Shown in pieces: positions 1 to 63,341 of a stretch of DNA of 63,341 nt. Below the pieces are notes generated by a model that saw nothing but the letters and a program-made list of their open reading frames with translations, did no database searches and was not told the DNA's origin. This DNA comes from an uncultured Bacteroidota bacterium (GTDB lineage Bacteria > Bacteroidota > Bacteroidia > Flavobacteriales > Flavobacteriaceae), in contig CABZAD010000007.1 in NCBI GenBank assembly GCA_902523665.1, positions 1-63,341 on the forward strand. Direction: 5' to 3'. Position 1 is the first letter of the stretch; each line of letters opens with the position of its first letter. Position numbers and translations under genes: made by a program.

Positions 1-71
1 TTATCTAGAGTTAAAAATTTCTTTAAAAGAAAATAGGAAGTGCTCTAGTTAAAAGTTACTTTAGTTTACAT

Positions 72-1361
72 CTAATTACCAGGCCTTGGAATTTCATAAT
101 TTCCGTAAATATCTGGCTTAATTGGTGGGTCTGAATTCCATGTTAAATTATTCGGAACCAAATTATCATTAATCTTCAACACATCATTTAATTTTATAAC
201 TTTTCCTGTATAAGTTGCCATTCTACCCATTATTGAAGCTAAATTTGACCTGGCTGCATAATCTGAATTATCAATTTGATCACCCTGTCTAATTGACTTA
301 AATAATAAATCATGCTCAATTTGATATGGTGATTTATCATCAATGGGATCATATTCATATAGTGTATTGCCTTTATGATCAGTTATACTAACTATTCCTG
401 AGTCATCAAGATTAACAATTCCTTTAGTGCCTACTAATTTTTCATTTACCTCGTAAAATGTTCCAGGTTGATGTCTGCACTGACTATGAATAGTTGTACC
501 ATTTTGATACTTAAATTCAACATAATGATGATCAAAAATATGACCATATTTTTTGTCTTTTCTTATTTCTCTACCCCCCATTCCTTGAGCTGAAATAGGA
601 TAATCATCAATGAACCAATTTGCTACATCAATATTATGGATGTGTTGTTCAACAATATGATCACCACAAAGCCAATTAAAATAATACCAATTTCTCATTT
701 GATATTCGAGTTCTGATTGATTTTTTACTCTTTCTTTTACCCATACTCCACCCGAGTTCCATTTTACAATTCCAGAAGTTATTTTACCTACTATTCCCCT
801 TTTTACCTGTTTCAGGGTATTAATATAACTTGGTTGATATCTTCTTTGTAGACCAACTACTACATTTAATTTTTTTTTCTTAACTATTTTTGCAGATTCA
901 ATAAAACTTTTTACACCTGCGATATCTGTTGCTACTGGTTTTTCGACAAATACATGTTTTGAAGAATTAACTGCATATTTAAAATGCTCAGGTCTAAATC
1001 CTGGTGGTGTAGCTAGAATAACCACATCTGAATTATCGATCGTTTTTTTATAACCATCAAAATCGGTGAAACAATTTTCATTTTTAACTTGAATCTTCGA
1101 AGTTCCTTTAAACTCATCTTTTAAATAATTGAGACTACTCTCTAGATTATCTTTAAAAACATCACACATGGATACGAGTTCAATATTATCGTCAGCGTTT
1201 AGAGCATTTATAACCGCACCAGTTCCTCTCCCTCCGCAGCCAACAAGAGATAATTTAATCTTATCATTATAAATATTCTTTTTGGATTCAAGAGTGTATC
1301 CAGGTAAAATAAATGCTGAGGATAATAAAGATGAGGATTTAATAAAATTTCTTCGTTTCAT
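72..1361 (-). CDS. Tat-exported Gfo/Idh/MocA-family oxidoreductase (GH109-like)
   Basis: A 429-residue protein of the Gfo/Idh/MocA family, which are NAD(P)-dependent sugar or cyclitol dehydrogenases; some secreted members are NAD-dependent glycosidases of the GH109 type. The N-terminus has a twin-arginine signal (RRNFIK, residues 3-8) and a hydrophobic stretch, so it is probably exported folded with its cofactor. The Rossmann loop is GCGGRG (41-46) and the conserved EKP motif is at 140-142. The HIHNIDVANW stretch in the middle fits the substrate-side His/Asp region. It lies 16 bases downstream of the FGE-fold gene on the same strand, so the two probably form an operon. The substrate is unknown and GH109 activity is only a possibility. 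Confidence 0.85.
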   Translation of the reverse strand: MKRRNFIKSSSLLSSAFILPGYTLESKKNIYNDKIKLSLVGCGGRGTGAVINALNADDNIELVSMCDVFKDNLESSLNYLKDEFKGTSKIQVKNENCFTDFDGYKKTIDNSDVVILATPPGFRPEHFKYAVNSSKHVFVEKPVATDIAGVKSFIESAKIVKKKKLNVVVGLQRRYQPSYINTLKQVKRGIVGKITSGIVKWNSGGVWVKERVKNQSELEYQMRNWYYFNWLCGDHIVEQHIHNIDVANWFIDDYPISAQGMGGREIRKDKKYGHIFDHHYVEFKYQNGTTIHSQCRHQPGTFYEVNEKLVGTKGIVNLDDSGIVSITDHKGNTLYEYDPIDDKSPYQIEHDLLFKSIRQGDQIDNSDYAARSNLASIMGRMATYTGKVIKLNDVLKINDNLVPNNLTWNSDPPIKPDIYGNYEIPRPGN

Positions 1362-1377
1362 AACTTAAATATATTAA

Positions 1378-2331
1378 TTATTTGATCCAATATGCTTCAA
1401 TCTGTTCATTATTGGGTGTATTAAAAGGTCTAACTATTCTAAAACCAAGAAATTGAGCATTTGTATGCCACCATCTACTTTTTGGAAACTGTGGGTCTCT
1501 TCTCTTCCAACGTTTTTCTGAAGGTATTCTTTTATAACTTCTTAAATCATCAGCACTGTCCTTCCATGAACCACCTCTAACAACTCTAGGATATTCACTA
1601 GTTGGCTTATTGAAAGGATTATTGATTATAGTATCCTTGTCATATAGATATGGATCTTCATAATATTGATCAAGTGTCCATTCAGAAACATTTCCATGCA
1701 TATCATGTAATCCAAATTTGTTCGGAAGTTTTTCTCCAACCTTTTGGTATTTTCCATTACTATTTTTTTCATACCATGCATACTTTGATAATGAATCAAT
1801 TGAATTTCCAAAATGGTATAAACTATCAGAGTCAGCCCTAGCAGCATATTCCCATTCAGCTTCAGTTGGTAGCCTGTAGTAATTTCCAGTCATAGCAGTC
1901 AACCATTCACAAAACTTTGAGGCAGTTAATTGAGTCATTGAGATTGCAGGATATCCTTCAACTCCCATACCAAAAGACATATCAACATAAGGGGCAGTGG
2001 CACCTGAGACGGCATCCACGTCGACATTTATCTCATGTTTATAATTTTTTCTTACTTGAAGAGAATCAATTTCTCTCGATAAAAAAAGATTAAAAATGTC
2101 CCATGTTATTTCATACTTTGCCATCCAAAAGGGACTTATCTTGACAATACGAGATGAAATTTCATAATTTTCTCCTTCATCTTCACCCATTTTAAATGTA
2201 CCACCGTCAACTGCAACCATTTCTAAATTATAATCTAGATCAGAAATGAGTTGATTATAATCTTGAAAATTAACATCCTGAGCTTGTGTGTAAAAACAAA
2301 GCAAAAAAATAATTTTATAAAAATTTTTCAT
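1378..2331 (-). CDS. Secreted FGE/SUMF1-fold protein without catalytic cysteines (GldK-like fold)
   Basis: A 317-residue protein with a short signal peptide (residues 1-18) followed by a formylglycine-generating-enzyme (SUMF1) domain. Family landmarks are VDGGTFKMG (about 41-49), YRLPTEAEWEYAA (152-164), GLHDMHGNVSEW (207-218), RGGSW (252-256) and the terminal GFRIVRP. True sulfatase-modifying enzymes use a cysteine pair just after the RGGS segment. Here the only cysteines are one in the signal peptide and one near residue 141, so it cannot act as a classical FGE. Bacteroidota use this fold structurally, for example in gliding protein GldK, and in many secreted proteins. It is first in a probable operon with the Tat-exported oxidoreductase. 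The exact role is not recognised. Confidence 0.8.
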   Translation of the reverse strand: MKNFYKIIFLLCFYTQAQDVNFQDYNQLISDLDYNLEMVAVDGGTFKMGEDEGENYEISSRIVKISPFWMAKYEITWDIFNLFLSREIDSLQVRKNYKHEINVDVDAVSGATAPYVDMSFGMGVEGYPAISMTQLTASKFCEWLTAMTGNYYRLPTEAEWEYAARADSDSLYHFGNSIDSLSKYAWYEKNSNGKYQKVGEKLPNKFGLHDMHGNVSEWTLDQYYEDPYLYDKDTIINNPFNKPTSEYPRVVRGGSWKDSADDLRSYKRIPSEKRWKRRDPQFPKSRWWHTNAQFLGFRIVRPFNTPNNEQIEAYWIK

Positions 2332-2415
2332 ATTTAAAGATTGAATAAAATTAAAAAACTTTTAATTATAAATTTCTAGATCAAAAATATTATATAATAA
2401 TTTATTAGGAGAAAG

Positions 2416-2470
2416 TGTGCCTACGACTGGACTCGAACCAGCACTCGGATAATCCGAACTACCCCCTCAA
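2416..2470 (-). pseudogene. 3'-half fragment of tRNA-Leu(GAG), att-like direct repeat
   Basis: These 55 bases are identical to 4252-4306. They cover the intact tRNA-Leu(GAG) from its anticodon loop through variable arm, T arm, 3' acceptor strand and discriminator, plus two further bases. The 5' half is missing, so this is not a functional tRNA. Tyrosine integrases commonly recombine in the anticodon loop and rebuild the tRNA 3' half, which leaves exactly this kind of displaced copy at the far end of the inserted DNA. Orientation and order fit: the complete tRNA lies at one end (4254-4338) and the fragment at the other, with a single gene between. No integrase gene is present. Confidence 0.85.
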
Positions 2471-2480
2471 TATTTAAAGG

Positions 2481-2496
2481 GTAGTGTTGTCACTAC
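2481..2496. repeat. Perfect 6-bp inverted repeat beside the tRNA-Leu fragment
   Basis: GTAGTG-TTGT-CACTAC is a perfect palindrome with a 4-base spacer, 10 bases beyond the end of the 55-bp tRNA repeat. The preceding AAAGGGTAGTG (2476-2486) also occurs at 4343-4353, just upstream of the intact tRNA-Leu in its transcription direction. It could be an integrase core-type site, an operator or a weak hairpin. There is no T-tract after it, so it is not a good terminator. Confidence 0.45.
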
Positions 2497-2562
2497 TCTA
2501 ATAATTGATTCTCAATACTTTATAATTTTTAAAACTCAGAAAACAAGTATATTAACCTTTAT

Positions 2563-2584
2563 AAAGTAGTAATAAAGTTGTATT
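2563..2584 (+). repeat. Pair of tandem 11-bp repeats upstream of the orphan lipoprotein
   Basis: Two adjacent 11-mers, AAAGTAGTAAT (2563-2573) and AAAGTTGTATT (2574-2584), lie just before the start codon at 2602. A matching pair occurs directly after the stop of the same gene (4182-4203). The two 22-base blocks align at 19 of 22 positions (2561-2582 against 4180-4201). The 11-base period is about one DNA turn, as expected of protein-bound repeats such as recombinase arm sites or operators. Confidence 0.5.
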
Positions 2585-2601
2585 TATTTTAAATTAGAAG
2601 T

Positions 2602-4176
2602 ATGTATAGATTTTCTCTATTTATCTGTATTCTAATTTTTTCCTGTTCAACTGATTCTCCCGACGATTTGAATGATATGAATGAACTGGTTATTAAGAAG
2701 TATACTCTAATTACAAGTGCATCTGCAGGTGGTTCTGTAAATATTCCTGGTGGAGAATACATACAAGGAGAAAAGGTTATTTTGACTGCAATACCTGATT
2801 CTGGTTATAGTTTTACAAGTTGGTCTAATGGTTCAACTGATAATCCAGTAACAATTACTATAAATGCTAATACAACAATAACAGCAAATTTTGATGAAAT
2901 ACCTACATATGAGTTAACAGTTTCTGCCGGAGAGGGTGGAGTAGTTTCTTCAAATGGTGGTCAATATGCTGAAGGTGCTGAAATTTCAATAACTGCGTCA
3001 CCTAATGATGGCTTTTATTTTCTTGAGTGGTCAAATGGAAGTACTGATAATCCTTTAAATTTTATTATTAATGAAAATGTAGAAGTAAATGCAATCTTTC
3101 AAGCCATTGAATATTCAGTACCATCTAATTTTATTTTAGAGTCTACTTATCTTTCGCCTGAAACATATTATTCTATAACACTTAATTGGGATGAAAATGA
3201 TGCTGAATATATAACTGGTATAAATATTTATAAAGGAAAAAATGAAAATGAATTAGAACTTTTTAAGACAATTGGTTCAGGTAATAATAATTACAAAGAT
3301 AATGAGGTAAGTGTAAGAGTAAAATATTTTTATAGAATCAGCTTTCAATATGGAGATTATGAATACGATAAAACTCTTGTTCAAAGTCTTGAGCCTTTTG
3401 AACCAGAAAATAATCTTACTGCGCCAACAAATTTTCCAATGCCCAGAGGAATTCATTATGCATACCAATACTTTGATAAGAATACTTTTGAAAGTGTAAA
3501 ACATAGATTCACTATTCATCAAGAACCCTCAAATAATGGAAAATTATATTATCAGTTTTATAATGGCAGAATTAATGATACAATTGGATTTTATTATGGA
3601 ATTCAAACTGATGTATATTCACCAGATTACCCTTATTGGAGAGGAAGGGGTTTGATTTTTTCAAGATGGAAAACACGTGACATAGCAAACTATTCTCTTG
3701 CTGATAATGGTTGGGGTCAAAGTGCAGGTTACGAAGGAGACTTTATTGGAGTCAGAAATTCCTATAATTGGGAAATTGGGACATACGAAACAGAACTAAA
3801 AAAGGACAGTACAGATAATATTGGAGATTGGTATAGTTTAAAAATCAGAAATGTTTTAGAAAATGAGCAAACTTACATCGGTTCAATTAGGTTTGAATTA
3901 AGCAGTGTTTCATCTGGGATTAAGTCTGGTGGTAGTCTTTGGACAGAATTATACTCTAATGCAGCAGACGGGACTATTCCAGACTGGCACGTTTCAGTTG
4001 ATGATATTTCGATTGACGACAACGAAAAACCTAATAGAATCTACACAACATATAATGAAACATTTGAGGATTTTTCTAACATATACACAACAAATAAAAA
4101 TGATGTTCATTTTTTAGTTGGCCCAAAAGTTAAAAAAATAACTCCAGGTGGATGGTTTGATTGGAATAATAATTAA
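2602..4176 (+). CDS. Orphan lipoprotein with two InlB-B-like repeats, cargo of the tRNA-Leu mini-island
   Basis: A 524-residue surface or periplasmic lipoprotein. The signal peptide ends in a lipobox with Cys15 (LIFSC). Two bacterial-repeat (Flg_new/InlB-B-like) modules follow at about 34-97 and 103-166, each containing the identical nonapeptide WSNGSTDNP (74-82 and 143-151). A fibronectin-III-like stretch comes next (about 172-265). The C-terminal domain (about 275-524) is rich in Tyr, Trp and Asn and contains GIQTDV and GLIFSRW, loosely reminiscent of the DUF3472 carbohydrate-associated family; this last match is only inference. It is the sole gene between the tRNA-Leu fragment and the intact tRNA-Leu, with paired 11-bp repeats on both sides. 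The function is unknown; adhesion or glycan binding is plausible. Confidence 0.8.
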   Translation: MYRFSLFICILIFSCSTDSPDDLNDMNELVIKKYTLITSASAGGSVNIPGGEYIQGEKVILTAIPDSGYSFTSWSNGSTDNPVTITINANTTITANFDEIPTYELTVSAGEGGVVSSNGGQYAEGAEISITASPNDGFYFLEWSNGSTDNPLNFIINENVEVNAIFQAIEYSVPSNFILESTYLSPETYYSITLNWDENDAEYITGINIYKGKNENELELFKTIGSGNNNYKDNEVSVRVKYFYRISFQYGDYEYDKTLVQSLEPFEPENNLTAPTNFPMPRGIHYAYQYFDKNTFESVKHRFTIHQEPSNNGKLYYQFYNGRINDTIGFYYGIQTDVYSPDYPYWRGRGLIFSRWKTRDIANYSLADNGWGQSAGYEGDFIGVRNSYNWEIGTYETELKKDSTDNIGDWYSLKIRNVLENEQTYIGSIRFELSSVSSGIKSGGSLWTELYSNAADGTIPDWHVSVDDISIDDNEKPNRIYTTYNETFEDFSNIYTTNKNDVHFLVGPKVKKITPGGWFDWNNN

Positions 4177-4181
4177 TTAAA

Positions 4182-4203
4182 AAAGTAGTGATAAAGTAGT
4201 AAA
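4182..4203 (+). repeat. Pair of tandem 11-bp repeats downstream of the orphan lipoprotein
   Basis: AAAGTAGTGAT (4182-4192) is followed directly by AAAGTAGTAAA (4193-4203), six bases after the lipoprotein stop codon. It mirrors the pair at 2563-2584, so the gene is bracketed by like-oriented repeat pairs inside the larger tRNA-bounded interval. Confidence 0.5.
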
Positions 4204-4253
4204 TGTCTAACCTTGAAGCTGAAATAGAAAGTACTAAATCGTGGGAAGTATTG

Positions 4254-4338
4254 TGCCTACGACTGGACTCGAACCAGCACTCGGATAATCCGAACTACCC
4301 CCTCAAGGTAGCGTGTATACCAATTTCACCACGTAGGC
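4254..4338 (-). tRNA. tRNA-Leu(GAG)
   Basis: The reverse complement folds as an 85-base class II tRNA. The acceptor is GCCTACG paired with CGTAGGC, with discriminator A. The D arm contains AATTGGTA. The anticodon stem is CTACC/GGTAG around the loop TTGAGGG, giving anticodon GAG. The long variable arm is TTCGGA-TTA-TCCGAG and the T loop is TTCGAGT. CCA is not encoded. It sits 13 bases downstream of tRNA-Lys on the same strand, so the two are probably cotranscribed. Its 3' half is duplicated exactly at 2416-2470. Confidence 0.97.
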
Positions 4339-4351
4339 TAAAAAAGGGTAG

Positions 4352-4424
4352 TGACCTGGCTGGGGCTCGAACCCAGGACCCTCTCCTTAAAAGGGAGATG
4401 CTCTACCAACTGAGCTACCAGGTC
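4352..4424 (-). tRNA. tRNA-Lys(UUU)
   Basis: The reverse complement gives a standard 73-base tRNA. The acceptor begins GACCTGG and ends CCAGGTC with discriminator A. The D arm is GCTC-AGTTGGTA-GAGC. The anticodon stem TCTCC/GGAGA carries the loop CTTTTAA, anticodon TTT. The T arm is CTGGG-TTCGAGC-CCCAG. CCA is not encoded. It is the first gene of a two-tRNA unit with tRNA-Leu(GAG), with a good promoter box just upstream. Confidence 0.97.
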
Positions 4425-4436
4425 TAAAAAAGATGT

Positions 4437-4466
4437 CAAATATACATTGAAATATTGATTATTCAA
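4437..4466 (-). promoter_or_regulatory. Bacteroidota-type promoter for the tRNA-Lys/tRNA-Leu unit
   Basis: On the minus strand, TTG (4466-4464), a 19-base spacer and TATATTTG (4444-4437) match the Bacteroidota sigma-A consensus (TTTG or TTG, about 19 bases, then TAnnTTTG). The box ends 12 bases before the tRNA-Lys 5' end, as expected for a stable-RNA promoter. Confidence 0.7.
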
Positions 4467-4481
4467 TGATGTTTTTTATTA

Positions 4482-4489
4482 TAAATTTG
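4482..4489 (+). promoter_or_regulatory. TAnnTTTG box of aroK, implying a leaderless mRNA
   Basis: TAAATTTG fits the Bacteroidota -7 box perfectly. It ends only five bases before the aroK ATG at 4495, so transcription should begin at or within a few bases of the start codon. No well-spaced TTG element is obvious. Confidence 0.5.
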
Positions 4490-4494
4490 TTAAT

Positions 4495-5028
4495 ATGAAT
4501 AAAACTATTAATACAATTTTTTTAATTGGTTACATGGGAGCAGGTAAGACTGTAATTGGTAAATCCTTATCAAAAAAAATTAATTATAAGTTTTATGATT
4601 TGGATAATTATATAGAGATTAAAGAAGGTAAAAAAGTTTCAGAAATATTTGATCAAGAAAATGAAGTTTTTTTTAGAAAAATTGAGAATAAATATCTGTA
4701 TCAGTTATCATCTAAAAACGAAAAAAAAATAATTTCAACTGGAGGTGGAACTCCCTGTTTTAAAAATAATCTGAATATAATTCAAGATTCTTCTGATTCA
4801 TTATCTATATATCTAAAAGCAAATGTCAATACACTAACTAAAAGATTAAAGAATTCAATCATTAAACGACCACTGATTTCTCATTTAAAAGATCATAAGG
4901 AATTAAGAGATTTTATAACTAAGCATTTGTTTGAGAGAAGCTTCTACTATGAAAAATCAGATATTAAAATTAAAACTGATGATATAGAATTAAAGGAAAC
5001 TGTAAAGTTGATTAGTGAATTAGTCTAA
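4495..5028 (+). CDS. aroK: Shikimate kinase
   Basis: A 177-residue cytoplasmic kinase that phosphorylates shikimate with ATP to shikimate 3-phosphate, in the chorismate pathway. The P-loop is GYMGAGKT (12-19). The shikimate-binding Asp lies in YDLDNY (about 34-39), an Arg follows at about 61, the GGG substrate motif is at 83-85 and a lid with KRPL lies near 122. Length is typical. The promoter box immediately upstream suggests leaderless transcription. Its last nine bases overlap the convergent phosphoribosyltransferase-like gene. Confidence 0.95.
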   Translation: MNKTINTIFLIGYMGAGKTVIGKSLSKKINYKFYDLDNYIEIKEGKKVSEIFDQENEVFFRKIENKYLYQLSSKNEKKIISTGGGTPCFKNNLNIIQDSSDSLSIYLKANVNTLTKRLKNSIIKRPLISHLKDHKELRDFITKHLFERSFYYEKSDIKIKTDDIELKETVKLISELV

Positions 5029-5523
5029 ATATACTGTAAATTCTTCATCTTTATTAACTTTCACATTAACGTGCTCATTCATAGATGTAGACAAGTTTAG
5101 TCCTGAAAAATCAATTTTCACTGGAAATAAAGAATGATCTCTATTAATCATTACAGCTGTCTTAATCTTAAAAGGGTCTAGTGACATAAGGCCACTTATT
5201 ATAACTTGAAGAGTCTTTGCAGATTGGGATACATCACTAACAATTATTACCGATTTGTTATTTATCTTAAAATCCCTTTCAAACTCTATGGGATTTACTG
5301 AGTTTAAATCAATTTCAACACCGACCATTTCAAAATCAATTTCCGAATATTCACTAATTAAATTGATAATTTTTTTTGCAATAATTATTCCATTTTTAGA
5401 TACTCCAAAAAAAATCAGTTTCTTTTGATCAATGTTATCCTCTAGAATTTCAAGACTAATTCTCTTTATCTTGTTTTCTACGTCTTGATAATCTAAAATA
5501 ATATTTTTATTATTATTCTTCAT
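5020..5523 (-). CDS. Phosphoribosyltransferase-fold protein with degenerate PRPP loop
   Basis: A 167-residue protein with the type I phosphoribosyltransferase layout: an N-terminal strand-helix region with GVSKNG (40-45) and the PRPP-loop region VIIVSDVSQSAKT (92-104). Canonical enzymes have two acidic residues followed by a small-residue loop (VDDVxxTGxT); here the site reads SDVSQSAKT, so one acidic residue and the TG are missing. Similar small PRTase-like genes beside aroK are familiar in flavobacteria. It may be a regulatory, PyrR-like or inactive protein. It converges with aroK, overlapping by nine bases. Confidence 0.65.
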   Translation of the reverse strand: MKNNNKNIILDYQDVENKIKRISLEILEDNIDQKKLIFFGVSKNGIIIAKKIINLISEYSEIDFEMVGVEIDLNSVNPIEFERDFKINNKSVIIVSDVSQSAKTLQVIISGLMSLDPFKIKTAVMINRDHSLFPVKIDFSGLNLSTSMNEHVNVKVNKDEEFTVYLD

Positions 5524-5575
5524 ATTTATTTCAATATTACATTAATAAAGTAATGTTGTATCTTCATACTAAATT

Positions 5576-6451
5576 ATGAAGAAAAAACTACTTTTTCTCA
5601 TTCCGTTGTTTTTGGTATTCATTAATTGCAAAAAAGATGATGATGATCCAGAGTATGTTATAAGAGAGTATGGTGACCAAGTAAATGTTGATCATCAAAT
5701 TATTGAGGACTACTTAAGAACTCATACATTTAATTATGAAGATTTTAATAATCAAACTAATATTGATGTTAAAATTGATACTCTAACTGATTTAAATTCA
5801 ACCAGGCAATCTCTGTACGACCTTTCTAATGTCAAAACTATTGACGTGACTGATTCAAATGGTGAAAATGTCAGTCATAATTTATATTATATAATAGCTA
5901 GAGAAGGACTAAATGAAAAACCATCTGTAGCAGACTCTGTATATATTTCATATCGTGGACTTTTAACAGATGGATATGTTTTTGATAAAAGAAAATTTCC
6001 AATCTGGTTTGATCTCGCTACTTCCTTAGAGGGATTTAGAGAGAGTGTATCAGAACTTAAAACAGGAAACTACTCCGAAAATTCAGATGGCTCAATATCT
6101 TATAATTCTTTTGGAGTAGGTATATTTTTTATGCCATCTGGAATAGCCTATTTTGAGAATACTACTGCAGGAATCCCAGAATATTCTCCACTAATTTTTT
6201 CAGTCAAATTAATGACCTACACACCAACTGATCATGACAATGATGGTATACTTTCAATTAATGAAGATATAGATGGTGACGGAAAACCTTTTAGAGATGA
6301 CTCAGATGGCGATAACTTGTGGAACATGTATGATGTTGATGATGATAATGATGGTATACTTACTGTCAACGAAATTGATAAAAATAGTGACAATGTAGTT
6401 GATGATTCTGATAATGACGGAACCCCAGACTACTTAGATCCTAATAATTAA
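5576..6451 (+). CDS. FKBP-like lipoprotein with calcium-binding C-terminal repeats
   Basis: A 291-residue lipoprotein (lipobox LVFINC, Cys18). The central region (about 100-216) looks like an FKBP-type peptidyl-prolyl isomerase: YYIIAREG, a VYISYRGLLTDGYVFD segment, and a closing strand before residue 216. The C-terminal 70 residues are an acidic array of DxDxDG loops such as DHDNDG, DIDGDG, DDDNDG and DSDNDG, like thrombospondin type-3 or EF-type calcium repeats. A periplasmic or surface folding factor stabilised by calcium is the likely role. Whether the isomerase site is intact cannot be judged by eye. Its stop shares a TTAA with the stop of the convergent barrel gene. Confidence 0.75.
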   Translation: MKKKLLFLIPLFLVFINCKKDDDDPEYVIREYGDQVNVDHQIIEDYLRTHTFNYEDFNNQTNIDVKIDTLTDLNSTRQSLYDLSNVKTIDVTDSNGENVSHNLYYIIAREGLNEKPSVADSVYISYRGLLTDGYVFDKRKFPIWFDLATSLEGFRESVSELKTGNYSENSDGSISYNSFGVGIFFMPSGIAYFENTTAGIPEYSPLIFSVKLMTYTPTDHDNDGILSINEDIDGDGKPFRDDSDGDNLWNMYDVDDDNDGILTVNEIDKNSDNVVDDSDNDGTPDYLDPNN

Positions 6452-7119
6452 TCTTTTTTCTTAAAAAGATCATAAGGAATGTCATAAGAAATATTTAGCG
6501 ATAATTTATTGGTTGTTGTGTCTATGTTTGCATTATCTATGTCAATACCATTTGCGTTTATAATTAATAACTCGTTATTGTTTAGCCCCCGCTCATATCT
6601 TAAACCTACACTAAAGGATCTAACTTTAACTCTTGTTCCAAGTAACAGACTTAAATTATACTTATCTTCAATTTCTTCAATATCAAAGTTACTAGAGTTT
6701 GAGAGATTGTATTTAAAGGTAGGACCAGCAAATAAGCTAATTGGTCCTAAGACTTTATATCCGAATATAATTGGAACCTGAATATCTGTTGACTTGTAAG
6801 TATGTTCAGCAATATTAATAGATTCATTTAAAAAATTACTATTGTTTACCACACTTGTGAAAGCAGTTGCATTCTTTGACTTTGAAAAAATTAAATTAAT
6901 TTCAGGCCTAATATAAAAGGTAATTAGATCTATTTCTGTGAATAGACCAAGTTGAAAACCAGTTGAATTTTTTAAATCAAGATCATAATCATCAACTTTG
7001 GTTTTAATATTTTCAATAGATCCAAAATTGTCATCATTTAAACCAAAATTCACACCTAAGTTTCCTTGAGCAACCAGTGAACTGGAGGTTATTGAAAAGA
7101 ATAAAAAAAAGATTCTCAT
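6448..7119 (-). CDS. Outer-membrane beta-barrel protein, PorT-like family
   Basis: A 223-residue protein with a signal peptide (about 1-18, ending VAQG) and alternating amphipathic strands, for example FYIRPEINLIF, IFGYKVLGPISLFAGPTFKY, SVGLRYERGL and KLSLNISYDI. This is the pattern of the small outer-membrane beta-barrel family common in Bacteroidota. Its start codon overlaps the stop of the transketolase C-terminal subunit gene by four bases, so it is the last gene of that operon. Its partner or ligand is unknown. Confidence 0.75.
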   Translation of the reverse strand: MRIFFLFFSITSSSLVAQGNLGVNFGLNDDNFGSIENIKTKVDDYDLDLKNSTGFQLGLFTEIDLITFYIRPEINLIFSKSKNATAFTSVVNNSNFLNESINIAEHTYKSTDIQVPIIFGYKVLGPISLFAGPTFKYNLSNSSNFDIEEIEDKYNLSLLLGTRVKVRSFSVGLRYERGLNNNELLIINANGIDIDNANIDTTTNKLSLNISYDIPYDLFKKKD

Positions 7120-8075
7120 TTGACTTTTCTGTTTATTACTTTAATAACAGCATCGTATATAGAGCTCATGTTCAGTCCATATTTATTCATAAGTTCAATA
7201 GGAGTTCCAGACTCTCCAAATGTGTCATTAGTACCAATAAATTCCTGAGGAAATGGAGCTTTGGATGTAAGAAGCCTAGCAATACTCTCACCGAGCCCAC
7301 CGAAGATGTTATGCTCCTCGGCAGACACTATACAACCTGTTTTATTTACAGAATTAAGTATTAAATCCTCATCAAGTGGTTTTATAGTATGAATATTAAT
7401 TATTTCAACGTTTATACCATTTTTTTCTAATTTCTCTGCAGCTTTTATTGCTTCCCAAACTAGATGACCAGTTGCAACAATTGTTACATCATTACCCTCG
7501 TTTAACATTAGACCTTTTCCAATTTGGAATTTATCTGATGAATTTGTAAAATTTGCAACTTTTGGTCTGCCAAATCTTAAGTAAACTGGTCCATCAAAAT
7601 TACAAATTTCGAGCGTAGCAGATTTTGTTTGATTGAAATCACAGGTATTAATTACAGTCATACCAGGTAGCATTTTCATTAGTCCTATATCTTCTAGAAT
7701 TTGATGAGTAGCTCCATCTTCTCCTAGTGTAATTCCAGCATGAGAGGCACAAATTTTTACATTTTTATTTGAATATGCAATTGATTGTCTAATTTGATCA
7801 TAAACTCTACCCGTTGAAAAATTTGCAAAAGTACCGGTATATGGAATCTTTCCGCCAGTAGCCAATCCTGCAGCAAGTCCCATCATATTTGCCTCTGCTA
7901 TACCTACTTGAAAAAACCTTCCAGGGTTTTCATCAGCAAAAGTATTCATTTTAAGAGAACCTGTTAAATCAGCACACAGTGCAACAACATCGCTATTATT
8001 TCTTCCAAGCTCTGTAAGAGCCTCGCCAAAACCTGACCTAGTATCTTTATCACCCTGATTAATAAATTCTTTCAT
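7116..8075 (-). CDS. Transketolase, C-terminal subunit (split enzyme)
   Basis: A 319-residue protein with the pyrimidine-binding and C-terminal domains of transketolase. Transketolase moves two-carbon units between sugar phosphates in the non-oxidative pentose phosphate pathway. The thiamine-activating glutamate is in GIAEANMMG (Glu61). Conserved stretches GEDGATHQ and the terminal TFGESGTP are present. It begins one base after the stop of the N-terminal subunit gene, so the two chains are made together and should assemble into one active site. The two-polypeptide form is usual in flavobacteria and many anaerobes. Confidence 0.92.
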   Translation of the reverse strand: MKEFINQGDKDTRSGFGEALTELGRNNSDVVALCADLTGSLKMNTFADENPGRFFQVGIAEANMMGLAAGLATGGKIPYTGTFANFSTGRVYDQIRQSIAYSNKNVKICASHAGITLGEDGATHQILEDIGLMKMLPGMTVINTCDFNQTKSATLEICNFDGPVYLRFGRPKVANFTNSSDKFQIGKGLMLNEGNDVTIVATGHLVWEAIKAAEKLEKNGINVEIINIHTIKPLDEDLILNSVNKTGCIVSAEEHNIFGGLGESIARLLTSKAPFPQEFIGTNDTFGESGTPIELMNKYGLNMSSIYDAVIKVINRKVK

Positions 8076-8076
8076 A

Positions 8077-8904
8077 TTAATAATCTCCTAAAGTTTCAGG
8101 ATTTTGGTTTAACGCCTCTTTTAGTTGTTCATCATTTGGAGCCACACCGTGCCATTTGTGGGTATACATCATAAAATCAACCCCATTTCCCATAATTGTC
8201 TTCATAAGTATAGCAATTGGCCTACCTCTCATACTATTTGTTTTTGCTTTGCTGAGTGTTTTGTGAACATCTTTTAAAGAGTTCCCGTTTTCAATTTCAA
8301 GAACTTCCCAATTGAATGACTCGAGCTTTAATTTTAGATTACCAATATCTAAAACATCTTCTGTTGATCCGTCAATCTGCTGGCCATTAAGATCAATTGT
8401 TACAATTATATTATCAACTTTATTTGCAGATGCGAACATGAAGGCTTCCCAGTTTTGTCCTTCCTGAAGTTCACCGTCACCTGTTAAAACATAGACAAGT
8501 GAACTGTCGTTATTTAATTTTTTCGAAAGAGCAACTCCAATACCAACTGATAATCCTTGCCCAAGTGAGCCAGATGAAATATTAACTCCCGGTAAGTTAT
8601 CATGATTTGTTGGATGACCTTGAAGTCTGGAGTTAATTTTTCTAAAAGTGTTAAGCTCTTTTGTTTCAAAGTATCCAGCTCTTGCTAAAGTGCTGTAATA
8701 TACGGGTGATATATGTCCATTTGACAAAATAAACATGTCTTTTGAATCTTCATTAGGTCCATGCTCCATTATTTGATTGTAAAGTGTTACAAAAAACTCA
8801 ACACATCCAAGAGAACCACCTGGATGGCCTGAATTGACACCATGAACCATTCTCAATATGTCTCTTCTGGTTTGAATTACCAACTTATCTAGGTCCTTAC
8901 TCAT
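8077..8904 (-). CDS. Transketolase, N-terminal subunit (split enzyme)
   Basis: A 275-residue chain carrying the diphosphate-binding domain of transketolase. The thiamine diphosphate motif begins GDG (142-144) and ends at Asn173 in DLNGQQIDGS, binding magnesium and the cofactor. The conserved SGHPGGSLG (25-33) and SNGHISP (61-67) are present. It is first in an operon with the C-terminal subunit and a small barrel protein. The 113-base gap to the divergent permease carries the promoters for both. Confidence 0.92.
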   Translation of the reverse strand: MSKDLDKLVIQTRRDILRMVHGVNSGHPGGSLGCVEFFVTLYNQIMEHGPNEDSKDMFILSNGHISPVYYSTLARAGYFETKELNTFRKINSRLQGHPTNHDNLPGVNISSGSLGQGLSVGIGVALSKKLNNDSSLVYVLTGDGELQEGQNWEAFMFASANKVDNIIVTIDLNGQQIDGSTEDVLDIGNLKLKLESFNWEVLEIENGNSLKDVHKTLSKAKTNSMRGRPIAILMKTIMGNGVDFMMYTHKWHGVAPNDEQLKEALNQNPETLGDY

Positions 8905-9004
8905 GTAAATGTAAAAGTATAATTAAACCTTCAGTAACAAAATTCTTTTTAGATTAATTATATATAAATAATTAACAATCTATTTCTGATATTAATTACT
9001 TTAT

Positions 9005-9012
9005 TAATTTTG
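9005..9012 (+). promoter_or_regulatory. TAnnTTTG box of the LptF/G gene
   Basis: TAATTTTG matches the consensus exactly and ends five bases before the ATG at 9018, implying a leaderless or nearly leaderless mRNA. A strong upstream TTG is not obvious. Confidence 0.45.
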
Positions 9013-9017
9013 AGATT

Positions 9018-10085
9018 ATGAAGATTATAGATAAGTATATAATTAAAAAATATCTTAGTACTTTTTTTGTAATGTTTGGCCTATTTATTCCTATTGGAAT
9101 TATGGTAGACTTTGCTGAAAAAATTGATAAATTCAGGGAGAATGAAGTCCCAACTAATTTAATTTTTAGTTATTACGTAGACTTTGTTTGGTATTTTGGA
9201 AGCCAACTTTATCCTGTATTTCTTTTTCTTGCAGTAATTTTTTTTACTTCAAGGCTTGCAAATAATACTGAAATAACTGCAATACTTTCATCTGGTCTTT
9301 CTTTTCAAAGATTTGCAAAACCATACTTCATTTCAGCGTCAATTATAGTATCATTTGCTCTATTTTCTGGAATGTTCATTGTACCAAAATCCAACCAAAA
9401 CTTCAATGAATTTATAACTGAATACATTAAATCTGAAAATAAAAGAAACACATCAAGACTTTTCAAACAGATCAACGAAAATGAATACATATATGCTAGT
9501 AGCTATGATCCCTCCAGAAAAAGAGCTTTGAATTTTACATTGGAGAACTTTGATGGAAATAAATTAAAGCACAAAATTTCTGCCACTACTATTAGATGGG
9601 ATGATTCAATTCTTAGACTTACAAATTATGTTAAAAGGCAAATTATAGATGATAAAGAATATGTGGAAAGAGTAATAAGAAAAGATACCTTACTTGATTT
9701 TGATATTGATGATTTAGCTCCTTTAAATTATGTTGCAGAAACACTAAATTTTTTTGAGTTAAATAGACTTATCAAATACGAAAAAAGAGCAGGTTCACCT
9801 CTAATAAACTCTCATTTATTAGTTCGTCATAAAAGATATACAACCCCGCTCTCATGCTTTATTTTAACCTTAATTGCATTATCCGTCTCTTCATTCAAAA
9901 GAAGAGGTGGAATAGGAAGTAGTCTAGCAATAGGTGTGACCCTAGGTTTCTTGTTTATTTTTCTAGATAAAATTTTTAGTGTTCTGGTAATAAAGTCAAA
10001 TTTTTCTCCTGCAATTGCCTCTTGGGGAATTCTATTAATTTTTTTATCGATTGCAATTTTTCTATTAAAAAAGGCTATTAGATAG
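9018..10085 (+). CDS. LptF/LptG-family permease of the LPS export machine
   Basis: A 355-residue inner-membrane protein of the YjgP/YjgQ family. It has hydrophobic segments near 13-35, 60-78 and 100-120, a periplasmic jellyroll-like region (about 125-270), then three more near 275-295, 305-325 and 332-351. LptF and LptG form the channel of the LptB2FG transporter, which lifts lipopolysaccharide onto the periplasmic bridge. The N-terminal MKIIDKYIIKKYLSTF is characteristic. Which of the two paralogues it is cannot be settled here. accA follows 36 bases downstream. Confidence 0.88.
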   Translation: MKIIDKYIIKKYLSTFFVMFGLFIPIGIMVDFAEKIDKFRENEVPTNLIFSYYVDFVWYFGSQLYPVFLFLAVIFFTSRLANNTEITAILSSGLSFQRFAKPYFISASIIVSFALFSGMFIVPKSNQNFNEFITEYIKSENKRNTSRLFKQINENEYIYASSYDPSRKRALNFTLENFDGNKLKHKISATTIRWDDSILRLTNYVKRQIIDDKEYVERVIRKDTLLDFDIDDLAPLNYVAETLNFFELNRLIKYEKRAGSPLINSHLLVRHKRYTTPLSCFILTLIALSVSSFKRRGGIGSSLAIGVTLGFLFIFLDKIFSVLVIKSNFSPAIASWGILLIFLSIAIFLLKKAIR

Positions 10086-10121
10086 ATGAATAATTAAACT
10101 ATATTTATGTAAATTTTAAAT

Positions 10122-11075
10122 ATGGAGTTTTTAGAATTTGAAGTTCCAGTAAAAGAAATTCTAGATCAAATAGATAAGTGCAAGTCTATTGAGAATGAAT
10201 CTGATGTAGACATTACCAAAACATACAACCTTTTACAAAAAAAACTGGTTGAAACAAAAAAGGATATTTATGGAAATTTATCTGCATGGCAAAGAGTTCA
10301 GCTATCAAGACATCCAAACAGGCCCTACACTTTGGACTATATTAAAAATATTTGTGGAGATTCATTTTTAGAACTACATGGTGATAGAAATATAAGTGAT
10401 GATAAGGCAATGATTGGAGGTCTTGGAAAAATAGATACTCAGTCCTTTATGTTTATTGGAACACAAAAAGGTTATAACACAAAAACTAGACAATTTAGAA
10501 ATTTTGGCATGGCTAAACCTGAGGGTTACAGGAAAGCTCTAAGGTTAATGAGGCAAGCTGAAAAATTCAATATTCCTATTATCACACTAATTGATACTCC
10601 TGGAGCATTCCCAGGTTTAGAAGCAGAAGAAAGAGGCCAAGGTGAGGCAATAGCAAGGAACATTTATGAGATGATGAATGTTAAAGTTCCTATAATTTCT
10701 ATTGTTATTGGAGAGGGTGCATCTGGTGGAGCACTTGGTATTGGAGTTGGAGATATAATACTAATGTTAGAAAACACATGGTATTCAGTTATATCTCCAG
10801 AGTCATGTTCCTCAATATTATGGAGAAGTTGGGACCATAAAGAGGAAGCTGCTGAAGCACTTAAATTGACTGCAAATGATATGCTTAATAACAAGCTAAT
10901 TGATAAAATCATAACTGAACCTCTTGGTGGTGCTCACTATAATCCAGATGAAACCTACAAATCAGTCAAAGAAAATATTTTATTTTTTTCAAAAAAAATC
11001 ACATCTTTATCAAGAAAAAAAATGATAAATATTCGTAGAAAAAAATTTACTAAAATTGGAAATTTTAAAAGTTAA
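10122..11075 (+). CDS. accA: Acetyl-CoA carboxylase carboxyltransferase subunit alpha
   Basis: A 317-residue subunit that, with AccD, transfers the carboxyl group from carboxybiotin to acetyl-CoA to form malonyl-CoA, the first step of fatty-acid synthesis. An N-terminal helical region (about 1-80) precedes the crotonase-like core. Diagnostic stretches are [16 protein letters not shown], the [20 protein letters not shown] region and [15 protein letters not shown], which forms an oxyanion-hole loop. Length is normal. It follows the LPS permease gene on the same strand and precedes dnaB. Confidence 0.96.
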
Positions 11076-11186
11076 TTGTTGTATTAACAAATTTTAAAAC
11101 TTATCAACAATATCCTTGTTTAAAATTTTTTTTATTTCATTTTAAAATTGTGATTTTTAAAATTTCATTTTCCATACATTTACCAA

Positions 11187-12692
11187 ATGGAGAAAAGAAA
11201 CCCTTTAAAAATATACGAAAACGAAAATTCTTCGATAGTAAATTTATCTGATGGAAAGATTCCACCACAAGCAATTGATCTTGAAGAGGCTGTATTAGGT
11301 GCAATGCTTATTGATGAAAAGGGAGTTAATGAAATAATAGAAATTTTATCTCCTGAGGTTTTCTACAAAAAATCTCATCAGCTTATATATGAATCTATTG
11401 AAAGATTATTCAGGGAGTCTGAGCCAATAGATTTATTAACTGTATCTTCTGATCTAAAGAAAAACAAAAATTTTGAAGCCGTAGGAGGAGATTTTTATTT
11501 GATAAATCTATCTCAGAAAGTTTCATCATCTGCTCATATAGAGTTTCATTCAAGGATCATACTCCAAAAATATATTCAGAGAAAATTAATCACTATTTCA
11601 AATGAAATCATTCAAAAATCCTATGATGAAACCTCAGACGTTATGGATTTATTAGATGAAGCAGAATCTAAATTATATGATGTTGCTCAAGGGAATTTAA
11701 GAGGAACAAGTGAAACAGCACAAACTCTTGTCCTTAAAGCTAAGAAAAGAATTGAAGAGATTGAAAAAAGAGAAGGTGCTTTAAGTGGAATCTCAACAGG
11801 TTTTGAAAAACTTGATAAATTAACATCTGGTTGGCAGCCTAGTGATCTAGTAATTGTTGCTGCTAGACCAGGGATGGGTAAAACTGCTCTTGCTCTATCT
11901 ATGGCTAGAAATATTTCTGTTAAACAAAATATACCTGTTGCTTTTTTCTCCCTAGAGATGTCATCAGTTCAACTTATAACCAGATTAATTTCATCAGAAA
12001 CAGGACTTGTATCTGATAAGCTTAGAACTGGAAAATTAGCAGAACATGAATGGCAACAATTAAATATTAAAGTTTCAGATCTTGAATCAGCTCCTTTATT
12101 TATTGATGACAGTCCGTCGTTAACAATTTTTGAACTGAGGGCAAAAGCTAGAAGACTAGCCTCTTCTCATGGTATTAAATTAGTAATCATTGATTATTTG
12201 CAATTAATGAATATTGGTTCATCTAACAAAGCTGGAAATAGAGAACAAGAAATTTCAACAATTTCAAGGAATCTAAAGGCACTAGCTAAAGAACTAGATA
12301 TTCCTATAATTGCTCTATCTCAACTCTCTAGAGCAGTTGAGACAAGAGGTGGTACAAAAAGACCAATTCTGTCTGACCTAAGAGAATCTGGAGCTATCGA
12401 ACAAGACGCTGATATTGTTTCTTTTTTATATAGACCTGAATATTATGGAATTAATGAGTGGGATGATGAAATGAAAACTCCTTCAGAGGGTCAAGGTGAA
12501 TTTATTGTAGCAAAGCATAGGAATGGTGCTCTGGACTCTATTAAACTAAAATTTATAGCTAATCTAGGAAAGTTTGAAGATCTTGGTGGTTTTGATTCTC
12601 CTTTCGAGTTTCAGTCTAAACTCAATCCTAATAATAAATTAAGTGACTTCAGTGAACCTTCAAATAAAGATGAAGATGATATTCCATTTTAG
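11187..12692 (+). CDS. dnaB: Replicative DNA helicase DnaB
   Basis: A 501-residue hexameric helicase that unwinds DNA 5' to 3' at the replication fork. The N-terminal primase-interacting domain is at about 25-130 (PPQAIDLEEAVLGAML). The linker leads to the RecA-like core with Walker A ARPGMGKTA (226-234), Walker B LVIIDYLQLM (about 332-341) and SQLSRAVETR with the arginine region beyond. The acidic tail ends DEDDIPF, a motif that often binds partner proteins. No intein is present. A strong hairpin terminator follows. Confidence 0.97.
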   Translation: MEKRNPLKIYENENSSIVNLSDGKIPPQAIDLEEAVLGAMLIDEKGVNEIIEILSPEVFYKKSHQLIYESIERLFRESEPIDLLTVSSDLKKNKNFEAVGGDFYLINLSQKVSSSAHIEFHSRIILQKYIQRKLITISNEIIQKSYDETSDVMDLLDEAESKLYDVAQGNLRGTSETAQTLVLKAKKRIEEIEKREGALSGISTGFEKLDKLTSGWQPSDLVIVAARPGMGKTALALSMARNISVKQNIPVAFFSLEMSSVQLITRLISSETGLVSDKLRTGKLAEHEWQQLNIKVSDLESAPLFIDDSPSLTIFELRAKARRLASSHGIKLVIIDYLQLMNIGSSNKAGNREQEISTISRNLKALAKELDIPIIALSQLSRAVETRGGTKRPILSDLRESGAIEQDADIVSFLYRPEYYGINEWDDEMKTPSEGQGEFIVAKHRNGALDSIKLKFIANLGKFEDLGGFDSPFEFQSKLNPNNKLSDFSEPSNKDEDDIPF

Positions 12693-12720
12693 TTCTTAAA
12701 AAAAATAATATTGTAAATAA

Positions 12721-12743
12721 AAAAAGCCCTTTAAGGGCTTTTT
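12721..12743. terminator. Bidirectional hairpin terminator between dnaB and the cold-shock gene
   Basis: AAAAAGCCC, loop TTTAA, then GGGCTTTTT form a perfect 9-bp stem whose A and T tracts give a U-run on either strand. It serves both dnaB (plus) and the cold-shock gene (minus). Confidence 0.9.
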
Positions 12744-12762
12744 AGTTATGTAATTTTTGGGA

Positions 12763-12957
12763 TTATGAAATAACTTTTACATTAATTGCATTTAAACCTT
12801 TATTACCTTCTTTTAATTCAAATTCTACTTTATCTCCCTCTGTAATCCTGTCAATAAGACCTGAGACATGAACGAAATGTTCTGTATCCGAATCATCTTC
12901 TTTAATAAAACCATAACCTTTGGTCTCGTTAAAGAATTTTACTAATCCTGTACTCAT
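12763..12957 (-). CDS. Cold-shock domain protein
   Basis: A 64-residue single-stranded nucleic-acid chaperone of the CspA family. RNP1 is KGYGFI (13-18) and RNP2 is HFVHVS (27-32). The acidic and glycine-rich second half ends in a conserved AINVKVIS strand. Such proteins melt RNA structure at low temperature or during growth. Monocistronic, sharing the bidirectional terminator with dnaB. Confidence 0.95.
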   Translation of the reverse strand: MSTGLVKFFNETKGYGFIKEDDSDTEHFVHVSGLIDRITEGDKVEFELKEGNKGLNAINVKVIS

Positions 12958-13025
12958 ATATTTTTTTTAATAATTTTAGCGAAAATACTCTAATATTTTT
13001 ACAAACAGGTTGTATTTACAATAAA

Positions 13026-14106
13026 TTAACATTTTAATAAAAAAGACTTCAATAATTCATTAATATCACCATTTAAAATATTTTCAGTATTTCCTGATTC
13101 AAAACCAGTTCTTACATCTTTAACAACTTTATATGGGTGAAGAACATAATTTCTTATTTGAGATCCCCATTCAATTTTCTTTTTGGAATCCTCAATTTTC
13201 TTTTTTTCTTCATTATTTTTTTGTATTTCAATTTCGTATAACTGCGATTTTAGTAACATTAAAGCTTTCTCTTTGTTATCTAGCTGAGATCTTGTCTCAG
13301 AATTTTCTATAGTAATACCTGTTGGCTTATGTTTAAGTCTTACGGCTGTTTCTAATTTGTTTACACTTTGACCACCAGCACCACCTGACCTCATTGTTTC
13401 CCATTCAAGATCTGATTGAGCAATATTTATTTCAATTGTGTCATCAACAAGAGGATAAATATATACAGATGCAAAAGATGTATGTCGTTTAGCGTTACTA
13501 TCGAAAGGAGAAATTCTAACCAAACGATGCACACCATTTTCTCCTTTGAGCCATCCAAATGCAAAATCACCATCAATTTGAATAGTAGCTGTTTTAATAC
13601 CGGCAACATCTCCTGATTGATTATTTAACTCCTTAATCTTAAAATTATTTTTTTCTCCCCACAATAAATACATTCTTAAAAGCATTTCAGCCCAATCACA
13701 TGATTCTGTTCCACCAGCTCCGGCAGTAATTTGAACAATTGCACTCATCGAGTCCTCCTTTTTGTTAAGCATCATTTTAAACTCTAAATCCTCTAATGCA
13801 TTAAGTAATTCGTTATAAGATATATTTATCTCTTCTTCACTCAGGTCATTGTTAGCATAGAAATCATTCAGAACAATGATATCATCATATTTTGAGTTCA
13901 AATTTTTAAAATTGACTAACTGTTTCTTAATAAACTGTATTTTTCTTATAGTTTCTTCAGCTAACTTAGAATCTGACCAGAAATCTGGTTTTGAAGCTTT
14001 TTCTTCTAGAGTTTGAAGTTTTTTTTCTTTTGTTTCAACGTCAAAGATACCCCCTTAACGTATCAATACGTTTTTTAATGACTTTGATATTTTCTTTTGA
14101 AAACAT
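13026..14106 (-). CDS. prfB: Peptide chain release factor 2, programmed +1 frameshift
   Basis: RF2 reads UAA and UGA and releases the finished peptide. Translation starts at ATG 14106-14104 and reads 21 codons ([21 protein letters not shown]) to an in-frame TGA at 14043-14041. A +1 shift on AGGGGGTATCTTTGAC moves reading to GAC at 14042 and continues to 13026, giving about 359 residues, normal for RF2. Downstream landmarks are the stop-recognition SPF tripeptide ([11 protein letters not shown]) and the GGQ catalytic loop ([10 protein letters not shown]). The shift site matches the textbook autoregulatory site: low RF2 slows decoding of UGA and favours shifting. The internal AGGGGG acts as the stimulatory anti-SD pairing element. 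Confidence 0.95.
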
Positions 14107-14164
14107 GCCTTAAATTAATTATATGAATTCAAAAAAAAAAATTATATTTCAAAAAATATTGATT

Positions 14165-16531
14165 ATGAAAAAAACTCTTCTACTTTTTGCTTTTACACCA
14201 ATTTTTTTATATTCTCAAATTGATGATTTTCAGGGATTTATGGACTTCTCTTATGATAATGATTCAGGTAAAATTATTCTTAAAATAGAAGATTTGGATA
14301 AAGAATTTCTATATATAAACTCTCTAAGTAGAGGGGTTGGGAATAATGACTTAGGTCTGGATAGAGGTCAACTTGGAAACTCTAGAATTGTTTACTTTAC
14401 AAAAAGGGGTAACAAAATTTTATTAATTCAACCAAACCTTAAATACATTTCAAGCTCACAAAACCAACTCGAAAATAAAGCAGTAGATGAGGCTTTTGCA
14501 AGGTCTGTTTTATTTGGATTTGATATTATTAAACAATCAAAAAAATCTTTTCAAGTTAATCTAACACCTTTTTTGATTAATGATGTTCATGGTGTTGCAG
14601 AAAGACTCAGATCTACTAACTCTGGATCATACTCTCTAAATAAATCTATGTCTGCAATTGATTTAGGTAGAACGAAAGCTTTTCCTAAAAATATTGAGTT
14701 TGATGTATTACTTACTTTTACAGGTAACCCCTCAGGTAGTCTTGTAAGAAGTGTTACTCCAACTGCCACAAACCTAACTGTTAATCAGCATCATTCTTTT
14801 GTAGAACTCCCGGATGATAATTACAAAATGAGAAAATTTGATCCAAGAAGTGGAAGCAACCCATTCATTGTTTATGACTATTCTACTCCTATAGATGACA
14901 AACTCGAGCAAAGATTCATTGTAAGACACAGGCTTAATAAGAAATTTCCAGATAAAGAATTAAGTGAACCAGTTGAGCCAATTATTTACTACATTGATAA
15001 TGGAACACCAGAGCCTGTTAAGAGTGCTCTAATTGAGGGAGGAAATTGGTGGAATCAAGCTTTTGAAAAAGCTGGTTACAAAGATGCATTTAGAATTGAA
15101 GTTCTGCCTGAAAATGTTGATCCTATGGATGTTAGATATAATTTAATTCAATGGATTCACAGATCAACCAGGGGATGGAGCTATGGAGCTAGTGTTATTG
15201 ATCCAAGAACTGGTGAAATAATAAAAGGTCAAGTAAGTCTAGGAAGTCTTAGAGTTAGGCAAGACTACATGATTTTAAGTGGGCTAATTGATAATCCTCT
15301 AAGTCAAGACAATAAGGATTTAATTAAAGAAAAAGCTTTAGATAGGATAAGACAACTTTCCGCTCACGAAATTGGACATACTTTAGGATTTGCTCATAAC
15401 TTTTTTTCGAGTGTAAATAATAGATCTTCTGTAATGGACTATCCTCATCCGAAAATTGATTTAATAAATGGGTCAATCAAAATTGACAATGCCTATTCAA
15501 AAGATATTGGACCATGGGATATAGTAAGTGTAAAATATGCTTATTCAGATTTTTCAAAAAATCAAGATGAAAACATAGAATTAAACAAAATAATTGAGGA
15601 TGCAGAAAAAGAACATTTATATTTTTTAAGTGACTCTGATTCTAGACCTGTTGGAAGTGCTAGCCCATATTCTCATTTATGGGATAATGGTTCTTTACCA
15701 TACCAAGAACTTGAAAAATTAATAGAAATAAGAAAAATTGCTTTAAAAAATTTAGATTTAGAAAACCTGGAATATGGTGAGGCATACGATAGGATTGAAG
15801 ATATTCTAGTACCAATTTATATGTTACACAGGTATCAAATTGAAGCGGCAGCCAAATCAATAGGTGGTCTAAATTATCTCTATTATGTAAAGAATAACAA
15901 CAATTATAAAGTGAAACCGGTAGATAAGGATCTCCAAATAAAATCTTTAAAATCACTGCTTAAAGTTTTATCACCAGAAAATTTAGTATTGCCTGATAAC
16001 TTAATAAATATATTAACCCCCAGATCATTTAGAAACCCCAGGACTAGAGAAAACTTTGTTTCAAAGACAGGAGTTACTTTTGATTATATAAATGCATCAA
16101 GCTCCATAATTAACCATACTATGAACTTTCTTTTAAACTCAGAGAGATTAAATAGAGTAAACCAACAAAATATGTTTGGAAAGACTATTCTTACTTTAGA
16201 TGATTATTTGAAGACGATTAGTAGTTCTATTTTTAATAATCGAAAAATGAATGAATATGAATTATCTTTAAATAATAATACATCATCTTTATTTTTAGAT
16301 CATCTATTTACAGCATTTAATAACAGCAATACTGATGATCTATCTAAGTCAATTATTTTGTCAAATATTAAGTTTCTATCGATGAAGCTTAAGTCTAATC
16401 CTAATGTTTTTAATGATTTTTTAGTAAATAAAATTGATGAATTTATTATTAGTCCTGATAAATATATACCTGTAAATAAGACTAAGATTCCAGATGGTTC
16501 TCCTATTGGAAATTTTTCATTTGATTACTAG
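14165..16531 (+). CDS. Secreted zinc-dependent metalloprotease (DUF5117/DUF5118 family)
   Basis: A 788-residue protein from the chosen start at 14165 (MKKTLLLFAFTPIFLYSQ), which gives a clean signal peptide. An upstream in-frame ATG at 14123 would add 14 basic residues before it and is less likely. The metzincin-like site HEIGHTLGFAHN spans 401-412 (HExxHxxGxxH). The N-terminal region (FMDFSYDNDSGKI, LDKEFLYINSL) and the long helical C-terminus match the large periplasmic zinc protease family of Bacteroidota. It probably degrades imported peptides or proteins. It diverges from prfB with 58 bases between starts. Confidence 0.9.
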   Translation: MKKTLLLFAFTPIFLYSQIDDFQGFMDFSYDNDSGKIILKIEDLDKEFLYINSLSRGVGNNDLGLDRGQLGNSRIVYFTKRGNKILLIQPNLKYISSSQNQLENKAVDEAFARSVLFGFDIIKQSKKSFQVNLTPFLINDVHGVAERLRSTNSGSYSLNKSMSAIDLGRTKAFPKNIEFDVLLTFTGNPSGSLVRSVTPTATNLTVNQHHSFVELPDDNYKMRKFDPRSGSNPFIVYDYSTPIDDKLEQRFIVRHRLNKKFPDKELSEPVEPIIYYIDNGTPEPVKSALIEGGNWWNQAFEKAGYKDAFRIEVLPENVDPMDVRYNLIQWIHRSTRGWSYGASVIDPRTGEIIKGQVSLGSLRVRQDYMILSGLIDNPLSQDNKDLIKEKALDRIRQLSAHEIGHTLGFAHNFFSSVNNRSSVMDYPHPKIDLINGSIKIDNAYSKDIGPWDIVSVKYAYSDFSKNQDENIELNKIIEDAEKEHLYFLSDSDSRPVGSASPYSHLWDNGSLPYQELEKLIEIRKIALKNLDLENLEYGEAYDRIEDILVPIYMLHRYQIEAAAKSIGGLNYLYYVKNNNNYKVKPVDKDLQIKSLKSLLKVLSPENLVLPDNLINILTPRSFRNPRTRENFVSKTGVTFDYINASSSIINHTMNFLLNSERLNRVNQQNMFGKTILTLDDYLKTISSSIFNNRKMNEYELSLNNNTSSLFLDHLFTAFNNSNTDDLSKSIILSNIKFLSMKLKSNPNVFNDFLVNKIDEFIISPDKYIPVNKTKIPDGSPIGNFSFDY

Positions 16532-16568
16532 TTTTTTTCTTTAAATTTACATTTATTTCTTTCATATA

Positions 16569-17609
16569 ATGTTTACAGACAATAAAGCTTACAATAATAT
16601 TTTAGAACTTATTGGTAATACACCTCTTGTAAGACTTAATAAAATTTGTGATGGTTTTCCTGGCAAATATTATACAAAATATGAAGGATACAATCCAGGC
16701 CATTCGAATAAAGATCGCATTGCTCTTCATATTCTAAATCAAGCAGAGAAAAAAAAGATATTAAAAAAAGGTAGTACTATTATTGAAACAACCTCTGGTA
16801 ACACTGGTTTTAGTCTAGCTATGGTATCTATTTTAAAAGGTTATAAATGTATACTTGCTGTAAGTTCTAAAGCGTCAAAGGATAAAATAAATATGATGAA
16901 ATGTCTTGGAGCAGATATTTATGTATGCCCTTCAAATGTTCCATCAGATGATCCTAGATCATATTATGAGGTTGCCAAAAGATTAAATAATGAAATAAAA
17001 GATTCAGTGTATATTAATCAATATTTTAATGACTTAAATGTTCAAGCTCATTATGAAACTACAGGCCCTGAAATATGGGATCAAACAGATGGAGATATAA
17101 CTCACTTAATTGCCTGTAGTGGAACTGGTGGTACAATTTCTGGAATTGGTAGATACTTAAAAGAAAAAAATAAAAATATAAAAATTATAGGAGTCGATGC
17201 TTATGGTTCAATTTTAAAAAAATATCATGAGACTGGCGAAATAGATAAAAATGAGATTTATTCCTACAGAATTGAAGGTCTTGGCAAAAACATAGTTCCT
17301 TCAGCCACTGATTTCAAAATTATTGATAAGTTTGTTAAAGTAACAGATTCAGATAGTGCATATATGTCAAGAGAGATTACTTTAAAAGAAGGCTTATTCG
17401 TTGGATATACTTCAGGTGCTGCATTTCAAGCAGTAAGCATACTTAATGATGAAAATGAATTTAATAACGATAGTTATGTAGTTATTGTTTTTCCTGATCA
17501 TGGATCTAGGTATCTTTCCAAAATCTACTCAGATGAGTGGATGAATAATCAAGGATTTTATGATAGAAGTTTTTATCAACCAAAAAAGAATACAATTAAT
17601 TATATATAA
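16569..17609 (+). CDS. Cysteine-synthase/CBS-family PLP enzyme, candidate cysteate synthase
   Basis: A 346-residue fold-type II PLP enzyme. The lysine that binds PLP is Lys48 in NPGHSNKDR, a variant of the canonical NPGGSVKDR. SGNTG (76-80) binds the substrate carboxylate and GTGGT (about 181) binds the PLP phosphate. The C-terminal SDEWMNNQGF resembles eukaryotic cystathionine beta-synthase, but no CBS pair domains follow. It ends four bases before an alpha-oxoamine synthase gene. In Flavobacterium that enzyme family includes the cysteate-fatty acyl transferase of sulfonolipid synthesis, so this gene may supply cysteate. Ordinary cysteine synthase or beta-synthase activity remains possible. 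Confidence 0.75.
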   Translation: MFTDNKAYNNILELIGNTPLVRLNKICDGFPGKYYTKYEGYNPGHSNKDRIALHILNQAEKKKILKKGSTIIETTSGNTGFSLAMVSILKGYKCILAVSSKASKDKINMMKCLGADIYVCPSNVPSDDPRSYYEVAKRLNNEIKDSVYINQYFNDLNVQAHYETTGPEIWDQTDGDITHLIACSGTGGTISGIGRYLKEKNKNIKIIGVDAYGSILKKYHETGEIDKNEIYSYRIEGLGKNIVPSATDFKIIDKFVKVTDSDSAYMSREITLKEGLFVGYTSGAAFQAVSILNDENEFNNDSYVVIVFPDHGSRYLSKIYSDEWMNNQGFYDRSFYQPKKNTINYI

Positions 17610-17613
17610 GATT

Positions 17614-18870
17614 ATGCAAGATTTATTTGATAAAATTTATAAAAACAAAGGGCCATTAGGTAAATGGGCATCAATAGCTGAGGGTTATTTTGCTTTTCCA
17701 AAGTTAGAGGGCCCCATATCAAATCGAATGAAATTTAACAATAAAGAAGTTATAACTTGGAGTGTAAATGATTATTTAGGTTTGGCTAATCATCCAGAAG
17801 TAAGAGAAGTTGATGCTAGAGCTGCGAAAGATTATGGAAGTGCATACCCTATGGGAGCAAGACTTATGTCTGGTCATACTAAGTATCATGAAAAGCTAGA
17901 GTCTGAACTTGCAAAATTTACTTCCAAGGAATCGGCATATCTTCTAAATTTTGGTTATCAAGGAATACTTTCAACTATTGATTCTTTAGTATCTAAAAAT
18001 GATATTATAGTTTATGATATTGATGCCCACGCATGCATTGTTGATGGTGTAAGACTCCATCTAGGAAAAAGGTTTACTTATCAACATAATGATATGAAAA
18101 GTCTTGAGAAAAATCTTGAAAGAGCAACTAAAATGGCTGAACAAACAGGTGGAGGTATATTAGTTATTTCTGAGGGTGTTTTTGGAATGAGAGGTGAGCA
18201 AGGAAAACTTAAAGAAATTGTTCAACTTAAAGATAAATTTAAATTCAGACTACTTGTTGATGACGCTCATGGTTTTGGAACTCTTGGTAAAACTGGTGCA
18301 GGAACTGGTGAAGAGCAGGGTATTCAAAATCAAATAGATGTTTACTTTGCAACCTTTGCTAAATCAATGGCTTCTACTGGCGCCTTTATTTCTGGAGATA
18401 AAGAGATAATAGGTTTTCTTAGATATAATATGCGATCACAAATGTTTGCAAAATCACTTCAAATTCAATTAGTAATAGGGGCTTTAAAACGTTTGGAATT
18501 ACTTCAAACAAAACCAGAATTAAAAGACAAACTTTGGGAAAATGTAAATATGCTTCAAACTGGATTAAAACAAAGAGGATTTGACATTGGTTCTACACAA
18601 AGCTGTGTAACTCCAGTTTATTTGGAAGGCAGTGTTCCCGAAGCAATGGCATTAGTTAGAGACCTAAGAGAAAATTATCAAATATTTTGCTCAATTGTTG
18701 TATATCCTGTAATTCCTAAAGGATTAATACTCTTAAGATTAATACCGACATCATCACACAATGAGGATGATATCAATGAAACACTTGATGCTTTTGCCTC
18801 AATCAGGGAAAAACTGCAAAAAGGAGTCTATAAAATTGCCTCTAAAGGTGTTGAAGAAGAGGTGAGTTAA
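17614..18870 (+). CDS. Alpha-oxoamine synthase, probable cysteate (or serine) acyltransferase for sulfonolipids
   Basis: A 419-residue PLP enzyme that condenses an amino acid with an acyl thioester with loss of CO2. The family contains serine palmitoyltransferase, Kbl, BioF and the flavobacterial cysteate-fatty acyl transferase that makes capnine. DDAHGFG (216-222; His219 stacks on PLP) and the Schiff-base lysine Lys250 in TFAKSMAS are visible. The start at 17614 is chosen because the N-terminus MQDLFDKIYKNKGPLGKW suits this family and avoids a 50-base overlap with the previous gene. No biotin or threonine-degradation genes are nearby. It follows the cysteine-synthase homologue by four bases. 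Substrate choice is inferred. Confidence 0.8.
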   Translation: MQDLFDKIYKNKGPLGKWASIAEGYFAFPKLEGPISNRMKFNNKEVITWSVNDYLGLANHPEVREVDARAAKDYGSAYPMGARLMSGHTKYHEKLESELAKFTSKESAYLLNFGYQGILSTIDSLVSKNDIIVYDIDAHACIVDGVRLHLGKRFTYQHNDMKSLEKNLERATKMAEQTGGGILVISEGVFGMRGEQGKLKEIVQLKDKFKFRLLVDDAHGFGTLGKTGAGTGEEQGIQNQIDVYFATFAKSMASTGAFISGDKEIIGFLRYNMRSQMFAKSLQIQLVIGALKRLELLQTKPELKDKLWENVNMLQTGLKQRGFDIGSTQSCVTPVYLEGSVPEAMALVRDLRENYQIFCSIVVYPVIPKGLILLRLIPTSSHNEDDINETLDAFASIREKLQKGVYKIASKGVEEEVS

Positions 18871-19988
18871 TCGTTTAGCATTACTGGCATTACTAACATG
18901 GTTATTGACTCTTTAACGTTATCATAATCACTAACTGGCCTAATTATACCGGCCCTATTTGGGTGTGACATTGATAGAGTTATGGTTTCTGAATCTAAAT
19001 TATTAAGCATTTCAATTAAAAATTTAGAATTAAAGCCAATTTGCATATCATCACCTAAATATTGACATTCTAGGTTTTCATCTGCTTTATTACTAAAATC
19101 AAAGTCCTCCGCACTAATATTTAAAAGAGACCCTGCAATCTTAAGTTTGATTTGGTTAGTTGTTTTGTTAGAAAATATACTAACTCTCCTAACAGAATTC
19201 AAAAACAGTTGCCTATCTATTGTTAATACATTGGGATTCTCTTTAGGGATAACAGCTTCATAGTTTGGAAATTTTCCATCAATTAGTCTACACGTAATTG
19301 ACGATTTTCCAAAAGTAAATTTTGCATTTGAATCATTGTATTGAATTGTAACGTCAGAATCTTCAGTCTGGAGAATACCCTTCAAAATTTGAAGAGGCTT
19401 TTTAGGAATTATAAATTCAGACAAATTATTGGCAGTATATTCTGATGTTTCAAACTTAACTAGCTTGTGTGCGTCAGTTGCTACAAATTTCAGAGAATCA
19501 TTATTGAACTGAAAAAAAACTCCACTCATAACTGGCCTTAAATCGTCAGTTCCAGAAGCAAAAATTGTTGAGTTTATAGCATTACCTAGATAAGTGCTAT
19601 TTAAAATCGTTTCATGAGCATCAAGTATTTCAACTTGTTTAGGAAATTCCTCTCCTTTAAGATATGCAAGAGAGTATTTACCGTTACTTGCACTAATTTC
19701 TATTGTGTTATTTTCTGTTTTTATGAATGTTAAGGGCTGTTCCGAAAAGGTTTTAAGAATATCAGTTAATAGCTTAGCAGAGACAGCAACTTTATCATTA
19801 GAGTTTGATTCAATATCAATTTTGCTAGTCATTGTAGACTCAAGGTCAGATGAGCTTATAGTGAGTTTATTATTATCAATTTCAAATAAAAAGTTATCGA
19901 GAATTGGAATGGTATTTGATGAATTTATAACTCCATTCAAAATTTGAAGTTCCTTGTAGAGAGTAGAAGATGAAACAATAAATTTCAT
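18867..19988 (-). CDS. dnaN: DNA polymerase III beta sliding clamp
   Basis: A 373-residue clamp subunit; two copies ring DNA and tether polymerase III and repair enzymes. Three repeated clamp domains are visible, beginning at MKFIVSSSTLYKELQ, and the terminal LVMPVMLN sits where the ligand-binding pocket is completed. ATG at 19988 is chosen because an extension to 20000 would need a TTG codon in a poly-A run. A perfect TATATTTG box lies just upstream. Its stop shares a TTAA with the stop of the convergent oxoamine synthase gene. dnaA and recF are not adjacent, so the origin is probably elsewhere. Confidence 0.96.
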   Translation of the reverse strand: MKFIVSSSTLYKELQILNGVINSSNTIPILDNFLFEIDNNKLTISSSDLESTMTSKIDIESNSNDKVAVSAKLLTDILKTFSEQPLTFIKTENNTIEISASNGKYSLAYLKGEEFPKQVEILDAHETILNSTYLGNAINSTIFASGTDDLRPVMSGVFFQFNNDSLKFVATDAHKLVKFETSEYTANNLSEFIIPKKPLQILKGILQTEDSDVTIQYNDSNAKFTFGKSSITCRLIDGKFPNYEAVIPKENPNVLTIDRQLFLNSVRRVSIFSNKTTNQIKLKIAGSLLNISAEDFDFSNKADENLECQYLGDDMQIGFNSKFLIEMLNNLDSETITLSMSHPNRAGIIRPVSDYDNVKESITMLVMPVMLND

Positions 19989-19997
19989 TTTTTTTTT

Positions 19998-20005
19998 CAA
20001 ATATA
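19998..20005 (-). promoter_or_regulatory. TAnnTTTG box of dnaN
   Basis: On the minus strand TATATTTG is followed by nine A residues and the dnaN ATG, giving a leader of only a few bases made of adenines. An A-rich start context is typical of Bacteroidota genes without Shine-Dalgarno sites. Confidence 0.5.
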
Positions 20006-20064
20006 TCTAAATGAAACTATTTTTCTTACTATTAATTATAAAAGTTATCTACTAAATACAAACA

Positions 20065-20892
20065 CTAAAAATATACACTTACTGCATCTCTATAATTCAG
20101 TCCAAATAGTGTGCTGGCGCTTCCTACTGTTTCTGGGTTACTTTTGTATATACTAAGTTGTAAATACCCGAGATTATTAAATAAAGCAATCTTCTTACCA
20201 TCTTCTTCTCTATCTTTTTTTTCAATATTAAAGTCTATTGCGTCAGAATAATTTTTATGAACCCTTGAAAATTTGACATTTCTTGCATTAATGGTGAATG
20301 TCCTTGTCTTTGATACTTCTTTAAATAATTTTTCTGTAATATTTGTTACTACATTTCCGTAATTGTCAATATATATAACACTACCTAATATTTGATTCAT
20401 CTCCTTATTTATTACAGGTCTTAAATTTGTTATTTCTTTAATTTTGTTAATCTCATTTCCAACAACATTTAATGGGCCTGACCTATTTATGTGAGATGCA
20501 ACTTTAACAAATAATTCATCAGCAGAAATATCGTAATTATAATTATTGTGTAAGTTAATTTCTACAATTTGATCAGGTTTTTTATCTCTAAAAATTAAAG
20601 AGAAAACACCATTATCTGCTCCAATGAAATAACTTTCTTCGTACATGATTGCAATATGTCTATTTTCAGGTGTTAGTTCTGAATCTACACTTAAAATATG
20701 AATTGTTCCCTTTGGAAAATCACTGAATGCACCTTCGAGTACATATCCAGCCTCAGCAAGATTAAATGGGCTAATATCATGTGTGATATCGACTATTCTA
20801 ATATTATCTACATTGCTTATTAATTTAGCTTTTAAAGAACTTACCGAATAGTCTTTATTACCATAATCAGTAGTAAGTGTTATGATAGCCAT
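20065..20892 (-). CDS. SAM hydroxide adenosyltransferase family protein (DUF62)
   Basis: A 275-residue member of the family that includes SAM hydrolase, fluorinase and chlorinase; most bacterial members split S-adenosylmethionine into adenosine and methionine using water. The N-terminal ITLTTDYGNKDY (4-15) carries the diagnostic acidic residues, followed by DITHDISPFN and a HILSVDSE segment. The C-terminal domain has the expected YIDNYGNVVTN. Halogenase activity cannot be read from sequence and hydrolysis is the default guess. It diverges from phoH. Confidence 0.88.
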   Translation of the reverse strand: MAIITLTTDYGNKDYSVSSLKAKLISNVDNIRIVDITHDISPFNLAEAGYVLEGAFSDFPKGTIHILSVDSELTPENRHIAIMYEESYFIGADNGVFSLIFRDKKPDQIVEINLHNNYNYDISADELFVKVASHINRSGPLNVVGNEINKIKEITNLRPVINKEMNQILGSVIYIDNYGNVVTNITEKLFKEVSKTRTFTINARNVKFSRVHKNYSDAIDFNIEKKDREEDGKKIALFNNLGYLQLSIYKSNPETVGSASTLFGLNYRDAVSVYF

Positions 20893-20920
20893 TTATTATA
20901 TAAACTTTACAAAATTTATG

Positions 20921-20928
20921 TAAATTTG
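20921..20928 (+). promoter_or_regulatory. TAnnTTTG box upstream of phoH
   Basis: TAAATTTG fits the consensus and lies about 41 bases before the proposed phoH start, which leaves a short leader of about 35 bases. Confidence 0.45.
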
Positions 20929-20969
20929 AATCAAATAATCTACTATAACAAATTTTTAAATACAATCTA

Positions 20970-21905
20970 TTGAGTGACCTTCAATTTGAGTTGACAGATG
21001 TTGATCCACAGTATTTTTTTTCAAGGGATAATTTAAATTCTTTAAAATCAAGTTTTCCAAAGATTAAATTAGTTCAGAGAGGACAGACAATTAAAGCCCT
21101 GGGAGATAAAAATGAACTTAAAAAATTTGATAAAAAATTTAGAAGTCTTTTAAATTATTACTCAGAGTTTAACTCAATGGATCCAAATGTTATTAATGAT
21201 ATAGTTGTAAAAGATATAAAGTTGAATGGTGATAAACCCTCTTTAATCCTACATGGAATATCTGGGAAACCAATTTTAGCAAAAACTGTTAATCAAAAAA
21301 AACTTAATGACTCAATTGAAACAAATGATTTAGTATTTGCCGTTGGACCAGCAGGCACTGGAAAAACATATACTGGTGTGGCTATGGCAGTTAAAGCTTT
21401 AAAAGAAAAAGAAGTAAAAAAAATAATCTTAACAAGACCAGCTGTTGAAGCTGGTGAAAATCTTGGATATCTTCCTGGAGATTTAAAAGAGAAATTGGAT
21501 CCTTATATGCAACCATTATATGATGCATTAACTGATATGATTCCTCGAAATAAACTTGAAAAATTTTTAGAAGATCGTACTATTGAAATTGCTCCGCTTG
21601 CCTTTATGAGAGGTAGAACTCTTGATAATGCATTTGTCATTCTTGACGAAGCTCAAAATACCACGCCTGCTCAAATGAAAATGTTTTTAACGAGAATGGG
21701 TATGAATGCTAAATTTATGGTGACTGGTGATCCAGGACAAGTAGATTTACCTAAAAAGGATAATTCTGGACTAAGAGAAGCTATAAAAATTTTATCTAAT
21801 AAGAGGGGAATTAAAATTATTTATCTTGATGATAAAGATGTAATTAGACACCCTATTGTAAAAAAAGTTATTGATGCTTATAATAATGTTGAAAAAGATA
21901 ATTAG
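20970..21905 (+). CDS. PhoH-like ATPase
   Basis: A 311-residue protein of the PhoH/YbeZ family, RNA-associated ATPases that in many bacteria work with the RNase YbeY. An N-terminal KH-like region (about 1-75) precedes the P-loop GPAGTGKT (126-133), the TRPAVEAGENLGYLPGD stretch and the Walker B FVILDEAQN. The start is a TTG; the resulting LSDLQFELTDVDP N-terminus suits flavobacterial homologues and no better ATG exists upstream. It overlaps purC by one base, so both are one transcript. Confidence 0.93.
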   Translation: MSDLQFELTDVDPQYFFSRDNLNSLKSSFPKIKLVQRGQTIKALGDKNELKKFDKKFRSLLNYYSEFNSMDPNVINDIVVKDIKLNGDKPSLILHGISGKPILAKTVNQKKLNDSIETNDLVFAVGPAGTGKTYTGVAMAVKALKEKEVKKIILTRPAVEAGENLGYLPGDLKEKLDPYMQPLYDALTDMIPRNKLEKFLEDRTIEIAPLAFMRGRTLDNAFVILDEAQNTTPAQMKMFLTRMGMNAKFMVTGDPGQVDLPKKDNSGLREAIKILSNKRGIKIIYLDDKDVIRHPIVKKVIDAYNNVEKDN

Positions 21906-22849
21906 TGAATAGTATCTATAGAACAGACTTTAGATTTCCTGGTCAAACTTCTAAATATCAAGGTAAAGTAAGAGATGTATATACCATCAAGGATGATATT
22001 TTGGTAGTAATTGCTTCCGATAGAATATCTGCCTTTGATATAGTTATGCCAAAGTCCATTCCTTATAAAGGACAAGTGCTTAATCAGATATCAATTGATA
22101 TGTTAAGCTCCACAAAAGACATAATTGATAATTGGTTAATTTCCTCACCTGATCCAAATGTTTCAATAGGTCATAAATTAAAACCTATTAAAATTGAGAT
22201 GGTAATAAGAGGCTATCTAAGTGGTCATGCTGATAGATTATATAAGTCAGGTGTAAGAAGCATATGTGGTGTGAAGATGCCTGACGGTCTTGTTTCTAAC
22301 CAAAAATTTGAAAAACCAATAATTACACCAAGTACAAAAGCTGATATTGGTCACGATGAAGACATATCAAAACCTGATATATTGAAAAAAAATATTTTAT
22401 CAATTGACCAGTATGAAGAAGTTGAAAAAATTACTTATAAATTATTTGAAAGAGGTACTAAAATTGCAGCGGAAAGAGGGCTTATTCTGGTAGACACAAA
22501 ATATGAATTTGGATATGATAATAAAAATAGACTATATCTAATTGATGAAATTCATACTCCAGATTCTTCCAGATATTTTTATATTGATGGCTATAAAGAA
22601 GCTGTTGATAAAGGTTTAACGCCTAAACAGCTTTCGAAAGAGTTTTTTAGACAATGGTTAATCAATAATAATTTTCAAGGAAAAGGAAATCAAAAATTAC
22701 CACAAATAACTGACGAAATTATTGATGATGTTTCTAAAAGATATATAGAATTATTTAATTTAATAACTGGAAACCCTTTTGAGCCAAGAAAATCAACTAA
22801 TAAATTAAGAGAAATAGAAGATAATATTATAGAGTTTCTATCTACTTAA
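21905..22849 (+). CDS. purC: Phosphoribosylaminoimidazole-succinocarboxamide synthase
   Basis: A 314-residue SAICAR synthetase joining CAIR and aspartate with ATP in purine synthesis. YQGKVRDVY (18-26) is the hallmark ATP-binding segment, followed by SDRISAFD, GYLSGHADRLY and LVDTKYEFG with metal-binding acidic residues. The start is GTG at 21905, overlapping the phoH TAG by one base. The long form (over 300 residues) is the version common in Bacteroidota. It converges with the first M20 peptidase, overlapping by eight bases. Confidence 0.95.
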   Translation: MNSIYRTDFRFPGQTSKYQGKVRDVYTIKDDILVVIASDRISAFDIVMPKSIPYKGQVLNQISIDMLSSTKDIIDNWLISSPDPNVSIGHKLKPIKIEMVIRGYLSGHADRLYKSGVRSICGVKMPDGLVSNQKFEKPIITPSTKADIGHDEDISKPDILKKNILSIDQYEEVEKITYKLFERGTKIAAERGLILVDTKYEFGYDNKNRLYLIDEIHTPDSSRYFYIDGYKEAVDKGLTPKQLSKEFFRQWLINNNFQGKGNQKLPQITDEIIDDVSKRYIELFNLITGNPFEPRKSTNKLREIEDNIIEFLST

Positions 22850-24362
22850 ATTCAGAGGAAAGTATCCCAACAAAACTTTCAATTCCTTTTATGTAATTAA
22901 TTAACTTAATATTTTCATTAGGACTATGTTGATTGTTATCTTTATTAACAGTAGGTACTCCAACTGCAGGAACATTTAAAACATTAACAAATGGAGAAAT
23001 AGGGACAGAACCACCACTAGTTCTTCTAAGAACAGGTTCTACTCCAAATGTATTTGTAAGTGCTTTAGATAACCACCTCCCAAGATCACTATCTATGTCT
23101 GTTCTAAAAGCAGGGTATGATACTGTAGAGTTAAATTTTACTATTTTATCATATTTCATTCTTTCTTCTTTTGAAGGTTCATGGTCAAGTACCATGTAGC
23201 CTAAATTTTTAATATGATTTTTTATTAACTCATGAAGTCTATATCCATCAGATTCTAAAACAAGTCTTACATCAATTTCTGCGATACACTCAGATGGGAC
23301 AATTGTTCTCACTTCGTCTTCTACCCAACCAGCTCTGATTCCTCTTACGTTTAATGAAGGGAACTGAATAGCCTCTTGATATGAATTTCCAACTGATTCA
23401 GGTTTTTTAAACTGCATTTTATCTAACATGCTTTCCTCATCATCAGGAACATTATTTAAATATTTCTTTACTTTATCTGAAATTACAATTCCATCGTAGT
23501 ATCCTTTTATTTTTACAACCCCGTTCTCATACTTCATAGATGATAATATATTAGACATTCTAAATACAGGATTAGGAGCATAGTTACCAAAATGTCCACT
23601 ATGTTGTGGTACAATTGGTCCATATGTTTTTAAAGTAATTGATGAAATTCCTCTATTTCCAAAATTTAAAGTTGGAAGGTCTGATAGATGTTGAGGCCCA
23701 TCAAAAATTAACAATGCATCACTTTCAAGAATGGAACTATGTTTCTTAACTGCATCAGGGAGGCTTGGTGAACCTTTTTCCTCCTCAAAATCCATAACTA
23801 GCTTTAAATTTAATTTTTGATTAATATTATTAGAGCTCATAAATTTTAATGCTTGAATAAGCATCATTACAGGTCCTTTAGCATCTGAAGAAGCCCTAGC
23901 AAATATTCTTATATCCTTGTCTTCTAAAGTCATATAATCTAAATCTACTATCTTTTCTTTATCATAATCAATAAAAGCCTCATCACTTTTTATTTTATAA
24001 ACAGGAATAAAAGGGTTTTCTTGATTCCATTTTTTTGAATCTACAGGCTGTCCATCAAGGTGCATATAAATAAGCACTGTTTTATAACTATCACTAATAT
24101 GTTTGGATGCTAATAAAAGTGGGATAGTTTCAGTTTCAAGCCTGTTAATTTTAAAATTAAGTGATTTGAACTTACTCTCAGTCCAATCAATTAATTCGTA
24201 TATATCGGATTCAAAGTTTGCATCATTTGGATATGAAAGAAACTCAATAAATTCATCTATATTATTAATACCTTGTTCAAAAATTTCATATTTATATTCT
24301 CTTTGACTAAAAAGTGAAATAGATGCAAATAATGATAGTACTGTAAGTTTAAATATTTTCAT
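22842..24362 (-). CDS. Exported M20-family metallopeptidase, copy 1 (metal ligands intact)
   Basis: A 506-residue peptidase with a signal peptide (about 1-19). M20 enzymes are di-zinc carboxy- or dipeptidases. Landmarks are HLDGQPVD (His101 and Asp103), SSDAKGP with the bridging Asp, EEE with the catalytic Glu, and NNQHSPNE with the final His ligand. A dimerisation domain lies between. It is the downstream member of a tandem pair with a very similar neighbour 55 bases upstream. All expected metal ligands are present here, unlike the neighbour. It probably trims peptides in the periplasm. Confidence 0.9.
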   Translation of the reverse strand: MKIFKLTVLSLFASISLFSQREYKYEIFEQGINNIDEFIEFLSYPNDANFESDIYELIDWTESKFKSLNFKINRLETETIPLLLASKHISDSYKTVLIYMHLDGQPVDSKKWNQENPFIPVYKIKSDEAFIDYDKEKIVDLDYMTLEDKDIRIFARASSDAKGPVMMLIQALKFMSSNNINQKLNLKLVMDFEEEKGSPSLPDAVKKHSSILESDALLIFDGPQHLSDLPTLNFGNRGISSITLKTYGPIVPQHSGHFGNYAPNPVFRMSNILSSMKYENGVVKIKGYYDGIVISDKVKKYLNNVPDDEESMLDKMQFKKPESVGNSYQEAIQFPSLNVRGIRAGWVEDEVRTIVPSECIAEIDVRLVLESDGYRLHELIKNHIKNLGYMVLDHEPSKEERMKYDKIVKFNSTVSYPAFRTDIDSDLGRWLSKALTNTFGVEPVLRRTSGGSVPISPFVNVLNVPAVGVPTVNKDNNQHSPNENIKLINYIKGIESFVGILSSEFK

Positions 24363-24417
24363 ATTTTATTTTTTAATTTCTTAAATATTGATTCGGGTTG
24401 ATACTTTATATTAAGCA

Positions 24418-25935
24418 TTAAAAATTATCAGTTAAAATACCTAAGTAAGTTTGAATTCCAATAATATAATTTTCAATTTTGATATTTTCATTAGGGCTGT
24501 GCTGATTATTATCTTGATTTACTGTGGGAACTGTAACAGCAGGAATACCTAAAGTATTTACAAATGGTGATATTGGTACAGATCCACCACTAGTTCTCTT
24601 TTTTACTGGTTCTGAATTAAATGTTTTCTTTAATGATTTTACTAACCACTTACCAATATCAGAATCAATATCTGTTCTAAATGCATCATAATCAAAAGTT
24701 GATATAAATGTCACAATTTTATTAAATTGTAACCTTTCTTCCTTTGTAGGTCTTCGATCCATTATAACATACCCCAAATCCTTAATGTGTTTTTTAATTA
24801 GATTATGGAGTCTTATAGGATCTGACTCCAATACAAGTCTTACATCAATCTCAGCTATACACTCAGACGGAACTATAGTCCTAACTTCCTCTCTAACCCA
24901 TCCGGATTCAATACCCCTCACATTTAAAGAAGGATACTGAATTGATTCTTGATAATTTGAACCAACATTATCAAAAGTATTAAATTGCATATCTTCCATC
25001 ATTTTTTTTTCATCATCAGGAACTCCAGCTAATAATTTCTGAGTTTCATTATCAAGAGTTATTCCATCATAAAAGCCTTCTATTACAACTCTTCCATCTT
25101 TGTCTTTCATTGATGATAGAATTTCAGACATTCTAAAGACAGGATTTGGAGCGTAATTACCAAAATGTCCGCTGTGTTGAGGGACAATTGGTCCATAAGT
25201 TATTAACCTAATATCAGATATTCCTCTTGCACCAAAAGTTAATGTAGGTAAATTGGATGGATGTTTTGGGCCATCAAATATGAATAGTGCGTCACTCTTT
25301 AATTTTGAAGAATATTTTTTGACTGCAGCTGCAAGATTTGGTGAACTAATCTCTTCCTCAAAGTCCATTATAACTTTAATATTATACTTAAATTCAACAT
25401 TATTTCTCTTCATAATCTCAAGAGCACTTAACATCATCATTACTGGTCCTTTTGCATCTGATGATGATCTTGCAAAAATTCTTAGGTCATTTTCTACAAT
25501 ATCTTTCATGGAAATACCCTCCAGTCTATCCCAATTGATTATCTCATATTTTTCATTTATTTTTTCTTTTAACACAGCTTTATATGGGTCTTCTTGTTCC
25601 CATTTTGAGTTATCAACTGGTTGTCCATCAAATTGAAGGTATATTAAAATAGTCTTAGCTTTTTTAGAAATAACTTTGGTGGCCAACAGAAGTGGTAATT
25701 CAGGTGTTTCAAGTCTTTCTACATCAAAACCATATTTTTTAAAATTATCTATTCCCCATTTAATTAATGGTTCCATTTCAGTTTTATAATTAGCATCATT
25801 TTTAATTAATAGAAAATCTCTGAAGTCATTAATGCTTTCAATGCCCATTTCAAATGACTGAGTTTCGTAATCCATCTGTGGAAATATATATATACTATTC
25901 AAGATGATCAATATTGTGTAAATTAATTTTTTCAT
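24418..25935 (-). CDS. Exported M20-family peptidase, copy 2 (His ligand replaced by Gln)
   Basis: A 505-residue paralogue of the next gene, similar along its whole length, including the APNPVFRMS, QYPSLNVRGI and HSPNEN stretches. It has a signal peptide (about 1-20). The first metal-ligand motif reads QFDGQPVD, with Gln101 where copy 1 has His101. The bridging Asp in SSDAKGP, the EEE motif and the late His in NNQHSPNE are kept. It may bind metal differently, prefer another metal or substrate, or be weakly active. The start overlaps the stop of miaA by four bases. Confidence 0.88.
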   Translation of the reverse strand: MKKLIYTILIILNSIYIFPQMDYETQSFEMGIESINDFRDFLLIKNDANYKTEMEPLIKWGIDNFKKYGFDVERLETPELPLLLATKVISKKAKTILIYLQFDGQPVDNSKWEQEDPYKAVLKEKINEKYEIINWDRLEGISMKDIVENDLRIFARSSSDAKGPVMMMLSALEIMKRNNVEFKYNIKVIMDFEEEISSPNLAAAVKKYSSKLKSDALFIFDGPKHPSNLPTLTFGARGISDIRLITYGPIVPQHSGHFGNYAPNPVFRMSEILSSMKDKDGRVVIEGFYDGITLDNETQKLLAGVPDDEKKMMEDMQFNTFDNVGSNYQESIQYPSLNVRGIESGWVREEVRTIVPSECIAEIDVRLVLESDPIRLHNLIKKHIKDLGYVIMDRRPTKEERLQFNKIVTFISTFDYDAFRTDIDSDIGKWLVKSLKKTFNSEPVKKRTSGGSVPISPFVNTLGIPAVTVPTVNQDNNQHSPNENIKIENYIIGIQTYLGILTDNF

Positions 25936-26837
25936 ATTTGTAAGATTTTATTAATGTTGGCAGTTACGTTTTCACTCATATCTATTTTTTTAGCATCAGA
26001 ATATTTCTTGTTCCATGTTATTTGTCTTTTTGCATAGTTTCTAGTATTCTGTTTAATTTTGTCTATTGCCTCTTTATAAGATATTTTACTTTCAAAATAA
26101 TTAATAAATTCCTTATATCCAACAGTATTCAAGGTATTTAAATTTTTAAATTCTTTTAAACCATAAACTTCATCTTCTAAACCATTCTTAATCATAATGT
26201 CTACTCTTTTATTAATTTTTGAATATAGAATTTCTCTGTCACAGTTAAGAATTATGATTTCCTTGCTAAAGATCCTTTCCTTTTTATTAGCTTTTCGATA
26301 AGATGTAAAACTTTTACCAGAGGTTTCAATTACTTCAAGTGCTCTAATGAGTCTATGGGAATTATTTTTGTCTACTTTACCATAATACTCTGGGTCCAGG
26401 TTCTTTATTCTTTCTTGTAAATATTCAATCCCATTTTCTTTATATTTTTTTTTAATCATATTCTTTAAAGCTAACGGAATAGATGGAAATTTGTCAATAC
26501 CATACATTATTGAGTTTGCATAAAGACCTGATCCACCAACAAGAATTAAATTATCATAATTTAAAAATAGACTTTCTATTAGATTAACGGCATCCTTTTC
26601 AAATTTTCCAACATTGTAATCATCATGAATACTTTTATGATGAATAAAATGATGTTTAACTGTTTCTAATTGTTTTTTAGATGGTGGTGAAGTACCAATT
26701 TTAAGTTCTTTGAAGAACTGTCTTGAATCACAGGAAATAATTTCAGTTTTTAACTTTTTGGCTATTTTAATACTAAATTCTGTCTTGCCAATTCCTGTTG
26801 GACCAGTTATATAAATTAATTTTTTATTTGTCATCAT
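25932..26837 (-). CDS. miaA: tRNA dimethylallyltransferase
   Basis: A 301-residue enzyme that adds a dimethylallyl group to A37 of tRNAs reading UNN codons, stabilising codon pairing. The P-loop GPTGIGKT (12-19), the DSRQFFKELKIGTS segment with the catalytic Asp, and RLIRALEVIETSGK are diagnostic. The C-terminal KQNTRNYAKRQITWNK matches the tRNA-binding end. It overlaps the ion-channel gene by 14 bases upstream and the M20 gene by four downstream, within a long minus-strand chain. Confidence 0.95.
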   Translation of the reverse strand: MMTNKKLIYITGPTGIGKTEFSIKIAKKLKTEIISCDSRQFFKELKIGTSPPSKKQLETVKHHFIHHKSIHDDYNVGKFEKDAVNLIESLFLNYDNLILVGGSGLYANSIMYGIDKFPSIPLALKNMIKKKYKENGIEYLQERIKNLDPEYYGKVDKNNSHRLIRALEVIETSGKSFTSYRKANKKERIFSKEIIILNCDREILYSKINKRVDIMIKNGLEDEVYGLKEFKNLNTLNTVGYKEFINYFESKISYKEAIDKIKQNTRNYAKRQITWNKKYSDAKKIDMSENVTANINKILQI

Positions 26838-27645
26838 CTAGATGAGAACCACATTGATGACAGAATATAGCGTTGTCTTTATGCGAATCACATAGACACT
26901 CAGCACAAACTCTTGTATTTACATCTACTTTTTTTCTACTTTGAACCATTTCTGCAGATATTATACCTGTTGGTACGGCTATTATTCCATAACCTAGTAT
27001 CATCAATACTGATGCAAGAAACTTGCCTAAACCAGTTAAAGGCACAATATCTCCATAACCAACTGTAGAAATTGTGCTTATACACCAATAAATACTTTCT
27101 GGAATATTATTGAATCCTGCTTTTGGACCCTCAATAATGTACATTAGCGTACCAAATAATATACACATAATCAAGACAAATAGGAGAAATATTATAATTT
27201 TTGCCCTGCTAACAAGTAGTGACCTATATAAAAAGTTTGATTCTCCAATGTATCTAGATATGTGAAGAACTCTAAATATCCTAAGTATTCTCAAAGCTCT
27301 AATTGCCATCACGGTCTCCAATTGAGCGCCTATAAAAATTAGTGATACATATTTAGGGATGGTTGCAAGTAAGTCAATTATTCCATAAAAACTAAATATA
27401 TACTTTCTTGGATGATGAATTGATATAACTCTGAGAATATATTCAATAGTAAATAGTATTGTTATAGTCCACTCTGCAATGTTTAAAATATCATAATATT
27501 TTTCATTGACCCATCCAACTGTCTCAAGAGCAACTAGCGCAACACTAATAATAATTACTATAATCAGTACTAAATCAAACACCTTACCTGCAGGAGTGTC
27601 TGCTTCATATATAACATCATGTATTTTCTGACGAGTTTTATTCAA
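26824..27645 (-). CDS. Voltage-gated potassium channel with C-terminal zinc ribbon
   Basis: A 273-residue six-segment ion channel. S1-S3 occupy about 22-100. S4 carries regularly spaced arginines (RALRILRIFRVLHISR, 116-131). The selectivity filter TVGYGD is at 194-199 between S5 and S6. After S6 the tail has four cysteines in CxxC...CxxC (CAEC, then CHQC) forming a zinc-ribbon-like knot, which may aid tetramer assembly or sense metal or redox state. It overlaps both neighbours (14 bases with miaA, eight with the exonuclease gene). Confidence 0.9.
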   Translation of the reverse strand: MNKTRQKIHDVIYEADTPAGKVFDLVLIIVIIISVALVALETVGWVNEKYYDILNIAEWTITILFTIEYILRVISIHHPRKYIFSFYGIIDLLATIPKYVSLIFIGAQLETVMAIRALRILRIFRVLHISRYIGESNFLYRSLLVSRAKIIIFLLFVLIMCILFGTLMYIIEGPKAGFNNIPESIYWCISTISTVGYGDIVPLTGLGKFLASVLMILGYGIIAVPTGIISAEMVQSRKKVDVNTRVCAECLCDSHKDNAIFCHQCGSHLDDDK

Positions 27646-28765
27646 TGCCTGAAAATTTATATATTTCGTCCAAAGTTAGTAGTTTTTTATATCTCTTTTC
27701 AGAAATTAGTCTATATACATAGTTTTTTACTTTTTTACATTCGTTTACTTTGACGACTCTGGAATTTAATTTTTTTTCGGTATTTATATTATTAAAAAGG
27801 TTAAAATACCCATAGCCAACAATTTTCCCATCTTTAAATAGAATGAAACCTTTTTCATCATCTTTTTTTCCAGAAAGTGTGATTATGAATTCTTTTTTAT
27901 TACCAATGACATGCGGTATATCAATTTTATAAAACAATTTTGGATCTATGTTATTATTAATCTTAGGCCTTAAAGATTTTATTTCTTGAATAGCCTTTAA
28001 AATTGCAATTTCAACATTTCCAGTTTTATGAGTTTTTATTGATTTAAAATTATTTTGAACATACTTTGGAATAAACTTTTTACTCGTAAATAATTTTATA
28101 ACTTTATTTTTAATATCCTTACTGTAATCAACATAAATCAATTTCTTATTTTTATTGTAGATGTAAAATACTCCAATTGTATTTTCTAAAGTTTCAATTG
28201 TATTTTTTAATATTGAGCTTATACTCTCACCAGGGAATTCAACTATACTTTTTTTGATAATCCCTTGTTTAGTGTCTTTTTCCATTAAAATTTTGAGAAG
28301 TTCAACTGTTGCAAGTGCGTCTCCACTAGCTCTATGCCTGTCTTTTAAAGGTATTCCGAGACTTCTAGATAATCTTCCAAGTTTATAAGACTCTTGTTCT
28401 GGAAGTAATTCTTGTGATAATATGACTGTACACAGTGACTTCATAGAGAACTCGAATCCGAGTCTTTTAAATTCTAATTGAAGAATTCTATAATCAAATT
28501 GAGCATTATGGGCAACAAGAATCGAGCCCGATGTTATTTCAATAATTCTTTTAGCAACTTCATGAAACTTTGGAGCTGATTGAACCATTTTAGAAGTAAT
28601 CCCGGTGAGTTTCTCAACATATGGATGTATATCTCTCTGTGGATTAACTAGACTAATAAATTGATCAGTTATATTTACTCCATCAAATTTATATGCTGCT
28701 ACCTCAATAATTGATTCTTCATTAAATTTTCCTCCTGTAGTTTCTAAATCAACAATTGTGTACAT
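27638..28765 (-). CDS. DnaQ-family 3'-5' exonuclease fused to a GIY-YIG/UvrC-like domain
   Basis: A 375-residue two-domain protein. Residues 1-160 are a DEDDh exonuclease: DLE (Asp6, Glu8), HNAQFD (Asp91) and HRASGD (His144, Asp149). Residues about 190-265 resemble the GIY-YIG start of UvrC: GVFYIYNKNKKLIYVDYSKD, then NNF and a late stretch ending LRPKIN. The second part of the signature (YIG) reads YVD, so the nuclease site looks degenerate. This arrangement, known from Cho/PolC-like proteins, suggests a repair or proofreading helper. It overlaps yggS by one base. Confidence 0.82.
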   Translation of the reverse strand: MYTIVDLETTGGKFNEESIIEVAAYKFDGVNITDQFISLVNPQRDIHPYVEKLTGITSKMVQSAPKFHEVAKRIIEITSGSILVAHNAQFDYRILQLEFKRLGFEFSMKSLCTVILSQELLPEQESYKLGRLSRSLGIPLKDRHRASGDALATVELLKILMEKDTKQGIIKKSIVEFPGESISSILKNTIETLENTIGVFYIYNKNKKLIYVDYSKDIKNKVIKLFTSKKFIPKYVQNNFKSIKTHKTGNVEIAILKAIQEIKSLRPKINNNIDPKLFYKIDIPHVIGNKKEFIITLSGKKDDEKGFILFKDGKIVGYGYFNLFNNINTEKKLNSRVVKVNECKKVKNYVYRLISEKRYKKLLTLDEIYKFSGIE

Positions 28766-29415
28766 TAATAATTTCTTTTACCAAAAATTTTACTTCCAAC
28801 TCTTATCATATTAGAGCCATTTTTTATTGCAATATTATAATCATCACTCATTCCAATTGAGAGTACCCTAAATTTAGGATTAATTGAGGCTACATTATCG
28901 TAAACTCTCTTAATCATTTTGAATTCCTCATCAATTACCTCAATATCACTAGTGAATGTTGCCATACCCATTAACCCAATAATATTTAGGTTTTCGAATG
29001 TTTCCAAACTTTTATAAAAGTCTGTAAAATCTTCTATTTTAAGTCCAAATTTTGAATCTTCTTTCGAAATTTTAATTTGAATAAGACAATCAATTATTCT
29101 GTCCTCTTTTTTGGCTTGCTTATCAATCTCTTTTGCTAATGATATTCTATCTAATGAATGAATTAGGTTAATAAACCCAGCAATATATTTTACTTTATTC
29201 TTTTGAAGATGACCAATCATGTGCCACTCTATGTCACCTGGTAATTTACTTTGCTTATCCACAATTTCTTGAACTCTATTTTCTCCAAATTTTAGTTGTC
29301 CAGAATTATATGCTTCCTCTATTTCTTGTATGGTCCTGGTCTTGGAAACAGCAATCAAGTCTGCCTTATCCAATATCTCATTTTTAATATTAGAAATTTG
29401 CTGTTCTATACTCAT
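28765..29415 (-). CDS. PLP homeostasis protein, YggS family
   Basis: A 216-residue alanine-racemase-fold protein that binds pyridoxal phosphate and buffers its level without known catalysis. The PLP lysine is Lys25 in LIAVSKTR, and KFGENRVQEI, WHMIGHLQKNK and LSIGMSDDYNIAI are family signatures. It is in an overlapping chain with the exonuclease gene (one base) and an oxidoreductase gene (four bases). Confidence 0.94.
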   Translation of the reverse strand: MSIEQQISNIKNEILDKADLIAVSKTRTIQEIEEAYNSGQLKFGENRVQEIVDKQSKLPGDIEWHMIGHLQKNKVKYIAGFINLIHSLDRISLAKEIDKQAKKEDRIIDCLIQIKISKEDSKFGLKIEDFTDFYKSLETFENLNIIGLMGMATFTSDIEVIDEEFKMIKRVYDNVASINPKFRVLSIGMSDDYNIAIKNGSNMIRVGSKIFGKRNY

Positions 29416-30368
29416 AATTGACGCATTATCTCCTCTGCAACTTCAAGAGCTTTGAGACCATCATTTAAACTTACTTTTGAATCACTTTTAAATTTAATAG
29501 ATTCATAAAAGTCATTAAGTTCAGCTTCTATAGAATTTATACTTTTAACATCAGGGTTTTCAAAGAAAATAACTTTTTCTTCACCTAAATTATTTTTAAC
29601 AATTAGAGAGGTTTCTGCATCACCTTTATGCTTATCTCTAATTTTCACAACTTGAAATTCTTTCTCTAAAAAATTTATTGATATGTATGCATCTTCTTGA
29701 AAAATTCTGGTTTTTCTCATTTTTTTTAAAGAAATTCTACTTGATGTTAAATTTGCAATGCAACCGTTTTCAAATTCTATTCTAGCATTGGCAATATCAG
29801 GAGTTGAGCTTATTATCGATACACCTGATGCATCTATCTTTTTGACCTTTGACTTATTTATAGTTAGTATTATATCTATATCATGTATCATTAAATCCAT
29901 TATAACCGATACATCTGTTCCTCTTGGATTGAAGTCAGACAATCTATGCGATTCAATAAATTTTGGATTTTTAATAAACTCTCTACATGAAATATATGCT
30001 TCATTATATCTTTCAACAAAACCAACTTGACCAACTATACCTTTTTCCTTTGCCAGATTCTCTATTATTCTAGCTTCGTTTGAGTCTTTAGTTAGTGGCT
30101 TTTCAACAAATATGTGTTTCCCTTTATTTATACATTCTTTTGCAATTTTAAAATGTGTAGTTGTAGGTGAAACAATCACAGCTGCATCAATACTCTCAAT
30201 TAATGGTTCAAGTTCTTTATAGAAAAAATAACCTTTTTCTTGTGATATTTTCTCAGAATTGAATACATCCGTATCGTAAAACCCCACAAGTTCAAAATCT
30301 GAGTTATTTAATATGTTTAGATGGATCTTTCCAAGATGTCCGGCACCTATTACACCAACCTTAATCAT
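29412..30368 (-). CDS. Cytoplasmic Gfo/Idh/MocA-family oxidoreductase
   Basis: A 318-residue NAD(P)-binding protein without a signal peptide. The Rossmann motif is GVIGAGHLGKIH (5-16) and the conserved EKP motif is in VEKPLTKD. The substrate domain includes DLMIHDIDIIL, with the expected His/Asp. It heads a seven-gene minus-strand chain ending at the M20 peptidases. In flavobacteria similar genes lie near yggS, but the substrate is not known to me. Confidence 0.85.
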   Translation of the reverse strand: MIKVGVIGAGHLGKIHLNILNNSDFELVGFYDTDVFNSEKISQEKGYFFYKELEPLIESIDAAVIVSPTTTHFKIAKECINKGKHIFVEKPLTKDSNEARIIENLAKEKGIVGQVGFVERYNEAYISCREFIKNPKFIESHRLSDFNPRGTDVSVIMDLMIHDIDIILTINKSKVKKIDASGVSIISSTPDIANARIEFENGCIANLTSSRISLKKMRKTRIFQEDAYISINFLEKEFQVVKIRDKHKGDAETSLIVKNNLGEEKVIFFENPDVKSINSIEAELNDFYESIKFKSDSKVSLNDGLKALEVAEEIMRQL

Positions 30369-30425
30369 TTGCTAAAAATACAATCTTCTTTTGGAATTTT
30401 CGACTATTAATTTAATATTAGTGAG

Positions 30426-31067
30426 GTGGAAGATAACTTTAAATTTCAGGGTAGAAGAAAGTTATTAGCTTTGGAGCTAAAAAAAAAGGGAATTGTAAAT
30501 AAAAAAATAATTAAGTCAATTGAGAGCATTCCTCGACATTTGTTTATTGATCCAGGTTTATCTGAGCAAGCATATATTGATAAGGCCCTACCAATTGAAT
30601 CTAATCAGACTATCTCACAACCCTATACAGTTGCTTTTCAGACCCAACTTTTAAATCCTAAAAGCGGAGAAAAAATTTTGGAAATTGGAACAGGTTCAGG
30701 ATACCAAACTTCAATTTTATGCTTTCTTAAAACAGATGTGTATACTATCGAAAGAAATCACAATTTATTTAGATCAACATCTAAGCTATTCAATAAACTA
30801 AATATAAATCCTGTTAGATTTAAATATGGAGATGGCCATAAAGGATTGATAGATAACTCCCCATTTGACGGGATTATCATTACAGCAGGTTCACCAATTG
30901 TTCCTAAAGATCTACTAAAACAACTTAAAATAGGAGGGAGGATGGTAATTCCAATTGGAAAAAAGATACATATTATGACTAAAATTACCAGAATTAGTAT
31001 TAATGATTTTAAAAGAGAGACTTTTGGTAATTTTAAGTTTGTTCCAATGCTGAAAAAAAAAGATTAG
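30426..31067 (+). CDS. pcm: Protein-L-isoaspartate O-methyltransferase
   Basis: A 213-residue repair enzyme that methylates isoaspartyl residues in aged proteins using SAM. The substrate segment QTISQPYTVA (61-70) and SAM motif I LEIGTGSGYQT (85-95) are clear, with a later GDGHKG and IIITAGSP. The start is GTG at 30426. Its stop codon overlaps the smpB stop through the shared tetramer TTAG. Confidence 0.94.
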   Translation: MEDNFKFQGRRKLLALELKKKGIVNKKIIKSIESIPRHLFIDPGLSEQAYIDKALPIESNQTISQPYTVAFQTQLLNPKSGEKILEIGTGSGYQTSILCFLKTDVYTIERNHNLFRSTSKLFNKLNINPVRFKYGDGHKGLIDNSPFDGIIITAGSPIVPKDLLKQLKIGGRMVIPIGKKIHIMTKITRISINDFKRETFGNFKFVPMLKKKD

Positions 31068-31522
31068 TTGTTGAAATTTTTCTTAATTCTCTTTAAACTC
31101 AACTTACTTTCCCTGTCTTTTATTACATTTCTTTTATCAAACTCTCTTTTTCCTTTTGCAACTGAAATATTAAGTTTTGCAATTCCTCTTTTACTTATAA
31201 ACAGCGATAATACTACAACAGTGATTCCAGCATCCTTGATTTGTTTTTGAATTTTTTTTAATTCTTGTTTATTTAATAATAATTTTCTTTTTCTCTTAGG
31301 ATTATAGTAACTCTCATTTGAATTTTCATATTCATCAACATGCATATTTACAACAAAAAGCTCATCACCATTAAATTCACAATATGAGTTATTCAAAGAA
31401 GCTTTAGCATTTCTAATTGATTTAATTTCATTACCAGTTAAAACAATACCACACGTATATTTATCTAATAATGAATAATCATATTTAGCTTTCTTGTTAT
31501 TTATGTTTACCGAATTATTCAC
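31064..31522 (-). CDS. smpB: SsrA-binding protein SmpB
   Basis: A 152-residue partner of tmRNA in rescue of stalled ribosomes. The N-terminal NKKAKYDYSLLDKYTCGIVLTG and the GNEIKSIRNAKASL segment are diagnostic, and the basic C-terminal tail (GKREFDKRNVIKDRE) enters the decoding centre. The tmRNA gene itself is not in the window. Confidence 0.96.
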   Translation of the reverse strand: MNNSVNINNKKAKYDYSLLDKYTCGIVLTGNEIKSIRNAKASLNNSYCEFNGDELFVVNMHVDEYENSNESYYNPKRKRKLLLNKQELKKIQKQIKDAGITVVVLSLFISKRGIAKLNISVAKGKREFDKRNVIKDRESKLSLKRIKKNFNN

Positions 31523-31627
31523 TATGTAAAATTACAAATAAGAATTGTTTATAACTAGTTGATTTATATAATAGAAAACAAATGAAGTCGAGTTCCTATT
31601 TTATTAATTTAGCATTTTATAAAAAAT

Positions 31628-32902
31628 ATGAATAATCAAGATCATATCTTTAATCTTATCAAAGAAGAAAAAAATAGACAGTTGGGTGGCTTAGAATTAA
31701 TTGCATCTGAAAATTTTACTAGTGATAGTGTAATGGAAGCCACAGGATCAATTCTTACTAATAAATACGCAGAAGGTTACCCTGGAAAAAGATACTATGG
31801 TGGATGTGAGGTTGTAGACAAAATTGAAAATATTGCTATTGATCGTTTAAAGACTCTTTTTAACGTTGAATATGCAAATGTTCAACCTCATTCAGGATCT
31901 CAAGCCAACACTGCAGTATTTGATGCTTTTCTGAAGCCTGGAGATAAAATTCTTGGTCTTGATTTAGCACATGGTGGTCATCTAACTCATGGTTCAAATG
32001 TTAATTTCTCAGGTAAAATTTATAATTCAAGTTTTTATGGAGTTACTGACCAAGGAATCTTTGACTATGATGAAATTCTGGAGCAAGCCAAAAAAGCTAA
32101 CCCAAATCTAATAATTGTGGGAGCTTCAGCCTACTCAAGAGACATTAACTTTTCAAAATTCAGAAAAATAGCAGACGAAGTTGGAGCATTTCTTCACGCA
32201 GATATTGCTCATCCTTCGGGATTAATCGCAAAAGGTTTTCTCAGTGACCCTGTTCCACATTGTCATGTAATAACTTCCACAACTCATAAGACTCTTAGAG
32301 GTCCAAGAGGTGGTATAATAATGATGGGCAAAGATTTTGATAATCCATTTGGTCTGAAATTAAAAAATGGAAATTTAAAAAAAATGTCTTCAGTTCTTGA
32401 TTCAGCTATATTTCCAGGAAATCAAGGTGGCCCTTTGGAACATGTAATAGCTGCAAAAGCGATTGCTTTTGGTGAAGCACTTGACTCAAAATTTGAAAAA
32501 TATATTAGTCAAGTAATATCAAACGCATCCAAATTATCTGAGAATTTGAAAGATCTAGGCTATAATATAGTATCAGGTGGCACAGATAATCATCTAGTTC
32601 TCATTGATTTGAGAAATAAAAATATATCTGGTAAAGAAGCTGAGAGAGTTTTAGGTCTATCAAATATAACCGTAAATAAAAATATGGTTCCTTTTGATGA
32701 TAAATCTCCATTTGTAACAAGTGGAATTAGAATTGGTACTCCTGCAATTACAACTAGAGGGTTAATTGAAAGTGATATGGATTTTGTTGCGGAATCTATT
32801 GATGCATCTTTACTTAACAGTGAAAATAGTGAAATACTGGCTGCTGTAAATAAAAAGGTTAAGTCTTACATGATTGACAGGCCATTATTCTCAACTATTT
32901 AG
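31628..32902 (+). CDS. glyA: Serine hydroxymethyltransferase
   Basis: A 424-residue PLP enzyme converting serine and tetrahydrofolate to glycine and methylenetetrahydrofolate. The N-terminal [11 protein letters not shown], the [11 protein letters not shown] substrate loop, HADIAHPSG and the Schiff-base lysine Lys221 in [14 protein letters not shown] are all present. Length is normal. It converges with the glutaminyl cyclase gene, overlapping by eight bases. I saw no glycine riboswitch in the 105 bases upstream. Confidence 0.97.
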
Positions 32903-33908
32903 GAACTACTTGAACTTCAAAAAGTTTATCCCAATTCTTCCCCGTAACAAATATTTTTCCATCAAAATATGCTATACCATTCATAACATCCAAATCAGGT
33001 TTCTGATTAACTCTATCTCGTATTCCAGAAAAATCTATTACTCTCTCTACTACACCATTTGAAGGATTAATAACTATTACAACATCACGATTAAATTGAT
33101 ATGTATTAGCATATATTTTTCCATCTATATATTCCAATTCATTAATATTTTTAATTTTTGACTTATTCGTTGAAACTTCAATAAATCTTATTTCCTTAAG
33201 AGTTTCTGGATCTAAAACCCAGATTTTATTTGTTCCGTCTGATTTGTAAATAAATTCTCCATCATTACACAAACCCCAGCCCTCTTTGCTCTTGTCATAA
33301 TCAAAAGTTCCAATATTATTAAAATCTAGATCATAAATAATTCCAATATTATTTTTCCAAGTAAGTTGATAAATTTTGTCGTTAATAATAGTAAGACCTT
33401 CTCCAAAGTACTCGTAATCAAGGTTAACAATGTTTAGTATTTCACCACTTTTATAGTCTAATTTTCTCAAAGTTGATTTCCCATTTAAGCCTGTACTCTC
33501 ATATAACTGGTTTTTATAAAATTCAAGCCCTTGAGTATATGCATTATTATCATGTTTATATTCAGCAATTATCTGATATGTCATAATATCAGGCTCAACG
33601 TTTGAGTAAATATCAAATTTTTTATTAATTGAAATGTTTTCGTTATTGGAGAATATCTTAACAGATAGATTATTTTCTCCAACGTTGTAATCAACCAATT
33701 TTACTTTTTTTGTTACAATTTCACCATTGATGTAATATTGTATTGAGTCAACAAATTTATCATTAGGTGAAATGACATTAATAGATATTTCGTCATTAAT
33801 CAAAATTTTATCATCTGAAGATTTAATTTGTATTTTATATCCTCTGGTTGGATCTGTATTGCAGTTTAGTATTAATAAAAAAAAGAAAAAAATAATACTA
33901 TGTTTCAT
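32895..33908 (-). CDS. Glutaminyl-peptide cyclotransferase lipoprotein
   Basis: A 337-residue lipoprotein (lipobox ILNC, Cys16). After an Ig-like N-terminal part (about 20-110), the rest is the beta-propeller glutamine cyclotransferase family, beginning with [18 protein letters not shown] and including [15 protein letters not shown] and a late [10 protein letters not shown]. Such enzymes convert N-terminal glutamine to pyroglutamate, which protects exported proteins from aminopeptidases. It diverges from the SDR gene with 34 bases between starts. Confidence 0.9.
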
Positions 33909-33942
33909 GAATTAAATTTATAACTAATATATTTAATAAATA

Positions 33943-34734
33943 ATGAGTAGAGTAATATTAATTACAGGAACATCCTCAGGTTTCGGAAAATCTATCGCTG
34001 AAAAGCTTCACTCTCAAGGTCATACTGTTATTGGTACATCAAGAAATGCAGACAAATTGAATTCTGTTTTTAAGACTTTGAAGCTTGACATAAATAATTA
34101 TGATATGTCAAAGAATTTAATCGATAACATTATTAATTCTTATGGTAAGATTGATATATTAATAAATAATGCAGGTATTAATATTACTGGTCCTATTGAA
34201 ACTGCACAGATATCTGATATTAAAAGGGTTTTTGATACAAATTTTTTTAGTCATATAAATATGATTCAAAATGTTCTTCCAAATATGCGATCCAATAATA
34301 AAGGATTAATAATAAATATTACTTCAATAGCTGGTTATCTGGGGTTGCCTTTCTGGGGAACATATTGTGCTTCCAAGTCTTCTTTTAATATTATAGCTGA
34401 AAGTTTAAATATTGAACTTAAAAAATATAATATAAATGTAGTTAATATAGCACCTGGAGATTATAAAACTGAAATTTCTTCAAATAGAGTTGATAGGTCT
34501 GAAAATGCTTCTCATTATTATGATGAATACATAAATGTTATAAACACTGTAAATAGTAAGATGGAACATGGAAGAAATCCAAATGAAATTGCTGAATTGG
34601 TGTCAAAAATTATAAATAAAAAGAATCCAAAAATTAATTACCTTGTCGGTGGATTTCTTGAAAAAAAAATCACTTTGAAAAGTCTATTTCCTGATAAAAT
34701 TTTTCAAAAAATAATAATGAAACTATACAATTAA
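33943..34734 (+). CDS. Short-chain dehydrogenase/reductase
   Basis: A 263-residue classical SDR. The cofactor motif is TGTSSGFG (8-15), NNAG is near 75-78, and the catalytic Tyr141 and Lys145 lie in YCASK with Ser a dozen residues before. After the catalytic motif comes NIAPGDYKTE. It is followed after five bases by fsa. The substrate is unknown. A ketoreductase for lipid or sugar intermediates is possible, but nothing here links it to the lipid genes at 16.5-18.9 kb. Confidence 0.88.
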   Translation: MSRVILITGTSSGFGKSIAEKLHSQGHTVIGTSRNADKLNSVFKTLKLDINNYDMSKNLIDNIINSYGKIDILINNAGINITGPIETAQISDIKRVFDTNFFSHINMIQNVLPNMRSNNKGLIINITSIAGYLGLPFWGTYCASKSSFNIIAESLNIELKKYNINVVNIAPGDYKTEISSNRVDRSENASHYYDEYINVINTVNSKMEHGRNPNEIAELVSKIINKKNPKINYLVGGFLEKKITLKSLFPDKIFQKIIMKLYN

Positions 34735-34739
34735 ATACT

Positions 34740-35393
34740 ATGAAATTTTTTATAGACACTGCTAATCTCAATCAAATTAAAGAAGCCCAGGATATGGGAA
34801 TTCTTGATGGTGTTACTACAAATCCATCTTTAATGGCTAAAGAAGGTATAACGGGTGAAAAAAATATTATTGATCACTATCTTAAAATATGTGACATAGT
34901 TGATGGTGATGTTTCTGCAGAGGTTATATCAGTAAATTATGATGGAATTATTAAAGAAGGTGAAGCTTTGGCATCTCTTCATAAACAAATTGTTATAAAA
35001 GTTCCTATGATAGAAGAAGGTGTTAAAGCCATTAGATATTTAAGTGATAAGGGATTAAAGACTAATTGCACACTGATTTTCTCATCCGGTCAAGCTTTGT
35101 TAGCTGCAAAGGCTGGCGCTACATATGTTTCCCCTTTTATAGGAAGACTTGATGATGTTTCCACCGATGGATTAGACTTAATATCTGACATAAGAGATAT
35201 TTATGATAATTATGCTTATGAGACAGAAATTTTAGCTGCATCTATAAGACATACTATGCATATAATTGATTGTGCTAAAATTGGAGCAGATGTTATTACA
35301 AGCCCTCTATCTGCAATTAAAGGTTTATTAAATCATCCTTTAACTGATATTGGTTTAGAGAAGTTTTTAAGTGACCATAAAAAAGGTAACTAA
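34740..35393 (+). CDS. Fructose-6-phosphate aldolase / small transaldolase
   Basis: A 217-residue class I aldolase of the TalC/FSA group. The N-terminal MKFFIDTANLNQIKEA and GVTTNPSLMAKEG are diagnostic, the Schiff-base lysine is Lys87 in IVIKVPM, and SPFIGRLDD follows. In flavobacteria this short form commonly serves as the transaldolase of the pentose phosphate pathway, so it would act with the split transketolase at 7.1-8.9 kb. Its stop shares CTAA with the stop of the convergent lipoprotein gene. Confidence 0.93.
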   Translation: MKFFIDTANLNQIKEAQDMGILDGVTTNPSLMAKEGITGEKNIIDHYLKICDIVDGDVSAEVISVNYDGIIKEGEALASLHKQIVIKVPMIEEGVKAIRYLSDKGLKTNCTLIFSSGQALLAAKAGATYVSPFIGRLDDVSTDGLDLISDIRDIYDNYAYETEILAASIRHTMHIIDCAKIGADVITSPLSAIKGLLNHPLTDIGLEKFLSDHKKGN

Positions 35394-36793
35394 TTTTCTT
35401 TTAAAATATCTTCAATTTCATTAGTAAAAAGATTACTAAATCCATCAATAATATTGACTTTCTGATCAGTTATAATTGTCTTATTTAAGTATGTTAGCAC
35501 CCAGTCTTTACTTGAGCTTTCAAAGTCCTTAAATGAAAATTGATTTGATAATTCAAGATTTAATATATTTTGAGCTTGACTTACCATATCAGTATATGGC
35601 TGAATACATATGCCTACAAACCTATAATCTGGAAATTGTACTTTTAGCTCTTCCACTCTTCTTATTGTCCTTCTGTAATGATTCATCTGGGTCTGAGACC
35701 AAAAATATATTAATGATTTTGAGCCTTTTAATTCATCTAAACTGGATTTAGTAGATCCTCTAGAGTCGAGGATTTTAATATCTGGAAGTGAATTTCCTTT
35801 TTTCATTTTTTCAATATCCTTGTAGAGTTTTGTTATTTCGTTTAGATATTGTACTGATGAGTTTACGTAAGTGAAATAATCAATAAACTCATCATGATAA
35901 TCATTATTCTTAAAATTTAGTATTTCTTCAATAGCTGTAGCTCTAGCTAAATTATTTTTTAAAGATTGATCGGTAATTTGAGAATCAATGATTAAAAGTT
36001 TTTTTATATTAAAATCTGTGTTATTTTTTTCATAGAAATATACTTTTCCACTATCTAATGTTTTTTCGTTAAAATAGTTCATTAGATATGTTATATAAGG
36101 CTCAAAAAGTGATAAATCTGAATCATTTAAGTTCATTCTCTCTCTGTAACTATAATATTCTTCTTTTTCAAATTTGTCCCAATCTTTCCCTCTTAATAAG
36201 GCATATCTTTCAAGCTTATTAAAATAATTATACTTTATACTGGCTTTTGTAATGTTTTTTGAAAGTCTTTTTTGATTTACACTCCTATTAAAAATATCCC
36301 ATATCTTATTTTTTTCATCTATAAGGGAGTCAATAGCTCTTCTGAACACTTTACTCTCTTGTGAGTATATTTCATAGATATATCCTGTCTCTGAATCATC
36401 CAATATCGACATATCCACCAAAAAATTATTTTTGGATGATCCTTTTCCACTAAATGTTAAAGATTCTCTGAAATCCTCAACATTTACTCTAATCCATAGA
36501 CTATCACCGTTCTCAACTATAATATTTTGATTTTCTGGAACATGTTCAATTCTGTAAATTCCCGGTCTAATATCTTCAATTTTCTTAAAAAATTTATTTT
36601 GAGAATCTAATTGTATTGAATCAATTTTAATATTGTTATAATAGAAGTTTACATAACTTGAGGATGGATTAATAATTTCTCCTCCAAGAAAAAAACTATT
36701 ATTTTGTTTATCCTCACTACAAGAGATTGTAATAAGCGAAATAATAGTAGCTATAATTAGTTTTAGAAATTTCAACTTACTATTTTTGCGCAT
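35390..36793 (-). CDS. Thioredoxin-fold lipoprotein lacking the CxxC active site
   Basis: A 467-residue lipoprotein (lipobox ITISC, Cys25). The N-terminal half has a DUF4369-like strand region (about 30-115), a helical linker spans about 130-330 and a TlpA/AhpC-like domain follows (about 335-460). At the position of the usual WCxPC the sequence is FWSQTQMNHYR, with no cysteine, so disulfide exchange is not possible there. A structural or binding role is likely. Its start codon is only four bases from the divergent ABC-F start. Compare the intact relative at 60868-61995. Confidence 0.78.
   Translation of the reverse strand: MRKNSKLKFLKLIIATIISLITISCSEDKQNNSFFLGGEIINPSSSYVNFYYNNIKIDSIQLDSQNKFFKKIEDIRPGIYRIEHVPENQNIIVENGDSLWIRVNVEDFRESLTFSGKGSSKNNFLVDMSILDDSETGYIYEIYSQESKVFRRAIDSLIDEKNKIWDIFNRSVNQKRLSKNITKASIKYNYFNKLERYALLRGKDWDKFEKEEYYSYRERMNLNDSDLSLFEPYITYLMNYFNEKTLDSGKVYFYEKNNTDFNIKKLLIIDSQITDQSLKNNLARATAIEEILNFKNNDYHDEFIDYFTYVNSSVQYLNEITKLYKDIEKMKKGNSLPDIKILDSRGSTKSSLDELKGSKSLIYFWSQTQMNHYRRTIRRVEELKVQFPDYRFVGICIQPYTDMVSQAQNILNLELSNQFSFKDFESSSKDWVLTYLNKTIITDQKVNIIDGFSNLFTNEIEDILKEN
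36781..36788 (+). promoter_or_regulatory. TAnnTTTG box of the ABC-F gene, inside the divergent lipoprotein gene
   Basis: TATTTTTG matches the consensus and ends nine bases before the ABC-F ATG at 36798. It lies within the first codons of the minus-strand gene, whose ATG is at 36793-36791. Confidence 0.5.
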
Positions 36794-36797
36794 ATTT

Positions 36798-38420
36798 ATG
36801 TTATCAGTATCTAATTTATCGCTTCAGTTTGGAAAAAGAGTACTATTTGATGAAGTAAATATAACTTTTTCTCCTGGAAATTGTTATGGTGTTATTGGAG
36901 CAAATGGTGCAGGAAAGTCTACTTTTTTAAAAATTTTATCGAAAGATCTTGAGCCTAATACTGGTTCAGTTTTTCTTGAGCCAGGAAAGAGATTATCTGT
37001 ACTTGAGCAAAATCATAATAGATATGATGAAAATACTGTTATTGAGACAGTAATTTTGGGAAATCAAAAACTCTTTGAATTGAAAAGTGAAATAGACTCT
37101 ATTTATGCAAAAGAAGATTTTTCTGATAAAGATGCAGATAGAGTAGGAGAGCTTCAGGCATCTTTTGAAGAAATGAATGGATGGAATGCTGACGCAGATG
37201 CTGCTTTTTTACTTTCTAGCTTAGGAATTACAGAAGAAATTCATCATAACTTGATGAATGATATTGATCAGAGGGTAAAAGTAAAAGTTTTATTAGCACA
37301 ATGTTTATTTGGTAATCCTGATGTTTTGATTATGGATGAGCCAACAAATGATTTAGACTACAATACTGTTGAGTGGCTTACAAATTTTATTAATGAATTT
37401 GATAATACTGTAATTGTTGTTTCTCATGACAGATTTTTTTTAGATGCTGTATGTACTCATACCTCTGATATTGATTTTAGTAAAATCAATCATTTTTCAG
37501 GTAATTATAGTTTTTGGCAACAATCAAGTGAATTAGCTTCAAAGCAAAAATTACAGCAAAATAAAAAGGCTGAGGAAAAAAAGAAAGAATTACAAGAATT
37601 TATATCTAGATTTTCTGCCAATGTTGCGAAGTCCAAACAAGCAACTGCAAGAAAAAAGATGATTGAGAGACTAAATATTGAAGAGATAAAACCATCCAGT
37701 AGAAGATATCCTGCAATAATCTTTGAACAAGAAAGAGAAGCCGGCGATCAAATTCTTGAACTTAAGTCTCTTTCATATATAAAAAATGGGGATGTTTACT
37801 TTAATGATATTAGTTTTAATTTAAATAAAGGTGAGAAGGTTCTTATACTATCTAAAAATTCAAGATCGATTAACTTTTTTTATGATTGTGTTTCTGGAAC
37901 ATTAAAACAAACATCTGGAACATATAATTGGGGAGTTACAACTACTTCAGGTTATTTACCTATGGATAATAATTCATTTTTTGAAAAAAACATATCCCTA
38001 GTTGACTGGCTCAGACAATGGTCAAATAGTGAAGATGAAAGAGAAGAATTATTCATTAGGAGTTTCCTTGGTAGGATGCTTTTTAGTGGGGATGAAGCTT
38101 TAAAATCATGCAATGTGCTTTCAGGAGGTGAAAAGGTTAGATGTATGCTGTCCAAAATTATGATGGGAAAACCTAATGTTCTTTTAATTGATGAACCTAC
38201 AAACCATCTTGATCTAGAATCGATAACTGCTTTTAACAATTCGCTAGTTAATTTTAAAGGCACTGTACTTTTAAGTACTAATGATAGAGCATTTGCTGAG
38301 TCTGTTGCAAACCGTATTATTGAGATAACACCTAATGGTGTAATTGATAGTTATCTTCCTTTTAACGAATATATTGTTGATGAGAAAATAATTACTCAAA
38401 GAGAAAAATTTTATAACTAA
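36798..38420 (+). CDS. ABC-F ATPase, YbiT-like, with one degenerate ATP site
   Basis: A 540-residue cytoplasmic ABC-F protein; such proteins act on ribosomes rather than in transport. The start at 36798 (MLSVSNLSLQFGKRVLF) is chosen over a TTG at 36786. Domain 1 has Walker A GANGAGKST (34-42), Walker B LIMDEPTND and switch His in VSHDR, but no LSGG. Domain 2 has LSGGEK and LLIDEPTNHLD, but its Walker A position reads LSKNSRSINFF and its switch His is Asn (STNDR). One composite site should work and the other should be dead. The linker is basic and helical (about 240-300). Confidence 0.92.
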   Translation: MLSVSNLSLQFGKRVLFDEVNITFSPGNCYGVIGANGAGKSTFLKILSKDLEPNTGSVFLEPGKRLSVLEQNHNRYDENTVIETVILGNQKLFELKSEIDSIYAKEDFSDKDADRVGELQASFEEMNGWNADADAAFLLSSLGITEEIHHNLMNDIDQRVKVKVLLAQCLFGNPDVLIMDEPTNDLDYNTVEWLTNFINEFDNTVIVVSHDRFFLDAVCTHTSDIDFSKINHFSGNYSFWQQSSELASKQKLQQNKKAEEKKKELQEFISRFSANVAKSKQATARKKMIERLNIEEIKPSSRRYPAIIFEQEREAGDQILELKSLSYIKNGDVYFNDISFNLNKGEKVLILSKNSRSINFFYDCVSGTLKQTSGTYNWGVTTTSGYLPMDNNSFFEKNISLVDWLRQWSNSEDEREELFIRSFLGRMLFSGDEALKSCNVLSGGEKVRCMLSKIMMGKPNVLLIDEPTNHLDLESITAFNNSLVNFKGTVLLSTNDRAFAESVANRIIEITPNGVIDSYLPFNEYIVDEKIITQREKFYN

Positions 38421-38421
38421 A

Positions 38422-40829
38422 TTATTTATCTCTTATAATTGCTCCAAATTCTGCCTTGAAAGCATCTGCAAACTTAGTTATAACTTTATCGATTATCTTA
38501 TCTGTTAGAGTTTTCTTCGAATCATTAAAGGTGAAACTAACAGCAAAAGATTTTTTCTTATCACCAATATTATTTCCTTTGAATTCATCAAAAAGATTAA
38601 CATCTTTAAGAATTTTACTCTCCAAACTGTATGCAATAGTCTTTATGTCTTCAAATTTTATATGATCATCTAAAATTATTGAAAGATCTCTTCTAGAAGA
38701 AGGAAATTTGGATAATTCTTCAAATTTATTGTTGAAACTTTTGAGTTTAATTTTATCTAAATCTAAATTCAAAACATGAACTTTATCATCAATAGAAAAA
38801 TCTTTGTATAATCTATATCAAGCTCTCCAATAAAACCAATATCTTTTTTGTTTGAGACTATTTTTAGTTTGAATTCAAATATATCATCTTGTTCTATTTC
38901 GTATTTATAATTTAAGATATTTAGTTTCTCTAATAAGTTATTAGAAATCCCTTTTAGATAATAAAAGTTGTTTTCTGTGTAATCTGTTATCCAATTTTCC
39001 TCAAATACATTTCCTGTAATTGCAACATTTAGTCTCTTATTCTCAAAGTTATCATTTTTAATAACATTATAATTGTTCCCAATCTCAAATAATTTAAGAC
39101 TTTTATTTTGTCTATTGGAATTATGTTTAATAGTTTGAAGTGCACCAGGGATAAGAGAAATTCTAAGATTTGATAATTCAGTCCCTAGTGGATTTAATAA
39201 TTTAACAGGTGTATTTTTATATTTATCGTTTATTGATGGAGAACAGATAGAATTATTTATAATTTCATTAAACCCTATCCCAACAAGAGTTTGACTAATG
39301 ATATTTTCAATTAAATTGATGCTGTTTTTACCAGTTTCTGGAATAGACATAGAAATTTTATTTTCAATATTAATATTATCATACCCATACACTCTTAATA
39401 TTTCTTCAATTACATCTATTTCTCTGTAAACATCATATCGATAGTTTGGAGCAATAATATTAATTCCATCCTCGATAATTCCAATGATTTCAAAATCAAG
39501 AGAGTTTAAAATTTGCATAATAGTTTCACTATTAATTTTTTGACCAGATACATTTTCAATTTTTTCATATTTCAGATAAATATCTTTTTTTTCTAACTTT
39601 AAATTGTCCTCTGAGAAAACTTCTGAGATAATACACTCAGGGTTATCCTCTTTAATAAGGTTTGCTGCTCTTTTTAAAGCATAAATAACTTTCTCAGGGT
39701 CAACACCTCTTTCATATCTATATGATGCATCAGTAAAGAGTTGATGTCTTTTTGATGATTTTCGAATCGTTACAGAATCAAAAATAGCTGACTCTAAAAA
39801 TAAATTTTTTGTTGAGTTTGATACTCCTGAATCTAAACCACCATAAATTCCAGCTAAACATAGCGGCTTGTTTTCAGAGCAAATCATTAAATCATCTTTG
39901 CTAAGTTTAATTATTTCATCATCTAACGTCTTGAACTTAGTTCCTGCTTTTAAAGATTTAACACTTATATTATTTAATTTATCAAAGTCAAATGCATGAA
40001 GTGGTTGTCCTATTTCATGCATAACAAAATTTGTTATATCTACTATGTTATTGATTGGTTTTAAACCAATTGATTTTAATTTATTTTGAATATTTTCTGA
40101 AGATTTTTTGACTACAATATCTTTAATAATTAAACCTGAGTAAAAAGGACATTTATCTTTATCTTTTACAATTAGAGCAAAATCCTCGTCTATATTTACT
40201 GACTCAAAAGAACTAATTGATGGAAGATTAATTCTACTTTTGATAGATTTATAATCATAATATGCTTTTAAATCTCTTGCTACTCCATAGTGTGACATAG
40301 CATCACATCTGTTGGGTGTTAAACCAATTTCAAGAATACTATCACTATTAATATTAAATATTTGACTTACAGGAGTACCGGGTTTAATTTTTTTATCTAA
40401 AACCATTATTCCATCATGTGAATCACCTAATCCAATTTCGTCCTCGGCACATACCATTCCATTACTAACAACACCTCTAATCTTTGATTTTTTTATTTTT
40501 ATTTCAATCCCTTTATTTGTGTATATTTTTGATCCAGCGACTGCAACAGGGACCATTTGCCCTTTTTCTATATTTGGTGCACCACATACTATTTCTGAAA
40601 TTTGATTATTTCCAAGATCAATTGAAGTTAACTTCAATCTATCAGCATTTGGATGTTTAACACATTCTATCACTTTTCCAGCAATCACTCCCTCTAGACC
40701 TCCTTTTATAGATTCAAATGATTCAATTTTTTCTACTTCTAATCCTAAATTTGTTAAAATTTCAGATATTTCGACTGGGTTTAAGTCAGTTTGAACATAT
40801 TCTTTAAGCCAGTTTATCGATATTTTCAC
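38422..40829 (-). CDS. pheT: Phenylalanyl-tRNA synthetase beta subunit, frameshifted in this sequence
   Basis: PheT charges tRNA-Phe together with PheS. Reading from 40829 gives the tRNA-binding domain (GKVIECVKHPNADRLKL), B3/B4 editing region and catalytic-like core up to about residue 678 (GELDIDYTKIF), then eight out-of-frame residues and a stop at 38769. The missing C-terminus, the FDX-ACB anticodon domain (KFPSSRRDLSIILDD), is encoded in another frame to 38422. The frames join at a run of five A (38796-38800, T on the coding strand); one more base would give KIFSIDDKVHVLNLD and a normal total of about 802 residues. A sequencing or assembly indel is the likeliest cause; a true mutation or slippage is possible. 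Confidence 0.9.
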
Positions 40830-40859
40830 GGGATTATTTTATATAACAAATATACTTAA

Positions 40860-42965
40860 TCAACTAATATATCTCCATAAATTCTTAGAATATGAAGAAG
40901 TGGAGATTTCATCTCTTATTGGTAAATTTTCATTTTTATTAAGTTTTGGATCAGTTTTTAATATATTAATTGCTGAATTACGAGCATTATTAAGTATTTC
41001 TGTATCATATACAATATCTGCTAGCTTAAATCTTAACATTCCGCTTTGTCGCGTCCCAAGGATATCTCCTGGACCTCTTAATTTTAAATCCACTTCTGCT
41101 AGTTTAAATCCATCACTTACTTTGACCATTGTTTCAATTCTTAATTTTGAATCCTCAGACAATTTATCTTTTGTCATTAAAATACAATAACTTTCATCAT
41201 TACCTCTTCCAACTCTTCCTCTTAATTGGTGTAATTGTGATAATCCAAATCTTTCAGCACTTTCTATAACCATCACAGAAGCATTTGGTACATTCACTCC
41301 GACTTCAATTACTGTGGTAGAAACTAATATTTGAGTTTCTCGGTTGATAAATCTTTTCATTTCATAGTCCTTATCTTTAGATTTCATTTTTCCATGTACT
41401 ATACTTACCTGGAAATCTGGTCTAGGAAATTCTCTAATGATGCTTTCATAACCATCCATTAAATCTTTATAGTCTAATTTTTCTGATTCATTTATAAGAG
41501 GGTAAACTAGATAAACTTGTCTTCCTTTATAAATTTGATCTTTTAAAAATTTAAATACACTTAATCTATTTTTATCATATTTATGTACAGTCTTTGTAGT
41601 TATTCTTCCAGGGGGAAGTTCCTTGATATATGATATGTCTAGATCTCCATATAAACTCATTGCAAGAGTTCTTGGGATTGGAGTTGCAGTCATGACTAAT
41701 ATATGAGGAGCAGGATTATTTTTTTTCCAAAGTTTTGCTCTTTGTGCGACACCAAATCTATGCTGCTCATCTATTATACTTAGTCCTAAATTTTTAAACT
41801 TAACAACATCCTCTAATATTGCATGTGTGCCTACTAAAATATTTGTTTTACCACTTAAAAGATTCGAGTGAATTAAATTTCTTTCTCTCGTTTTTGAGGA
41901 GCCAGTCAGAAGATCAACCTTAACATCGTAATCAATTAATAATTTACTTAGTGATTTAAAATGTTGATTTGCTAGAATCTCAGTAGGAGCAAGTATGCAT
42001 GACTGAAAACCATTGTCTATTGCAATTAGCATTACCATCAATGAGACTATTGTCTTTCCTGAACCAACATCACCTTGAAGTAACCTATTCATTTGTTTAC
42101 CATTAAGAAAATCATTCCTTATCTCCTTAATGACTTTTTTTTGGTCGCTGGTTAATTCAAATGGTAAAGTATTCTTATAAAATTCATTTAAATTATTACC
42201 AACTTTTTCAAATTTAAAACCGTTTAATTTTTGAATTCTGTCATTTTTTGTAAGCTGAAATCCTAATTGATTAAAAAATAATTCTTCAAATTTTAATCTT
42301 TTTGTGGATTCAGTCAGTAATTCTTGTGATTCTGGGAGATGTATATTAACAATAGCTTTATATCTATCAATAAGATTAAACTCTTGTAGAATAGATGATG
42401 AAAGATTTTCTTTAATATGATTTTGTATTGAGTTTAAAACATTGTAGATTATTTTAATAAAATATTTTTGAGTAACTCCTTCATTTACAAGTCTTTCAGT
42501 TGATGAGTAGATACCATGTAATCTTCGAGGAACATTTCTATTAAAATTGGATATAGATTTTATTTCAGGGTGAGCAATCGATGGCTTATTTCCAAACCAT
42601 GTAACCTTTCCATACACTACGTATTCATCATTAATTTTTAAGGATTCCTCTACCCAATTAAATCCTCTATACCATATTAAATCAATTTTTCCTGAATTAT
42701 CATAGAACTCACAATTAAGTCTATCTCGATAACGGACTTTTGTTCTTCTAATACTTTTTATTTTTCCAATTATTTGAACTTCTGATTGGTTCTTTGGTAT
42801 TTCTTCAATTTTATAGAATCTAGATCTATCTATATACCTAAATGGATAGAAATCTATCAAATCTTTTATTGTTTTAAGGTTTAATTCTTCACCAAGTAAT
42901 TTAGATCTTGCAGGTCCTACACCTTTAACAAATTCAATCGATTGATTAAGAAAATCTGTATTCAC
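40860..42965 (-). CDS. recG: ATP-dependent DNA helicase RecG
   Basis: A 701-residue branch-migration helicase that remodels stalled forks and Holliday junctions. The N-terminal wedge/OB domain (about 1-180) is followed by helicase motifs: LLQGDVGSGKT (Walker A), LVGTHAILED, DEQHRFGVAQR (motif II DEQH), TATPIPRTLAM (motif III), and later VSTTVIEVGVNVP and QLRGRVGRG. It starts with MNTDFLNQSIEFVKGVGP, typical for the family. It lies 30 bases upstream of pheT's partner end and diverges from uvrD/pcrA. Confidence 0.96.
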   Translation of the reverse strand: MNTDFLNQSIEFVKGVGPARSKLLGEELNLKTIKDLIDFYPFRYIDRSRFYKIEEIPKNQSEVQIIGKIKSIRRTKVRYRDRLNCEFYDNSGKIDLIWYRGFNWVEESLKINDEYVVYGKVTWFGNKPSIAHPEIKSISNFNRNVPRRLHGIYSSTERLVNEGVTQKYFIKIIYNVLNSIQNHIKENLSSSILQEFNLIDRYKAIVNIHLPESQELLTESTKRLKFEELFFNQLGFQLTKNDRIQKLNGFKFEKVGNNLNEFYKNTLPFELTSDQKKVIKEIRNDFLNGKQMNRLLQGDVGSGKTIVSLMVMLIAIDNGFQSCILAPTEILANQHFKSLSKLLIDYDVKVDLLTGSSKTRERNLIHSNLLSGKTNILVGTHAILEDVVKFKNLGLSIIDEQHRFGVAQRAKLWKKNNPAPHILVMTATPIPRTLAMSLYGDLDISYIKELPPGRITTKTVHKYDKNRLSVFKFLKDQIYKGRQVYLVYPLINESEKLDYKDLMDGYESIIREFPRPDFQVSIVHGKMKSKDKDYEMKRFINRETQILVSTTVIEVGVNVPNASVMVIESAERFGLSQLHQLRGRVGRGNDESYCILMTKDKLSEDSKLRIETMVKVSDGFKLAEVDLKLRGPGDILGTRQSGMLRFKLADIVYDTEILNNARNSAINILKTDPKLNKNENLPIRDEISTSSYSKNLWRYIS

Positions 42966-43076
42966 TACCTGTAAAATCTAACACAAAAAATGACTAATGA
43001 TAAATTCTTCATAAGTATTGTTTTAATATGTGATTTATCCGTAATTAAAATTCATTAATTACTTAAATTTATAACA

Positions 43077-45317
43077 ATGTTAGAAGATAACAAATCTTAC
43101 CTAAAAGATCTTAATGAAGCTCAATTAAATGCTGTCCTTAAAATAGAGGGTCCTTCAATGGTGATTGCTGGTGCAGGTTCAGGAAAAACTAGAGTATTAA
43201 CTTATAAAATTGTCCACCTTGTTGAAAACGGGGTTGATCCTTTTGAAATTTTAGCTCTTACATTTACTAATAAAGCTGCAAGAGAAATGAAATTAAGAAT
43301 TTCTTCAATGATAGGGGAGAGTGAATCCAAAAATATATGGATGGGTACATTTCATTCAGTTTTTGCTAAAATTTTAAGATTTGAAGCCCATAAGATTGGT
43401 TTTACCTCTGATTTTACGATTTATGATACTCAGGACTCTGAGAGACTAATATCATCAATAATTAAAGAAAAAGCCTTAGATAAAGATGTATATAGGGCAA
43501 AATCAATTAGAAATAGAATTTCCTCATTGAAAAATAATTTCATAACGGTAAATGGATACTTTGCAAATAATGAGCTAGTTGAATCTGATAATTTATCAAG
43601 AAAACCTGAGACTGGAAATATTTACAAAGAGTACAGCGAAAGGTTGATTAAGTCAAACTCAATGGATTTTGATGATTTGCTAATGAAAACAAATGAGTTG
43701 TTAAACAATTACCCAGAAGTATTAGCAAAATACCAAGAGAAATTTAAATATATTTTAGTAGATGAGTATCAGGACACTAACAACTCACAATATTTAATAG
43801 TAAAATCTCTATCTGATAAGTATCAAAATATATGTGTGGTTGGAGATGATGCTCAGAGTATTTACTCTTTTAGGGGAGCAAATATTAATAACATTATAAA
43901 TTTTAGAAATGATTATGATGAAATTGAAGTCTTTAGACTTGAGCAAAATTATAGATCTACAAAAAATATTGTTAATGCAGCGAACTCTGTAATTGATTAT
44001 AATAAAAATAAAATTGATAAAGAAGTTTGGACTGATAATGATTTTGGAGACAGGGTAGAGGTAAGAGCAAACGAGTCTGACATTGCAGAGGCTAGAAACT
44101 TGTGTCAAAAGATTGTTTCTCTAAATAATACTGATTTTTCAAATGTTGCAATTCTTTACAGGACAAATGCTCAATCTAGACCAATTGAAGACTCATTAAG
44201 ATTGAATAAGATTCCTTATCAAATTTTTGGTGGAGTTTCTTTCTATAACAGGAAGGAAATTAAAGATGTTTTAGCATATTTAAGGCTTATTATTAATAGT
44301 AGTGACGAGGAAAGCCTAAAAAGAATAATAAATTACCCAGCAAGGGGAATTGGACAGGTTACAATAAATAAAATCATTTTAGCAGCTAAAAAGTATGATT
44401 TAACATTATATGAAACTATTCAAAAAAATAATAAGCTTTCAATTGGTCTTTCTAACTCAGTTTTAATTAAACTACAAAACTTTATAGATCTAATAGATGT
44501 ATTTAAGATCCAAAATCAAAAATTAAATGCATTTGATTTAACTAAAGAAGTTATAGAAAAAGTAAAGATAATAGATGAGCTAAAAAAAGATGATTCTCCT
44601 GAAGGAATATCAAGAGTAGAAAATGTTCAAGAGTTATTAAATGGTATTAGAGATTTTATTGAAGATCAAAAGGAACTTGTAGATTCTAATAATAAATTAT
44701 CTGAATTCTTATCTACAGTATCTCTCTCAACAGATTTTGATATAGAAAATGAAGATCAAGATAAAATATCCTTAATGACTTTACATTTATCCAAAGGTCT
44801 AGAATTTAAACATGTATTTATCGTAGGCCTGGAGGAAGACTTATTCCCCTCTGCTTTAAGCTATAATACTAGATCAGAACTAGAAGAGGAGAGAAGATTA
44901 TTTTATGTTGGAATTACTAGAGCTAAAGAAAATCTTTATCTGTCATATGCTAATTCAAGATATAGGTGGGGAAAATTAATTTATTGTGAAGAAAGTAGAT
45001 TTTTAAATGAGATAGATAAAGAATATTTAAAAATTATTGAATCAACACCTTCAAAATCAACATTTGAAGATTCGTCTATAAATAAAATAAAATATAATTC
45101 AAGATCTAAATTAAAAAGATTACCAAAGATCTCAGAATCTTTATCTTCTATCAAGATAAATGTATCTAAGGGAGATAATGTATCTCATGAAAAATTTGGT
45201 ATAGGTGAAATTATTAAAATAGACGGGAGTGGTAATGATTCTAAGGCTATAGTTAATTTTAAAAAATTTGGAATAAAAAATCTACTTCTTAGGTTTGCTA
45301 AGCTAAATAAAGTATAA
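43077..45317 (+). CDS. UvrD/PcrA-type superfamily 1 DNA helicase
   Basis: A 746-residue 3'-5' helicase for mismatch and excision repair and for clearing RecA or RNA polymerase. Walker A GAGSGKT (32-38), TFTNKAAREM, MGTFHSVFAKIL, LVDEYQDTN, VVGDDAQSIYSFRGA, the EQNYRST region, LMTLHLSKGLEF and VGITRAKENL are in the expected order. The C-terminal 50 residues (GDNVSHEKFGIGEIIKI) form the Tudor-like tail that contacts RNA polymerase in PcrA/UvrD. It ends in a strong hairpin terminator. Confidence 0.95.
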   Translation: MLEDNKSYLKDLNEAQLNAVLKIEGPSMVIAGAGSGKTRVLTYKIVHLVENGVDPFEILALTFTNKAAREMKLRISSMIGESESKNIWMGTFHSVFAKILRFEAHKIGFTSDFTIYDTQDSERLISSIIKEKALDKDVYRAKSIRNRISSLKNNFITVNGYFANNELVESDNLSRKPETGNIYKEYSERLIKSNSMDFDDLLMKTNELLNNYPEVLAKYQEKFKYILVDEYQDTNNSQYLIVKSLSDKYQNICVVGDDAQSIYSFRGANINNIINFRNDYDEIEVFRLEQNYRSTKNIVNAANSVIDYNKNKIDKEVWTDNDFGDRVEVRANESDIAEARNLCQKIVSLNNTDFSNVAILYRTNAQSRPIEDSLRLNKIPYQIFGGVSFYNRKEIKDVLAYLRLIINSSDEESLKRIINYPARGIGQVTINKIILAAKKYDLTLYETIQKNNKLSIGLSNSVLIKLQNFIDLIDVFKIQNQKLNAFDLTKEVIEKVKIIDELKKDDSPEGISRVENVQELLNGIRDFIEDQKELVDSNNKLSEFLSTVSLSTDFDIENEDQDKISLMTLHLSKGLEFKHVFIVGLEEDLFPSALSYNTRSELEEERRLFYVGITRAKENLYLSYANSRYRWGKLIYCEESRFLNEIDKEYLKIIESTPSKSTFEDSSINKIKYNSRSKLKRLPKISESLSSIKINVSKGDNVSHEKFGIGEIIKIDGSGNDSKAIVNFKKFGIKNLLLRFAKLNKV

Positions 45318-45350
45318 AAAAAAAGCATAACCTATGCTATGCTTTTTTTT
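45317..45350. terminator. Bidirectional hairpin terminator between uvrD/pcrA and the OmpA gene
   Basis: AAAAAAAAGCAT (45317-45328) pairs perfectly with ATGCTTTTTTTT (45339-45350) across a 10-base loop. An alternative inner hairpin AGCATA-ACC-TATGCT is possible. Both strands end in a T-run, serving both convergent genes. Confidence 0.85.
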
Positions 45351-45368
45351 AACTAATTAATATTTTTT

Positions 45369-46292
45369 TTAGTCAGGCTTGCTGTCAGAACTAATAGTAT
45401 CACTTGGACCAGTTGCAGGAACACTCATACTCATACCTTCCTCAATTAGTTTAGTAAATTGATCAAGCTTAGGAAGAACAACTATTCTAGTTCTTCTATT
45501 TACAGCTCTTGTGACTGAAGATTCGTTATCAGCTATTGGCATGTAAAAACTTCTTCCAGCAGCTACTAGTTTAGTAGGATCTACACCATAGCTATTCTGA
45601 AGAATTCTTACCACTGAAGTTGCTCTTTTCACAGATAAATCCCAGTTGTCAACAACACCAGGTATTGTTTCTGCAGCTTTTTCTTGATCTATTGGCATAT
45701 TGTCTGTATGACCCTCTACCATAAATTCTAGATCTGGCTTATCGCTAATTACTTTAGCGATTTTTTCTAGAACACCTCTTGCTCTTGTAGTAACAGTGAA
45801 ACTTCCACTATTGAAAAGTAGTTTATCTGATATAGATACATATACTACACCTTTTTCAACGTTAATTTCAATATCATCATCACTAAGTGTTCCTAATGAA
45901 CTCTTAAAGCTTTGGACTAATGCTAATGTTACTGAGTCTCTTTTAGTAACGGCATCTTGCATTCTTGTGATTATAAGGTCTTTTTCTTTAATACTCTCAA
46001 GAGATCTTTCAAGATTTTCAGCTCCTTTTTGTGTAAGAGTTGTTAAATTTCCAATGTTGTCAATTAAATCTTGATTGTTGGCTCTTAAAAATTTGTTTTG
46101 CTCAGACAATGCAGCTAATCGCTCTGATGTTGCAGAAAGTTGAGTTTCTGTAGCACCAAGTTTAGCAGTTGCGCTATCTAATAATTCCTTTGTATTTTGT
46201 TGAAGACTTTCTAAGTCAGAGTACTTCTTTTGAGAAACACATGAAGACAAAAGTAAACCTACAACTCCTATGATTATAATATTCTTTTTCAT
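45369..46292 (-). CDS. OmpA-family peptidoglycan-binding lipoprotein
   Basis: A 307-residue lipoprotein (lipobox LLLSSC, Cys18). A long alpha-helical coiled coil (about 25-110) precedes an OmpA domain at about 145-285, with GHTDNMPID, a Ser-Val-Lys-Arg-Ala-Thr segment, GVDPTKLVAAGRS and the closing NRRTRIVVLP. It tethers the outer membrane to the cell wall. A perfect TAnnTTTG box two bases before the start codon implies a leaderless message. Confidence 0.92.
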   Translation of the reverse strand: MKKNIIIIGVVGLLLSSCVSQKKYSDLESLQQNTKELLDSATAKLGATETQLSATSERLAALSEQNKFLRANNQDLIDNIGNLTTLTQKGAENLERSLESIKEKDLIITRMQDAVTKRDSVTLALVQSFKSSLGTLSDDDIEINVEKGVVYVSISDKLLFNSGSFTVTTRARGVLEKIAKVISDKPDLEFMVEGHTDNMPIDQEKAAETIPGVVDNWDLSVKRATSVVRILQNSYGVDPTKLVAAGRSFYMPIADNESSVTRAVNRRTRIVVLPKLDQFTKLIEEGMSMSVPATGPSDTISSDSKPD

Positions 46293-46294
46293 TT

Positions 46295-46328
46295 CAAAAG
46301 TATTGGTTATTAATTAGTCAGGTACAAA
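46295..46328 (-). promoter_or_regulatory. Promoter of the OmpA lipoprotein gene
   Basis: On the minus strand TTTG (46328-46325), a 22-base spacer and TACTTTTG (46302-46295) match the Bacteroidota consensus. Only two bases separate the box from the ATG, so the transcript should begin at or in the start codon. Confidence 0.55.
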
Positions 46329-46355
46329 CTTAATATTTTTAACTAAAATATTGTA

Positions 46356-47339
46356 CTACAATTGAAAGAATTTTTTCTTTCCTTGAATGAAGTATTTGTA
46401 TACTATGCTATTGATTTTGAAATAATTAAACCTTATTTTACCATTATTTCTACTCTTCAAAAGGTTTTTAAGCATTAAATAATAATGAAAATGAGCTTTA
46501 TAAATTGACATGAAATGATATATTTTCCCAGTAAAAATAAATCTTAGTGAGGAAAGAATATCCATAATTAGTCTGATAAGAAGCGTGCTAAATAGACTTT
46601 TTAATGGTAAGTTTTTAGTAAGCATTAACAATGAGTTTCTATAATTTAGAAATGTTTTTTTTGAATCTTTTCTTATAGTTGCTGCACCTTGATGATATAT
46701 TTTTGAAGATGAAACAAAATGTGTTTTATATCCATGATTAAATGCTCTCCAACAAAAATCAATTTCTTCCATGTGTGCAAAAAAAGATTTGTCAAACCCC
46801 CCTAGCTCATTAAAAATCTTTTTTGATAAAAACATACATGCACCTGATGACCAAAAAATTTCTCCATCTTTGTACTGATTATTATCTTCTTCAATAGTAT
46901 CAAATATTCTACCTCTACAATAAGTATATCCATATTTATCAATATAACCACCAGCAGCTCCAGCATATTCAAAACAGGATTTTTTATTAATATCTAGTAT
47001 TTTTGGCTGAATAATTATATTTGGAGAATTATTAAGCTTTTTCTCTATAGGCTTTAACCAGTCTTTTGTAACCTCTACATCATTATTTATAATGCAAATG
47101 TATTCTTCTTTAACTTTAAGAATTCCCCGATTATAGCCTTCTGCAAAGCCATAATTTTTATCAAGATTGATAATTTTTACTTTACTATAATTATTTCTAA
47201 CGAAAGAAACAGATTCATCTTCAGAATTATTATCAATTACATAAACATTGTGATTAACTGAATTTTTAATTAAAACGTTTAAATATTTTTTTAAAAGATC
47301 CAAGCCATTCCAGTTTATTACAACTATTCCTATTTTCAT
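46356..47339 (-). CDS. Glycosyltransferase family 2 (rhamnosyltransferase-like)
   Basis: A 327-residue GT-A enzyme. It opens VVINWNGLDLLKKYL (6-20) with YVIDNNSEDES following. The DxD-like metal site is INNDVEVTKDW, and GACMFLSKKIFNELGGFDKSFFAHMEEIDFCWR holds the acceptor and catalytic acidic residues. Hydrophobic helices near the C-terminus suggest membrane association. It probably adds a sugar to surface polysaccharide or lipid. It overlaps the HsdR_N-like gene by four bases. Confidence 0.88.
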   Translation of the reverse strand: MKIGIVVINWNGLDLLKKYLNVLIKNSVNHNVYVIDNNSEDESVSFVRNNYSKVKIINLDKNYGFAEGYNRGILKVKEEYICIINNDVEVTKDWLKPIEKKLNNSPNIIIQPKILDINKKSCFEYAGAAGGYIDKYGYTYCRGRIFDTIEEDNNQYKDGEIFWSSGACMFLSKKIFNELGGFDKSFFAHMEEIDFCWRAFNHGYKTHFVSSSKIYHQGAATIRKDSKKTFLNYRNSLLMLTKNLPLKSLFSTLLIRLIMDILSSLRFIFTGKIYHFMSIYKAHFHYYLMLKNLLKSRNNGKIRFNYFKINSIVYKYFIQGKKKFFQL

Positions 47340-47779
47340 TTTATGTTACTAATTAAATCCTTTTTTTGTTTATAAATTTTTTCATTTTCATCAAATTCAA
47401 AATAAAAATGTCTAAGACCGTTAGTAACAATTACGTATTTACTCTTTAACTCCAGATTATATCTCATAACTTGATCAAAATGTTCCTTAATTAAATTTAC
47501 ATCATAGGATTTGCATTCAACCAATATTTCGACATCTCCATATGAGTCATATACAACAATGTCATATCTTTTGGAGACCTTATTAATGTAGAATACTTTT
47601 TCACAATTAATTAAAGATTTTGGATAGTTCTTATATAAAATGTAAGAAATAAAGTTTTGTCTTACCCATTCTTCTGAAGTCAAGATAATCCACTTCTTTC
47701 TTATTTGATCAAAAATAATAGTATTATTATTTTCTTTTTTAATTTTAAATTCAAATAAAGGAAGATTTAGCTTTCTCAC
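47336..47779 (-). CDS. HsdR_N-like PD-(D/E)xK domain protein
   Basis: A 147-residue protein resembling only the N-terminal nuclease domain of type I restriction HsdR. The core motif runs from the Asp of YDIVVYDSYG to ILVECKS (ExK), a credible PD-(D/E)xK metal site. The helicase half and any HsdM or HsdS are absent. The GTG start at 47779 is nine bases from the divergent holA start. It is a recurring flavobacterial neighbour of holA and a glycosyltransferase, so it is unlikely to be a relic of restriction. Role unknown. Confidence 0.75.
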   Translation of the reverse strand: MRKLNLPLFEFKIKKENNNTIIFDQIRKKWIILTSEEWVRQNFISYILYKNYPKSLINCEKVFYINKVSKRYDIVVYDSYGDVEILVECKSYDVNLIKEHFDQVMRYNLELKSKYVIVTNGLRHFYFEFDENEKIYKQKKDLISNIK

Positions 47780-47788
47780 AATTTAATT

Positions 47789-48805
47789 ATGCCAGAATAT
47801 AATAAATTAATTAATGATATAAATAATAGAAAGTTTTCACCTATATATTTGATTCATGGACAAGAAAATTATTTTTCAGATAAAATCATCAATCATTTGG
47901 TTTCAAATGTTATAAATGAAGATGCTGTAGACTTTGATTTAAAAAAAATTTATGGAAAAAAATCAGATGAAAATCAAGAAAGTGAAGTAATTGATTTTAT
48001 TAAAAGATTCCCACTAAGTGGGGATTATAATCTAGTTGTGGTTAAAGACTCAAAAAACCTATCAAATGATTTTAATAATATCATTTCATATCTAGAAAAT
48101 CTTAATTCTAAATCAATCCTTGTACTAGCTTTTAATGAAAATATTGATAAAAGGAAAAAAATCTATAAATCATCTCAAAAAAATGGAGTTGTCTTTGAAT
48201 CAAAAAAGATCTACGAGAATCAAGTATACAAGTGGATTGAGGACCAATGTGCCTTAATGTCACTAAATCTTCATCCAAATTCAATTAAAATCATATCTGA
48301 TTTTACCGGTAACGACTTGTCGCAAATAGACAATGAGTTAGAAAAGTTAAAACTAAACTCCAAAAAAGAACAAATTATTACTCCAGATGAAGTTGAAAAT
48401 ATTATAGGTTTTAGTAAAGAATATAATTTTTTTGAACTTACTAAAGTTATTGGGAAAAATGATTTGAACAAAACACTTAAAATTGTATCATATATGAGTA
48501 AAAACGCAAAAAAATATCCCGTTCCATTAATAGTTGCTACTGTTTATTCTTTTTTTAACAAGCTATTTATTTATCATTCGATTGACAATAAAAAAGAAGC
48601 ATCAAAGATTTTAGGAATTAATCCTTATTTTATTGAAGAATACCATCAAGCCTCAGCATTTTATCCAATGAAAAGAATTTCTAAAATATTTGATTATCTT
48701 TTAGAAGCAGATAAGAGGTCAAAAGGAATTGATTTTGATGCAACAAATAATGAGGCCATTTTAAATGAATTAGTCTACAAGATTTTTAATTTAAATCTAG
48801 AATAA
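47789..48805 (+). CDS. holA: DNA polymerase III delta subunit
   Basis: A 338-residue clamp-loader subunit that opens the DnaN ring. It begins like the family (FSPIYLIHGQENYFSDKII) and has the AAA+-like N-terminal fold without a functional P-loop, a middle helical region (IISDFTGNDLSQIDNELEKL) and a C-terminal helical collar domain (about 215-335). It converges with the E1 gene, overlapping by nine bases. Confidence 0.93.
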   Translation: MPEYNKLINDINNRKFSPIYLIHGQENYFSDKIINHLVSNVINEDAVDFDLKKIYGKKSDENQESEVIDFIKRFPLSGDYNLVVVKDSKNLSNDFNNIISYLENLNSKSILVLAFNENIDKRKKIYKSSQKNGVVFESKKIYENQVYKWIEDQCALMSLNLHPNSIKIISDFTGNDLSQIDNELEKLKLNSKKEQIITPDEVENIIGFSKEYNFFELTKVIGKNDLNKTLKIVSYMSKNAKKYPVPLIVATVYSFFNKLFIYHSIDNKKEASKILGINPYFIEEYHQASAFYPMKRISKIFDYLLEADKRSKGIDFDATNNEAILNELVYKIFNLNLE

Positions 48806-51196
48806 TCTTTTATATTTTTCTGGGTCTGACTCTCTCATAATAGAGTATATTCTTTCAAAAATATCTTCAAATGAAGGCTTGCTCGCATAGTCTCCATCAG
48901 ATCCATAAGGAGGTCTGTGATCTTTTGCAGTTAAAAGAGAAGGCTCGCTATCTAAGTACTTATAGATATCTTGATTTTTAAGTAATTCCTGAAGAATATA
49001 GCTAGAACACCCACCAGGCATATCTTCATCAATAATGAGAAGTCTGTTAGTTTTTTTTATGCTTTTTGAAATTTCCTTTTTTATATCAAAAGGAATCAAA
49101 CTTTGAACATCTATTACCTCACAGCTTATTCCATATTTTTTGATTTCTTCAGCTACATTAATTACAATATTAAATGTAGATCCATAAGATATTAAGGTAA
49201 TATCGGTTCCTTCTTTAAGAATTTCAATTTCCCCAATTGGAGTTTTAAACTCACCATAATTAATAGGTAGCTGCTCTTTAGTTCTATAACCGTTTAATGG
49301 CTCAATTACTACAGCTGGTTGGTCAATATCTAAAAGTATATTATAAAATCCTGCAGCTTTTGTCATATTTCTTGGAGTAAGAATAAAGACACCTCTTAAA
49401 AAGGAAATCATTCCGCCAAGAGGTGACCCTGAGTGCCATATTCCTTCAAGTCTATGTCCTCTTGTTCTTAAAATAAGTGGGGCTTTTTGACCTCCATGAG
49501 TTCTGTAGGTTAATGTTCCTAGATCATCACTTAGGATCTGTAGTGCATACAATATATAGTCTAAATATTGAATTTCAGCAATAGGTCTTAAACCTCTCAT
49601 AGACATTCCTATACCTTGACCTACAATAGTTGATTCTCTAATACTTGTATCAAAAACTCTATTCTTACCATGTTTTTTTTGCAGGCCTTCTAAACCTTGG
49701 TTAACATCACCTATTTTACCAACATCCTCACCAAAAATGAAAATTTTAGAATTATTTTCTAAAAGCTTATCGAAATTATCTCTTATAATTATTCTACCAT
49801 CGACAAACTTTTTTTCATCAGAATACAAGGGGAATATCTTTGGAATACTAAATAGAGATTCTATGTTAATTGAATACAAATCAGTGGAATATTTATTAGA
49901 AAGAATATCCATGTATTTATTTTTCCAATTAATTAAACTATTTCTGTCATTTAAATCACTACTGTCTAATTTGTATATTAGTCCTCTACATATTTTTATT
50001 AATTCTGAAAAATTAGAATCGTCTAAATTGGAGAACATTTCGTTCATTTGATTTGAGTTTAAAGGCCTTTCAAGGTTATTAATAGTTTGGATTAAATCTT
50101 TTTTTGAGTCCTTTATTGGTCTTTGATAATGGTCCCAAGCTAACTTTTTTTCATCTTTAACATATGATGAAATTTCTTCCTTAATACTTTGTATCTTTTT
50201 CTTTGTAGAAATTTTATTTTTTAATATCCAATCTTCAAACTTTTTATTACAATCATTATCATCTTCCCACTTAAGTCTTTCTTCACTTTTATATCTTTCA
50301 TGAGAACCAGATGTTGAATGACCAAGAGGTTGTGTCAACTCAGTTACATGAATTATTACAGGAATATGATGTTCTCTTGCAATTTTTTCTGCATATGAAT
50401 AAGTCTTCATTAATGACTGATAATCCCATCCTTTAACTTCAAGTATTTCTATTCCAGGTAAGTCAGAAGTAATTTTAAAGCCTGCTAGAGCTTTTGAAAT
50501 ACTCTCTTTTGTAGTATGATCTTTATTGTGAACAGATATTCCATACTCATCATCCCATACACTTATAATTGTAGGTATTTGAAGAACTCCACATGCATTT
50601 ACAGCTTCAAAAAATATTCCTTGACTTGTACTAGCATTTCCAATTGTTCCCCAAACTACTTCATTTCCATTTTTAGTAAATTTTTCAGATCCACTAATTG
50701 AATTATTTCTATAAATTTTTGATGCTAAACCCAAACCAACTAGTCTTGACATTTGACTTGCGGTTGGAGAGATATCTGAAATGTGGTTTTTTTGAGATGT
50801 TTGGTCTATCCAATTATTGTTTTCATCAATTGTATTAGTTAAAAAATGTCCTGCCATTTGACGACCTCCAGACATTTTTTCATATAATTTATCAGGATGC
50901 CCGTAAACAGCAGCAAAAATTTCTCTTGCAGAAAGTAAATTTTGAGACATTAATAGGGTTTGATCCCTGTAGTAACCTGATCTGAAGTCTCCATCTTTAA
51001 AAAAGTGACTCATTACCACTTGTGGTAGCTCCTTTCCATCACCAAAAATTCCAAACTTACCTTTACCAAGAAGAACTTCACGTCTACCTTGAATACTTAC
51101 TTCTCGGCTTAAAGAAACGGTTCTAAAATCATTAACAACTTTTTCCTTAAATTTTTTTAAGCTAATCTCCTCTTTTGTAGAACTTGATATACTCAT
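48797..51196 (-). CDS. 2-oxoacid dehydrogenase E1, fused alpha and beta subunits
   Basis: A 799-residue thiamine-dependent E1 that decarboxylates a branched-chain 2-oxoacid or pyruvate and passes the acyl group to lipoyl-E2. Residues about 1-400 form the alpha part, with GNASTSQGIFFEA and the VWDDEYGIS cofactor region. The rest is beta, with IFGEDVGKIGDV, GQGIGMSMRG, QYLDYILYAL and DEDMPGG. Start 51196 (MSISSSTKEEISL) is chosen; a start at 51274 would overlap the upstream gene and add 26 atypical residues. E2 and E3 genes are not nearby. A branched-chain substrate is a guess. Confidence 0.9.
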   Translation of the reverse strand: MSISSSTKEEISLKKFKEKVVNDFRTVSLSREVSIQGRREVLLGKGKFGIFGDGKELPQVVMSHFFKDGDFRSGYYRDQTLLMSQNLLSAREIFAAVYGHPDKLYEKMSGGRQMAGHFLTNTIDENNNWIDQTSQKNHISDISPTASQMSRLVGLGLASKIYRNNSISGSEKFTKNGNEVVWGTIGNASTSQGIFFEAVNACGVLQIPTIISVWDDEYGISVHNKDHTTKESISKALAGFKITSDLPGIEILEVKGWDYQSLMKTYSYAEKIAREHHIPVIIHVTELTQPLGHSTSGSHERYKSEERLKWEDDNDCNKKFEDWILKNKISTKKKIQSIKEEISSYVKDEKKLAWDHYQRPIKDSKKDLIQTINNLERPLNSNQMNEMFSNLDDSNFSELIKICRGLIYKLDSSDLNDRNSLINWKNKYMDILSNKYSTDLYSINIESLFSIPKIFPLYSDEKKFVDGRIIIRDNFDKLLENNSKIFIFGEDVGKIGDVNQGLEGLQKKHGKNRVFDTSIRESTIVGQGIGMSMRGLRPIAEIQYLDYILYALQILSDDLGTLTYRTHGGQKAPLILRTRGHRLEGIWHSGSPLGGMISFLRGVFILTPRNMTKAAGFYNILLDIDQPAVVIEPLNGYRTKEQLPINYGEFKTPIGEIEILKEGTDITLISYGSTFNIVINVAEEIKKYGISCEVIDVQSLIPFDIKKEISKSIKKTNRLLIIDEDMPGGCSSYILQELLKNQDIYKYLDSEPSLLTAKDHRPPYGSDGDYASKPSFEDIFERIYSIMRESDPEKYKRLF

Positions 51197-51233
51197 AGGA
51201 TATGCAAATCTACAAATAATTAAATGAACTAAT

Positions 51234-54014
51234 TTACAACCATCTTCTAGAAAATAACTTGCCAATTGACTCAAGATTATATGAGACTATAAAACGAATA
51301 TTATTGTAATACCTATAGTCATTTAATTCAAATCCATTAGATGAACTAATTGGAAAGTATAATTCAAAAAAGTCTGGTAATAAATTTAGCCTTATACCAG
51401 TACCATAAAAATATCTTGGATCCTCATCTTTATTTTTTAATGTTCCTAAATCAAGGTATCCTTCAATCCATTTCCAAATCCCTATATACAGGTTAGAAGT
51501 AAGCATAAAATTATTTGTTGTAGGATTTTCAAAGAATGATTTAAAACCACCGCCAGCCATTATAAATTGTTGACTCAGTAATCCGGTTCTCTCAGATCTG
51601 CCTAAGTAATTATCTAAAAAAAGATAACCACCTGATCTTCCTAGATTATATTTAAAATTATCAAATTTATTATTGTTCCAAAAGAATTTTCCAAGATATA
51701 CTCTAGCTTGAAATTGTCTATTGTTATTGTAAAGTTTCCTATAATCAAATACTAGGTTTAGTTTCCCAAAATTATTAGAGAATTCTGTGTTTATAGATGT
51801 ATTTAGATAATTAATAATACCAATGTCTGAGTAATAGTAACCTAAATTATATATTGAATATTTATTTAGACTATTCTTATTCAAAGGGTTATTTTCCTTA
51901 TCAACATTAAACATTGATATAGAAATAGACTTTTTAACATTTGATCTTAAGTTTTTGTTGTCTCTGAAGTTTATTATTACAGATGGAGAAAAAACCTGAT
52001 ATCTTAAGTTTTCATTGTAATGATTTGTAGTATAGAAAAAATTAAAAAGAGTAGAATAATTATTATCAATTTCATTGTTTAATTGATATTTAAAGTTAGC
52101 TGAACCAATTAGTTTCTTTTCTTTAGATGCATATTGTGTAAAAATCTCAAAACTTAGTGGTCGATTTTTTATTCCTCTATTTATTAAATTTACACCAGGT
52201 GAAATTCCATCATATAAATTATATGTGATTTCTGGTCTATAAAAAACATTCCTGTACTTAGGGTTTTCCAGGTCAGCTAAAAACTTAAATTTTAATGGTT
52301 TTAAGTTAGATTTAGATTTATTATATACCCAGTTATTATTTCTATTAAATTCAGGTAATTTAATATCAGGGTTTATTGCTACGTAATCAAAATCAATCTC
52401 TGGTAATATAATTTTCCCAGTCTTTTTAAATAATCTAGAATATATTATTGAATCGTTTTTTAATAGTCCAACCGAGTATGGTAGTTGAATATTATTTTTT
52501 TCAGTCACTAAGAGGCTTTCTGCACCTGTTTTTTTAATTTTTAGGTCAATTGATTGTCTATTTCCTAAATAACTATCAATGAACCAACTCAAATCAATTT
52601 TAGGAAAATTTATGAATAGTTTATTTAAATCTTCGCGCGAGTTAATAATACTCACATTTTTAATTAACTCATTAAATTCAATTTCTCCAATGATATTTTC
52701 TATGTATATCAGACCAACTCCTGAGTGATATGGTGAAGCAATTTCTTCATTTATCCTTGTTAAAAATTCACTTGATTGATCATCCAATTGATGAAGGTTT
52801 AACCTTTGCACATACTCGGAGTAATTAAGAAATAAATCATTAAAGTTAATTTTTGAAATCTCATAATTCTTTATTAATCTAAATCTAGATAATCTACCTA
52901 AGAACTTTACATCAGGATAATACTGAATAATGTATTTATTGATTAAAAATATTTCTAGACCATTATATATCCAATGAGAGTGCCTTTTATTTAGATTTAT
53001 TTTTTGGTTTAAATAATTTTTAATATATGACTTTAAAAAAATTATTTCTTCAAGAAAACGATCTGAAAATGGACTTATGAAACTGGGAAGTTGATTTAAT
53101 CCATAAAAGGGGCTTGAATCATAGTCCTCTTTTGGTATTAATAACTTATACTTACCTGTATCGTCAAAATAATTAGAAATAAATTCACTAACTCTATTAA
53201 ATTTAATTTCTGCCTCTAAGAGGTCGGTAATTTTAAATATATCTGTCTCTATCTCAATATTCTGGTTTTGAATAGTATTATAAGTATCTTCTTTGACAAG
53301 ATATACTCTAACATTGTCTATACTAGAGCCAGATAACTCAATTGTTTTAATTTGACTTAATAAATTTATTTTCTTCCTATTTAAATTTGAAGTTATATAA
53401 TAATTACCCTCAAAAGAAAAATTTACATTAAACTTGGATTCACTTAATGTTTGATCATCGAGATTTAAATTACTTTGTTTGGACCATTTATCATCAGATA
53501 AATTTGAGAAGATAATCAACCAATTTTTTAAATAAAAATTTTCACCATCATATCCATGACCAGTAAACTTAGAATCGGGTAATTTAATTGTATAGTTTAA
53601 CTCTATTGTTACAGATTGATCTTTTTTAATTGCTTCACTTAACTCTACTTTTATAATATCTAACTGATTATTATATCTAGACCAAGACTTTATGTTTTCA
53701 CCTTTTAAATCATATATTGTAGTAAAACCTCTTTGTCTTTTTTTGGCAAATGAAAAGCTTCTTGAATATTCATCAGAGATTCTTTTTGCAAGCTTTGTCT
53801 CATTGTTTATATATGAATTTGACCAATCTTCTAGGAATATCTCATTTAATTGAACACTAGAGGTATTTTTAAATTTCATTATTTGTTTAATCTGTATAGA
53901 ATTACTATCAACGTTTAAGAAAGCATTAACGTTGTAGGAGTTTATATCTTGACCTCTTATTTGCTCGCTAATTAATAATATTCCAATTGTTAAAATATAG
54001 ACTAATAATCTCAT
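51234..54014 (-). CDS. M1-aminopeptidase-like protein fused to an outer-membrane barrel
   Basis: A 926-residue exported protein (signal peptide about 1-21). The first half looks like the M1 metallopeptidase scaffold: an N-terminal beta domain to about 240, then a helical region with WIYNGLEIFLINKY near 350, corresponding to the second zinc-ligand helix. I see no HExxH or GAMEN motif, so it is probably inactive. The last 330 residues are amphipathic strands ending FIVSYNLESIGKLFSRRWL, like a surface-antigen or barrel domain. It overlaps uvrA by one base. Similar long proteins occur in other flavobacteria; the function is unknown. Confidence 0.72.
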   Translation of the reverse strand: MRLLVYILTIGILLISEQIRGQDINSYNVNAFLNVDSNSIQIKQIMKFKNTSSVQLNEIFLEDWSNSYINNETKLAKRISDEYSRSFSFAKKRQRGFTTIYDLKGENIKSWSRYNNQLDIIKVELSEAIKKDQSVTIELNYTIKLPDSKFTGHGYDGENFYLKNWLIIFSNLSDDKWSKQSNLNLDDQTLSESKFNVNFSFEGNYYITSNLNRKKINLLSQIKTIELSGSSIDNVRVYLVKEDTYNTIQNQNIEIETDIFKITDLLEAEIKFNRVSEFISNYFDDTGKYKLLIPKEDYDSSPFYGLNQLPSFISPFSDRFLEEIIFLKSYIKNYLNQKINLNKRHSHWIYNGLEIFLINKYIIQYYPDVKFLGRLSRFRLIKNYEISKINFNDLFLNYSEYVQRLNLHQLDDQSSEFLTRINEEIASPYHSGVGLIYIENIIGEIEFNELIKNVSIINSREDLNKLFINFPKIDLSWFIDSYLGNRQSIDLKIKKTGAESLLVTEKNNIQLPYSVGLLKNDSIIYSRLFKKTGKIILPEIDFDYVAINPDIKLPEFNRNNNWVYNKSKSNLKPLKFKFLADLENPKYRNVFYRPEITYNLYDGISPGVNLINRGIKNRPLSFEIFTQYASKEKKLIGSANFKYQLNNEIDNNYSTLFNFFYTTNHYNENLRYQVFSPSVIINFRDNKNLRSNVKKSISISMFNVDKENNPLNKNSLNKYSIYNLGYYYSDIGIINYLNTSINTEFSNNFGKLNLVFDYRKLYNNNRQFQARVYLGKFFWNNNKFDNFKYNLGRSGGYLFLDNYLGRSERTGLLSQQFIMAGGGFKSFFENPTTNNFMLTSNLYIGIWKWIEGYLDLGTLKNKDEDPRYFYGTGIRLNLLPDFFELYFPISSSNGFELNDYRYYNNIRFIVSYNLESIGKLFSRRWL

Positions 54015-56836
54015 TAATTATATTCTTTAGAAAGGTAAGTTGCAGTATATCCTTTATTATTTATGATAATCTCTTTAGGAGTTCCACAATCAATTAGTCT
54101 ACCGCCATTTTTTCCTCCTTCAGGCCCTATATCAATAATATGGTCAACTTGTTTTATTACATCTAAGTTATGTTCAATTATAATTATTGTATTACCTCTA
54201 TCAACTAATTGATTTAAAACATTTAATAAAATTCTAATATCTTCAAAATGTAAACCAGTTGTGGGCTCGTCAAGTATATAGACGGTTTTACCTGTGTCTT
54301 TCTTTGCGAGTTCACTTGCAAGTTTAATTCTTTGAGATTCACCACCTGAAAGTGTTGTTGACGACTGACCAAGAGTAATATATCCAAGTCCTACACTTTC
54401 AATAGCTTTAAGCTTATTATAAATTTTAGGAATTGATGAGAAAAACTCTAAGGATTTAGAGACACTCATATCTAAAACATCTGAAATAGATTTACCCTTA
54501 TATCTAACTTCAAGAGTCTCTCTGTTAAACCTTTTACCGTTACATACTTCACATTCTACGAAAACATCTGGTAAAAAGTTCATTTCTATAAGCTTCATTC
54601 CACCTCCTTTGCAATTCTCACATCTTCCTCCTGAGACATTAAAGCTAAATCTACCAGGCTTATAACCTCTAATCTTAGATTCTATAGTATCTGAAAAAAG
54701 TTTTCTTATCTCACTGTATAAACCTGTATAAGTGGCAGGGTTACTTCGAGGTGTTTTTCCAATTTGTTGTTGATTAACTTCAACTACCTTATCAATTTTT
54801 TCAATACCTTCAATTTTTTTAAATTCTAGAGGAGGTTTTACCGAATTATATATTTTAGAATTTAGGATAGGATATAAAGTCTCATTAATTAAAGTAGATT
54901 TTCCACTTCCAGACACACCCGTAACAGCAATCATTTTACCAAGTGGAAATTCAACATCTATATTTTTTAAATTATTCCCTTTGCATCCAAATAATTTAAG
55001 AGACTTACCATTTCCTTTTCTTGTTTTTTTTGGAATTTTAATCTGTTTAGTTTCGTTTAAATAATCTGCTGTAATTGTATTTGCTTTTTTTATATTAAGT
55101 GGTGTTCCTTCATATATTAAATCTCCACCATTAACACCTGCAAAAGGTCCTAAATCAATTATGTGATCTGAACTCATAATCATCTCCTTATCATGTTCTA
55201 CCACAATAACTGAGTTTCCAGAGTCCCTTAATTTTTTTAAAGAATCAATTAATTTTAAATTATCCTTTTGATGCAGGCCAATACTAGGTTCATCTAATAT
55301 ATATAATACTCCAACAAGTTGAGATCCAACTTGAGTAGCAAGTCTAACCCTTTGAGCTTCTCCTCCTGATAAAGACCTTGATGATCTTGATAGAGTTAGA
55401 TATTCAAGTCCGACATCAATTAAAAATTGTATTCTTATTAAAATTTCTTTAATTATTTCCTCTGAAATTCTGACTTCTATATCTGATAGTTTGTTTTTTA
55501 AATTTTCAAACCAACATTTAAGGTCTGAAAGATCCATCTCACTTAGTTGAAAAATATCTTTATTATTAATTTTAAATGATCTGGATTCAATTTTTAATCT
55601 GCTTCCTTCACAAGATTTACATTTTTTTATATCCATGAATTGAAGTGCCCAACGTCTTAAACTTTTTGACTCATTGTTATTTAATTGATCTTTAATAAAT
55701 GACTCAATACCCATATAGTCAATCTCATAATTTCTTTTAACTCCAAGATCTTTTGAATTAATTGTAAAACTTTTTTTACCTCCTCTTAAAATAAATTCAA
55801 GTCCTTCCTTTGGGATTTTTTTAATTGGGTCACTTAGTGAGAAATTATAATATTTTGAAATTAATTCAACTTGTCTTTGAATCCACGAGTTGTCTTTTTT
55901 TCCTATTGGAGCTATACCGCCATTATTTATTGATATTGAATCATCTGGGATTAGCTTTTTAATATTAATTTCATATTCTAAACCAAGACCATTGCAAGTT
56001 TCACACATGCCTTTTGGAGAATTAAAAGAAAATGTGTTAGGCTCAGGTTTAGGATATGATATACCTGTTTTAGGACACATTAAGTTTCTGCTGAAATATT
56101 CTGGTTTTCCAGATTCTGAGTCTAAAATAAAGATTGTATTATTTCCATATTTCATTGCAATCTTTATAGATTCAGACAATATCCTCTTTGACTCAAAATC
56201 ATCTTTTACTGATATATTGTCCACGACTAGACTTATATCATGAGTCTTGTATCTATCTAGTTTCATCCCTCTTTTTATATCAAGTATTTCTCCATCAACT
56301 ATAACTTTTGAGAACCCTTGTTTTGTAAAATTTTCAAATAAGTCTCTGTAATGACCCTTTCTTGATCTTATTATAGGGGCAAGAATTATAATTCTTTTAT
56401 TTACAAATTTTTCACATATTAACTTGATGATTTCCTCATCGGTATTTTTTACCATTTTTAAATTAGACGTATGACTATATGCAATTCCAACTCTTGCATA
56501 CAATAGTCTAATAAAATCATATATGTCCGTTACAGTTCCTACTGTTGATCTTGGGTTCTTACTTGTAGTTTTTTGTTCTATTGCAATTACAGGTGAGAGG
56601 CCTTCAATCTTGTCTACATCAGGTCTTTCATAATTTCCTACAAATTGTCTAATATATGCAGAAAAGGTTTCCATATATCTTCTTTGACCTTCAGCATGAA
56701 TTGTATCAAACGCTAATGACGATTTTCCACTTCCAGATAAACCAGTTATAACAACAAGTTTTTCTCTAGGAATTTCAATATCTAGATTCCTAAGATTATG
56801 AACTTTAGCACCTTCAATTTGAATCGTATTATTCAA
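54014..56836 (-). CDS. uvrA: Excinuclease ABC subunit A
   Basis: A 940-residue damage-recognition ATPase of nucleotide excision repair. Two ABC modules are present: Walker [10 protein letters not shown] (33-41) and GVSGSGKST, signatures LSGGEAQRV and LSGGESQRI, and Walker [11 protein letters not shown] and [10 protein letters not shown]. The zinc modules include CETCNGLG in the first half and CENCKGGG with CEVCNG in the second. Length and order are typical. The operon continues into the M1-like gene. Confidence 0.97.
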
Positions 56837-56845
56837 TTAAATGAT

Positions 56846-58534
56846 TTATTTTAAAATTTCACCATAATCATCTCCTCTATAATCTGCTCCTGTTGAGACT
56901 TTACCATTGTCATCAATAAATATTGCATCCACAGCTCCAATGGAAGATCTTGCGGACATTCCACCAGTATCTACTTCAATTGGTAATTTTATATTATAAT
57001 AATTTTTGGAACTAAGAATTGAGTCTTTTTCATAGTCTAGTAAACCTTCTTCAAAAATTACTACATCTGGTAACCATTGATGATGAAATCTTGGTGCATT
57101 AACCGCATCCTGAACATTCATGTCAAATTCGTAGACATTTAGTATAGTTTGGAGGACAGAAGTTATAATTGTTGATCCACCTGGTGTCCCCACAATTAGA
57201 GATGGTTTATTGTTTTTTAAAATAATAGATGGAGTCATGGAGCTTAGCATTCTTTTACCTGGTTGAATCGAGTTTGCCTCACTTCCGATCAATCCATAAA
57301 AATTTGGGTGCCCAGGTTTAGAGCTAAAATCATCCATTTCATTGTTTAAAAAAAAACCACCTTCTTCAACAAAAACTTTAGAACCATAGCTATTATTCAA
57401 AGTAGTTGTTACGGAGACAGAATTTCCATGTTTATCTATGATCGAATAATGAGTTGTTTCATCACTTTCATTTAGTATAATATTACCATGTTTAACATCT
57501 GAAGATGATGTTGCTTTATCCCATGAAAAATTTTTCATTCTATCCACAACATATTCTTTATCCATTAATTCATTAACTGGAAGGTTCATGTAATCAGGAT
57601 CACCCATAAAATGACTTCTATCAGCGTATGCTCTTCTTTCAGCCTCAACAAGAAGTTGAATCACTTTTACTGAATTGTGTCCAAAACTTTTAATATCATA
57701 ATCTTCTATAACTTTTAGCATCTGTCCGATTAAAATTCCACCACTTGATGGAAGAGACATTGATATTATATCTAAATTTTTATATTTAAATTTTACCGGA
57801 TCACGCCAAATAGATTTATAGTTTTCTAGGTCGTTTAAAGTCATTATTCCTCCAGCACTTTTAACTGAATTAACAATCATTTCACCGATCTCACCACCAT
57901 AAAAAATTTCTGGTCCAAATTTTGAAATTTTAGACAGTGTCTCTGCAAACTTTATATTCTTGATTGTGTCTCCTTCATAATACCTTTTTGAATAGAGTGA
58001 TTCTTCTCCGTTAACTTTAATAAAATCTTCTAGTTTACCAGTCAATGAATTTGATTGTTTTTGAGTAACTACAAAACCATTTTTAGCTAAATTAATAGCA
58101 GGTTCAAATAAATCTTCAATTGGAAGTGATCCAAACTTAGAATGGATTTTATAGATTGCTGAGATTGATCCTGGTATCCCAACAGCTGCTCCACCAAGTG
58201 TGCTCATATCAGGTATAACATCCCCATTTTTATCGAGGTACATATCTTTAAAAGCTTTTTCAGGAGCCATCTCTCTAAAGTCTAGAGAACCACTGGATCC
58301 ATCTTTGTGTTGATAAACGAAGAAACCACCTCCACCGATATTTCCTGCAGTTGGATGAACAACTGCTAATGCAAGATGAGTCGCAATCATAGCATCATAT
58401 GCATTACCACCTTTTTTCATAATTTCAAGCCCTATTTGAGTAGCTTCTTTCCTTGCAGATACAACTGCTGGCTGATAAAAATCACTGCAGCTTAAAAGGA
58501 AAAAAGATAAGAGAATTAGAATTATATTCTTCAT
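56846..58534 (-). CDS. ggt: Gamma-glutamyltransferase lipoprotein
   Basis: A 562-residue autoprocessing hydrolase (lipobox LLSC, Cys16) that cleaves glutathione and other gamma-glutamyl compounds in the periplasm. The self-cleavage site and catalytic threonine are in DETTHYS (Thr360/361). GGNAYDAMIA, TAGNIGGGGF, the MDDFS substrate segment and PGGSTIITSVLQ are present. It lies nine bases upstream of uvrA in the same direction and diverges from glmM. Confidence 0.95.
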   Translation of the reverse strand: MKNIILILLSFFLLSCSDFYQPAVVSARKEATQIGLEIMKKGGNAYDAMIATHLALAVVHPTAGNIGGGGFFVYQHKDGSSGSLDFREMAPEKAFKDMYLDKNGDVIPDMSTLGGAAVGIPGSISAIYKIHSKFGSLPIEDLFEPAINLAKNGFVVTQKQSNSLTGKLEDFIKVNGEESLYSKRYYEGDTIKNIKFAETLSKISKFGPEIFYGGEIGEMIVNSVKSAGGIMTLNDLENYKSIWRDPVKFKYKNLDIISMSLPSSGGILIGQMLKVIEDYDIKSFGHNSVKVIQLLVEAERRAYADRSHFMGDPDYMNLPVNELMDKEYVVDRMKNFSWDKATSSSDVKHGNIILNESDETTHYSIIDKHGNSVSVTTTLNNSYGSKVFVEEGGFFLNNEMDDFSSKPGHPNFYGLIGSEANSIQPGKRMLSSMTPSIILKNNKPSLIVGTPGGSTIITSVLQTILNVYEFDMNVQDAVNAPRFHHQWLPDVVIFEEGLLDYEKDSILSSKNYYNIKLPIEVDTGGMSARSSIGAVDAIFIDDNGKVSTGADYRGDDYGEILK

Positions 58535-58578
58535 TATAAAATTTCGTGTAATTTACAATTTATATATTTACATTTCAT

Positions 58579-59967
58579 ATGACTTTAATAAAAAATATAT
58601 CAGGATTTAGGGGAACAATAGGAGGTAATAGTCTCGAGAATTTAACTCCTGTTGATATTGTAACATCTATTTCCGCATTTTCCAGATTAATTAAAGAAAG
58701 TAGTCCCAATTCTTCTGGTTTAACAGTAGTTACAGGTAGAGATGGAAGAAAATCTGGGAAAATGATTCATTCAATTGTTAACTCAACATTTAACTTAATG
58801 GGAATCAATGTTATAGATGCTGGTTTATCAACAACACCTACTTTATGCTGGGGAGTATTAAACAATGATTCTGTTGGTGGATTAATGATAACAGCAAGTC
58901 ATAATCCTGAGGAATATAATGGTTTAAAATTTTTTAATTCTGATGGTGAATTTTTATCAAATGAAGATGTGTTTAAGTTAATCGAATACTCAGAATCTAA
59001 AAATCATGTTTTCTCATCTAATGAACATCTTGGTTTTACCAGGAAATATGACAGGCTTATAGATGATCATGTTGATGCAATTTTAAATCTAAAAATTTTA
59101 CCAGTAAAAGAAATTAAAGAACTAAATCTGTCTGTAAGCGCTGACACAATTAATTCTGGTGGTTCGATAGCAATCCCCAAATTGTTAGATAGACTCAATA
59201 TAAAATACAATATTATAAATTCAGAAATAAAAGGTGTATTTAATCATATGCCTGAGCCTTTAGCTGAGAATTTAACAGATTTATCAAAGTCTATACAAGT
59301 AAACAATTCAAACTTTGGAATTGCTGTTGATCCAGATGTTGACAGGCTTGTTTTTTTTGATGAAAACGGTAAAATATTGGGAGAAGAATATACTCAAGTA
59401 TTCTGTTCAGACTTTGTTCTGTCAAAAAATAAGGGTGATACAGTATCAACCTTATCCTCCTCAAATGCACTAAAAGATTTAACTATTTCACATGGCCAAA
59501 AATATTACTCAACTCCAGTTGGAGAAATGAATGTAGTTAAAAAAATGAAAGAGGTTAATTCTATTGTAGGAGGTGAAGGTGGGGGAGGAATAATATACCC
59601 TGAATTACATTATGGAAGAGATGCTCTGGTTGGTGTAGCTCTTTTTCTTGCACTATTAGTTGATAAGAAATGTAAAGTATCAGAATTAAAGAGCCAATAT
59701 TCTGAATATTTCATGAAGAAAATAAAAATTACTTTAGAAGATTCAAACTTGATTGATAGATCTTTTAAAGTAATTGCTGAAAATTACTCTGAATTATCTC
59801 CTAATACTGAGGATGGAGTTAGAATTGATTTTGAAGATGCATGGGTACATATGCGAAAATCAAATACTGAACCAATTATAAGAATTTTTGCAGAAGCAAA
59901 TTCACAAGATATTGCAAATAGGTATGCCTTGAAAATCGAAAAAGAGATAAAATCAATCGGTGCTTAA
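58579..59967 (+). CDS. glmM: Phosphoglucosamine mutase
   Basis: A 462-residue alpha-D-phosphohexomutase converting glucosamine-6-phosphate to glucosamine-1-phosphate for peptidoglycan and LPS. The phosphorylated serine is Ser107 in TASHNP. The magnesium loop is DPDVDR, GGEGGGGI forms the sugar loop and MRKSNTEPIIRI the phosphate loop. Phosphomannomutase activity cannot be excluded, but the flavobacterial homologue is usually assigned GlmM. It overlaps the convergent acyltransferase gene by 15 bases. Confidence 0.9.
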   Translation: MTLIKNISGFRGTIGGNSLENLTPVDIVTSISAFSRLIKESSPNSSGLTVVTGRDGRKSGKMIHSIVNSTFNLMGINVIDAGLSTTPTLCWGVLNNDSVGGLMITASHNPEEYNGLKFFNSDGEFLSNEDVFKLIEYSESKNHVFSSNEHLGFTRKYDRLIDDHVDAILNLKILPVKEIKELNLSVSADTINSGGSIAIPKLLDRLNIKYNIINSEIKGVFNHMPEPLAENLTDLSKSIQVNNSNFGIAVDPDVDRLVFFDENGKILGEEYTQVFCSDFVLSKNKGDTVSTLSSSNALKDLTISHGQKYYSTPVGEMNVVKKMKEVNSIVGGEGGGGIIYPELHYGRDALVGVALFLALLVDKKCKVSELKSQYSEYFMKKIKITLEDSNLIDRSFKVIAENYSELSPNTEDGVRIDFEDAWVHMRKSNTEPIIRIFAEANSQDIANRYALKIEKEIKSIGA

Positions 59968-60819
59968 GTGCTTAAATCTATTGTGACTCCAAAAATATTG
60001 TGACGGATCTCTATATATCTGATTTTCTAATAATTTTAAAAATTGATCTGTGATACTGTAATTAGAATCATTTTGATCCACAATCTCTATAAACTTAGCT
60101 TTATAGTATCCTCTGTTAGTCCTTGTTATATCTGCAAAAACGACTGATAAGTTATAGTCTTTTGAAAATCTTTCAGCACCAGTAAAAATAGGAACTTTAT
60201 GGCCAAGGAAATAGTTAATATATGATTTACCTACTTTTCTTGGAGACTGATCTGCTGCAAATCCAAAAAAGTAATTTTTTTTAGGATTAATAGTTGTCAT
60301 GAAATCTTTGACTTTGTATCTTGATATCATATAGGCTTTATGTTTCATCCTAATTCTCTTAAATAAACTATTAAAGTATTTGTTCGTCATTGGAGTAAAA
60401 ATACCATAGCCATTGCCTTTAAGATTATATCCAATTGATAAAAGCCATTCAAAGTTTGAATAATGTCCACATATTATAATAATATTCTTTTTCTTTTTCT
60501 GAATATTTTTTATTAATTCAATATTTACATACTTGTAGCGATTTCTCATCTGATTCTCATTCATTCCAAAGGCTTTTATGCTTTCTATTGTTATATCTGC
60601 AAAATGCCTATAAAAATCTTTTTCAATTTTTTTAATTTCTTCAATTGATTTATCTGGAAATACAAGTCTTAGATTTTTCCTTACCATTTTAAATCTATAT
60701 TTAAATACTCTGTAAAGTAGAAATCCTAGACAATCAGAAACAATATACATCAATCTAAAAGGAAGCAGAGCGATGAATATTATAACAGGGTATAAAATTA
60801 AAAATGTGATTAAATGCAA
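59953..60819 (-). CDS. Lipid A acyltransferase, LpxL/HtrB-like
   Basis: A 288-residue membrane-anchored acyltransferase. A hydrophobic segment (about 3-22) precedes KMVRKNLRLVFPDKS. The catalytic-like motif appears as CGHYSNFEWL (HxxxxE/D type), with FAADQSPRKVGKSY further on. These enzymes add secondary acyl chains to lipid A. The start is TTG at 60819, chosen because no ATG gives the conserved N-terminus (LHLITFLILYPVI). Confidence 0.88.
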   Translation of the reverse strand: MHLITFLILYPVIIFIALLPFRLMYIVSDCLGFLLYRVFKYRFKMVRKNLRLVFPDKSIEEIKKIEKDFYRHFADITIESIKAFGMNENQMRNRYKYVNIELIKNIQKKKKNIIIICGHYSNFEWLLSIGYNLKGNGYGIFTPMTNKYFNSLFKRIRMKHKAYMISRYKVKDFMTTINPKKNYFFGFAADQSPRKVGKSYINYFLGHKVPIFTGAERFSKDYNLSVVFADITRTNRGYYKAKFIEIVDQNDSNYSITDQFLKLLENQIYRDPSQYFWSHNRFKHLSTD

Positions 60820-60867
60820 TTATCAGAAGTTTTTTGATAATGTAAACTTAATCAATTTGATTTGATT

Positions 60868-61995
60868 TTAGTCAGCATTTAGCAAAGCCAGAATTCTATC
60901 CTCTAATTCTTGGCCTCTTAGATTTTTCCCCATAACAAGTCCGTTTTTATCAAGTAGATATGATTGAGGTATTGCTCTTATGCTATATCTTCTAGCAACT
61001 GGGTCATTCCAAAAGTTGAGGTTTGAAACTTGAGTCCATGGCAAATCGTCGTCAATAACTGCCTGCTCCCATTGTTCTCTAGTTCTGTCAAGTGAGACAC
61101 CGATTATATCAAAGCCTGAATTTTTATATTTTTTATGTAACCTTACTAGATTAGGATTTTCAATTCTACAAGGTCTGCACCATGCTGCCCAAAAGTCTAA
61201 AAGTGTTACTTTGTTATTAAGTAATTCATTACTAAGTGTGACATCAGGACCGTCTATGCTTGGTGCTGTAAAGTCAGGCGCAATCTCACCAACCTCAATT
61301 GGATCTTCAAATTGACTTAATAAATCAGCTATATTTTTACCTACATCACTAACTTTAATCCTGTTAGAAAAACTCTCATATACATCAATTATGCTGTCCT
61401 TATTAACCTTGTTCTCAATCATAAAAACTTCAAGCAGTAAGGCTGACATATATGAGTCTAGGTTATCTACTATAAAGTCCCACTCATATAGCATTACCTC
61501 TCGCTCCTTTGAATTGTATTCTTTTTCTAATTCCATTGCAGTGTCTACATCACCATTCATAATTGCACTTTGAGCATCAGAGGAGATGTTGTTCATTATA
61601 TCAACTAGATATTTTGTCTCTGCTTTGTACTTGATAAAGTCATCATTGGATTTAGTTCCATATACTCTAGACTTTGAAATACTGTCCTTGTATATATCTG
61701 CCTTAATGTCTCCATTCTCAAGTATTGCTAAAACATAACCATTAACGCCATTTACTTGAATGTAACTAATCTGTGGTGTAGATGAGATACCTTTAAATTT
61801 AAAGCTATTAGATTGTACAGAAGTTGAATCTTTAATATAGGGCTGATTATTTTGATCAGCTTGTAAAACATATATCATGGTGCCATCACTTACATCAGCA
61901 TTACCAATAAGCTCAAACTGGTTATTCGAACTGCCACATGAGCTCAAGAAAATTAGAGATGATAAACTAAGAACTCTAAATATTAATTTTTTCAC
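60868..61995 (-). CDS. TlpA-type thiol-disulfide lipoprotein
   Basis: A 375-residue lipoprotein (lipobox LSSC, Cys20) with an N-terminal DUF4369-like beta domain (about 25-115), a helical linker and a TlpA thioredoxin domain (about 238-372). The active site WCRPC is at 272-276 (Cys273, Cys276), in LLDFWAAWCRPC. It probably reduces or isomerises disulfides in exported proteins or supports cytochrome maturation. The start is GTG at 61995, just after a TAnnTTTG box. The relative at 35390-36793 lacks the cysteines. Confidence 0.92.
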   Translation of the reverse strand: MKKLIFRVLSLSSLIFLSSCGSSNNQFELIGNADVSDGTMIYVLQADQNNQPYIKDSTSVQSNSFKFKGISSTPQISYIQVNGVNGYVLAILENGDIKADIYKDSISKSRVYGTKSNDDFIKYKAETKYLVDIMNNISSDAQSAIMNGDVDTAMELEKEYNSKEREVMLYEWDFIVDNLDSYMSALLLEVFMIENKVNKDSIIDVYESFSNRIKVSDVGKNIADLLSQFEDPIEVGEIAPDFTAPSIDGPDVTLSNELLNNKVTLLDFWAAWCRPCRIENPNLVRLHKKYKNSGFDIIGVSLDRTREQWEQAVIDDDLPWTQVSNLNFWNDPVARRYSIRAIPQSYLLDKNGLVMGKNLRGQELEDRILALLNAD

Positions 61996-61999
61996 ACAA

Positions 62000-62007
62000 C
62001 AAATTTA
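62000..62007 (-). promoter_or_regulatory. TAnnTTTG box of the TlpA-type gene
   Basis: On the minus strand TAAATTTG is followed by TTGT and the GTG start codon. With four bases between box and start, the mRNA should be leaderless. Confidence 0.45.
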
Positions 62008-62052
62008 GTTTTTTATATTTAATATCTTTAGTTAACTTTTTGTTAAGGCTAA

Positions 62053-63341
62053 ATGACAACAAATTCTATTACTGATAAATTTAAAAACATATTAGATCAT
62101 AGCTTAGTTTTAAGTGGAGATGATCTTAATTCAAGATTTTACCATATATGGAAAACTGATATCTCTTTAGAATCTGTTTGTTTGCTTACACCAAAAACCA
62201 CTAAACAAGTATCTGAAATAATAAAAATTTGTAATGATAATGATCAAGAGGTTGTTATTCATGGAGGGCTAACTAATCTTGTTGGATCTACAAAATCTCA
62301 TAGTAATCAAGTAGTCTTATCATTAGAAAAAATGAATAACATAATTGAGGTAGACGAAATTTCTAAAACAATAACCTGCGAATCAGGGGTTATACTAGAA
62401 GACCTAATTAATGCCTGTAAAGATAAAGAACTGCTTTTGCCTTTAAATTTCGGAGCTAGAGGGTCTGCTCAGATTGGAGGGGCAATTTCTACAAATGCAG
62501 GCGGTTTGAGAGTATTTAAATACGGTATGACTCGAAATTTAGTAATGGGTATTGAAGCAGTCCTTCCAGATGGAACAATTATTTCTTCCATGAAGAAACT
62601 AATGAAAGATAACTCTGGATATGATTTAAAGCAATTTTTTATTGGTTCTGAAGGAACCCTAGGTGTTGTTACCAAAGTTGTACTAAGGTTATATCCTTTA
62701 CCAAAGACCAGATATACCTCTCTTGCTGTTACAAATGATTATCAAAAAGTTTTACATTTTTTAAAAACTTTAGAGGATACAATTTCAAATAATTTAACTG
62801 GTTACGAGCTTTTATGGAATAGTACATACAAACAAATGGTCAGTGAAAAAACAATTTATAACAAATACCTGCCAGACAATTTTAACTATTATTTGTTTGT
62901 TGAATATATGGGCACTGACTTTGAAAATGATTATCAGAAATTTGAAGAGGTTATACTTGGGTGTATTGAAAATAAGATAATCGATGATGCTGTTATTGGG
63001 AAAGACGATAAAGAACAAGTTAATATATGGGGAATAAGAGAGGATGTTGCAGTTTTAGCTGATGAAAGAAAGTTTGATCAGCAATTTGATATAAGTATAC
63101 CTGTGCCTTTAATAGGTCAAGTTATAGATAAAATTTCCAATGAACTAGAGGAGTGTGATGGAGTAAAAACTATTTTCCCATTTGGTCATGTTGCAGATGG
63201 TAATATTCACTTTATTATTGGGAAAGATTCAGCTAGTGAAGAACTGAAATCAAAAATTAACGATATAATTTATAATAATACAGAACTTGTTGAAGGATCA
63301 ATTTCAGCTGAACATGGGATAGGATTAGATAAAAAAAAGTA
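62053..63341 (+). CDS. FAD-linked D-2-hydroxyacid dehydrogenase (GlcD/D2HGDH-like), partial
   Basis: The gene runs off the window; 429 residues are visible of perhaps 465-480. It opens MTTNSITDKFKNILDH. The PCMH FAD-binding domain covers about 30-215, with VVIHGGLTNLVGS, LPLNFGARGSAQIGGAI and FIGSEGTLGVVT. The substrate and metal motif FGHVADGNIH and the late SAEHGIGLDKKK place it in the FAD-linked oxidase family that acts on D-lactate, glycolate or D-2-hydroxyglutarate. A D-2-hydroxyglutarate role, used with serine synthesis, is plausible. It diverges from the TlpA-type gene with 57 bases between starts. Confidence 0.9.
   Translation, partial: MTTNSITDKFKNILDHSLVLSGDDLNSRFYHIWKTDISLESVCLLTPKTTKQVSEIIKICNDNDQEVVIHGGLTNLVGSTKSHSNQVVLSLEKMNNIIEVDEISKTITCESGVILEDLINACKDKELLLPLNFGARGSAQIGGAISTNAGGLRVFKYGMTRNLVMGIEAVLPDGTIISSMKKLMKDNSGYDLKQFFIGSEGTLGVVTKVVLRLYPLPKTRYTSLAVTNDYQKVLHFLKTLEDTISNNLTGYELLWNSTYKQMVSEKTIYNKYLPDNFNYYLFVEYMGTDFENDYQKFEEVILGCIENKIIDDAVIGKDDKEQVNIWGIREDVAVLADERKFDQQFDISIPVPLIGQVIDKISNELEECDGVKTIFPFGHVADGNIHFIIGKDSASEELKSKINDIIYNNTELVEGSISAEHGIGLDKKK

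Follow-up and report, generated by a model that had tools for sequence, protein, structure and literature searches.

The window analysed here, a stretch of 63,341 nucleotides from an uncultured member of the Flavobacteriaceae (contig CABZAD010000007.1 of assembly GCA_902523665.1), carries on its forward strand a single open frame for an ABC-F protein of 540 amino acids (Table 1). The frame begins with ATG, and another in-frame candidate start, a TTG, lies 12 nt upstream. Pfam places PF00005 in two stretches of the frame, that is, two ABC domains (NBD1 and NBD2), and detects the linker ABC_tran_Xtn (PF12848) at 63.2 bits against a cut-off of 25.9, while none of the four Pfam matches is a transmembrane-domain family. 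Two ABC domains in a single chain without membrane spans, as in ABC-F proteins, are indicated by Pfam and by a near-full-length fold match to ABC-F structures. Membership of the ABC exporters, which have transmembrane domains and transport substrates, can be set aside, the ABC-F fold covering the entire chain. The canonical ABC-F proteins EttA, Uup and YheS are described as ribosomal factors (PMC11282234).

The gene is flanked by a divergently oriented gene for a thioredoxin-like lipoprotein and by pheT, both named by eye. The starts of the ABC-F and lipoprotein genes are 4 nt apart (36793–36798), as they are in two relatives (L009 and L010), so that each promoter would lie within the opposite gene. 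In the window, pheT is split into overlapping frames of 686 and 116 amino acids, whereas the close relative L009 has a single 802-amino-acid frame; intact copies thus exist, and the split is either a sequencing error or a real lesion. Among 108 flanked loci, the lipoprotein gene was found at 93, an upstream transaldolase-like gene at 71, and the pheT pieces at 63 and 49, all of which are lower bounds owing to short flanks.

Table 1. Features of the ABC-F gene and its neighbours, in window positions; residue numbers refer to the 540-residue protein and clade rows to the 314 aligned proteins without a canonical second Walker A.
Feature	Positions	Strand	Remarks
Lipoprotein gene, thioredoxin-like (by eye)	35390–36793	−	divergent
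ABC-F (YbiT/YkpA-clade) protein, 540 aa plus stop	36798–38420	+	one open frame
Walker A1, GANGAGKS, residues 34–41, intact, site I	36897–36920	+	G..G.GK[ST] in 321/322 YbiT-type rows, remaining row cut by contig end
Q-loop 1, Gln71, site I	37008–37010	+	invariant in 314 clade rows
Degenerate NBD1 ABC signature, NDIDQRVK, residues 154–161, would serve site II	37257–37280	+	last residue, Lys161, 99% conserved
Walker B1, Asp180-Glu181, site I (MDEPTN, residues 179–184)	37335–37340	+	invariant
Switch His210, site I (SHDR, residues 209–212)	37425–37427	+	invariant
Feature between switch His210 and former Walker A2	37467–37718	+	
Former Walker A2, now SKNSRSIN, residues 352–359, site II	37851–37874	+	
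Thr381	37938–37940	+	313/314 clade rows; missing from the 8 YbiT rows retaining P-loop 2
Former Q-loop 2, Pro388-Met389	37959–37964	+	Gln of E. coli YbiT replaced
NBD2 ABC signature, LSGGEK, residues 441–446, intact, serves site I	38118–38135	+	VLSGGEK, residues 440–446
Walker B2, Asp465-Glu466, kept here (IDEPTN, residues 464–469)	38190–38195	+	DE altered in 46/314 clade rows, 1 gap
Former NBD2 switch His, now Asn495 (TNDR, residues 494–497)	38280–38282	+	common to 18 same-genus sequences
pheT (by eye)	38422–40829	−	split into two frames

An ordinary member of the YbiT/YkpA clade

The best of 183 matched NCBIfam families was NF011646 (PRK15064, the YbiT equivalog), at 591 bits and hence below its curated cut-off of 762 bits, and the closest solved chain by sequence was ribosome-bound Escherichia coli YbiT (PDB 9njf; phmmer E 2.9e-144). 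An AlphaFold model built from 65 sequences (the window protein, 58 of the best 80 of 574 named loci and 6 of 9 further sequences; pLDDT 87.6, pTM 0.74) was used for fold comparison. A weaker model from 26 close sequences (the window protein and 25 of the 80 named loci; pLDDT 66, pTM 0.40) was too poor for a fold search. With the better model, Foldseek ranked 9njf and 9nlf highest (TM 0.83 and 0.73 by query length), and VIA-align gave Z 32.8 with 42% identity over 530 residues for 9njf and Z 33.4 with 39% identity over 523 residues for 9nlf. In a quick tree, the protein grouped with E. coli YbiT and the Bacillus YkpA type, apart from EttA, Uup and YheS, on a branch of 74 ingroup rows with an SH-aLRT of 99. 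The window gene is an ordinary member of this clade, and its interest lies in the one-site design of the clade as a whole.

One intact and one degenerate composite site

In ABC proteins, composite site I comprises the Walker A and B motifs, Q-loop and switch histidine of NBD1 together with the signature of NBD2, and site II comprises the reverse. Residue numbers given in PMC6124641 and PMC8782954 agree with this numbering. Site I of the window protein is complete, with Walker A1, Q-loop 1, Walker B1, the first switch histidine and the LSGGEK of NBD2 all in place. Site II has lost its P-loop, Q-loop glutamine, switch histidine and opposing signature, and Walker B2 (D465, E466) alone is left.

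The earlier note, made from the sequence alone, read the motif strings correctly, with domain 1 retaining Walker A, Walker B and the switch histidine without LSGG (NDIDQRVK standing in its place), and domain 2 retaining LSGGEK and Walker B without P-loop or switch histidine. It overlooked that the NBD2 Q-loop glutamine is lost as well, M389 being aligned to the glutamine of E. coli YbiT. Its count of exactly one complete composite site holds by motif content, and conservation across the clade differs sharply between the two sites. The note had named a P-loop elsewhere in domain 2 as what would overturn it; a regular-expression search rejected this candidate, as G....GK[ST] occurs nowhere in the NBD2 part of the window protein. 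General accounts of ABC-F proteins describe consensus Walker motifs in each ABC domain and two bound ATP (PMC11282234), an arrangement that the window protein would not be expected to support, given that Walker A is missing from NBD2.

The 17 homologues from the same genus, at 80–95% identity, repeat the identical losses. That the pattern is an artefact of a metagenome-assembled or single-cell sequence, or of the alignment, might be suspected from the frameshift in neighbouring pheT, yet these homologues and some 300 other proteins share the losses, and a search free of motif alignment recovers them too, leaving this explanation with practically no probability. A sequencing or frame artefact is ruled out by the 17 same-genus homologues together with purifying selection on the gene.

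The one-site pattern is the norm of the clade

Relatives were drawn from named genomes (the best 80 of 574 homologous loci), from relatives of the window's genome (60 genomes, 46 of them matching at 1e-100), from a sample spanning the class, which is Bacteroidia to judge by the named relatives (197 genomes, of which 144 matched at 1e-80, at least two through paralogues only), from a phylum-wide sample and from named plasmid-collection records. The resulting alignment held 324 distinct proteins, of which 322 were YbiT-type, mostly from Bacteroidota, and two were outgroups (L237 and L238). This count leaves out own-genome duplicates (L001, L118, L185 and L239–L247; further loci of genomes of the same genus that were already represented), six proteins identical to others, and own-genome loci that gave no match at 1e-60. 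G211, split across two contigs, is likewise not part of the alignment. Imperfect rows were L218, cut by a contig end so that the end of NBD2 is missing, L209, without its N-terminus, and L216, which contains X. Sampling outside Bacteroidota was thin, comprising 13 rows from Bacillota, Fusobacteriota and Mycoplasma and 6 from Gammaproteobacteria and Chlamydiota, nearly all plasmid-collection records and some of them probably chromosomes. Six genomes from other families of the order (G043, G046, G049, G051, G056 and G058), 96–100% complete, gave no match at 1e-100, and some families may have no YbiT-type protein or a very divergent one.

Site I was complete in 321 of the 322 YbiT-type rows, the exception being cut by a contig end, and was broken in no row examined. 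Site II, scored as a canonical Walker A2 plus SGG in signature 1, was complete in none of the 322. Over all 324 rows, Walker A2 was canonical in 10 (8 YbiT-type and the 2 outgroups), kept the lysine alone in 12 and was without lysine in 302. By set (sets that overlap a little and are not exhaustive), the lysine was missing from all of the best 80 named loci, from 17/17 proteins of the same genus, 12/12 of the same family, 16/16 from other families of the order, 140/140 of the class sample and 3/3 named Bacteroidota records. The 11 other members of the phylum were mixed (4 without lysine, 5 lysine-only and 2 canonical), as were the 13 rows from Bacillota, Fusobacteriota and Mycoplasma (6 without lysine and 7 lysine-only), while all six from Gammaproteobacteria and Neochlamydia were canonical. 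Independently of motif alignment, 323 of the 324 rows had G....GK[ST] in their NBD1 part, but only 10 had it in their NBD2 part, namely 8 YbiT proteins and the 2 outgroups. GK[ST] occurred anywhere in the NBD2 part of 28 rows; the 10 matching the longer pattern did so at the Walker A2 place, and the remaining 18 lack the preceding P-loop glycine.

The statement in the earlier note that YbiT-type relatives normally keep the second P-loop was thus mistaken, as only 8 of 322 aligned proteins do (five from Gammaproteobacteria, two from a single family of the window's phylum and one from Neochlamydia). The unusualness that it implied falls too, since the same half-dead design recurs in aligned relatives, with none of the 140 class-sample proteins keeping the second Walker lysine. 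The oddity accordingly belongs to the subfamily rather than to the window's organism, and a peculiarity specific to the window was rejected, the losses being class-wide.

Even the eight keepers lack SGG in the NBD1 signature, and the missing LSGG in domain 1 is general in the clade. All five gammaproteobacterial YbiT proteins have P-loop 2 without signature 1. E. coli YbiT, which shares its architecture, nearly its length and 42% of its residues with the window protein, likewise has VAPGWK at the NBD1 signature, but differs in having kept P-loop 2 (GTNGVGKS), Q-loop 2 and the second switch histidine. Relatives from Bacillota and Fusobacteriota are intermediate in their loss of site II. The YkpA/YbiT-type proteins of Bacillus velezensis (L228, YkpA by similarity) and Peptoclostridium (L226), at 52–54% identity, resemble the window protein in having a degenerate P-loop 2 (GRNELAVT and GENEIVNT) and no Q-loop glutamine. 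Bacillota proteins of this type are less decayed, however, often keeping the first glycine or the lysine, and L226 retains an intact LSGGEK as signature 1. The contrast between L226 and the eight P-loop 2 keepers indicates that lineages differ in the side from which site II was broken. Requiring SGG in signature 1 is a strict test, as Cytobacillus L224 shows: with LTGGEK and the lysine of P-loop 2, it has a near-complete site II that may still bind ATP. B. subtilis YkpA is named YbiT in PMC6723617, a survey of ABC-F diversity that also describes BdAF1 as an ABC-F confined to Bacteroidetes.

Walker B2 also varies. LDTPTN occurs in L222, L223, L301, L307, L315, L347 and others, including Bacteroides, and [LM]DQPTN in the Clostridia rows L226, L227, L233 and L360. 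The catalytic glutamate is thus naturally replaced by threonine or glutamine, the glutamine rows amounting to a natural single-EQ substitution at the dead site.

By contrast, 20 of 20 other ABC-F paralogues, hand-picked rather than randomly drawn from the paralogue rows of the phylum sample, have both P-loops, both SGG signatures and both DEPT motifs. The same holds at the aligned places for E. coli EttA, Uup and YheS, which share tandem ABC domains and the linker with the window protein but have both sites complete by motif. The losses at site II are therefore specific to the YbiT/YkpA clade.

Site I is near-invariant and the gene is under purifying selection

Among the 314 rows without a canonical Walker A2, the site I motifs had mean column entropies of 0.00–0.02 bit (single columns 0.00–0.10), against domain means of 0.98 for NBD1 and 1.28 for NBD2. 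At site II, mean entropies were 0.50 bit for Walker B2, 0.96 for the second switch histidine, 1.48 for Walker A2, 1.72 for signature 1 and 2.84 for Q-loop 2. Conservation nonetheless persists at individual positions: Asp465 of Walker B2 is 98% conserved, and Walker B2 DE survives in 267 of the 314 clade rows, as does, in an equal number, the second switch histidine (in both cases 46 rows differ and 1 has a gap). Walker B2 DE, the histidine and Lys161 are conserved beyond what a freely drifting pocket would need. Within the genus, dN/dS came to about 0.044 over the whole gene, with 0.052 in NBD2 and 0.067 in the former P-loop region; these values are approximate given a mean dS of 1.0–1.6 (1.5 for the gene), near saturation. 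The estimates rest on pairs with a defined dS below 3, which numbered 152 of 153 in the gene, 153 in NBD1, 107 in the linker, 125 in NBD2 and 114 in the former P-loop region. The gene is consequently under purifying selection and was rejected as a pseudogene; the protein as such is maintained, but its second site is not preserved for ATP.

The tree, computed from 79 representatives with the trait columns removed, was a quick one; its outgroup branches are long, and it misplaces one outgroup row across its best branch. A branch with an SH-aLRT of 99 separates the rows with a canonical P-loop 2, among them the outgroups, from all others, and the E. coli YbiT group is sister to the clade (SH-aLRT 89). 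Lysine-only rows are scattered over Bacillota, Fusobacteriota, Mycoplasma and one family of the window's phylum, whereas rows of the window's class lie deep inside the tree and are all without lysine. The simplest reading is that P-loop 2 would have decayed stepwise after the split from the gammaproteobacterial type. The tree requires six changes for the lysine-only state and five for the no-lysine state, so the lysine of Walker A2 would have been lost about five times if never regained, a soft number.

The sole ABC-F protein seen in most small genomes of the genus

The genomes of the window's genus, probably of marine origin judging by the names of related records, are assemblies of 0.8–1.3 Mb. 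The window's own genome (81% complete) has one match to the ABC-F linker family. Such matches were found in 18 of 25 genus genomes, in 14 of which the single match is this gene, and the 7 genomes without a match are only 57–84% complete. The one-site protein is thus the sole ABC-F seen in most of these small, incomplete genomes. Among the site motifs, the change of the second switch histidine to asparagine is found in all 18 same-genus sequences (the window protein and 17 others) and elsewhere among aligned rows only in L134, making it peculiar to the window's genus bar one row. L134 and L133, from family f6 of the order, have the most decayed site II among the rows examined, with P-loop, Walker B2 glutamate and second switch histidine all lost.

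Small assemblies, the seven genomes without a linker match and the asparagine at the second switch position could together suggest a protein decaying in a reduced genome, under selection relaxed once its job became dispensable. A dN/dS of about 0.04 and an invariant site I argue otherwise, as does the age of the P-loop loss, which predates the genus and is shared by Flavobacteriaceae with large genomes, by the rest of the class sample and by proteins beyond the phylum; moreover, 14 of the 18 genomes with an ABC-F match have no other. Decay is thereby largely refuted, and we regard it as very improbable.

What became of the former site II

A second nucleotide might still be held at site II without hydrolysis, as at a degenerate site of the CFTR type, being gripped by Walker B2, by the facing domain and by contacts with the backbone. 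The conservation of Asp465 would fit, as would the P-loop serine or threonine that coordinates magnesium, which is kept in most non-canonical rows (threonine in 228 and serine in 54 of 314). In the window protein, however, this position is asparagine, and across the alignment the Walker lysine is lost in 302 of 324 rows, with the P-loop glycines, the Q-loop glutamine and signature 1 likewise degenerate in most. Degenerate sites of the CFTR type generally retain Walker A, which further counts against a nucleotide-bound site II, and we consider such occupancy unlikely.

The old site may instead have been rebuilt as a new surface, either an interface that locks the domains together or a pocket whose different ligand controls how the clamp closes. 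The former P-loop is fairly conserved, being SKDSRATT-like in Flavobacteriaceae, with serine at position 352 and alanine at position 357 each present in 85% of 314 rows and a dN/dS of about 0.07 for the region in the genus, and it is adjoined by a clade-specific Thr381 (313 of 314) and by Pro388, which is at least 99% conserved. The helix that follows the former P-loop begins, in the better AlphaFold model, at residue 355, three residues before its NBD1 counterpart (NBD1-equivalent 37 against 40), but this detail is not robust, since in the weaker model (pLDDT 66) both helices begin at equivalent places. The P-loop columns, moreover, stand at the 68th entropy percentile and are not especially conserved, and their conservation could equally serve folding. 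There are hints, then, that the old P-loop is now structural, and a rebuilt surface is conceivable, albeit distinctly less probable than not.

A translation factor that may close on one ATP

Taken together, the window gene probably encodes a member of the YbiT/YkpA clade that works as a housekeeping ABC-F translation factor, with a clamp that closes on one ATP at site I; the one-site design itself is the clade norm in the rows examined. A single ATP at site I would glue NBD1 to the NBD2 signature, and the closed clamp would enter the ribosomal E site with its linker extending to the P-site tRNA. Hydrolysis by Glu181 at site I would then reopen the clamp and release the protein from the ribosome. 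The NBD2 half would act as signature donor and scaffold, its old nucleotide pocket being empty or kept shut by protein contacts. By analogy with YbiT/YkpA relatives, the protein is likely to facilitate the translation of charged stretches.

TAP, CFTR and other exporters likewise combine a canonical with a degenerate composite site. In B. subtilis RbsA/NupO, the second Walker A also lacks its lysine, as in the window protein, and the signature is deviant (PMC11466899). All of these are parts of transporters, whereas the window protein is a soluble ABC-F. The mechanism of ABC-F proteins is usually told as a two-ATP cycle, with EttA alternating engagement of both sites during 30S rotation (PMC8782954). 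In ABCE1, the two sites share out the work and the protein depends on its site II (PMC6124641), which from the residue numbers is the NBD2 side, opposite to the site kept in the YbiT/YkpA clade. Because EttA alternates two sites and ABCE1 needs site II, a one-site cycle departs from both, and an alternation of the EttA type would be impossible in the window protein as its motifs stand.

A wider proposal, to which we attach somewhat less than even weight, is that the entire YbiT/YkpA branch consists of one-ATP translation factors that abandoned site II by different routes, the signature being lost in Gammaproteobacteria, the P-loop decaying in Bacillota and Fusobacteriota, and both going in Bacteroidota, where the old pocket would have become a fixed element through which one ATP could both close the clamp on the ribosome and reopen it.

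We found no description of a degenerate ATP site in YbiT or YkpA in a literature search that did not extend to the structure paper for 9njf and 9nlf, which may discuss it; the PDB titles of these entries refer to hydrolytic and non-hydrolytic conformations. The terms "Walker A", "P-loop" and "degenerat" do not occur in the main text of the ABC-F diversity survey (PMC6723617). Double EQ2 constructs, which were tested for all four E. coli ABC-F proteins (PMC6723617), cannot distinguish the two sites, and the present findings point to the single Walker B glutamate to mutate for trapping these factors on ribosomes. Judged by its motifs, the YbiT/YkpA clade appears to depart from the general two-ATP description (PMC11282234), and a one-ATP branch, if true, would contradict the general statement of two ATP per ABC-F. 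A housekeeping branch in several phyla with site I only would be a natural experiment on the purpose of the second ATP.
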